From: a virus | IMG/VR virus record: IMGVR_UViG_3300046010_001404 | Span: 1 to 31,202 of that record | Strand: one strand, 5' to 3' | Length of the DNA: 31,202 nt | Shown here: positions 1-31,202 of the stretch, piece by piece | Layout: each line of letters opens with the position of its first letter | Numbering within the stretch: the stretch's first letter is position 1 | The notes under the pieces: generated by a model | What the model was told of the DNA's origin: nothing | The model's input: the letters and a program-made list of their open reading frames with translations, nothing else | Database searches by the model: none | Position numbers and translations under genes: made by a program

Positions 1-127
1 TTATAAGTATGATTTGAAAGGAGCTGCTAGTTCATTTGAACAAACAATTGTAACTTCAAGAGATACGGGTACTACTTTCTTTGAGCAGACTTTAAACTTG
101 ACGTTGACTAAGCAAGATATTGCTACT
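1..127. repeat. Terminal redundancy of the contig (copy 1)
   Basis: Bases 1-127 are identical to bases 31076-31202. A 127-base exact end overlap is what a de Bruijn assembler with k=127 leaves on a circular contig. The repeat lies inside a coding sequence that stays in frame across the junction (30918 to 385), so it is an assembly overlap and not a biological terminal repeat. True genome length would be 31,075 bp. Confidence 0.95.
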
Positions 128-385
128 CATAAGCAAGTGAAATTGTTAGCTTACGGAAACCCTACAGTTATTGTTGTAGATAATAACTCTAACTATTTTA
201 TGTGCGGTTTAAAGCATGGAATGGATGTAACGGGTGGTACTATTACAACTGGTGCTGCTATGGGTGACTTAAGCGGTTACACATTGACACTTGTAGGAAT
301 GGAGCCAGTACCAGCTAACTTTATGGAAGCTACAACAGATGCTTTATTAACTACTGCTGGAGTAACTATTGTATTAGGATCATAA
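1..385 (+). CDS. Probable major tail tube protein, C-terminal part (begins at 30918)
   Basis: This is the 3' part of a gene that starts at 30918 and crosses the circular junction; the whole protein is 180 residues. The reading frame enters at base 2 and ends with TAA at 383-385, so any start within 1-385 is artificial. The protein is small and rich in beta-forming stretches, with a C-terminal segment GYTLTLVGMEPVPANF of a kind I associate with tail tube or major tail proteins of Bacteroidota phages. It lies directly downstream of the major capsid gene and is followed by a strong terminator at 404-431, which fits an abundant virion protein. Virion placement is well supported by context; the tube assignment is an inference. 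Confidence 0.6.
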   Translation, partial: YKYDLKGAASSFEQTIVTSRDTGTTFFEQTLNLTLTKQDIATHKQVKLLAYGNPTVIVVDNNSNYFMCGLKHGMDVTGGTITTGAAMGDLSGYTLTLVGMEPVPANFMEATTDALLTTAGVTIVLGS

Positions 386-403
386 TACTACTTTATTGAC
401 TTG

Positions 404-431
404 AACCCCTACCAACCAGTAGGGGTTTTTT
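404..431 (+). terminator. Rho-independent terminator after the tail tube gene
   Basis: AACCCCTAC (404-412) pairs perfectly with GTAGGGGTT (419-427) around a 6-base loop and is followed by a T-rich tract. It lies 18 bases after the stop codon at 385. Confidence 0.92.
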
Positions 432-472
432 GTTTTTAAAACAGTTTTGCTACTTTTTAGTTATAATAGTAT

Positions 473-802
473 ATGTTAGTATTACAACAATCTGCTTCGT
501 CGCAAACGTTTAAAATTATCCCTCGGTTATTCGTTGCGGATAGTATGATTATTACAGATGAGATAACTAGAGATTCTATTACTTACGCCATTACAATAAC
601 TCAACTAGACTACTATGCGGTTATATCTAAAATTATTGCATTAGTAGAAGGTCACACTTATACCTTGACAGTTTTAGATGGTGCTAACGTAGTTTATAAG
701 GATAAGATATTTTGCACTAATCAGTCTGCTACAACATACACAATTAATAACGGTGAGTATGTTCAGAACACAACCGATAATGAATTTATAGTTTATGAAT
801 AA
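473..802 (+). CDS. Small virion-associated protein, 109 aa
   Basis: A compact, beta-rich protein of 109 residues without signal peptide or membrane segment. The motif VYKDKIFCTNQ followed by a C-terminal NTDNEFIVYE is a pattern I recall from small proteins encoded next to the portal in Bacteroidota phages, but I cannot name a function. It is the first gene after the terminator at 404-431 and overlaps the portal start by eight bases, so it is probably co-translated with it. Its position between tail tube and portal suggests a head-tail interface or neck role; this is inference. Confidence 0.7.
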   Translation: MLVLQQSASSQTFKIIPRLFVADSMIITDEITRDSITYAITITQLDYYAVISKIIALVEGHTYTLTVLDGANVVYKDKIFCTNQSATTYTINNGEYVQNTTDNEFIVYE

Positions 803-2564
803 TAACACACATATTTTACAATTATCATCTTATACTCAACCTGAAATCATTGAAGATGGTAGAGATAAATGGGTTGAATACGGTACTGAGAATGACTATT
901 ATACATGGCTGATTGATCGTAGAAGAAACTCTACAACAAACGGTTCTATTATCAATAATATTACACGTCTAATGTACGGGCGTGGGTTGTATGCTAAGAA
1001 CGCTAACAGAAGGCCTAATGACTTTGCTCAGATGTTAGCATTATTTAGACCTGATGATTTAAGAGCTGCGGGTGACAACTTGTATCATTTAGGCCAAGGA
1101 GCATATCAATTGATTTACAATAAAGCACACAACAAAATTGTTAAGGTAAAATATATGCCTATCAACCTTATTAGACCTGAAAAGTGCGATAAGGATGGTA
1201 ACATTACGGGTTATTATTATTCTGACAATTGGGCTGATACTAAAGCATTTGTACCTAAGCGCATTCCAGCATTTGGAACGTCTAACGAAGGGATTGAGTT
1301 ACTTGTATTCGGTGCGCAGTCAGTAGGTAGAAAATATTTCTCAGCTGTTGCTTACGAACCATGTTTGGACTATTGTATTCTTGAAGAACGTATATCGGAA
1401 TACTTGATTAATGACGTAGATAATGGATTTAGTGGTACTAAGGTAGTAAACTTTAATAATGGTGTACCAACTGAAGAACAGCAGAAAATTCAAGCTAAAA
1501 AAGTTCTAGGTAAGTTGACTGGTGCTAGAGGACAGAAAGTAATTGTATCGTTTAACAATAACCAAGAGCAGAAAACAACGGTTGATGATATTCCATTAAA
1601 CGATGCTCCTGATCACTACAACTACTTATCAACTGAATGTAGAAATAAGATATTAGTAGGCCATTGTATTACATCACCAATGCTTGTAGGTATTTCTCCT
1701 GATGGCCAAGGATTCAGTTCTAATGCAGATGAGATTGAGGTGGCTGCTAAGTACTTTCACAATACAGTTGTTAGACCACAACAAGATATTCACCTAGACG
1801 CTATTGCTGAGGTGTTAGCTTACAATAATATTAGCTTAGATTTATTCTTTAGAAGATTGAACTTGTTTGAAGATATTGAAGCTGATGAGCAAAAGTCTGA
1901 GGAAGTTGCTATGAGTTCACATGATAAACTTAGTGACGTTTTGTCACGCTTTGGTGAGGATGAAGATTTAAAAGATTGGGAGTTAATAGATGAGCGTGAT
2001 GTAGACTATGATACTGACGATGACCTTGATTTACAAGTTGCTGAATGGGAAGAATCATTAAAGCCTAAACCAACTTTACTATCTAAGGTTTGGGAATTTG
2101 TTAACTCTGGTGTAGCTTCACCTAATCAGAAGTCAAGCCAAGATAAGGAGATTGACGGGTTCTATTTCAAGGTTCGTTATGTGTACGATGGCAACAAGTC
2201 ACCTGAGAGAGATTTCTGTAAGTTAATGATGCAACGCAACAAACTATACCGTAAAGAAGATATTGCGATGATGAGTGAAACTGTGGTTAACGAAGGCTTC
2301 GGTGAATTTGGAACAGACACTTACGATATATTCAAGTTCAAAGGTGGTGCTAGATGCGGTCATAAATGGGTACGTAAGACTTATGTAAGTACGAGTAAGT
2401 CTATTGACGTAAAAAGCCCTAATGCTCCAACGGTATCTACTAACAAGGCTGAGAAGTTTGGTTATGTAGTTAGAAACCCTAAAGAGGTTGCAATGAAGCC
2501 AAATGATATGCCATTGAAAGGATTTAGCCCAAATAATACTAACTTACCCTCAGACGTAGCATAA
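795..2564 (+). CDS. Portal protein with C-terminal extension
   Basis: 589 residues. The first ~370 residues have the character of a phage portal: an aromatic, charged N-terminus, LIDRRRNSTTNGSIINNIT (about 40-58), MYGRGLY, and a region around MLVGISPDGQGFSSNADEIE (about 295-315) like the portal crown/stem part. A very acidic linker (about 375-425) leads to a second domain (about 450-560) with RYVYDGNKSPERDFCKLMM and GARCGHKWVRKTY; Cys/His residues of this kind are seen in Mu-F-like head morphogenesis domains. I therefore read it as a portal fused to a minor-head-like domain. The portal forms the unique vertex ring through which DNA enters. It lies directly upstream of a connector gene, with a stop/start overlap at 2564. 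The portal call is firm; the nature of the C-terminal domain is not. Confidence 0.82.
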   Translation: MNNNTHILQLSSYTQPEIIEDGRDKWVEYGTENDYYTWLIDRRRNSTTNGSIINNITRLMYGRGLYAKNANRRPNDFAQMLALFRPDDLRAAGDNLYHLGQGAYQLIYNKAHNKIVKVKYMPINLIRPEKCDKDGNITGYYYSDNWADTKAFVPKRIPAFGTSNEGIELLVFGAQSVGRKYFSAVAYEPCLDYCILEERISEYLINDVDNGFSGTKVVNFNNGVPTEEQQKIQAKKVLGKLTGARGQKVIVSFNNNQEQKTTVDDIPLNDAPDHYNYLSTECRNKILVGHCITSPMLVGISPDGQGFSSNADEIEVAAKYFHNTVVRPQQDIHLDAIAEVLAYNNISLDLFFRRLNLFEDIEADEQKSEEVAMSSHDKLSDVLSRFGEDEDLKDWELIDERDVDYDTDDDLDLQVAEWEESLKPKPTLLSKVWEFVNSGVASPNQKSSQDKEIDGFYFKVRYVYDGNKSPERDFCKLMMQRNKLYRKEDIAMMSETVVNEGFGEFGTDTYDIFKFKGGARCGHKWVRKTYVSTSKSIDVKSPNAPTVSTNKAEKFGYVVRNPKEVAMKPNDMPLKGFSPNNTNLPSDVA

Positions 2565-3298
2565 TGGCAGAAGCTCTATTTATAACTAAGGCAGACTTAA
2601 CTAAAAGCACATCACTTAACGGTAACGTTGATGTAGATAAATTTGTGCAATATATTAAGATTTCTCAAGATATTCACATTCAAAACTACTTAGGTACTGA
2701 TTTGTTTGAAAAATTACAATCTGAAGTTATTTTAGCAAATTCAGGAATACCAACTGCAATAACAGTAAGTAACCAAGGAACTGGATATACTACGGGAACA
2801 GCTATAAATACAACGAGCGCAACGGGAGCAGGTTTAAAACTAAATATTACAGCGGCTGCTGGGTTAATTACAAACGCCACAATAAACACAGCTGGTACGA
2901 ATTACAAAGTTGGAGATACTGCAACTGTTTTAGGTGGTACAAATGGAGCAGTTACAATAGCTTCAATTTACACAATACCAACGGACTATAATAACCTTTT
3001 AGTTACGTATGTAAAGCCTATGCTGATACATTGGGCTATGGTTGAGTATTTACCTTGGGCAGCTTATACAGTCGCTAACAAAGGAGTTTATAAGCATGGT
3101 TCAGAAAATAGTGAATCGGTATCTAAAGAGGAAGTAGATTTTTTAGTTGAGAAAGAACGTAGTATTGCTGAAAACTATACTAAACGATTTGTTGACTATA
3201 TGTGTTTTAACAATAATTTGTTCCCTGAGTACAACACGAATAGTAACGGAGATGTTAACCCAGATAGAGAGGTAAACTTATCAGGATGGTATCTATGA
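2564..3298 (+). CDS. Head-tail connector (adaptor) with inserted beta domain
   Basis: 244 residues, starting one base inside the portal stop. The outer parts (1-60 and 138-244) form one helical protein of the adaptor type that docks under the portal: FITKADLTK, YIKISQDIHIQNYLGTDL at the N-terminus and LLVTYVKPMLIHWAMVEYLP, KERSIAENYTKRFVDYM, ending in SGWYL. Residues about 61-137 differ: rich in Gly, Thr, Asn and Ala with GTGYTTG and GTNYKVGD, a repetitive beta motif. This segment interrupts the helical protein between two copies of Ile-Pro-Thr. At DNA level the flanks are a 9-bp direct repeat (see 2746-2982). Related connectors in this phage type are usually shorter, near 160-170 residues, as far as I remember. 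Confidence 0.72.
   Translation: MAEALFITKADLTKSTSLNGNVDVDKFVQYIKISQDIHIQNYLGTDLFEKLQSEVILANSGIPTAITVSNQGTGYTTGTAINTTSATGAGLKLNITAAAGLITNATINTAGTNYKVGDTATVLGGTNGAVTIASIYTIPTDYNNLLVTYVKPMLIHWAMVEYLPWAAYTVANKGVYKHGSENSESVSKEEVDFLVEKERSIAENYTKRFVDYMCFNNNLFPEYNTNSNGDVNPDREVNLSGWYL
2746..2982 (+). repeat. Inserted domain cassette flanked by 9-bp direct repeats
   Basis: AATACCAAC occurs at 2746-2754 and again at 2974-2982, exactly 228 bases (76 codons) apart and in the same reading frame, each copy encoding the Ile-Pro-Thr step. The segment between them encodes the Gly/Thr-rich domain that interrupts the connector protein. This is what an in-frame domain insertion with flanking duplication would look like. 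It could also be a chance repeat of codons. Confidence 0.6.
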
Positions 3299-3390
3299 GA
3301 AAGAACTATAAACCAAAAGAAGAAAACATTATTAAGTTAACGGTTTTCCTAACTAAATTAAACGAAAATGGCGGAAGTAAGAATAAGTGA
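3295..3390 (+). CDS. Small ORF, 31 aa, between connector and fibre genes
   Basis: ATG at 3295 overlaps the connector stop as ATGA, the coupling used throughout this genome. The 31-residue product is basic (MRKNYKPKEENIIKLTVF at the start) and overlaps the next gene start at 3368 by 23 bases. It fills the only gap in this stretch. No function recognised; it might only serve translational coupling. Confidence 0.4.
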   Translation: MRKNYKPKEENIIKLTVFLTKLNENGGSKNK

Positions 3391-3817
3391 ATTAACAGCG
3401 CATTCAACAGGTAATTTAGCTGCTACTGATTTAATTGAAGTTTCTCAAGATTTAGGTGCTGGTATATTTGGCAGTAGAAAGTTAACGGGTTTACAGCTTA
3501 GAAATGGAATTAAAACTTACAAAGCAAATGTAACTCAAACAAGTACTAATGCACCAACTTCTACAATAGGAATAAATCAATTGAGCGGAACTCCTACATG
3601 GGCTTATGTTGGCGTTGGTATTTATACACTTACTTTAACTGGTGAGTTTACTAATAACAAAACATATGTTATTATGAATACTGGAGGTAAAAACGGATTC
3701 GCTAGAGCATGGAGGGTTGATGTTGATAAAATAAGAGTTGAAACTTATACAACATCATTTGTTGCTTCTAATGATATATTAGATCAGGTTAGTTTAATTA
3801 TTGAGGTACACCCATAA
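3368..3817 (+). CDS. Virion/tail-fibre-like protein, 149 aa
   Basis: 149 residues, beta-rich, no signal peptide. The N-terminus MAEVRISELTAHSTGNLAATD resembles the short attachment segment (ISELT...TDLIEVSQ) seen at the start of phage fibre or virion surface proteins; the C-terminal part reads as a beta-sandwich (YTLTLTGEFTNNKTYVIM). Its last base is the first base of the next start codon (3817), so it is tightly coupled to the tail terminator-like gene. Head fibre, decoration or small tail fibre are all possible; I cannot choose. Confidence 0.6.
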   Translation: MAEVRISELTAHSTGNLAATDLIEVSQDLGAGIFGSRKLTGLQLRNGIKTYKANVTQTSTNAPTSTIGINQLSGTPTWAYVGVGIYTLTLTGEFTNNKTYVIMNTGGKNGFARAWRVDVDKIRVETYTTSFVASNDILDQVSLIIEVHP

Positions 3818-4479
3818 TGCAAGGATTCTACAACGTAACGGAAAGAATAAGAGTTCAGTTAGCTCAAGATGAGTTTGTGAACACTATTACCTATGGTGAT
3901 ATTTTTCGTGTTGACCTTAAGAAGCAAACTATTTTTCCACTATCTCATGTTGTAGTAAATAACGCTACAATGGAGGGTAATATTTTTAGATATAACATTT
4001 CTGTTATGGCTATGGATATAGTAGATATTTCTAAGGATGCAATTGACAATACTGCGCTAGGACAGTTTAGAGGTAACGATAATGAGCAAGATGTTTTAAA
4101 CACTCAGTTTGCGGTTATAGCTCGTTTGCTTAAAGTGTTAGAAGGTGGTGATCTGTTTACTGCATTATATCAGTTAGATGGTAATCCAAATATAGAACCA
4201 TTTACGGAAAGATTTGAAAATTATTTAGCTGGTTGGGTTGCTACGTTTGATGTGTTGATTCCTAACGATATGACAGCTTGTGATGCTGCAACTATTCCTC
4301 CACCTAGTTGTGCGGATGCTACTGTTGAAAATTCAGACGGTACATATTCAGAAACGGTTGCTAGTGGTGGTACATTGATTTTACCTGATACAACTTACAA
4401 CTTCATAGTTAATGGCGTTACAACTAGCGTAACAATTCCAAGTATTAAAGACGAAACATTCAACATAGTATGGCAATAG
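3817..4479 (+). CDS. Tail terminator/completion-like protein
   Basis: 220 residues. The first ~150 residues (ITYGDIFRVDLKKQTIFPLSH, DNTALGQFRGNDNEQDVLNTQ, then a helix VIARLLKVLEGG and AGWVATFDVLIPND) match the layout of a tail-completion or terminator protein that caps the tail tube at the neck. A Pro/Cys-rich linker (about 150-165) leads to a beta module starting VENSDGTYSETVASGGTLIL, a repeat-like element I recall from Bacteroidota phage virion proteins. It overlaps the fibre gene by ten bases. Position downstream of portal and connector fits a neck role. The family call is from pattern memory only. Confidence 0.55.
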   Translation: MQGFYNVTERIRVQLAQDEFVNTITYGDIFRVDLKKQTIFPLSHVVVNNATMEGNIFRYNISVMAMDIVDISKDAIDNTALGQFRGNDNEQDVLNTQFAVIARLLKVLEGGDLFTALYQLDGNPNIEPFTERFENYLAGWVATFDVLIPNDMTACDAATIPPPSCADATVENSDGTYSETVASGGTLILPDTTYNFIVNGVTTSVTIPSIKDETFNIVWQ

Positions 4480-5642
4480 ATATAAATATACCAATAGAAG
4501 ATGCGGTCACAGATGGCAGTTTAAATCCTATCACAAGCAACGCAGTTTTTGACGCTTTAGCAGCTTTACCTTCAGGTACAGTTACTTCAGTAGGCTTGAC
4601 TATGCCGAGCGCATTTACAGTCGCAAATAGTCCAATAACATCGAGCGGAGATATAGCTGTAACGGGTGCGGGTGTAGCTAGTCAATATGTAAGAGGTGAT
4701 GGCTCATTGGCTAACTTTCCAACTTCAAGCGGTGGTGGTGCATCTGTTAGCTATTATTTGAATGGCTCAGTAAGTCAAGGTACATTTGGAGGTGTAGCTA
4801 TGCGTGAAATAAATAAAGTTCCAATCATCGGTGTGGGTACAGATTTTACTATTGCGACTAACGGATACATTCAATCATTTATTACAGATGCGAATGACCC
4901 TAATCAATTAGAAATTCCTGCTGGAAATTGGAATTTTGAAACATATTTTTCTGCATCATCTAATGGTGGGAATCCATCGTTTTATGTAGAACTTTACAAA
5001 TGGAATGGTGCTACCTTATCTTTAATTGCATCAAACTCAACTAATCCTGAAATCATAACGGGAGGTACTGCGACTGATTTGTATATTAGTGCTTTAGCTG
5101 TACCACAGACTACTTTAGCATTGACTGACAGATTAGCTGTTAGGATATATGTAACCAATAGCGGAAGAACTATTAAATTGCATACGGAAAACAGTAACTT
5201 AAGCCAAATTATAACAACTTTCTCAACGGGGTTAACTTCGTTAAATGGAATTACTGCACAAGTACAAAACTTAGCAACGGGTACAACTGGAAGTGATTTT
5301 GCTATTAACTCAAGCGGCTCAACACATACATTCAATTTACCAACTGCTTCAGCTGCGAATAGGGGTGCTTTGAGTAGTGCCGATTGGTCAACGTTTAACG
5401 GTAAAATGGATGTTCCAACAACGTTTCGATGGACTTTGGACATGATTTCAGCTTTAACGGGCGACATTTACCCAAATCAAGCGTGTACAATTGCGAGTGT
5501 TACAAATCTAGTAGGTGCGCCAACAACAACTATTCTTAAAAATGGTTTAGCTTATACTTTTGGAGGTGCAATTGCTAGTGGGGATAAAATTACTGTTAGC
5601 GTTTCTGCTGCGTCTGTTATTGATTTAAACTTTACTATATGA
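4470..5642 (+). CDS. Tail fibre protein
   Basis: 390 residues, rich in Ser, Thr, Gly, Asn and Ala, with features of phage fibres: an attachment segment with NPITSNAVFDAL (about 19-31), a GTVTSVGLTMPSAFTV module (about 37-52), then GVASQYVRGDGSLANFPTS and, near the C-terminus, ASAANRGALSSADWSTFNGK (about 293-312), a segment common to fibres of Bacteroidota phages. A central beta domain (about 110-250) may be the carbohydrate-binding or trimer part. The C-terminus ends in a small beta domain. It overlaps its upstream neighbour and shares ATGA with its downstream neighbour, which looks like a receptor-binding tip protein, so the two may work together in host recognition. Confidence 0.75.
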   Translation: MAIDINIPIEDAVTDGSLNPITSNAVFDALAALPSGTVTSVGLTMPSAFTVANSPITSSGDIAVTGAGVASQYVRGDGSLANFPTSSGGGASVSYYLNGSVSQGTFGGVAMREINKVPIIGVGTDFTIATNGYIQSFITDANDPNQLEIPAGNWNFETYFSASSNGGNPSFYVELYKWNGATLSLIASNSTNPEIITGGTATDLYISALAVPQTTLALTDRLAVRIYVTNSGRTIKLHTENSNLSQIITTFSTGLTSLNGITAQVQNLATGTTGSDFAINSSGSTHTFNLPTASAANRGALSSADWSTFNGKMDVPTTFRWTLDMISALTGDIYPNQACTIASVTNLVGAPTTTILKNGLAYTFGGAIASGDKITVSVSAASVIDLNFTI

Positions 5643-6262
5643 TAGGGGATAAATATGTTAAATTTAGTGCTGCTGCGAGTAGTGCTGTTGGTTTAAAACT
5701 AATGAAAACAGGACAAACCACTTCTTATAGAACTGGAGATGATGGTGATATAGAAGCTGGTAGGGATGTTGACTTTTTAGTGTTAGCTAGTGCAAATCCA
5801 TTTGGAAATACCAATAGATTTACCGATGAATTAGGCGGTCAAACTTATACGAATAATATTGTTGTGGATTGGTCAACTTATAACGGCAGTACTGTTTTGG
5901 GATATGATAGAAGGGTTAATGGAGGCGGAGCAAATACAGATAAGACGTGGAATAATTCGATTGACCAAGCGTTAGCACATTCAATAGTGGGCTTCACAAG
6001 CGGATGGAGATTGACAAATAGGACTGAAGCGTTAAATATTTGTAGTGATGCCGCAATTTTAACATGGTTAAATTATGCTCCTTTTAATATTTCTGCATCG
6101 GTTGGCTTTTGGCTATCCAATACAATAGCAACATCAACAGGAAATTCAACCTTCTTTTTTCCCGTAAATAGAACAATAGTTTCTTCAGGTAAAACGGCAT
6201 CTGCTTCTTTGAGGTGGTTAGCTTGTAGAACATTCACAGTAACTGGAACAACACTAACATAA
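5639..6262 (+). CDS. DUF1566/Lcl-like putative receptor-binding protein
   Basis: 207 residues. TGQTTSYRTGDDGDIEAG (about 26-43), then FTDELGGQTYTNNIVVDWST, SGWRLTNRTEALNI (about 121-134), GFWLSNTIAT and FFFPVNRTI match the DUF1566/Lcl C-terminal domain pattern (Gln-Thr near the start, a W-R-L-x-N-x-x-E core, a late Trp region), which has been linked to the C-type-lectin fold. Such domains often sit at tips of phage fibres. It is the last gene of the fibre block, coupled by ATGA to the fibre gene. Host-receptor binding is inferred from fold and position. I find no reverse transcriptase in the genome, so it is not a target of a local diversity-generating retroelement. Confidence 0.68.
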   Translation: MIGDKYVKFSAAASSAVGLKLMKTGQTTSYRTGDDGDIEAGRDVDFLVLASANPFGNTNRFTDELGGQTYTNNIVVDWSTYNGSTVLGYDRRVNGGGANTDKTWNNSIDQALAHSIVGFTSGWRLTNRTEALNICSDAAILTWLNYAPFNISASVGFWLSNTIATSTGNSTFFFPVNRTIVSSGKTASASLRWLACRTFTVTGTTLT

Positions 6263-6267
6263 AAAAT

Positions 6268-6501
6268 ATGACTTATAAATTTCCACAATTCAAAGTAGAG
6301 ATAGACAATCCTACAATCGAGGTAAACTTAAACTCGATTCAAGACAAAGCAATAGACCAACTATTAAGCGTTGATGTTTTATTGACAACCGATACTGCAA
6401 AGTTTGGAGTCAATGCAACGGATATGCCATACATCAATACTTGGGAAGATAGCGAAGTTGAAGGAATGGTTTTAAATTGGTTAAAGCAATTTGAGATATG
6501 A
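6268..6501 (+). CDS. Hypothetical protein, 77 aa
   Basis: A 77-residue acidic protein (FPQFKVEIDNPTIEVNLNSI, then a C-terminal EGMVLNWLKQFEI). It starts five bases after the receptor-binding gene and overlaps the holin start by four bases (ATGA). No membrane segment or known motif. It is in the position often taken by small tail-accessory or lysis-accessory genes. Confidence 0.62.
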   Translation: MTYKFPQFKVEIDNPTIEVNLNSIQDKAIDQLLSVDVLLTTDTAKFGVNATDMPYINTWEDSEVEGMVLNWLKQFEI

Positions 6502-6914
6502 CCTTCAAAGCCCAACTAACGAACTCAGTACTTCACACCTTGCCGATTGTCGGAGCTTTCTTTGCACCAGCTATCTACGTGGCTATGCTTGTTTTCATCT
6601 TTGTAATTGTCGACACTTACTTAGGTCGCAAGGCAGCTAAACATAGAGGTGAGAAGATTACCTCAAATAGATTCTCAGATGTGTTTGCTAAGGTGATTGG
6701 ATATGCTGTGTTTTTAACGGTTGGGTTGCTAATCAATGTTATAACAGGATGGAAGTACGGGGTGTGGCTTTGCGCTGTTGTACCAATCTATACGGAGATT
6801 ACCAGTATAGATGAAAATCAAAAATCTTTAGGTAAAAAAGGAATAATTACACAAGCTGAAGATGTTTACAAATTTGCGCTAAATATCAAAAAGAAGCGAG
6901 ATCAACTTAGATAG
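6498..6914 (+). CDS. Putative holin
   Basis: 138 residues with two clear membrane stretches: about 15-42 (LPIVGAFFAPAIYVAMLVFIFVI) and about 68-95 (IGYAVFLTVGLLINVITGW, WLCAVVPIYT), and a charged C-terminus ending KIKKKRDQLR-like. Between them a basic loop (GRKAAKHRGEKITS) is expected on the cytoplasmic side. Size, topology and position before spanin and endolysin fit the holin family related to Bacillus/Bacteroidota 'holin_4' proteins. It would form inner-membrane holes that time lysis. Which holin class it belongs to cannot be decided here. Confidence 0.72.
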   Translation: MTFKAQLTNSVLHTLPIVGAFFAPAIYVAMLVFIFVIVDTYLGRKAAKHRGEKITSNRFSDVFAKVIGYAVFLTVGLLINVITGWKYGVWLCAVVPIYTEITSIDENQKSLGKKGIITQAEDVYKFALNIKKKRDQLR

Positions 6915-6916
6915 TG

Positions 6917-6924
6917 TATATTTG
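6917..6924 (+). promoter_or_regulatory. -7 element upstream of the phosphoesterase gene
   Basis: TATATTTG exactly matches the Bacteroidota -7 consensus TAnnTTTG and lies 20 bases before the ATG at 6945, in the only gap between holin and phosphoesterase. I see no TTG at the usual -33 distance, so strength is uncertain. Confidence 0.5.
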
Positions 6925-6944
6925 GGTAAACTTAACTATCAAAT

Positions 6945-7826
6945 ATGAAAGTAACCAAGCACACCAAGAACATCCATGAGCTATGCCTAGAGGGTAAGCA
7001 CGTACAAGTAGCAATGCTTTCTGATATACACTGGGACAATCCTAAGTGTGATTGGGACTATTTAAAGCGGCATCTAGATTATTGCGTTAAAGAAAATATG
7101 CCTATCATGATTAACGGTGATATGTTTTGTTTAATGCAAGGTAGAGGAGACAAGCGTAGTTCAAAGTCTGATATAAGACCAGAACACAATAACTCAAAGT
7201 ATTTAGATTCAGTTGTTGAAACAGCTGTTAAATGGTGGTCGCCTTATGCACATCTATTAACTGTAATCGGTTATGGTAATCATGAGACTGCTATAATCAA
7301 ATGGCAAGAAACGGATATACTTCAAAGGTTCGTTGACTTACTAAACCATACAAACGGAACAAGCGTTCAAACGGGCGGTTATGGTGGTTGGTTTTTGATT
7401 AGACAAAAATATCATGGTACAACGAGCGAGGCATTGACCAAGGTAAAATACTTCCATGGCTCAGGTGGTGGTGGAGTTGTAACAAAAGGAGCAATCAACT
7501 TAACACGTTCACTTGAGATGTACGAAGATTTTGATGTGTTTACGATGGGACACATTCACGAAAACTCATCACGTAACGATGTGAGGGAAACAATAAAAAA
7601 TCATTCAAAGACTGGGTTTAAGATTGAGCACAAAGATTTACATTTAATGATCACTGGAGCTTACAAAGAAGAGTACGAAGATGGCTCAAAAGGTTGGCAC
7701 ATTGAAAGAGGCGCACCACCTAAACCAATGGGCGGAAGAATACTAACGATTGACGTATGCATAACACAATCAGATGGTGTAAGGACAGCAAATAAAATAA
7801 TTGATTCAAGAAAATTTCCTTTATGA
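6945..7826 (+). CDS. Calcineurin-like metallophosphoesterase
   Basis: 293 residues with the full metal-binding signature in order: SDIHWD (Asp27, His29), NGD (Asp59), GNHE (Asn112, His113), YFHG (His171) and MGHIHE (His203, His205). This is the two-metal phosphoesterase fold; substrate could be a nucleotide, nucleic acid or phosphodiester. Its neighbours are holin upstream and spanin downstream (ATGA overlap at 7823), an odd place for such an enzyme. No signal peptide is visible, so it acts in the cytoplasm. Its own -7 element (6917) would permit expression apart from the late transcript. Anti-defence, nucleotide degradation or DNA processing are possible roles; none is shown by the sequence. 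Confidence 0.88.
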   Translation: MKVTKHTKNIHELCLEGKHVQVAMLSDIHWDNPKCDWDYLKRHLDYCVKENMPIMINGDMFCLMQGRGDKRSSKSDIRPEHNNSKYLDSVVETAVKWWSPYAHLLTVIGYGNHETAIIKWQETDILQRFVDLLNHTNGTSVQTGGYGGWFLIRQKYHGTTSEALTKVKYFHGSGGGGVVTKGAINLTRSLEMYEDFDVFTMGHIHENSSRNDVRETIKNHSKTGFKIEHKDLHLMITGAYKEEYEDGSKGWHIERGAPPKPMGGRILTIDVCITQSDGVRTANKIIDSRKFPL

Positions 7827-8251
7827 AAATAAATTTCAATCATCTACTAGCCTTCATTTGGGCTTGTTTAATAAGTCTTTTATGGCTTATATTCATGACT
7901 AGCTGTTCAGCTCAACATCACTACAATAAAGCTGTCAAGAAAGGATTGAAGGTAGAAACTCAAAGCGACACAATTAGGTTAACTAAGATTGATTCAATCT
8001 TCATTAACAACGAATGGGTAAAAGTTGAAACTGAGTTTGATACTATCATTCAGTTTAATACTGTTTATGTGCCTAAGACACGATTTCAGACACGTATAGA
8101 TTACAAGACAAAGAAAGATTCATTTGAGACAATTAGATACGTTACACGTCAAGAAACTAAACAAGTAAGTAAACAGTCATTTCCTTGGAGAATACTTATT
8201 GTATGCATGTTTATTGGGCTTGTAATATCGGTGATTAAGTATAGAAGATAG
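7823..8251 (+). CDS. Putative unimolecular spanin (u-spanin)
   Basis: 142 residues. The N-terminus is a lipoprotein signal: hydrophobic stretch about 8-25 ending in a lipobox-like Met-Thr-Ser-Cys (Cys28). The middle (about 45-115) is hydrophilic with alternating beta-like Thr/Asp/Ile repeats, and the C-terminus has one membrane segment WRILIVCMFIGLVISVI (about 122-138) ending in KYRR. An outer-membrane lipid anchor plus an inner-membrane anchor in one chain is the topology of a u-spanin such as phage T1 gp11, which fuses the two membranes in the last step of lysis. Position directly before the endolysin fits. No nested o-spanin gene is seen. Confidence 0.7.
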   Translation: MKINFNHLLAFIWACLISLLWLIFMTSCSAQHHYNKAVKKGLKVETQSDTIRLTKIDSIFINNEWVKVETEFDTIIQFNTVYVPKTRFQTRIDYKTKKDSFETIRYVTRQETKQVSKQSFPWRILIVCMFIGLVISVIKYRR

Positions 8252-8349
8252 TGTGCTATGTTGCACTATTCAGATAAATTAATAATAGATAAACGGAAAT
8301 AACTAACTAAAGTGTGATATATTGCACAATTAATATGTTTACAGTAAAC
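8251..8349 (+). promoter_or_regulatory. Repeated GTGTGnTATnTTGCAC motif and palindrome before the endolysin
   Basis: GTGTGCTATGTTGCACTATT (8251-8270) and GTGTGATATATTGCACAATT (8312-8331) match at 17 of 20 bases and are 61 bp apart. Each carries a GTG...CAC inverted symmetry. Six bases further on is the palindrome GTTTAC-A-GTAAAC (8337-8349). All lie in the gap between spanin and endolysin, so a binding site for a regulator or a late promoter is likely. TATATTGC in the second copy is close to, but not, the -7 consensus. Confidence 0.5.
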
Positions 8350-8366
8350 AACTAAATGTAAATAAT

Positions 8367-8867
8367 ATGGATAAAATAACATTAGAGCGGATTGAGTTTG
8401 CACATCCAAAGATTCGACAAGAGCTGCGTGATCAGTATCTAGAAATAAATTCGATGTTACCAAAGAATTGTAGACTTAGATTTGCGTATGTTTTTAGAAC
8501 ACCACAAGAGCAATCAGCACTATTTAAGAAAAGACCAAAGGTAACTAATGCGGATGCTTGGCAATCAATCCACAACTACGGGTTAGCATTTGATATAGTT
8601 CTGTTATACGATAACGATGGAAATGGATCGTTTGAAGAAGCTAGCTGGAGTTTAACAAAGGACATTGATAAAGATAAAACACCTGAATGGACTGAAGTAG
8701 TTAATTACTTCAAATCAAAAGGTTGGGTTTGGGGTGGTGATTGGAAATCCTTTAAAGATGCACCACACTTTGAAATGACTTTTGGCCACACATGGAAAAC
8801 TTTAAAACCAATGATTGAGAAAGGTAATATTATTATAGATAATAACACACGCTACCCAAAGATTTAG
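8367..8867 (+). CDS. Endolysin, M15 (VanY-like) peptidase
   Basis: 166 residues, no signal peptide. The zinc-site pattern of the M15 L-alanoyl-D-glutamate / D-Ala-D-Ala peptidases is complete: SIHNYGLAFD (His69, Asp76) and DAPHFE (Asp131, His134), with the conserved WVWGGDW just before. This matches the size and layout of the phage T5 endolysin. A loop DNDGNGSFEE (82-91) between the two zinc motifs looks like an EF-hand calcium loop, also a feature of the T5 enzyme. It cuts peptide stems of peptidoglycan once the holin has opened the membrane. It has a long leader with repeated motifs and ends shortly before the strong terminator at 8911. Confidence 0.9.
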   Translation: MDKITLERIEFAHPKIRQELRDQYLEINSMLPKNCRLRFAYVFRTPQEQSALFKKRPKVTNADAWQSIHNYGLAFDIVLLYDNDGNGSFEEASWSLTKDIDKDKTPEWTEVVNYFKSKGWVWGGDWKSFKDAPHFEMTFGHTWKTLKPMIEKGNIIIDNNTRYPKI

Positions 8868-8910
8868 TACATTCGTACTTCATAGAGTTTTTGTTTTTCA
8901 AGTTAGGTTA

Positions 8911-8938
8911 AGCCCTCATCGTTTGGTGGGGGTTTTTT
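8911..8938 (+). terminator. Rho-independent terminator ending the late transcript
   Basis: AGCCCTCATC (8911-8920) pairs over ten positions (three G-T) with GGTGGGGGTT (8925-8934) around the loop GTTT, followed by a T-run. It separates the lysis block from the early region. Confidence 0.9.
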
Positions 8939-8940
8939 AT

Positions 8941-8995
8941 ATGCAATCACGTATAAAAATACCATAATGCTAAATAGTATATGCAAAAACGTATA
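8941..8995 (+). repeat. Direct repeat ATGCAAnnACGTATA, 40 bp apart
   Basis: ATGCAATCACGTATA (8941-8955) and ATGCAAAAACGTATA (8981-8995) differ at two bases and start exactly 40 bp apart, just after the late terminator and upstream of the first early promoter. Position and spacing suggest a protein binding site; nothing more can be said. The 246-bp gap 8868-9113 thus holds terminator, this repeat, the bipartite element and a promoter. Confidence 0.55.
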
Positions 8996-9020
8996 GTTAT
9001 GTAAAGAGTATTATACATTT

Positions 9021-9053
9021 ACCACTCATCATTATATTTTACCGTTCATCACA
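9021..9053 (+). promoter_or_regulatory. Bipartite regulatory element, copy A
   Basis: ACCACTCATCA (9021-9031) and ACCGTTCATCACA (9041-9053), with starts 20 bp apart. The same pair with the same 20-bp step occurs at 11773 and 17129. The second half-site begins 42 bp before the -7 element at 9083, so the pair lies just upstream of the polymerase footprint, a place typical of activator sites. Confidence 0.75.
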
Positions 9054-9057
9054 TTTA

Positions 9058-9090
9058 TTGTTTTTAATCGAAACAGTAGACATATATTTG
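9058..9090 (+). promoter_or_regulatory. Early promoter P1
   Basis: TTG (9058-9060), 22 bases, then TATATTTG (9083-9090): an exact match to the flavobacterial promoter pattern TTG-N17-23-TAnnTTTG. It drives the small-gene cluster that begins at 9114. Confidence 0.8.
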
Positions 9091-9113
9091 TTGAAACAAA
9101 AAACATAAAAGAT

Positions 9114-9362
9114 ATGAAAGCAATTTTAAACACATTAAGAAAAAAAAATGTAAGTTACGGAAGATTTGAAGTTTCAATTGAATTTGAAGGTGTAATTTAC
9201 AAATCAAGCACAAACAATACACTTGCGATTAATGCTGCATTTGATGATGATTATGATGATGAAAATAATTTAGGAAGATACTATGTTACGCAATTTGAAG
9301 CACAAGCATCTTTAATAAATGACATTATAAATGAGAATGGATTAGAAATTGAAATGCTATAA
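9114..9362 (+). CDS. Early hypothetical protein, 82 aa
   Basis: First gene behind promoter P1, with the ATG 23 bases after the -7 element. 82 residues: a basic N-terminus (LRKKNVSYGRFEVSIEFEG), then an acidic Asp-rich loop AAFDDDYDDENNLGRYYVTQ and a hydrophobic end. No membrane segment. As the first gene of the first early operon it is a candidate for a host-takeover function, but no family is recognised. Confidence 0.72.
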   Translation: MKAILNTLRKKNVSYGRFEVSIEFEGVIYKSSTNNTLAINAAFDDDYDDENNLGRYYVTQFEAQASLINDIINENGLEIEML

Positions 9363-9390
9363 TAATTTTAACCTTTAAAAACAAAGCAAT

Positions 9391-9558
9391 ATGAATCTAA
9401 AAAAATGGCTAAACAAAAACACCAAGCCGACTAAACTAGAAAACACTTATACACCTCCAATGGGTGTGAATGATGCAAACAGAAAGCAACACTTCACAAC
9501 TTACAATGTAGAGTTAATGAATGAGATACGTAGAATCAAATTAAACGAGAACAAATGA
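9391..9558 (+). CDS. Small early protein, 55 aa
   Basis: ATG at 9391 after the AT-rich leader AAAGCAAT, stop at 9556-9558 overlapping the next ATG as ATGA. The 55-residue product is basic (MNLKKWLNKNTKPTKLENTY at the start) with a C-terminal NEIRRIKLNENK. The tight overlap with the next gene supports it. Function unknown. Confidence 0.6.
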   Translation: MNLKKWLNKNTKPTKLENTYTPPMGVNDANRKQHFTTYNVELMNEIRRIKLNENK

Positions 9559-9743
9559 CAGCAAAACAAAAAGCAAATGAGTTAGTAGATAAGTACGTGG
9601 AATACGTAGAGGCTTATTCTTCACAAGGACAAATCGAGAACGCTAAAATATGTGCATTGATAGCGGTGAATGAGATACTAGCACTAGATTCAATCCCTAT
9701 GTTTTGGGTGGATGTTAAACGAGAAATACAAGCAATAAGATGA
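9555..9743 (+). CDS. Small helical early protein, 62 aa
   Basis: 62 residues, almost wholly helical: KQKANELVDKYVEYVEAYS, then ICALIAVNEILALDSIPMFW. The pattern 'A-x-E-L-V-D-K-Y ... A-x-I-A-V-N-E-I' is one I have seen in small Bacteroidota phage and prophage proteins of unknown role. Joined by ATGA overlaps on both sides. Confidence 0.7.
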   Translation: MTAKQKANELVDKYVEYVEAYSSQGQIENAKICALIAVNEILALDSIPMFWVDVKREIQAIR

Positions 9744-10009
9744 AAACAGGAGATAAAGAAAAAGCTAAGATAAGAGCTGAAATTATTATGAGTTTAAAAG
9801 AAGGTTATAAACCAAAAGTAAAACAAACTGCCGTAGAGTGGTTTTATCAAAGAATCCTAGCAAAAGATATTAAATCAATATTTGAACAAGCCAAAGAATT
9901 AGAAAAGCAGCAAATAATAAAAGCAATCTATGATTCAATGGGAACAAATTTAGATCCTAACATGGGCAGAGCAGAACAGTATTATAATGAAACCTTTAAA
10001 AATAAATAA
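9740..10009 (+). CDS. Small helical early protein, 89 aa
   Basis: 89 residues, helical and charged. The core TAVEWFYQRI followed by IFEQAKELEKQQIIKAIYDS and a C-terminal AEQYYNETFK is a conserved layout in short Bacteroidota phage proteins; function not known. It starts within the stop of the previous gene (ATGA). Confidence 0.72.
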   Translation: MKTGDKEKAKIRAEIIMSLKEGYKPKVKQTAVEWFYQRILAKDIKSIFEQAKELEKQQIIKAIYDSMGTNLDPNMGRAEQYYNETFKNK

Positions 10010-10010
10010 G

Positions 10011-10193
10011 ATGAAAGACACAATAGTAGAAAGCGTAATTAACCAATTTAGAGAACGCTCAGAGTTTGGAATTAAGAAGTACGGTACAACACTTGACCGA
10101 ACAGATTTAAGTACGTTAGATTGGATTTTACACGCACAACAAGAATTAATGGATGGAATTTTATATTTAGAAAAATTAAAACAAACTATATGA
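10011..10193 (+). CDS. Small phage protein with FGIKKYGTTLDR motif, 60 aa
   Basis: I take the ATG at 10011, one base after the previous stop, over an ATG at 9987 inside the preceding gene. The 60-residue product (EFGIKKYGTTLDRTDLS, then WILHAQQELMDGILYLEKL) fits the short helical phage family in which 'KYG-x-x-L' is followed by 'A-x-E-E-x-x-D-x-x-x-Y-L'. It recalls part of a MazG-like all-alpha fold but is too short to claim pyrophosphatase activity. ATGA link to the next gene. Confidence 0.72.
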   Translation: MKDTIVESVINQFRERSEFGIKKYGTTLDRTDLSTLDWILHAQQELMDGILYLEKLKQTI

Positions 10194-10465
10194 TAAAATA
10201 TAAAGATACAATAGACCGAGGATTCAAAAGATTTGATTTAGGTAACGATCAGGTTTGGCTCGATACATACGGTTACGAATGGTTCATAACTGAGAAACGA
10301 TTAGCTAAACTTACAAAGGGAAATATTACAGCTAACTGGTGTCCTGAGACTCAAACGATTGAAGTAATGCGGTTAATAGATGGGAGCATAATGGAGCGAC
10401 AATCGTTTTCTGATATAGCAGAGTTTGATAAGTTTGATAAATTTTTAAATCCTGCTTCGATATGA
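10190..10465 (+). CDS. Early hypothetical protein, 91 aa
   Basis: ATG at 10190 shares ATGA with the previous stop; an upstream in-frame ATG at 10121 lies inside the previous gene and is unlikely. The 91 residues (FDLGNDQVWLDTYGYEWFIT, then ITANWCPETQTIEVMRL, and FDKFDKF near the end) look like a small beta-rich globular domain. No family recognised. Confidence 0.7.
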   Translation: MIKYKDTIDRGFKRFDLGNDQVWLDTYGYEWFITEKRLAKLTKGNITANWCPETQTIEVMRLIDGSIMERQSFSDIAEFDKFDKFLNPASI

Positions 10466-10653
10466 CCATAGGACAAAGAGTGTATTCAAAGCATTACCAG
10501 TGCAAGGGTACAGTTGCAAGGATTAAAGACATGAGCGAAGATTATCCAGTTGTAGTTAGCTTCGATAGTGGATCGGTTGACTATTATACACTAGATGGGA
10601 AGATGTACATTGAGTTTGATGTTAAAGACTTGGAAGATGAGAAAGACATTTAG
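10462..10653 (+). CDS. Small SH3/KOW-like protein, 63 aa
   Basis: 63 residues: IGQRVYSKHYQCKGTVARI, VVVSFDSGSVDYYTLDGK, ending acidic. The pattern of a strand, a Gly-rich turn and 'V-x-V-x-F-D-x-G' resembles a small SH3/KOW-type barrel found in many phage early proteins. Coupled by ATGA upstream and a 17-base overlap downstream. Function unknown. Confidence 0.7.
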   Translation: MTIGQRVYSKHYQCKGTVARIKDMSEDYPVVVSFDSGSVDYYTLDGKMYIEFDVKDLEDEKDI

Positions 10654-11014
10654 ACAATTAACAGATGAAGAGAAACTGCAGATATCAGTTCAATTCCATC
10701 TGCAAACACTTAAACGGATGTCGGATAAATTCAACGTATCTAAGTCAACTATTCAGCGAGTAGTTACCAACTTCTTTAAGGATAAGCGGATTGATGTTAC
10801 AGGGTTAACGGTAACTCAGATAATGGATAAATACAAAGTTACTATGGGTAAGGCTATTACGTTACAAATGAAGTTTGATAAGCCGTTAGGCGGTAATCTA
10901 TACTTCGGTCAAGTTAAAGAAGCTATCTACTCTAATGAAGATGAGATGATGATACCAAGTTACTCGGTTAAAGATTTGAAGGGTGATGAATTACTAATAC
11001 TAAATACAATATGA
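10637..11014 (+). CDS. HTH protein, candidate early regulator
   Basis: Start chosen at ATG 10637, giving 125 residues; an ORF from 10595 would overlap the previous gene by 59 bases. The N-terminal half has an HTH: ISVQFHLQTLKRMSDKFNVS followed by KSTIQRVVTNFFKDKR (about 15-50), reading as helix-turn-helix with 'M-S-D-K-F-N-V-S-K-S-T-I-Q-R-V'. A second short helical piece TVTQIMDKYKVTMGKAI (about 58-74) also resembles an HTH. It is one of two DNA-binding candidates in the first early operon and could be the protein that recognises the bipartite element. That link is a guess. Confidence 0.68.
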   Translation: MRKTFRQLTDEEKLQISVQFHLQTLKRMSDKFNVSKSTIQRVVTNFFKDKRIDVTGLTVTQIMDKYKVTMGKAITLQMKFDKPLGGNLYFGQVKEAIYSNEDEMMIPSYSVKDLKGDELLILNTI

Positions 11015-11289
11015 AAAAGTTTGTACAATACGATTATAGTAATAAATTCCCTGAAGAATTACTACGAATAAATGATGAACTTGCCCCGCTTCAAGAAGAA
11101 ATTATAAAATCTCTTATAGCGAAAGTTGAAGAAGAAATTAAAAAAGGTCTTATTCGATTAGGTTATGACACTAATAATATTGAGAATTTAAAATGTAATA
11201 CTTTTAGTAAAGAAATTGGTATTGATTTTTCAGAGAGTTATTATATTAATGGTGAATTGATTTGTACTATTAATCCTATTCAATTATGA
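11011..11289 (+). CDS. Early hypothetical protein, 92 aa
   Basis: 92 residues, acidic: QYDYSNKFPEELLRINDEL, a long helix EEIIKSLIAKVEEEIKKGLI, then a beta-rich end (EIGIDFSESYYINGELI). Coupled by ATGA on both sides. More AT-rich than its neighbours. No family recognised. Confidence 0.68.
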   Translation: MKKFVQYDYSNKFPEELLRINDELAPLQEEIIKSLIAKVEEEIKKGLIRLGYDTNNIENLKCNTFSKEIGIDFSESYYINGELICTINPIQL

Positions 11290-11516
11290 CACACGAACAA
11301 AGACTCCTAGCAGCTCAACTACTTCCAGTACTTGCAGACTTCTTAGAAGATGTACCGATGACACATTTAGCAAAGATGAAACGTAATAGACTAATTCAAG
11401 AGATACGTTCATTCGATGCGTTCCTTATGGTAGGTGCTGACCTTGAAGCAATGAATCAACAGATAGCTTTACAACAAGCGTTTAGACAATGGATAAAAGA
11501 AACGTTATGCCAATAA
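11286..11516 (+). CDS. Early helical protein, 76 aa
   Basis: 76 residues, all helical: EQRLLAAQLLPVLADFLEDV, HLAKMKRNRLIQEIRSFDAF, then QQAFRQWIKETL. No membrane segment. Overlaps the following HTH gene by ten bases. Function unknown. Confidence 0.7.
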   Translation: MTHEQRLLAAQLLPVLADFLEDVPMTHLAKMKRNRLIQEIRSFDAFLMVGADLEAMNQQIALQQAFRQWIKETLCQ

Positions 11517-11773
11517 ATAAAACTCAGCTAAGACGATTGAGCGCAATTGTTCACGTCTTGAATCACTCAACTTGTAATACTAAACAGTTAAGATGTAAGG
11601 TATCTGAACTGATTGATGTAGAAGTTTGTAAATCAACTATTGAAAAAGACCTGTATCATCTTAGAATGGAATACGATCTAGATGAATATATTGAACGAAG
11701 CTCTGGAGCTTATCACATACCTGATAAGATAGATTTCATTTCTTTACTTAAGAATCATTTAAACTTATTTTAA
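11507..11773 (+). CDS. Winged-helix-like regulator candidate, 88 aa
   Basis: I choose ATG 11507 (product starts MPINKTQLRRL), which overlaps the previous gene by ten bases; an ATG at 11489 in frame would add six residues. TQLRRLSAIVHVLNHSTCNT, then KVSELIDVEVCKSTIEKDLY and HLRMEYDLDEYI form a helix-turn-helix with a following wing-like strand (ERSSGAYHIPDKI), close to the HTH that precedes WYL domains. It has no WYL domain. It ends at the first base of the bipartite element copy B (11773), next to a promoter it could control. Confidence 0.68.
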   Translation: MPINKTQLRRLSAIVHVLNHSTCNTKQLRCKVSELIDVEVCKSTIEKDLYHLRMEYDLDEYIERSSGAYHIPDKIDFISLLKNHLNLF

Positions 11774-11805
11774 CCACTCATCACCAATAACAACCGTTCA
11801 TCACA
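11773..11805 (+). promoter_or_regulatory. Bipartite regulatory element, copy B
   Basis: ACCACTCATCA (11773-11783) and ACCGTTCATCACA (11793-11805), starts 20 bp apart, identical in both half-sites to copy A. It begins at the last base of the HTH gene stop codon and lies 41 bp upstream of the -7 element at 11834. Confidence 0.75.
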
Positions 11806-11833
11806 ATTACGGTAAACAAGTATATTAATTGTG

Positions 11834-11841
11834 TAACTTTA
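11834..11841 (+). promoter_or_regulatory. Early promoter P2 (-7 element)
   Basis: TAACTTTA matches TAnnTTTG except for the last base. No TTG at the -33 place (TTA instead at 11807-11809), so this promoter would be weak alone and may depend on a factor bound to copy B. It precedes the recombination block starting at 11858. Confidence 0.5.
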
Positions 11842-11857
11842 CAAAAAACAAAACAAT

Positions 11858-12376
11858 ATGAAAACAAAAGACGTTAGCTATCGCATAGCTTACAAATCAG
11901 ACCACCTCGGAGTTATTGACTTAGAGGAAATGTTGGAGAACGGTCAATCTCTAATTGTGACTATCAAAGAGGTATGGCACGAACAGGGCGCAGTTGTCGC
12001 TGGTAGTAAAGGTAATTTTAACATAGCTTACTTTAGCGAATCAATCAAGCCTTTAGTACTTAACGCAACGAATGCCGCAACGATTAGACGCTTGTGTAAT
12101 GGCGGTGCAAATCTGAACACTTGGAAGATGCCAGTTACTGTTGAATTGTACATTGATGCAACTGTTAAGATGAAAGGTCAAATTGTTGGAGGTGTTAGAA
12201 TTAGAAAGGCTTTAAACGTAGCACCACAATTAGACGCTACAGCAGCTTTAAATGTATTAAATGGAGCAACTACACTCGATGACCTTAAAGAGCGTTACAT
12301 GAGTCTATCTAAAGCCGAGCAAGGCTTGAGTGTTGTAGTTGCGAAGAAAGATGAAATGAAAACTAAATTAAATTAA
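11858..12376 (+). CDS. Conserved protein upstream of exonuclease, possible ssDNA-binding partner
   Basis: 172 residues. The core (GNFNIAYFSESIKPLVLNAT, NAATIRRLCNGGANLNTWKM, then VTVELYIDATVKMKGQIVGG and VRIRKALNV) is a pattern I recall from phage proteins next to YqaJ exonucleases: 'KP-x-V-L-N-x-T-N-x-x-T-I' followed by a beta hairpin ending in 'G-x-R-I-R'. The C-terminal third is helical and charged. Two bases separate it from the exonuclease gene. A role in ssDNA binding or annealing together with the exonuclease is likely by context (as in lambda Exo/Bet), but no RecT, Erf or Bet signature is visible. Confidence 0.7.
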   Translation: MKTKDVSYRIAYKSDHLGVIDLEEMLENGQSLIVTIKEVWHEQGAVVAGSKGNFNIAYFSESIKPLVLNATNAATIRRLCNGGANLNTWKMPVTVELYIDATVKMKGQIVGGVRIRKALNVAPQLDATAALNVLNGATTLDDLKERYMSLSKAEQGLSVVVAKKDEMKTKLN

Positions 12377-12377
12377 G

Positions 12378-13025
12378 ATGATAACAAGAAAAGATATTAT
12401 ACAAGGCACTCCCGAATGGATGGAGTGCCGATGGGCTAAAGTTGGCGGTACACGATCAAAAGGATTGTTTACTAAAGGTGATACACTCTATTTAGAGATG
12501 CTAGCAGAGTATACTGAGCAATATGTACACGAAGAAAGTTATCAATCAGCTGCGATGGAACGAGGTAATGAGTTAGAGCCTGAAGCAATATTTGAAATGA
12601 TGCAGTATACCGGTGTTAACGTTCAATCAGTTGGCTGGTTACAATCTGTTGAGTGTCCTATCTTAGGCATATCACCTGACGCAATTAGTGAAGATGAAAC
12701 GATATGTTTCGAGGTTAAGTGTCCTAGCGCAAAGAAGCACGTTGAAAACTGTCTTAGTGCGGATATTCCGCTTGATTATGTACATCAATGCGTACACTAT
12801 TTTACTGTTAATCCTAAACTATCTACTTTATATTTTGGATCGTATAGACCTGAAGCTCTTAAACCTTTAAAAGTTTGGTCGATTAATAGAGAAAGTTTGA
12901 TTAACTTAGGCACGAATGCAAAGCCAGTATTAAAGTCAGTACAAGAATGGAGTGAGATTGCGTTAAAAGAAGCGCATGAGTTAAATATACAAATGAATAA
13001 AGGAGTTGAATTATTAAGTTTTTAA
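12378..13025 (+). CDS. YqaJ/lambda-Exo-type exonuclease
   Basis: 215 residues with the motifs of the YqaJ viral recombinase family: IIQGTPEWMECRWAKVGGT (about 7-25), ERGNELEPEA (61-70, Glu), GISPDAI (Asp101), FEVKCP (Glu112, Lys114) and YVHQC (Gln137). These form the PD-(D/E)xK catalytic site. The enzyme digests one strand of double-stranded DNA ends to feed strand annealing. It lies between the putative ssDNA-binding partner and a DUF3127 OB-fold protein, a complete-looking recombination module. Confidence 0.9.
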   Translation: MITRKDIIQGTPEWMECRWAKVGGTRSKGLFTKGDTLYLEMLAEYTEQYVHEESYQSAAMERGNELEPEAIFEMMQYTGVNVQSVGWLQSVECPILGISPDAISEDETICFEVKCPSAKKHVENCLSADIPLDYVHQCVHYFTVNPKLSTLYFGSYRPEALKPLKVWSINRESLINLGTNAKPVLKSVQEWSEIALKEAHELNIQMNKGVELLSF

Positions 13026-13027
13026 TT

Positions 13028-13363
13028 ATGGAAGTATCAGGAAAGGTAAAATTAGTAAACGCTACACAAGTTGTAAGCGACAAGTTTAGTAAACGTACAC
13101 TAGTAGTTGTTACTAGTGACACTTATCCTCAAGAAATTGAGATACAGTTTACTCAGGATAAATGCAGCTTATTGGATGGGTTATTTGTAGGTGCAGAAGT
13201 TACTATCGGAGTGAACCTTAGAGGTCGAATGTGGACTAATCCACAAGGCGAAGATAAGTACTTTAATACGATTGAGGGTTGGAAGATTGACAAAGTAGGA
13301 TTCCAACAGTCAGCACCAAGCGTACAACCTAGTGTTGAGGTCGAGGATGGGATGCCATTCTGA
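13028..13363 (+). CDS. DUF3127 family OB-fold (SSB-like) protein
   Basis: 111 residues. MEVSGKVKLVNATQVVSDKF at the start, then KRTLVVVTSDTYPQEIEIQF, VGAEVTIGVNLRGRMW and FNTIEGWKI match the DUF3127 layout, a family mostly of Bacteroidota that looks like an OB-fold ssDNA-binding protein ('GK...QKRxLVVxTxxxYPQ'). A short acidic tail (VEVEDGMPF) at the C-terminus is typical of SSB proteins, where it recruits partners. It is the last gene of the recombination block and is followed by a terminator at 13410. Confidence 0.85.
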   Translation: MEVSGKVKLVNATQVVSDKFSKRTLVVVTSDTYPQEIEIQFTQDKCSLLDGLFVGAEVTIGVNLRGRMWTNPQGEDKYFNTIEGWKIDKVGFQQSAPSVQPSVEVEDGMPF

Positions 13364-13377
13364 AAAGTGTTACCTAG

Positions 13378-13611
13378 TGTAACATCGCTTATTGAAACAT
13401 TTAACCTAGAAGCCCCGTAAATGGGGCTTTTTTAATGGTGTAACCTGTAACCTGTAACCTAGGTTACACTTGGTAAAATAAAAAATAAAATAAAAAAATA
13501 AAAATTTATCGGTTTTTTTGATGTTACACGTTACAATTACGCTGAAAGCCTTATACACATTGAGAAACAGGTGCAACATTAGGTGTAACATAGGTGTAAC
13601 ATCATGTTACA
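13378..13611 (+). repeat. TGTAAC/GTTACA repeat cluster with A/T-only tract, candidate origin
   Basis: TGTAAC occurs at 13378, 13439, 13446, 13453, 13584 and 13595 and its complement GTTACA at 13463, 13523, 13530 and 13606. Three copies are in 7-bp tandem (13439-13458) and two in 11-bp tandem (AGGTGTAACAT at 13582 and 13593, preceded by a TGCAAC variant at 13572). Between the two clusters is a 36-bp stretch of only A and T (13474-13509). Iterons plus a melting tract next to the primase-helicase gene is the layout of a replication origin. An operator cluster is the alternative. Confidence 0.6.
13410..13433 (+). terminator. Rho-independent terminator after the recombination block
   Basis: AAGCCCC (13410-13416) pairs with GGGGCTT (13423-13429) around GTAAAT, followed by a T-run to 13433. 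Confidence 0.9.
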
Positions 13612-13644
13612 CTAGTAATAAAAGTTAGGATTCCAATAGTAGGA

Positions 13645-13684
13645 TATATTTGTACTACTAGATTAATAATAATTATTATATTTG
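13645..13684 (+). promoter_or_regulatory. Promoter region of the primase leader
   Basis: Two TATATTTG boxes (13645-13652 and 13677-13684). The TTG at 13650-13652 is 24 bases before the second box and can serve as its -33 element. Transcription from the second box would start near 13690, just before the structured RNA. Confidence 0.6.
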
Positions 13685-13687
13685 CGT

Positions 13688-13780
13688 ATAGTTCGATACC
13701 ACATTATAGAACAAAAGGCGTTATTTAGCCCTTATTAGAAAGTCGAGGTGGTATCCGATGAGTATAATAGGGGCTTTTTT
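13688..13780 (+). ncRNA. Pseudoknot-capable leader or small RNA ending in a terminator
   Basis: Two long stems interleave. Stem 1: GATACCAC (13695-13702) with GTGGTATC (13748-13755), 8 perfect pairs. Stem 2: 13727-13737 with 13765-13775, 11 pairs (one G-U), immediately followed by six Ts (13775-13780). As the 3' strand of stem 1 lies in the loop of stem 2, the fold is an H-type pseudoknot. Stem 2 plus the T-run is a terminator five bases before the primase start codon. With the promoter at 13677 this gives an RNA of about 90 nt: either a stand-alone small RNA or an attenuator/switch of the primase operon. No known class recognised. Confidence 0.6.
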
Positions 13781-13785
13781 ATTAA

Positions 13786-16056
13786 ATGCAAAGTATGACA
13801 GTTGAAGAAAGAAAAAAATTAGAACAACAAGCACTATCATTTTTAGACCATTTTTCAGTTGTTACAGTTGGGGAACAAAAGAAACCTAACCAAGAATGGA
13901 AAATACTACAAACTCAAAAACAATCTAGGGAACAATTGATTGAGAGTATAAACAGATCCAGCACTCAAGCATTTGGATTTATGGGAGGGTTTGATTTTCT
14001 TGAATGTGTTGATATTGATACTAAAGTATTTTCAACTCAGATTGAAAAGGATGAGTTTTGGAATGAGTATTACCAAACATTGAAGGATTCAATAGTTGAC
14101 TTTGAAGATAAATTTACTGTTTATGTAACTCGCTCTGGTGGCTTTCACATTCTTTACAAATCGAAGCGAGTTGTAGGTAATACTGATATAGCTAAATTGA
14201 AAGGTCATAAAGAATGTTTAATTGAAACTAGGGGAACGGGTGGATATATCTTTGCGTATCCAAATAAAAGATATGCTAAAAAAACTTATTTTGAGATTGA
14301 ATTTGTAACAGATGCTGATCGTGAAACGCTTTGGAATATTTCCAAGAGTTACAATTATATTCAAGATAAACCTGAAGAGCCAAAAAAAGATAAAAAAGTT
14401 TATTCAGCTGATGAAATAACACCATGGCAAGACTTTAATGAAAAGACTGATATTTGGAATGTTATACAAGAAGATTTCTTTGTACCAGCAAACGGTCAAA
14501 AGAAGAAACATTATCTTATTAAACGCCATGGATCTGAAGCTGCGCATTCAGGATCAGTATTTAGAGATAGTGGTTGTATGTATCTATTTAGCACAGGTAC
14601 AATTTACCCACACGAAAAACTAGTTAGCCCATTTGCTGCCTATACTTATAAATATCATAATGGAGATTTTAAAGCAGCATCTATTGATTTGTACGATCAA
14701 GGATTTGGAAGTAGATTAAAGAAGAAAATTGAAGAGAATAAACCTATAATTGAGAAACCTTTACCAATTGAAAATATTACATTTCCTTTAGATATATTCC
14801 CTAAAGAAATTCAATACTACATTTTGGAATGTAATAGTAAACTAGATAGTAATATTGATTACATGGGCTGTTCTTTAATGTGGTTAATATCGGTTTGTGT
14901 TGGTAATTCATTTGAGATTGAAGTAAAGCGTGGATGGAATGAGAACGGAGTTATTTGGTTGGCAGTTGTGGGTAAGGCTGGTATAGGTAAAACACCTTCA
15001 ATAAATAATATTATATTCCCTTTGAACAAGCTAAACTTTAAAGAAATTAAACGCTATCATATACAACTAGAGCAGTATAATTACTACATGAGTTTACCAA
15101 AGAAAGAAAAAGAAGAACTATCTGAGCCACCTAAACCAATCAAAACACAATTTATAGCAAACGATATTACACTTGAAGCATTAGTTGATTTGCACCAAGA
15201 AAGTGATAATGCTGTTGGTGTATTCAAAGATGAGCTTGCTGGATGGTTTAAGGATATGAATAAGTATAGACAAGGCTCTGATTTAGAATTTTGGTTATCA
15301 TGTTGGAGTGGTAAATCGGTTTCACTTAATAGAATGACAAGACAAGGATCATTCATTGAGAAACCATTTATTCCTGTTCTTGGTGGTATCCAGCCGAGTA
15401 TATTTAACCAATTTGCAACAGATGAAAATAAGGATAATGGATTTTTAGATCGTATGCTTTTAACCTTTCCAGATGCAAAAGTTGATTCTTATAACGAGAA
15501 TGAATTACACTATTCAGATATTCAATGGTATTCAGATACGATTACTAACTTTTTTCAAACGCTTAAAACTAAGCTACTAAAAAGAGATAATGAAGGCAGA
15601 ATACAAACTCAGTTAAGTAAGTTCGACAAAGAGGCTAAAATCGAATGGAAACGAATATTTAATAAGATTACAGAACACCAAAATAATGAAGATGAGAATG
15701 AGTATCTTAAATCGATGTATCCAAAACAGAAATCTTATATTCCAAGGTTCGCTTTGCTAATACATTTATTTTCTTCAGCGTTTGAGGATAATGTTAAGTC
15801 GATGGAAATATCTAAAGAAAGCATATTAAAAGCGGAAAGACTAAGCGACTATTTTGTAATGAATGCAAAGAAGATTAAGATTGAAGCGACTGAAATAAAG
15901 GACTTGAAAACTGCATCTAAAGGTGTTGAGAATACATTTGATAAATTAAAAGCTATTCATTCAGCAGATCCAAACTTTAACCGTTCAAAGGTTGCTGAAT
16001 TGTTAGGAGTTTCAAGAGTACAAATACAACGTTTAATTAAAAAAATAGAAGGATGA
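13786..16056 (+). CDS. Primase-polymerase / DUF3987 helicase fusion
   Basis: 756 residues. The N-terminal ~200 residues are an archaeo-eukaryotic-type prim-pol: FGFMGGFDFLECVDIDTK (Asp76, Asp78 metal ligands), TRSGGFHILYK (His121) and LIETRGTGGYIFAYP (146-159). The middle (about 210-330) is a linker domain. The C-terminal part is DUF3987-type ATPase: GKAGIGKT (Walker A, 396-403), then VGVFKDELAGWFKDMNKY (Walker-B-like Asp-Glu), GSDLEFWLSCWSGK, PVLGGIQPSIF and GFLDRMLLTFPD (Arg finger). The very end (VAELLGVSRVQIQRLIKKI) is an HTH that may bind origin DNA. This single protein can prime and unwind, and no other replication enzyme is visible, so the host polymerase is likely used. Start at 13786; an ATG at 13795 is an alternative. 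Confidence 0.88.
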   Translation: MQSMTVEERKKLEQQALSFLDHFSVVTVGEQKKPNQEWKILQTQKQSREQLIESINRSSTQAFGFMGGFDFLECVDIDTKVFSTQIEKDEFWNEYYQTLKDSIVDFEDKFTVYVTRSGGFHILYKSKRVVGNTDIAKLKGHKECLIETRGTGGYIFAYPNKRYAKKTYFEIEFVTDADRETLWNISKSYNYIQDKPEEPKKDKKVYSADEITPWQDFNEKTDIWNVIQEDFFVPANGQKKKHYLIKRHGSEAAHSGSVFRDSGCMYLFSTGTIYPHEKLVSPFAAYTYKYHNGDFKAASIDLYDQGFGSRLKKKIEENKPIIEKPLPIENITFPLDIFPKEIQYYILECNSKLDSNIDYMGCSLMWLISVCVGNSFEIEVKRGWNENGVIWLAVVGKAGIGKTPSINNIIFPLNKLNFKEIKRYHIQLEQYNYYMSLPKKEKEELSEPPKPIKTQFIANDITLEALVDLHQESDNAVGVFKDELAGWFKDMNKYRQGSDLEFWLSCWSGKSVSLNRMTRQGSFIEKPFIPVLGGIQPSIFNQFATDENKDNGFLDRMLLTFPDAKVDSYNENELHYSDIQWYSDTITNFFQTLKTKLLKRDNEGRIQTQLSKFDKEAKIEWKRIFNKITEHQNNEDENEYLKSMYPKQKSYIPRFALLIHLFSSAFEDNVKSMEISKESILKAERLSDYFVMNAKKIKIEATEIKDLKTASKGVENTFDKLKAIHSADPNFNRSKVAELLGVSRVQIQRLIKKIEG

Positions 16057-16190
16057 AAACACTAGGCAACGCTAAAGAAGTATCTCAAGGTTTGGGAATG
16101 CTATCGATTAAAGAAATGGTAAAAAAAGAGAAACAACGATTACTAGAAAATGAAAAGGAATTATTAATTAAACGATTGAAGGGGTTATGA
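16053..16190 (+). CDS. Small coiled protein, 45 aa
   Basis: ATG at 16053 shares ATGA with the primase stop and the stop at 16190 shares ATGA with the next start. The 45-residue product is a basic helix (MVKKEKQRLLENEKELLIKR). The double coupling makes it a real small gene. Function unknown. Confidence 0.6.
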   Translation: MKTLGNAKEVSQGLGMLSIKEMVKKEKQRLLENEKELLIKRLKGL

Positions 16191-16672
16191 GAACGGTTGA
16201 AATATCAAAACAACAAATTGAAAGAGCAAAAAAATTATACCCATTTAAAGAATTAAAAGGATCTATTACAAAAGGTAAAAGCAATATTTATGGTGCTTTA
16301 GGTGAGATTATTATTTATGATATAAATAAAAATAAAGGTTTAAATGTGGATTTTAATTCTACTTATGACTATGATTTAATAATAGAAGATTATACAGTAG
16401 ATGTAAAAACAAAAAGAACAACAGTTATTCCAAAGTCTCATTATCTTTGTAGTATATCATCTTTTAATACAATGCAAAAATGTGATTTTTATTTTTTTTT
16501 AAGGATTAACGAAAACTTAAAAGAATGTTATTTGCTTGGATATAAGAAAAAAATAGATTTTTTTAACGAAGCTATATTTAATAAAAAAGGAAGTTTAGAT
16601 GTTAATGGATGGCCTTTTAAAGATGATTGTTATAATTTAAAAATAGAAAATTTAGAAGACTTTAAATACTAA
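16187..16672 (+). CDS. Putative PD-(D/E)xK nuclease-like protein
   Basis: 161 residues. GALGEIIIYD (Glu40), YDYDLII (Asp63) and VDVKTKR (Asp72, Lys74) are arranged like the E...D-x(8)-DxK site of restriction-type nucleases, so I read it as a possible endonuclease. The 'GALGE' helix before the core is also seen in other phage nuclease-like proteins. The gene is clearly more AT-rich than its neighbours and carries a run of nine Ts (16492-16500), which suggests a recent arrival. It sits between a small coiled protein and a VRR-NUC protein. Confidence 0.6.
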   Translation: MRTVEISKQQIERAKKLYPFKELKGSITKGKSNIYGALGEIIIYDINKNKGLNVDFNSTYDYDLIIEDYTVDVKTKRTTVIPKSHYLCSISSFNTMQKCDFYFFLRINENLKECYLLGYKKKIDFFNEAIFNKKGSLDVNGWPFKDDCYNLKIENLEDFKY

Positions 16673-16675
16673 TTG

Positions 16676-17143
16676 ATGACCAAAGCAAACAAAGCCCGCC
16701 TATTAGAACACCATTACAAACAGATGGCGGTCAAGTATCCTAACTTCCCAAAGCACGCTGTACCAAGCAAGACATGGAGCGACACAAGTGCAAACGGATT
16801 GACTAAGTGTGTTATAGATCTAATCAACTACGAAGGTTATCAGGCGGAACGGATATCAACTCAAGGAACGTATGTTGAAGGTGCTAAGATTAAGGTAGGC
16901 GAGAACGAACGCCAGCTCAAAGGTAAGTACATCCCAACACAAGGTACAAAGGGAAGTGCAGATATAAGCGCAACGATTAGAGGTAGATCCGTTAAGATTG
17001 AAATTAAGTACGGAAAGGACAAACAAAGCGAGGTACAAAGGGAATATCAGGAATCAATTGAGCGTGCTGGAGGAATTTATATTATAGTTAGGAGCTTCGA
17101 TGAGTTTGTGGATTGGTTTGATGAGTTCACCGCCCATCATTAA
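16676..17143 (+). CDS. VRR-NUC-type nuclease, possible Holliday junction resolvase
   Basis: 155 residues from ATG 16676; a TTG three bases upstream is less likely. The C-terminal half has the VRR-NUC pattern: QGTKGSADISATI (Gly-Ser-Ala-Asp), KIEIKYGKDKQSEVQREYQE (Glu-x-Lys, then Ser...Gln) and AGGIYIIVRSFDEFVDWF. GYQAERISTQGTY upstream supplies the first acidic residue. VRR-NUC proteins cut structured DNA such as junctions or flaps, fitting resolution of replication or recombination intermediates before packaging. Its last 15 bases carry half-site 1 of the bipartite element copy C. Confidence 0.82.
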   Translation: MTKANKARLLEHHYKQMAVKYPNFPKHAVPSKTWSDTSANGLTKCVIDLINYEGYQAERISTQGTYVEGAKIKVGENERQLKGKYIPTQGTKGSADISATIRGRSVKIEIKYGKDKQSEVQREYQESIERAGGIYIIVRSFDEFVDWFDEFTAHH

Positions 17144-17161
17144 TTTAAACCGTTCGTCACA
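17129..17161 (+). promoter_or_regulatory. Bipartite regulatory element, copy C
   Basis: ACCGCCCATCA (17129-17139) and ACCGTTCGTCACA (17149-17161), again 20 bp apart. Half-site 1 lies inside the end of the VRR-NUC gene, so the spacing is kept although the DNA is also coding. The second half-site begins 42 bp before the -7 element at 17191, the same as copy A. Confidence 0.72.
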
Positions 17162-17190
17162 TAACTGATTAAGTTATAGAATAATATACA

Positions 17191-17198
17191 TATATTTG
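17191..17198 (+). promoter_or_regulatory. Early promoter P3 (-7 element)
   Basis: TATATTTG, exact -7 consensus, 29 bases upstream of the ATG at 17228. No TTG at the expected -33 position, as for P2, which suggests dependence on an activator bound to copy C. Confidence 0.65.
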
Positions 17199-17227
17199 AC
17201 TTGTTTATTAATTAAAAAACTGGACTT

Positions 17228-17428
17228 ATGGCTGACATAACAAAATGCAAAGGGGAGGGCTGCCCACTTAAAGAAAGCTGTTACCGATTCACATCTGAGG
17301 CGAGTGAGAGACAAAGCTACTTTTTCACACCTCCATTCGATGGCAAGACTTGTGAGATGTACTGGGGAAAGCATTCAGAATCTATATACAATCAACTTAA
17401 AAATATAACAGATGAAAATAACAATTGA
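17228..17428 (+). CDS. Small four-cysteine protein, 66 aa
   Basis: 66 residues with Cys7, Cys12, Cys18 and Cys42: KCKGEGCPLKESCYRFT, then QSYFFTPPF and CEMYWG. Four cysteines and the 'CPLK-x-x-CYRF' pattern suggest a bound zinc ion or Fe-S cluster. I recall similar short proteins in Bacteroidota phages, of unknown role. First gene behind promoter P3. Confidence 0.75.
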   Translation: MADITKCKGEGCPLKESCYRFTSEASERQSYFFTPPFDGKTCEMYWGKHSESIYNQLKNITDENNN

Positions 17429-17633
17429 ATTTGACGAGCAAGAAGATGCTAAGTTAGCACTAGAGGCTTTCGATTGGAAACACACAGTAATGCAGTTAGA
17501 CGATTTACTAAGATACACTACTAAGCATGGAATGTACCAAAATCGAGAGGCAACATCTGATGAATCAGACATGGCTTATTACCTCCGAGAACAAATAAGA
17601 GAATTTACTAATGACAATAACTTAGTACTATGA
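17412..17633 (+). CDS. Early hypothetical protein, 73 aa
   Basis: 73 residues, acidic. KITIEFDEQEDAKLALEAFD followed by WKHTVMQLDDLLRY is a small alpha-beta pattern that I have seen in phage proteins, where 'EFD...A' is followed by a helix and 'DLxR'. It overlaps the cysteine protein by 17 bases and the next gene by ATGA. Function unknown. Confidence 0.7.
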   Translation: MKITIEFDEQEDAKLALEAFDWKHTVMQLDDLLRYTTKHGMYQNREATSDESDMAYYLREQIREFTNDNNLVL

Positions 17634-17896
17634 GACTTTTCGGATTTAACGGAACACAAACTAGCTTTGAGATAAGACTAGAGGATGATATTGAGGTAAG
17701 CTATTGCGACTTTACGCTGAGACCTGACTATATTAAGATTCATTCAATTGAGTTTGTGCATGAGGAGGATGCTGACCTAGTTAACCTAGAGATACTAGCC
17801 AAGACGATGTATGAATATATTGATTGGAATGAGATGGCACAAGACGCATTCGATACCTACCAGCAAGCGTGCGAGGATAATCTAAGAGAGTTATGA
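17630..17896 (+). CDS. Early hypothetical protein, 88 aa
   Basis: 88 residues, strongly acidic, starting beta-rich (LFGFNGTQTSFEIRLEDDIE) and ending helical (YEYIDWNEMAQDAFDTYQQ). Such acidity is a trait of DNA-mimic or inhibitor proteins but is not proof of one. ATGA overlap on both sides. No family recognised. Confidence 0.65.
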   Translation: MRLFGFNGTQTSFEIRLEDDIEVSYCDFTLRPDYIKIHSIEFVHEEDADLVNLEILAKTMYEYIDWNEMAQDAFDTYQQACEDNLREL

Positions 17897-18009
17897 AAAG
17901 AAATAGAAAAATAGTAATACCTGTAATAATTAAGAATAAATTAATACGTGATAATTTTTTCCGTTACTGGTTTAGAACAAATCGCATTGAAAAAAATGTT
18001 GAACCTTAG
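17893..18009 (+). CDS. Small basic protein, 38 aa
   Basis: ATG at 17893 shares ATGA with the previous stop. The 38 residues are very basic (MKRNRKIVIPVIIKNKLIRD, then FFRYWFRTNRIEK). The contrast with the acidic protein just upstream is notable; the two could form a pair. Function unknown. Confidence 0.5.
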   Translation: MKRNRKIVIPVIIKNKLIRDNFFRYWFRTNRIEKNVEP

Positions 18010-18040
18010 GATATTAAAATAATTTGATTATATTAGCCAC

Positions 18041-18574
18041 ATGAACGCATCATGGTTAAGCCACATATCAAAATATCATACTGAATGGGTTAAGCTCGTT
18101 AAGTCTTGGGGTGAGCATGATTACGCTGAAGATATAGTACAAGAAATGTATATTAGATGCCTAAACTATACAACAGAAGAAAAGATAGTTAAGGATAACC
18201 AAGTTAACAAGGGTTATATTTGGTTTGTTCTACGATCAGTGTTTATGCTTTACAAAAAGGAATGTTCTAAAGTCAGTAAAATTAGAATAGATGAATCATT
18301 TGACTTAGAAGAAATATTAGATAATCAATGCAATACTAGTTACTCAAAGATTCTACATAGAATAGATGAAGAAAAAAACTCTTGGCATTGGTATGATATT
18401 AAACTGTTTGACTTATACCTAACTAGTGGCATGAGTATGAGAGAGATAGAAGCTGAAACAAATATATCACTTACCTCAGTATTTCACACTATAAAGAACT
18501 GTAAGAAAAGAATAGCTAAGGCAGTAGGTGAAGACATAGAAGATTATTATAACCAAGATTACGAATTGATATGA
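18041..18574 (+). CDS. Sigma-70/ECF-like factor, candidate late regulator
   Basis: 177 residues. Region-2-like part: AEDIVQEMYIRC (29-40), the 'D-x-V-Q-E-x-F-x-R' signature, then GYIWFVLRSVFMLYKKE (58-74), similar to regions 2.3-2.4. Region-4-like part: TSGMSMREIEAETNISLTSV (about 128-147) and FHTIKNCKKRIAKA, an HTH of the 'S-x-x-E-I-A' type. Overall it looks like a reduced sigma factor. It lies at the border between early genes and the terminase-led late block, which suits a switch to late transcription. There is no anti-sigma factor nearby. Confidence 0.72.
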   Translation: MNASWLSHISKYHTEWVKLVKSWGEHDYAEDIVQEMYIRCLNYTTEEKIVKDNQVNKGYIWFVLRSVFMLYKKECSKVSKIRIDESFDLEEILDNQCNTSYSKILHRIDEEKNSWHWYDIKLFDLYLTSGMSMREIEAETNISLTSVFHTIKNCKKRIAKAVGEDIEDYYNQDYELI

Positions 18575-18741
18575 ATAAACAAGTAGATAAGTTCCTACGT
18601 GAACAATTAGAAACAACTGGTATGCAAATGGTAGAAGCTACCAAGCATGATAAATTTAACCTAATGGATAACCATTACTTAGCTGCTAAGATGATGGTTT
18701 TAAATATTTTAATTAACGAAAATGGCAAGACCAAAAAGTAA
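18571..18741 (+). CDS. Small protein, 56 aa, after the sigma-like gene
   Basis: ATG 18571 shares ATGA with the sigma-like stop; stop at 18739-18741 lies 20 bases inside the next gene. The 56 residues are helical (MNKQVDKFLREQLETTGMQM and NHYLAAKMMVLNILINENGK). It fills a 147-base gap between two real genes and both joints are coupled. Function unknown. Confidence 0.6.
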   Translation: MNKQVDKFLREQLETTGMQMVEATKHDKFNLMDNHYLAAKMMVLNILINENGKTKK

Positions 18742-19108
18742 AGGACTAGGTGATACTATTGCTAAGATCACTGAGGCAACAGGAATAGATAAGGCAGTTA
18801 AATTTATAGCTGGTGAAGATTGCGGATGTAATGAACGCAAGAAGAAACTTAACGAACTATTCCCTTATAGACAAAATCAATGTTTACTAGAAGATGAGTA
18901 TAACTGGTTGATTGAATACTTCAAGACAACTACTAACGAGGTAACAGCGTCTAAACAGATGAGATGCCTAGAGATTTATAATAGAGTGTTTCAAGTAAAG
19001 AAACCTTCAACATCTTGTGCTGATTGTTTTAGAGATGTACACATTGAACTTCAGCGAGTGATGAAAGTATATGAAGATGAAATACTACATAGCGATAGTA
19101 AATCCTAA
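18722..19108 (+). CDS. Conserved Cys-containing protein upstream of terminase
   Basis: 128 residues. GLGDTIAKITEATGIDKAVK (9-28) and FIAGEDCGCNERKKKLNELF (28-47) form a pattern I recall as a conserved gene just before the terminase in Bacteroidota phages. Two close cysteines (CGC) and a later pair CADC (98-101) could bind a metal. The middle (LEDEYNWLIEYFKTTTNEVT) is helical. A role in packaging start or late regulation is suggested by position only. Confidence 0.68.
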   Translation: MARPKSKGLGDTIAKITEATGIDKAVKFIAGEDCGCNERKKKLNELFPYRQNQCLLEDEYNWLIEYFKTTTNEVTASKQMRCLEIYNRVFQVKKPSTSCADCFRDVHIELQRVMKVYEDEILHSDSKS

Positions 19109-19115
19109 TTTACAC

Positions 19116-19259
19116 ATGGCAGAATGGAAAACACTTAAAACAAATCTTAATGTTTTGGGTTATTCCTATGTAGTGTACTTCGATGTAAATAATAAAATAT
19201 TAGAGTTTAACGAGGTTAGTAAAGAAGTGTTTACTGAGATGCAGTATAACGAGAATTAA
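19116..19259 (+). CDS. Small protein, 47 aa
   Basis: ATG at 19116 is seven bases after the previous stop; an in-frame ATG at 19071 would overlap the previous gene by 38 bases and is less likely. The 47 residues (MAEWKTLKTNLNVLGYSYVV, then YFDVNNKILEFNEVSKEVF) are a small alpha-beta unit. Function unknown. Confidence 0.55.
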   Translation: MAEWKTLKTNLNVLGYSYVVYFDVNNKILEFNEVSKEVFTEMQYNEN

Positions 19260-19279
19260 TTAATTAATATTAGAATTAA

Positions 19280-19576
19280 ATGGACAAGCGAAAAAATAAC
19301 GGTGGACATTCCACTAAAGGAGTAGCTGGTCGTAAGCCAAAAGCAGACGAAGAAAAAGCTAATTATATTTTCTTACAAGCTATTAATAAGTTGTATGACT
19401 TAGATAATGATGATGAAGCAAGAATGGCTTTTGCTGCTGACTTACTTAGCTTTGAACGTGGTAAAATGTTTGTAGCTGAACATCTATTCGGCAAACCAAA
19501 AGAAACGGTACACAATCAACATGAGTTAATTGATTTCGATATAAAGAACTATCTTAAGTTTGGTAACTCTAAATGA
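19280..19576 (+). CDS. terS: Small terminase subunit-like protein
   Basis: 98 residues. GGHSTKGVAGRKPKADEEKA near the N-terminus, a helical middle (FLQAINKLYDLDNDDEARMA) and C-terminal GKPKETVHNQHELIDFDIKN match the small terminase-like proteins paired with TerL in Bacteroidota phages ('G-R-K/P-P-K', then '...GKPKET'). It would choose and bind the packaging start and pass it to the large subunit. The gene overlaps the large terminase by 17 bases. Assignment rests mainly on position and pattern. Confidence 0.75.
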   Translation: MDKRKNNGGHSTKGVAGRKPKADEEKANYIFLQAINKLYDLDNDDEARMAFAADLLSFERGKMFVAEHLFGKPKETVHNQHELIDFDIKNYLKFGNSK

Positions 19577-20765
19577 TAAGTATAAGAATCTCGGTTCTGA
19601 TAGTAGATATTTTATAGTAACAGGAGGTAGAGGTAGTTCTAAATCCTTTAGTGTAACTTCGTTTCTATTGCTTCTAACATACGAACAAGGTCACGTTATA
19701 CTGTTCACTAGATATACCTTAGTTTCTGCTCATATCTCAATCATTCCTGAGTTCATTGAAAAGATTGAGTTAATGCAAATGCAGTCTAACTTTGTCATAA
19801 CTAAAGATGAGATTATTAATACTGTAACGGGTTCAAAGATTATCTTCAAAGGTATTAAGACCAGCTCAGGAACTCAGACTGCTAACTTGAAATCGTTACA
19901 AGGTGTAACAACTTGGGTACTTGATGAGGCCGAAGAATTAACAGATGAAGATACCTTTGATAAGATTGATCTATCTATACGTCATAAGGTTAAACAGAAT
20001 AGAGTAATACTTATACTTAACCCAACAACGAAAGAACATTTTATTTACAATCGGTTCTTTGAATCTAAAGGTATTCAGGAAGGTGTAACACTAACGAGAA
20101 AAGATACTACTTATATTCACACAACGTACTTAGATAACATTGAGAACCTAAGCAAATCTTTCTTAGACCAAATAGAACAAATCAAATCGCATAGGCCTGA
20201 AAAATTTAAGCACCAAATAATGGGTGGATGGTTGGATAAAGCGGAGGGTGTTATTTTTACCAATTGGTCAATAGGTGACTTTGTTAATACTGGTACTGTT
20301 GTGTTTGGTCAAGATTACGGTTTTAGTAATGATCCATCTACATTGGTTGAAACTTCTATTGATAGAGCAAATAGAAAGATATACATTAAGCTGCACTTGT
20401 ATCAGACAGGATTGACTACCTCAGACTTATACGAGATTAACAAGCGTGTTGCTGGAGATAGTTTAACTATTGCTGATAGTGCTGAACCACGTTTGATAAA
20501 TGAACTTAGAGCAAAAGGTTTAAATATACTTGAAGCTGTTAAAGGTCAAGGTTCGGTTACTCATGGTATCTCCATACTTCAAGACTATGACCTTGTAATA
20601 GATCCTGAAAGCATTGAGTTACATAAAGAACTTAATAACTATTCATGGCTGGAAAAGAAATCTAAAACGCCAATAGATAATTTTAATCACGCTATTGATG
20701 CTATACGTTATGCGGTTACATATCAACTAGAGAATCCTACTAGAGGAAACTATGCAATCTATTAA
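19560..20765 (+). CDS. terL: Large terminase subunit
   Basis: 401 residues. ATPase part: GGRGSSKS (Walker A, 22-29), TWVLDEAEEL (Walker B plus Glu, 118-127), and LNPTTKEHFIYNRF (153-166, coupling motif). Nuclease part: FGQDYGF (Asp252), LTIADSAEP (Asp306), and NHAIDAIRYA (Asp380), the three acidic positions of the RNase-H-like headful nuclease. It pumps and cuts DNA at the portal. I see no ATG in frame near the start; the TTG at 19560, inside the small terminase gene, is the best start. Packaging mode (cos or pac) is not decided by this sequence alone. Confidence 0.93.
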   Translation: MVTLNDKYKNLGSDSRYFIVTGGRGSSKSFSVTSFLLLLTYEQGHVILFTRYTLVSAHISIIPEFIEKIELMQMQSNFVITKDEIINTVTGSKIIFKGIKTSSGTQTANLKSLQGVTTWVLDEAEELTDEDTFDKIDLSIRHKVKQNRVILILNPTTKEHFIYNRFFESKGIQEGVTLTRKDTTYIHTTYLDNIENLSKSFLDQIEQIKSHRPEKFKHQIMGGWLDKAEGVIFTNWSIGDFVNTGTVVFGQDYGFSNDPSTLVETSIDRANRKIYIKLHLYQTGLTTSDLYEINKRVAGDSLTIADSAEPRLINELRAKGLNILEAVKGQGSVTHGISILQDYDLVIDPESIELHKELNNYSWLEKKSKTPIDNFNHAIDAIRYAVTYQLENPTRGNYAIY

Positions 20766-20797
20766 CAACAGAATTAAACAATTTAAGTTATAATAAT

Positions 20798-21466
20798 ATG
20801 AATGTAGAAATAGATGTACCTTCTAAATTAAGTGACCTTACTCTTGAGCAGTATCAGGTATTTATGCGTTTAGTTGATAAGGAAGATTCGGATGAGTTTA
20901 TTCATCAAAAGATGATTGCTATATTTTGCAAGATTAAACTATCTCAAGTAGTTTACTTTAATGCTGGTTCAATAAATGAAACGGTTGATCATCTGAATGG
21001 AATGTTTGACGCTGAAAAGAAATTCATTCATAGATTTGAATTAGGCGGTAAGGAGTTTGGATTCATTCCCAGTTTAGAAGACATGAGCTTTGGCGAGTAC
21101 ATTGACCTTGAAACTAATATAGGTGATTGGGATACTGTGCATAAAGCTATGGCAGTAATGTTTAGACCAATCGTAAAGACTAAAGGTGATAAGTATGAGA
21201 TTGAACCATATGAAGGAACAGCTACTTACTCTGAGGTTATGCTATACGCTCCGCTTGATGTTGTAATGGGTGCAATGGTTTTTTTTTACAGTTTAAGCAA
21301 CGAATTACTGATGGCTACCCTTCACTCTTTGGAGGTGGACACGCTGAAGATGGTTACTCGGAAGAAGAACAATTTAACAAAGCATGGGGATGGTATCAGT
21401 CAATCTATGCAATCGCTAGAGGAAACCTTCAAGACTTTGAGAGGGTTACAGGGCTTAGGCTTTTAG
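20798..21466 (+). CDS. Tail assembly chaperone, zero-frame product (G-like)
   Basis: 222 residues. MNVEIDVPSKLSDLTLEQYQ at the start, FIPSLEDMSFGEYIDLET (about 89-106), AMAVMFRPIV (about 115-124), YEGTATYSEVMLYAPLDVVM (about 134-153) and then VFFYSLSNELLMAT. This is a layout I know from tail assembly chaperone-like genes of Bacteroidota phages. In many tailed phages this gene makes a short and a frameshifted long product that coat the tape measure. Here nine Ts at 21279-21287 lie at residues 161-163, followed by a coding -1 frame. The zero-frame end past the slip (about 59 residues) has lower complexity than the rest. Confidence 0.72.
   Translation: MNVEIDVPSKLSDLTLEQYQVFMRLVDKEDSDEFIHQKMIAIFCKIKLSQVVYFNAGSINETVDHLNGMFDAEKKFIHRFELGGKEFGFIPSLEDMSFGEYIDLETNIGDWDTVHKAMAVMFRPIVKTKGDKYEIEPYEGTATYSEVMLYAPLDVVMGAMVFFYSLSNELLMATLHSLEVDTLKMVTRKKNNLTKHGDGISQSMQSLEETFKTLRGLQGLGF
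21280..21286 (+). promoter_or_regulatory. Probable -1 frameshift slippery site
   Basis: Zero frame reads GTT TTT TTT TAC, so T-TTT-TTT at 21280-21286 fits the X-XXY-YYZ slip rule; it is part of nine Ts (21279-21287). A -1 slip gives a fusion of 249 residues (163 + 86). Confidence 0.75.
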
Positions 21467-21546
21467 CTTGTTTAAACTTCTTAGTATTTGAAGAACAAAA
21501 GAATAAATTAGAGATAAAACGATTAAAGAAAAGAAATGTTAACTAA
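21286..21546 (+). CDS. Frameshifted C-terminal domain of the tail assembly chaperone (T-like)
   Basis: In the -1 frame the DNA is open from 21259 to the stop at 21544-21546 and has no ATG, GTG or TTG start of its own before the T-run. It encodes SEEEQFNKAWGWYQSIYAIA, RGNLQDFERVTGLRLLACLN and FLVFEEQKNKLEIKRLKKR, a pattern with 'W-G-W-Y-x-x-I-Y-x-L-A-x-G', 'F-x-x-V-T' and a final charged helix that I recall as a chaperone domain in Bacteroidota phages. It overlaps the next gene by 11 bases. So it is most likely made as a fusion with the first 163 residues of the 20798 gene. Confidence 0.72.
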   Translation, partial: LQFKQRITDGYPSLFGGGHAEDGYSEEEQFNKAWGWYQSIYAIARGNLQDFERVTGLRLLACLNFLVFEEQKNKLEIKRLKKRNVN

Positions 21547-22042
21547 TGTAGAGGATGAGTTAAATGCTTTTAGAAAGCACGTTATTACTGAGGCAAGGAA
21601 AAACTTGACACGTAATAAAAAGAACGCATCTAAGACACTTTACAATGAGATGAGTAGCTTTCTCAAAGTTAGCAAGAACAGTTTTGAGTTAGCTTTTTTA
21701 ATGCCTATTTATGGCGAGTTTCAAGATAAGGGAGTTAGCGGTAAGAAAAAGAAATATGACACACCATTTAGTTATAAAAATAAGATGCCACCTTCAGATG
21801 TATTTGAAGCGTGGATTAAAAGAAAAGGAATAAAGGGTAGAGATAAGAGAGGAAGATTCATTACCAATAAATCATTAAGTTATTTGATTGCAAGGTCAGT
21901 CTTTAACAATGGAATCAAACCTAGCCTTTTTTTTACCCGACCTTTTGAGTTAGCTTATAAAAGATTAGGTGATGATGTTATACAAGCATTCGGTTTAGAT
22001 ATAGATAAGTTTTTAGAATACACTTTAAAGAAATATGATTAA
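21536..22042 (+). CDS. Tail/neck protein, HK97 gp10-like
   Basis: 168 residues, basic. ARKNLTRNKKNASKTLYNEM, then LAFLMPIYGEFQDKGVSGKK and SYLIARSVFNNGIKPSLFFT near residues 110-145 fit the gp10-like tail-component layout ('YG-x-F-x-D-x-G' followed by 'FF-x-P-F'). The product would be part of neck or tail tube completion. It overlaps the frameshift ORF by 11 bases upstream, and its stop shares a base with the next start (22042). Confidence 0.6.
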   Translation: MLTNVEDELNAFRKHVITEARKNLTRNKKNASKTLYNEMSSFLKVSKNSFELAFLMPIYGEFQDKGVSGKKKKYDTPFSYKNKMPPSDVFEAWIKRKGIKGRDKRGRFITNKSLSYLIARSVFNNGIKPSLFFTRPFELAYKRLGDDVIQAFGLDIDKFLEYTLKKYD

Positions 22043-23076
22043 TGGCACTACAAAAATTATTTGCACGTTCACCTAGAAGCGTATTAGTTACGGGAGTTGC
22101 TAACGATTCAGTAAGATGTGATTTATACATATGGAATGATCCAGCTACTATACCAGCTACTCCAACATTAACACTAAGCAAACCTGTACCTTCTACATTA
22201 GCTACAACTGTTTTTTTTAATATATCTCCTTATGTAAGAAATTACATTACACATACTGCATTTGTTGAAATAGCATCTCAGGCTGTTGTACCTGTTGCTA
22301 ACTATTGCTACTGTACTGCTAAAACTTATTTAAATAATACGCTTGTAGAAACAACTGAGTTTATATGCTTCGATGGTTACGGTTATTTTGATGAGGCTTC
22401 TAATCCATCTTTAAGTAATGTGTTAATGACACCTAACGAGTTCTACGTTAAGGAGAATGACAATAGTGGTAGTGTATCAGTATTTGTTAATTCACTTACT
22501 ACACTTGAAGCTAGATATACACAACTAGGAACGGGAGCAACAACTAACGTAGCTTTGTCAGGAGTAGTTAAGCAAGTACCAATGGTGCATACTTCTTACA
22601 TCGCAACAGGTAACACCTTAAAAATATTTAATACATCAGGATCAGTTACATTAGCAATATTTACATTTACTACTCAATGCGAACCTAGATACACTCCAGT
22701 AGAATGTGACTTTGTAAATAAGTTTGGAATGTGGCAACGTTTAATATTCTTTAAGGCTAAGCGTAACAACATAGAAGTTAGTGGCACAGATTGGAGGTTA
22801 ATGCCTGAGACACCAATATACAACACTACTGTAGGTTACGATAAAGTAATGAATATTAACGGTAAGGAAACTGTAAAACTTAATACTGGGTGGGTTGAAG
22901 AAAATGTGTCTGAGGCAATACAACAGTTAATGTTATCTGAGGTTATATTATTAGATAATAAGCCCGTTAAGATGAAGACTAAAACTATTGAGAAAGTTAA
23001 GAAGATTAACGATAAAATGATTAACTATTCAATGGAGTTTGAATTTGCAAACGATATTATAAACAACGTTATGTAA
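22042..23076 (+). CDS. Tail protein, 344 aa
   Basis: 344 residues, largely beta. The N-terminal half has immunoglobulin-like strands (TTVFFNISPYVRNYI, CFDGYGYFDEASNPSL). The C-terminal half is more conserved in type: FVNKFGMWQRLIFFKAKRNN, then GKETVKLNTGWVEENVSEAI and YSMEFEFANDIINNV. These motifs fit a distal tail or baseplate-type protein that I recall from Bacteroidota phages. It is coupled by single-base stop/start overlap to the next, larger tail gene. Exact place in the tail is unknown. Confidence 0.65.
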   Translation: MALQKLFARSPRSVLVTGVANDSVRCDLYIWNDPATIPATPTLTLSKPVPSTLATTVFFNISPYVRNYITHTAFVEIASQAVVPVANYCYCTAKTYLNNTLVETTEFICFDGYGYFDEASNPSLSNVLMTPNEFYVKENDNSGSVSVFVNSLTTLEARYTQLGTGATTNVALSGVVKQVPMVHTSYIATGNTLKIFNTSGSVTLAIFTFTTQCEPRYTPVECDFVNKFGMWQRLIFFKAKRNNIEVSGTDWRLMPETPIYNTTVGYDKVMNINGKETVKLNTGWVEENVSEAIQQLMLSEVILLDNKPVKMKTKTIEKVKKINDKMINYSMEFEFANDIINNVM

Positions 23077-25433
23077 TGCGGAGTGTACAGATATACGTAG
23101 AGGATAAGGTACTAGATTTATTCAGTGATGAACAAATTGTAGTCAACTCAACTGTTCAAAATATTACTGATATCGGCAAGGTATTTACTGACTTTTCTCA
23201 AACGTTTACTATTCCATGTTCAGACCGTAATAATCAAATATTTGAGTTCTATTTTCAGAATGATTTAGATGGTGTTATTGACCACAACCGTAGACGAGAT
23301 TCAAGAATAGAGATAGACCACATTCCATTTAGAACAGGCAAGATACAATTAGAAAAGTCTGAAACTAAATCTACCAATGGAGAAAGCTATACAGTTTCAT
23401 TCTACGGTGATGTTGTAAATATTAAAGACTTAGTTGCTGATGATAAGCTTGGTGATTTAGACTATGACACTTTAGATCATACTTATTCAGGTGCTGAAAT
23501 TGAAGCAAGAATAGAAACTGATTTCAATACAACTGATTACAATGTGCGCTGGCCATTAATAAGCTCTAGTCGAGTTTGGCAATATGGTAGTGCTGATGCT
23601 AGAGATATTAGTTTAAACACATCACCAATAGATTTTAGTGAGTTATTTCCAGCTGTTAGAGTTAAATCTATTCTTGAACTTATAGCTACTCAATACGGTT
23701 TAACATTTACAGGTTCATTCTTAAATACTAAACAGTTTAGACACGCTTACTTGTGGTATAAGAATAAAGAAACATTCCAATTCTTTACTAGAGGTAGAGC
23801 TGTAAGGTTTGGTGAGTCTGGAGTTAGTACAGATATACTTTACAATAATAAAGTACAGTATAGTTATGTTTCACCACCTTCTTTAGTAGTTGCTCCTTAT
23901 GATACTGCCTTATCTATAAAACACTTTACATCAGTTCAAATAAATACAGCTTCGACTATTGATTATTACTTAGATGTTTATGATAATAACGTCTATCAAT
24001 TTAGTCAATTAGGTAACGGTACTCAAATATTTAATATTATATTAGAAAATAATACTATTGGTTTAAACAGGTCGCTATCTTTTAAATTACGTTCAACAGC
24101 TTCAATGACTTTTACTGATATTGTAACTTATGAGTTACGTTATAGGCTTATTGAGAATGGAGCATTATTTTCTGTTAGTTTTACTGATACTTATACAGAT
24201 AGTTCAGACACATCTATAACTACAACAGCTACAACAGATCTAGCTTTCTTAGCTCCTGACATGAAGATAATAGATTTCATTAATGGATTAGTTAACACAT
24301 TTAATTTAACTGTTACAAGTTCTGGTTTAACTACATTTAAAATTGAACCATTAGATGTATTTTACAATAGTGGTATTGATTGGGACATCACAGAATACAC
24401 TTCATTTGATACTATTACTTACGATAGGCCTAAGCTGTACAACAACATTAATTTTAAATGGCAACCTTCACAGTCATTTATGAATCGTGAGTTTTTTGAT
24501 TTGTTCAAGCGTGAGTACTCAGACCTATCCGCTAACTTTGGTTATGATGGTGGTGACTATACTATTCAGTTACCATTTGAAACGCCTTTACATTCTAAGT
24601 TTACAAATACCAATTTACAAGTAGGTTATTGTTTAGGGACTGAACCTGAATATAAGAACTATGTGCCTAAGCCTACGCTTTTGTATATGTATGATTACCA
24701 AGATGTAAATATTTCATTCTATTTTGATAACGGTACTACGGTAAATCAGATAACTGGTTATGTACCATTTGGTCAAGATATGAACTTTGCTCAGGAAGAT
24801 TATACTTTGAACTTTGGTAGTGAGTATAGTTCGTTAAGTTTAGATGTTGTTAACAATACTTTGTACAGAGAGTACTATGAAAGTTACCTACTGAATCTTT
24901 ACAATTTAAAAACTAGAATCGTAACTGTTAAAGGTAATTTTCCATTGAATGAAATGACTTCTATTCGATTGAATGATAACATGATTATTAGAGATAAGAA
25001 GTACTTGATTAATGACATGAAACAGAACTTAGTAACTGGTGATGTTGAATTAGTATTGATTAGTAATTGGAGGGAAGCACAAGATTACAACCAATCGTTT
25101 GAGATTAGTTGCGCAGCTCAAACTTTAAATGTTGCGTTTAGTTTATCACCTGATACAACAATAACAATCGGTACACCTTTAGAAACTCAATTTGCTACAC
25201 CTGATGATACTACTCCAGTAGGTGAACAAACAGTTGTATTTACTTGTACTGCAAATAGTGGATTAGCTAGGACAAATACATTTCCATTAACAATAGTTGT
25301 TCGTGGTATAACCTTACCTACTCAATACATAACTATACAACAAGATCGTTGTAGAGTACCTAGAATACTTGAAGGTAGTGGGTTTACAAATCAACGAGTA
25401 ACTGAGAATGTACAAATAAGAGTTTCAGAATGA
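23076..25433 (+). CDS. Large tail/baseplate-like protein, 785 aa
   Basis: 785 residues, beta-rich. The first part VQIYVEDKVLDLFSDEQIVV, GKVFTDFSQTFTIPCSDRNN and FRTGKIQLEKSETK (about 1-110) match a conserved N-terminus of distal tail proteins in these phages. A central region includes PDMKIIDFINGLVNTFNLTV (about 390-410), the type of segment found in tail hub proteins. A C-terminal Ig-like domain (about 680-785) with CAAQTLNVAFSLSPDTTITI could be surface-exposed. It is the largest protein in the genome and lies before the tape measure, so a tail-tip or hub role is likely. Confidence 0.68.
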   Translation: MRSVQIYVEDKVLDLFSDEQIVVNSTVQNITDIGKVFTDFSQTFTIPCSDRNNQIFEFYFQNDLDGVIDHNRRRDSRIEIDHIPFRTGKIQLEKSETKSTNGESYTVSFYGDVVNIKDLVADDKLGDLDYDTLDHTYSGAEIEARIETDFNTTDYNVRWPLISSSRVWQYGSADARDISLNTSPIDFSELFPAVRVKSILELIATQYGLTFTGSFLNTKQFRHAYLWYKNKETFQFFTRGRAVRFGESGVSTDILYNNKVQYSYVSPPSLVVAPYDTALSIKHFTSVQINTASTIDYYLDVYDNNVYQFSQLGNGTQIFNIILENNTIGLNRSLSFKLRSTASMTFTDIVTYELRYRLIENGALFSVSFTDTYTDSSDTSITTTATTDLAFLAPDMKIIDFINGLVNTFNLTVTSSGLTTFKIEPLDVFYNSGIDWDITEYTSFDTITYDRPKLYNNINFKWQPSQSFMNREFFDLFKREYSDLSANFGYDGGDYTIQLPFETPLHSKFTNTNLQVGYCLGTEPEYKNYVPKPTLLYMYDYQDVNISFYFDNGTTVNQITGYVPFGQDMNFAQEDYTLNFGSEYSSLSLDVVNNTLYREYYESYLLNLYNLKTRIVTVKGNFPLNEMTSIRLNDNMIIRDKKYLINDMKQNLVTGDVELVLISNWREAQDYNQSFEISCAAQTLNVAFSLSPDTTITIGTPLETQFATPDDTTPVGEQTVVFTCTANSGLARTNTFPLTIVVRGITLPTQYITIQQDRCRVPRILEGSGFTNQRVTENVQIRVSE

Positions 25434-25585
25434 TAAAGAATATTATAGATATGCTAGGCACATCAAAGTTTCACGCTACAAGTGAATCTATTGAGATTGC
25501 AAAAGGTAGGTACAAAATACCTAAAACATTTAAAGAGATGGTTAAACAAATAATTCGTGAGCAGCTATGGAAAAGAAAACAATAA
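25430..25585 (+). CDS. Small protein before the tape measure, 51 aa
   Basis: ATG at 25430 shares ATGA with the stop of the large tail gene, and the stop at 25583-25585 lies 19 bases inside the tape-measure gene. The 51 residues (MIKNIIDMLGTSKFHATSES, then GRYKIPKTFKEMVKQIIREQ) are mixed helix and strand. Both joints are coupled, so it is likely real; function unknown. Confidence 0.6.
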   Translation: MIKNIIDMLGTSKFHATSESIEIAKGRYKIPKTFKEMVKQIIREQLWKRKQ

Positions 25586-27450
25586 TAGTTGACGTTAATA
25601 CGGATGATGGAGTAAAGTCACTAAATAGATTAGAGGCTTCATTTGAGGATGTTTACGGTGAGGTTCAACCATTAACAGGTAGGATTGGTGAATTAGAAGA
25701 CCAACTATATGAAATGGCTTCGGCTGGTCAGCAAGGCACACAAGAGTTCACTCAGTTAGCTGCGCAGATTGGTAAGATGAAGAAAGTCATCGTTGATGTT
25801 GATATGGCGGTTGATGGTATGAGTGGAACAATGTCACAAAAGTTAGGCGGTTCTATTCAGGGTTTATCAGGTGGCTTTGAACTTGCTCAAGGTGTCATGG
25901 GTGCGTTTGGTGCTGAGAGTGCAAAGGTAGAAGAAGCTTTACTTAAGGTTAACTCAGCTATGGCAATAGCTCAAGGTGTTCAATCGGTAAGGGAATCTAT
26001 ACCAGCTTTCAAGGCATTAAATGCTGTGTTAATGTCTAACCCAATTGGTTTAATAGTAACAGCGTTTATTGCTCTAAGTGCTGCTGCGATGTACTTTGCT
26101 ACTAAGGCTAACGCTGAGGTCATTGATGCCTTCAATAAGTCAAAGGCAGCTAGTGAAACTTATCGTAAGCAATTAGAAAAGACTGCTCAAGAACAGAATA
26201 AAATAAACGATAAGATACTAAAAGATTTAGATCGTGAAGCCGCTAGACGTATTGCGATGGGTGAAGATGCGTCTAAAGTACAACGAGAAATTAACGCTGA
26301 AAAGATTAAGACTTTAGAGATTTCACTAGAGCAAGATAAGGCAGAGGTAAGGATATTAAACAGCGAGAAAGAAAAGTTAAAGGCTTCACAACAGCAGACT
26401 AAAGAAAAACTACAACAACAAATACTTGCAGCTAAACAAGCAATTATAGATGATAAGATTGGAGTGTTTCAATCACTTAATATTAAGAAAATTGGTGACG
26501 CTTTAACTCAGATAAAAGAGATTGACAAAGAAACTGAGAAACAACTACAGGCAACCAATGCTCAACTTACTTTACGCAACCAAGAAATAGAAGCGAGTGA
26601 AGATGCAATTGATTCATTAAAGACTTCACAACTTTCTTTGAATGATGCAGAATCAAAAGGCAGCGAGGATAAGGCTAGACAAAAAGCAGCTGAATTAGCT
26701 GATGAGAAAAAGTTTTTAGAAGAAATGAATCAGGCTGTTTTAGATTCAAATCAAAAAAGTATAAATGATAGATTAGCTGCTGAAAAAGCATTAGATGACC
26801 AAATAAAAGCATTAGGTGAACAAGCCTTACTTGATTTAGGTGAAAATTTAGATAAACAAGCGTTAATAGAAGAAGAAGCACGTGAGAAAAAAGCAGCAGC
26901 AGAAAAGGCATCAGCGGATAAAGCTAAGGCATTAAAAAAAGAACAAATAGACGCTGAGTTAAACATGGCTAAAACAGCACTTGGTACACTTGGTGAAATT
27001 GCTGATTTGTTTGCTGGAGATTCTGAAGCTTCACAAAAGAAAGCGTTTAATGTAAAGAAAGCTGCTGCAATAGCTACTACAACAATTGAAACATATCAAG
27101 CGGCTCAATCAGCTTACGCTTCACAGATGGCTATAACAACTCCTGATGCTCCAATACGTGCTGCTATTGCTGCTGGTATAGCTATTGCTCAAGGACTTGT
27201 TAGAGTGGCAAGTATATCTAAAACTAAATTTCAAGGTGGTGGCGGTGGCGCATCAGGTGGCGGTGGAGGCGGTGGTGGTGCTGTTCCTTCAGCAAGTACA
27301 CCAGCTAACTTTAACATAGTAGGTAACTCAAACACTAATCAGTTGATGGAAGGGTTACAGAATAACCCTGTTAAAACATATGTAGTAAGTGGTGATGTTA
27401 CAAGCGCACAGTCACTAGATAGAAACCAAATTAAAACAGCAACCTTATAA
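25567..27450 (+). CDS. Tape measure protein
   Basis: 627 residues. Long helical coiled-coil stretches (about 200-430, with repeats such as QTKEKLQQQILAAKQAIIDD), a hydrophobic pair of segments at about 155-178 (LMSNPIGLIVTAFIALSAAA), a glycine-only loop near 555-575 (GGGGGASGGGGGGGG), and the end NNPVKTYVVSGDVTSAQSLD typical for tape measures of Bacteroidota phages. At 0.15 nm per residue it implies a tail near 94 nm. The protein sets tail length and enters the host envelope on infection. It lies 4 kb downstream of its probable chaperone and is followed by a terminator. Confidence 0.88.
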   Translation: MEKKTIIVDVNTDDGVKSLNRLEASFEDVYGEVQPLTGRIGELEDQLYEMASAGQQGTQEFTQLAAQIGKMKKVIVDVDMAVDGMSGTMSQKLGGSIQGLSGGFELAQGVMGAFGAESAKVEEALLKVNSAMAIAQGVQSVRESIPAFKALNAVLMSNPIGLIVTAFIALSAAAMYFATKANAEVIDAFNKSKAASETYRKQLEKTAQEQNKINDKILKDLDREAARRIAMGEDASKVQREINAEKIKTLEISLEQDKAEVRILNSEKEKLKASQQQTKEKLQQQILAAKQAIIDDKIGVFQSLNIKKIGDALTQIKEIDKETEKQLQATNAQLTLRNQEIEASEDAIDSLKTSQLSLNDAESKGSEDKARQKAAELADEKKFLEEMNQAVLDSNQKSINDRLAAEKALDDQIKALGEQALLDLGENLDKQALIEEEAREKKAAAEKASADKAKALKKEQIDAELNMAKTALGTLGEIADLFAGDSEASQKKAFNVKKAAAIATTTIETYQAAQSAYASQMAITTPDAPIRAAIAAGIAIAQGLVRVASISKTKFQGGGGGASGGGGGGGGAVPSASTPANFNIVGNSNTNQLMEGLQNNPVKTYVVSGDVTSAQSLDRNQIKTATL

Positions 27451-27454
27451 ATAG

Positions 27455-27489
27455 AAAACCCTAACTTAATCGGTTAGGGTTTTTTTGTT
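27455..27489. terminator. Bidirectional terminator between tape measure and moron
   Basis: AAAACCCTAAC (27455-27465) pairs with GTTAGGGTTTT (27473-27483), followed by Ts to 27486 on the plus strand. On the minus strand the same stem is followed by TTTTC. It ends tape-measure transcription and the minus-strand gene at 27466-27699. Confidence 0.88.
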
Positions 27490-27699
27490 AGGTATGAATA
27501 CTTTTATTTCATAACAATACTTACTAATAACCTCACCACCTTTATATGTTATTTCTTTTTCAAGGTGATTATTAAGGTCTTTAGCTAGTATTGGTTCGCT
27601 ATAAACTTCTTGCATCCAATAATCAATCCCAAACAAGAAACTTTTTCTACTATAACGAACATTTGTAACAACTTGGTAATAGACTCCTTCTTGTATCAT
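27466..27699 (-). CDS. Minus-strand moron gene, 77 aa
   Basis: The only gene I find on the minus strand. ATG on the minus strand at 27699, giving 77 residues (MIQEGVYYQVVTNVRYSRKS, then EKEITYKGGEVISKYCYEIK). A longer ORF from 27729 would include the -7 element, so the shorter start is right. It has an exact flavobacterial promoter (27716-27744) and ends in the stem of a bidirectional terminator. A single gene with its own promoter and terminator, facing against the late operon, is a moron. No membrane segment or signal peptide; function unknown. Host-fitness or superinfection roles are common for morons. Confidence 0.72.
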   Translation of the reverse strand: MIQEGVYYQVVTNVRYSRKSFLFGIDYWMQEVYSEPILAKDLNNHLEKEITYKGGEVISKYCYEIKVFIPNKKTLTD

Positions 27700-27715
27700 A
27701 TCTTTTAGTTTTCTC

Positions 27716-27744
27716 CAAATATACAACATTCTACTAATTTACAA
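27716..27744 (-). promoter_or_regulatory. Promoter of the minus-strand moron
   Basis: On the minus strand TTG (27744-27742), 18 bases, TATATTTG (27723-27716): exact match to TTG-N17-23-TAnnTTTG. Start of transcription near 27712, about 13 bases before the ATG at 27699. Confidence 0.78.
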
Positions 27745-27773
27745 CAGTTAGGTAGTAAAATAGTTATTTAGTT

Positions 27774-28721
27774 ATGGAAAAAATACAAGAAATTGAGTTA
27801 ACAATAAAATCAGCAGATGATGGAGTATTTGCTATTTCATTAGTTGACCAACCAGCAATAGAAGAAAACTTTGTTGCCTTAGCTGCTCAAGATGTTGAGT
27901 TTAAAGTAGTCGATGAAGAAAGACGTATTGTAGTTGGTTTTGCTTTAGTTCCTGAAAAACGAATACTTCGTTTAATGGGTGGTAAGAAGTTTAACATCTA
28001 CTTTACTAAAGAAACAGTTGCACAAGCTGCTGAGGACTTTATGAAGAAAATGATGTTAAAGAAATTTACAACGGATCATGAAGAAAAGGTAGATGGAATT
28101 ACAGTTATCGAATCTTGGGTTGTAGAAGATGCTAAGCATGACAAATCTAATCTTTACGGACTAGGTGCTAAAGGTGGCGAATGGGTGTTGATGTCTAAAA
28201 TTGACAATAATGAAGTTTGGGATGAAGTGAAAGCTGGTAAGTTTAAAGGATATAGTATAGAGGCTCGTTTTGATGGGTTTGAACAATTACAAAGTAAAAA
28301 TAAGGAAACAATGGAAGAACAAATTATTAAAGAATTGAATGCGGTGTTGTCTAGTCAGAAGGTTGAGTTATCATTAATAGATGATGTTGTTAGTTTGCAA
28401 AAAATGGTTAAAGAAAGAATAACACTTCTAGATAAAGCAACAATTGAAATAAATAAAACTGTTGATTTAAAAGATAAATTAATTTCATTAGCAAAAACAA
28501 CTTTAACGGTAATAAATTCAAATTCTAATGAGGTTAACATACTTTTAAAACAAATAACTCAAGCAGAAGGTGATTTATTTAAAATTGCACGTGAATTAAA
28601 TTTAAATGTACGTGAAATACCTGAAATGAAATTATTGTTAGAGTTAAAAAATGAAATGACTAATAAGGTTAAAAATGAATTATCAGGAAAGACAAAATTA
28701 GTAGAAGATATTATTAAATAA
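27774..28721 (+). CDS. XkdF-like prohead protease with C-terminal scaffold part
   Basis: 315 residues. The N-terminal ~170 residues match the XkdF/S78_2 putative serine protease type: GVFAISLVDQPAIEENFVAL, VVGFALVPEKRILRL, FTTDHEEKVDGITVIESWVV, AKHDKSNLYGLGAKGGEWVL and GKFKGYSIEARFDGFEQ. The rest (about 180-315) is a helical, charged domain that looks like a scaffold. An in-frame ATG at 28311 (MEEQIIKEL) could be an internal start for a 136-residue scaffold alone, as lambda Nu3 is nested in C. It lies after the moron and before the head genes. I see no consensus promoter on the plus strand just upstream. Confidence 0.8.
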   Translation: MEKIQEIELTIKSADDGVFAISLVDQPAIEENFVALAAQDVEFKVVDEERRIVVGFALVPEKRILRLMGGKKFNIYFTKETVAQAAEDFMKKMMLKKFTTDHEEKVDGITVIESWVVEDAKHDKSNLYGLGAKGGEWVLMSKIDNNEVWDEVKAGKFKGYSIEARFDGFEQLQSKNKETMEEQIIKELNAVLSSQKVELSLIDDVVSLQKMVKERITLLDKATIEINKTVDLKDKLISLAKTTLTVINSNSNEVNILLKQITQAEGDLFKIARELNLNVREIPEMKLLLELKNEMTNKVKNELSGKTKLVEDIIK

Positions 28722-28731
28722 CATTTAACCC

Positions 28732-28848
28732 ATGCCAAAAATAATTAAACCAAAACTTAAAGACTATCTAAAGAAGTCAGGCGGTGAGGGCGTAGGCTCT
28801 TTAGTAGGAGGTCACACAAGTACTATTACTCAGATAGTAAGAAGTTGA
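28732..28848 (+). CDS. Small conserved-looking protein, 38 aa
   Basis: ATG at 28732, ten bases after the protease gene stop, coding for 38 residues (MPKIIKPKLKDYLKKSGGEG, then VGSLVGGHTSTITQIVRS). The basic N-terminus and Gly-rich 'GG-E-G-V-G...GGHTSTIT' suggest a real gene with a defined motif. It sits in the 164-base gap between the two scaffold-related genes. Function unknown. Confidence 0.55.
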   Translation: MPKIIKPKLKDYLKKSGGEGVGSLVGGHTSTITQIVRS

Positions 28849-28885
28849 ATTTACAACAGAATATAAATAAATAAGTTAAACAATT

Positions 28886-29455
28886 ATGAAGGAAACAATC
28901 AACACAATCCTACGCAAAGTAGGACTTAAGGCAGTAGAGGTTAAGCTAGAGCAAATGAAACTAGCTGATGGAGTTACTGTTATCGAAGCTGAATTATTTG
29001 AAGTAGGTCAACCTGTTTTTGTAATTACGGAAGATGCACAAATAGCTTTACCAATTGGTGAGTACATTTTAGAAGATGAGCGTGTATTGGTAGTTTTAGA
29101 AGAAGGTTTAATTGCTGAAATTAAAGAGCAAGAACAAGAAGTTGAAGAGGTAGAAGAAGCACCAGTTGCTGAACCTGAAACTGAGATGGCTGCACCACAA
29201 GCACCAACTGCTAAGAAAGTAATTGAATCAATCGTTAAAGAAACACAGTTTTCTTCAAGCGAGAAAGATGCTAAAATTGCTGAGTTAGAAGCTAGAATTG
29301 CTGAGTTAACTAAAGTTGAGTTATCAGATGACGAACCAGCTGCCGATGCAATTAATCACAACCCTGAGAATGCACAGCCTATTGAAGTGTTTAGATATGC
29401 TAAAAATAGTGCGCAGTCTCCACTTGATAGAGTATTAACTAAATTATATAAATAA
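28886..29455 (+). CDS. Scaffold-like protein, 189 aa
   Basis: 189 residues. A beta-barrel-like N-terminus (LADGVTVIEAELFEVGQPVF, then EDAQIALPIGEYILEDERVL, about 27-75) is followed by an acidic linker rich in Glu/Pro/Ala (about 80-115) and a coiled segment KDAKIAELEARIAELTKVEL (about 130-149), ending basic (SAQSPLDRVLTKLYK). Acidic, helical, short proteins of this kind before the capsid gene usually scaffold the prohead. Three bases separate it from the decoration-like gene. The role is an inference. Confidence 0.65.
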   Translation: MKETINTILRKVGLKAVEVKLEQMKLADGVTVIEAELFEVGQPVFVITEDAQIALPIGEYILEDERVLVVLEEGLIAEIKEQEQEVEEVEEAPVAEPETEMAAPQAPTAKKVIESIVKETQFSSSEKDAKIAELEARIAELTKVELSDDEPAADAINHNPENAQPIEVFRYAKNSAQSPLDRVLTKLYK

Positions 29456-29458
29456 ATT

Positions 29459-29872
29459 ATGCCAATTACAACTTCAAATGATGTATTGAGAGTTAGAAAA
29501 CCTCAAAGTACAGTAACAGCTTCAACAACATTTACTGCTGCTGACGCTGGTAAAGAATACAACATCGCTACTGATGCACTTGTACTTACTTTGCCTTTAA
29601 TCGATGCTAATAACATCGGTATGACTTTCACATTCCGTAATACGGGTGCTGATGGTAACAACCTAATTACATTAGCTCCTAATGCTTTGGATGGTTTCAA
29701 TGGTTCAATTGCTAATGCTGCTGCTGATTCAGTTGCTTCAGGTGTTGTTGATAAAGACCTTGTAAACACTAAAGCTACTGCTAACAACGGAGATTTCGTA
29801 ACAATTACTGCGGTTGCTGCTACTAAGTGGTACGTAACAGGTGGTGTTGGTATTTGGGCTTCACAAGCTTAA
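29459..29872 (+). CDS. Capsid decoration/head-fibre-like protein
   Basis: 137 residues, beta-rich: TASTTFTAADAGKEYNIATD, LTLPLIDANNIGMTFTFRNT, then DFVTITAVAATKWYVTGGVG and IWASQA at the end. No signal peptide. The sequence has the repeat-rich, Ala/Thr/Asn-heavy codon use of abundant virion proteins, and it sits right before the major capsid gene. It most likely decorates the capsid; a tail-fibre-like module is the alternative. Confidence 0.62.
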   Translation: MPITTSNDVLRVRKPQSTVTASTTFTAADAGKEYNIATDALVLTLPLIDANNIGMTFTFRNTGADGNNLITLAPNALDGFNGSIANAAADSVASGVVDKDLVNTKATANNGDFVTITAVAATKWYVTGGVGIWASQA

Positions 29873-29898
29873 TCAAATTAAATAAATAAATAAAAGAA

Positions 29899-30852
29899 AT
29901 GGCTACACAAACTAACATGACAACCAGCTATGCTGGAGAATTTGCTGGCAAGTACATTGCTGCTGCAATCTTGTCTGCTAACACAATTGAATCGAACTTA
30001 ATTACGGTTAAACCAAATATTAAGTATCGTGAAGTATTAAAGAACATCGCAGTTAACGACATCGTTAAGAATGGTGGATGTGACTTTGATCCAACATCTA
30101 CAGTTACATTAACTGAGCGTTCACTACAACCTGAATCATTAAAAGTAAACTTACAACTTTGTAAGGCTGATTTCCGTTCAGATTGGGAAGCGGTATCTAT
30201 GGGTTACTCAGCTACTGATGTAATGCCTAAGAACTTTGCTGATTTCTTGATTGCACACGTAGCTGCTAAAGTTGCTGCTAAGATGGAAACAACTATTTGG
30301 TCAGGTGTTAATGCTAACCAAGGAGAATTTGATGGATTTGAAACGTTGTTAGCTGCTGATGCTGCTCTACCATCTGCTCAAGAAATTGCTGGTACTACTG
30401 TTGCTGCTTCAACTATCTTAGTTGAATTGCGTAAAATTATCAACGCTATTCCTGACCGTTTATATGGTTACGAAGGATTCGCTATCTACTGTTCACAAGC
30501 TATCTTTAAGGCTTACATCCAATCATTAGGTGGATTCGGTACTTCAGGATTAGGTGGAAATGGTGTTAACGCAATGGGTTCAATGTGGTACACAGATGGA
30601 TCTGTTTCTGTTGATGGTGTTCCTTTGGTAATGTGTAAAGGTATGACTTCAACAGTTGCTATCGCTACTTACAAAGACAACTTGTATTTCGGTACTGGTT
30701 TGTTGAATGACCACCAAGCGGTTAAAGTTATCGATATGGAGGACATCGATGGTTCAGAAAATGTACGTTTCATCATGAAGTTTACAGGTGCTGTTAACTA
30801 CGGTAACGTTACTGACATCGTTACTTACGGTATCACAAACTCAGCTAACTAA
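29899..30852 (+). CDS. Major capsid protein
   Basis: 317 residues. The size, position after protease and scaffold, and codon use of a highly expressed gene fit a HK97-fold major capsid protein. Parts with typical character: SAGEF-like N-arm, NIKYREVLKNIAVNDIVKNG (about 40-59), VNLQLCKADFRSDWEAVSMG (about 83-102), VELRKIINAIPDRLYGYEGF (about 176-195) and a C-terminal IDMEDIDGSENVRFIMKFTG (about 283-302). Family motif memory is limited, but similar capsids occur in Bacteroidota phages. A terminator lies 21 bases after the stop. Confidence 0.88.
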   Translation: MATQTNMTTSYAGEFAGKYIAAAILSANTIESNLITVKPNIKYREVLKNIAVNDIVKNGGCDFDPTSTVTLTERSLQPESLKVNLQLCKADFRSDWEAVSMGYSATDVMPKNFADFLIAHVAAKVAAKMETTIWSGVNANQGEFDGFETLLAADAALPSAQEIAGTTVAASTILVELRKIINAIPDRLYGYEGFAIYCSQAIFKAYIQSLGGFGTSGLGGNGVNAMGSMWYTDGSVSVDGVPLVMCKGMTSTVAIATYKDNLYFGTGLLNDHQAVKVIDMEDIDGSENVRFIMKFTGAVNYGNVTDIVTYGITNSAN

Positions 30853-30872
30853 TACAATTGATTAATTAACTT

Positions 30873-30903
30873 AAGAGGGGAGGTAAAGTGCCTTCCCTTT
30901 TTT
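30873..30903 (+). terminator. Rho-independent terminator after the capsid gene
   Basis: AGGGGAGG (30876-30883) pairs with CCTTCCCT (30891-30898) around TAAAGTG, extended by A-T pairs, then a T-run to 30903. It lies only 14 bases before the tail tube start, so the tube gene would depend on read-through. Confidence 0.85.
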
Positions 30904-30917
30904 AATATATAGAAATT

Positions 30918-31202
30918 ATGCCATGTGATTTAAGTTTAGGAAGATTACTTCCATGTAAAGACACAGTAGGAGGATTAAAAGCTATTTTCTTCATGAACCA
31001 AGGGGACATGACAGGAGTAACTTATGATTCAACAAATACTGATGTTATTGAAACCGTAACGGGTACACCTAGCGGTTATAAGTATGATTTGAAAGGAGCT
31101 GCTAGTTCATTTGAACAAACAATTGTAACTTCAAGAGATACGGGTACTACTTTCTTTGAGCAGACTTTAAACTTGACGTTGACTAAGCAAGATATTGCTA
31201 CT
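30918..31202 (+). CDS. Probable major tail tube protein, N-terminal part (ends at 385)
   Basis: ATG at 30918, protein starting MPCDLSLGRLLPCKDTVGGL, runs off the window end and continues in frame at base 2 of the window. Whole protein 180 residues. The N-terminal 'C-D-x-S-x-G-R-x-x-P-C-K-D-x-V-G-G' is a motif I recall from tail tube-like proteins of Bacteroidota phages. It is bracketed by terminators at 30873 and 404, next to the major capsid gene, so its level seems set separately from both neighbours. Confidence 0.65.
   Translation, partial: MPCDLSLGRLLPCKDTVGGLKAIFFMNQGDMTGVTYDSTNTDVIETVTGTPSGYKYDLKGAASSFEQTIVTSRDTGTTFFEQTLNLTLTKQDIAT

Follow-up and report, generated by a model that had tools for sequence, protein, structure and literature searches.

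To our knowledge, little is known about the control of early transcription in Bacteroidota phages. The locus studied here raises a definite question: Which protein recognizes the paired half-sites found before three of its early promoters, and does it switch them on or off? The window, that is, the whole stretch of DNA we have analyzed, corresponds to a viral record with a length of 31,202 bases. It has a 127-base direct terminal repeat (1-127 and 31076-31202), therefore the record is probably a complete genome with about 31,075 unique bases. The terminal repeats of two other phages with the same element (G008 and G039) are also 127 bases long, a size which possibly corresponds to the assembly k-mer.

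Operators and promoters in the window

Three operator-promoter units are found, all of them in the + strand. In operator A, half-site 1 is located at 9021..9031 (ACCACTCATCA) and half-site 2 at 9041..9053 (ACCGTTCATCACA). The -7 box of promoter A, TATATTTG, is found at 9083..9090; half-site 2 begins 42 bp before it. Early operon A (9114..11773) follows, with about 11 small ORFs, mostly of unknown function, one of them HTH-like. A terminator-like hairpin (8910..8935, + strand), which is a consensus match only, would end the preceding operon just before this promoter. Operator B has the same half-sites, ACCACTCATCA at 11773..11783 and ACCGTTCATCACA at 11793..11805, with a -7 box (TAACTTTA) at 11834..11841, whose distance to the beginning of half-site 2 is 41 bp. 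Its operon (11858..17143) codes for an unknown protein, a YqaJ exonuclease, SSB, a Prim-Pol/DUF3987 primase-like protein and a nuclease-like protein. In operator C, half-site 1 (17129..17139, ACCGCCCATCA) lies within the 3' end of ORF 16673-17143, while half-site 2 (17149..17161, ACCGTTCGTCACA) includes the core recognized by AlgR, CCGTTCGTC. The -7 box TATATTTG appears at 17191..17198, again at 42 bp, and operon C (17228..17896) contains three small ORFs, the gene for a sigma-like factor (18041-18574) being next.

The general form of the half-sites is ACCGTTCATCA. The original prediction had placed six of them at 9021/9041, 11773/11793 and 17129/17149, the last pair starting inside the end of a coding gene. 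All of them are confirmed, with a period of exactly 20 and the gene overlap just described. It had also described TAnnTTTG-like -7 boxes at 41-42 bp from half-site 2: The distances hold, while the box at 11834 ends in TTTA and not in TTTG. A TTG near -33 is only present in copy A, so two of the three promoters lack it, as had been noted.

Such pairs are not expected by chance: From the base composition, their expected number in the window is 4e-10. We have scored the window with a weight matrix trained on other phages. The proposed scan of the whole genome gives exactly the three known pairs, with 48.1, 47.1 and 44.4 bits. All remaining positions score 5 bits or less, and the maximum in 30 shuffles is 4.3.

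Some other features of the window should be mentioned. The product of 18041-18574 is a weak sigma-factor-like protein coded shortly before the terminase genes, a possible late-gene regulator, in the same place as the sigma-region-2 protein gp35 of phage P12024L. The sequence TATATTAG is present upstream of this gene, and the operator is absent. Between the SSB and primase genes there are about 420 bases (13364-13785) with no convincing + strand gene and no Rfam match. Rfam and tRNA scans of the whole window gave no matches.

Distribution of the element among phages

The element is found in at least 100 other phage contigs in IMG/VR. A first scan gave 108 stretches, which correspond to 103 AT-rich loci and five members of a GC-rich family (L012, L027, L035, L038 and L041). 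This family fits the pattern but has no -7 box, and it has been set aside as unrelated. As an unbiased test of spacing, we scanned IMG/VR for two copies of ACCGTTCATCA separated by any gap of 1-31 bases. The period is exactly 20 in 58 of 60 stretches, or in 56 of 59 pairs when the GC-rich family is left out. With looser half-sites, a period of 20 is found in more than 119 stretches, 21 in three and 19 in one. The 33-base consensus only gives chance matches, of 20 bases or less, when compared with isolated phages.

In near relatives the element is found before the same genes, where its absence would have spoken against the original prediction. It is 97-100% conserved, except for two copies: one with 79%, changed mainly in the spacer, and another with 85%. 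By comparison, the 150 bases preceding promoter B are only 52-59% conserved in six of the seven loci of near relatives. These relatives have retained promoter A, although its first gene has been replaced by another.

A phage may contain from one to about eight sites. They are usually placed before early genes, a few are found shortly before structural genes (G008, G039). Record G033 (L253, L254, L270) has eight operator matrix matches, one of them probably the same site at both ends. Its structural module is different, most of its operators have a -7 box at 42 bp, and its regulon looks the largest. Two loci, the second of them chromosomal, have three tandem half-sites in 20-bp steps instead of two (L049, 10987-11039; L196, 4328-4378). 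A group of phages (L059, L077, L083, L113-L116 and L133) has an inverted half-site, GAACGGT, after half-site 2 and across -33, with TAAATTAG or a similar -7 box at about 42 bp.

Similarity to LytTR operators

Operators recognized by LytTR domains consist of 9 bp repeats, mostly 12 bp apart (11-13), located about 10 bp upstream of the -35 box (PMC6193735). The BrsR repeats of S. mutans are ACCACTTAT and ACCGCTTAT with 12 bp between them; a Bacteroides LytTR operon has TCCGGTATTCA and ACCGGAAATCA, 11 bp apart and 11 bp before the promoter (PMC6193735). AlgR binds CCGTTCGTC (PMC4064291). The phage half-sites, ACCACTCAT and ACCGTTCAT, resemble both the BrsR repeats and the AlgR site. Across IMG/VR, and in each of the three window copies, they form direct 9-mers separated by 11 bp, with a period of 20. 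In the main class half-site 2 begins 41-44 bp before the -7 box, that is, just upstream of the -33 region. The best explanation of these features is that the element is a LytTR-type operator with two direct half-sites of 9-11 bp, a putative target of a LytTR protein. A search of solved structures with the host LytTR domain found no close LytTR-DNA complex.

Chromosomal copies

We have searched for the strict pair in 84,980 species genomes. Two Bacteroidota sites of period 20 appear, both in Saprospiraceae: The first (L196) is flanked by two LytTR genes that stand alone, and the second (G050) precedes an operon of the hydrolase-LytS-LytTR type. Three further real sites appear when 398 genomes from the order that includes them are scanned with a relaxed pattern. 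Those in G096 and G370 are upstream of hydrolase-LytS-LytTR operons, and the one in G443 (L229) is over the end of a LytTR gene. Another candidate, L222, is a local simple repeat and not an element. These conserved operons code for an alpha/beta hydrolase, a LytS-type kinase and a LytTR response regulator (L226, 2271-5571; L227, 3313-6881; L228, 1401-5010), with a single operator per genome. The hydrolase-LytS-LytTR system occurs in genomes of the order to which the Saprospiraceae genome G049 belongs.

The association can be followed in 32 hydrolase loci: 30 homologue loci, found in 120 genomes of the family that includes G370, plus two of the above operons. The element is present near the start of the hydrolase gene in 14 of them, with 12-43 bits, the highest score in the opposite strand being -2.8. 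Most of the 14 have a -7 box at 42 bp. A LytS kinase is coded downstream of the hydrolase in 11 of the 14 loci with the element, and in none of the 18 without it (Fisher p=2.8e-6). In other Bacteroidota LytS operons, the kinase gene is preceded at 58-224 bp by weaker versions of the repeat. In sequence, period and position, therefore, the phage promoters reproduce the autoregulatory promoter of a LytS/LytTR operon.

Near-consensus sites are rare in chromosomes. They are found in five of the 398 genomes of the order (one of them a repeat) and in two of 247 across the phylum, and the five site-bearing genomes have one site each, even when three mismatches are allowed. Therefore, phages have better and more sites than known hosts, a point against a host regulator. 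As there is one site per chromosome, compared with one to about eight per phage, we interpret the host system as mainly self-regulating and exploited by phages.

Candidate regulators

The abundance of sites in phages could have another meaning: The element might be bound by a phage-encoded activator of another family, its chromosomal copies being bound by a different protein. Near-consensus sites much commoner in phages than in chromosomes, with up to eight in a single phage, would agree with this idea. Such an activator should be coded by the phages, and the original prediction had suggested, besides host proteins, three proteins of the window: an HTH protein (10595-11014), the product of ORF 11489-11773 and the sigma-like factor (18041-18574). 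This suggestion is not supported: Their homologues are found in 0, 0 and three of the 18 other long element-bearing records (1, 1 and 4 of 19, if the window is counted). No regulator, and in fact no non-structural family, is common to all phages with the element, only structural proteins are widely shared. The chromosomal element, on the other hand, tracks LytS/LytTR operons. We consider a phage-encoded activator improbable.

Phage LytTR proteins were also searched for. PF04397 gave no match in 49 element-bearing phage records (the window and 48 others), while control genomes were positive. A profile built from host LytTR domains detected none in 243 viral loci (2.6 Mb), compared with 34 matches in host control loci. 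The evidence points to a host LytTR response regulator, rather than to the phage candidates.

The search for the host itself gave results that count against this reading: 299 genomes of the order contain no prophage relative, only weak and short DNA matches appear in a set of 180 genomes, and no convincing spacer-like (CRISPR-type) link has been found. A 317-aa protein (29899-30852) has a distant match in G515 (28%), which we do not regard as host evidence.

Helical phasing and promoter classes

The position of the -7 box indicates how the bound protein might act. In 76 non-redundant phage sites, we looked for a strict TAnnTTTG at 25-100 bp from half-site 2. It is found only at 41-44 (37 sites), 51-52 (2) and 61-64 bp (13); the opposite-strand control gave five in all. 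A later scan added 26 sites, with the box at 41-42 (12), 51 (1), 61-63 (3) and 72 bp (2). These distances are about 4, 5, 6 and 7 helix turns. A TTTG at -33 is present in only 3 of 37 promoters in the 42-bp class, versus 7 of 13 in the 61-64-bp class (p=0.0014). An element in helical phase with the -7 box fits an activator. Together with the scarcity of a -33 TTTG in the 42-bp class, it is the pattern which would be expected if an activator were in contact with RNA polymerase on a single face of the helix. In element-free relatives, other direct repeats before -7 boxes show no clear excess over the reversed control.

A host LytTR protein might also repress these promoters, for example by keeping early genes off until a signal arrives. 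Some relatives (L059, L077, L113-L116) do have an extra inverted half-site across -33, which speaks for this reading. Nevertheless, the sites are upstream of -33 and in phase with the -7 box, the nearest class of promoters mostly lacks the -33 TTTG, and characterized LytTR repeats located upstream of -35 activate transcription (PMC6193735). Repression seems to us slightly less probable than even a phage-encoded activator. A replication or packaging repeat at operon starts, with no role in transcription, might explain several copies per genome, but it is very hard to reconcile with copies that face the downstream -7 box in only one direction, are in helical phase with it and occur at many separate operons, and we give it almost no weight. 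The original idea of a bipartite activator operator at early promoters is supported by the fixed 20-bp period, the helical phase, the conservation and the scarcity of -33 TTTG in the 42-bp class.

Proposed mechanism and significance

We think it likely, on the basis of these sequence comparisons, that the phages carry a copy of the host LytS/LytTR autoregulatory promoter, and that their early genes are switched on by a LytTR response regulator of the host. This regulator, which would normally act on its own LytS/LytTR operon, would bind the phage operators, two LytTR domains occupying the two direct half-sites 20 bp apart. Once bound just upstream of -33, it would activate early transcription. 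We infer the binding itself, activation rather than repression, the presence of the system in the host of this phage and the switching signal. The results suggest that infection starts by borrowing a host signaling protein.

A more ambitious proposal, which we find rather unlikely, is that LytS/LytTR is an infection-coupled switch in a large group of Bacteroidota phages. LytS/LytTR would then be a membrane- or stress-sensing system: DNA injection or envelope stress would activate the kinase, the kinase would act on the regulator, and the regulator on the operators, so that early genes would start in a single step.

As far as we know, neither the signals nor the targets of a large uncharacterized class of LytS/LytTR systems are known; the element would supply a DNA target for them. 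If the proposed mechanism is true, many Bacteroidota phages rely on a single type of host two-component pathway, and their infection requires a host signal. It might then be possible to predict host range, as well as resistance mutations affecting the kinase or the regulator, and the operator might be useful as a portable activator site for Bacteroidota genetics.

Comparison with known systems

The closest isolated relatives of the window phage are the Nonlabens phages P12024L/S (Inhavirus), with a similar gene order, 57% identity in the terminase and 33% in the portal protein. Unlike the window phage, P12024L has no operator element, as judged by the matrix.

Among known operators, the most similar are the LytTR direct repeats of the BrsR/HdrR type, also those of AgrA, ComE and VirR, which agree with the phage element in their repeats, spacing, position and half-site sequence. 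There are two differences. LytTR operators of the BrsR/HdrR type serve the regulator's own operon or host genes, while the phage element serves phage early operons. The period of LytTR operators is usually 21; that of the phage element is 20, at the short end, which counts against a LytTR site, and it is combined with a Bacteroidota -7 box. The nine-base core of the P. aeruginosa AlgR box, CCGTTCGTC, is found unchanged in operator C (17150-17158). Close direct repeats are not required of AlgR sites, while the phage element as a rule has two sites at 20 bp.

We have not found any literature linking phage promoters to LytTR regulators, in a search whose coverage lies mostly outside subscription journals. 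The nearest precedent is found in cyanophages, some of whose genes are under the control of the host PhoB through Pho boxes, according to the account in PMC10976474, which cites Zeng and Chisholm 2012. In both cases phage promoters contain a site for a host response regulator, a putative one in the Bacteroidota phages. As far as that account goes, the cyanophage system is concerned with phosphate stress and a selection of genes, and gel shifts support it (PMC10976474). The element studied here would be a LytTR-type site, placed before the main early operons in many phages of Bacteroidota. Compared with the cyanophage case, the regulator would belong to a different family, and its targets would be the principal early operons in a large set of phages.
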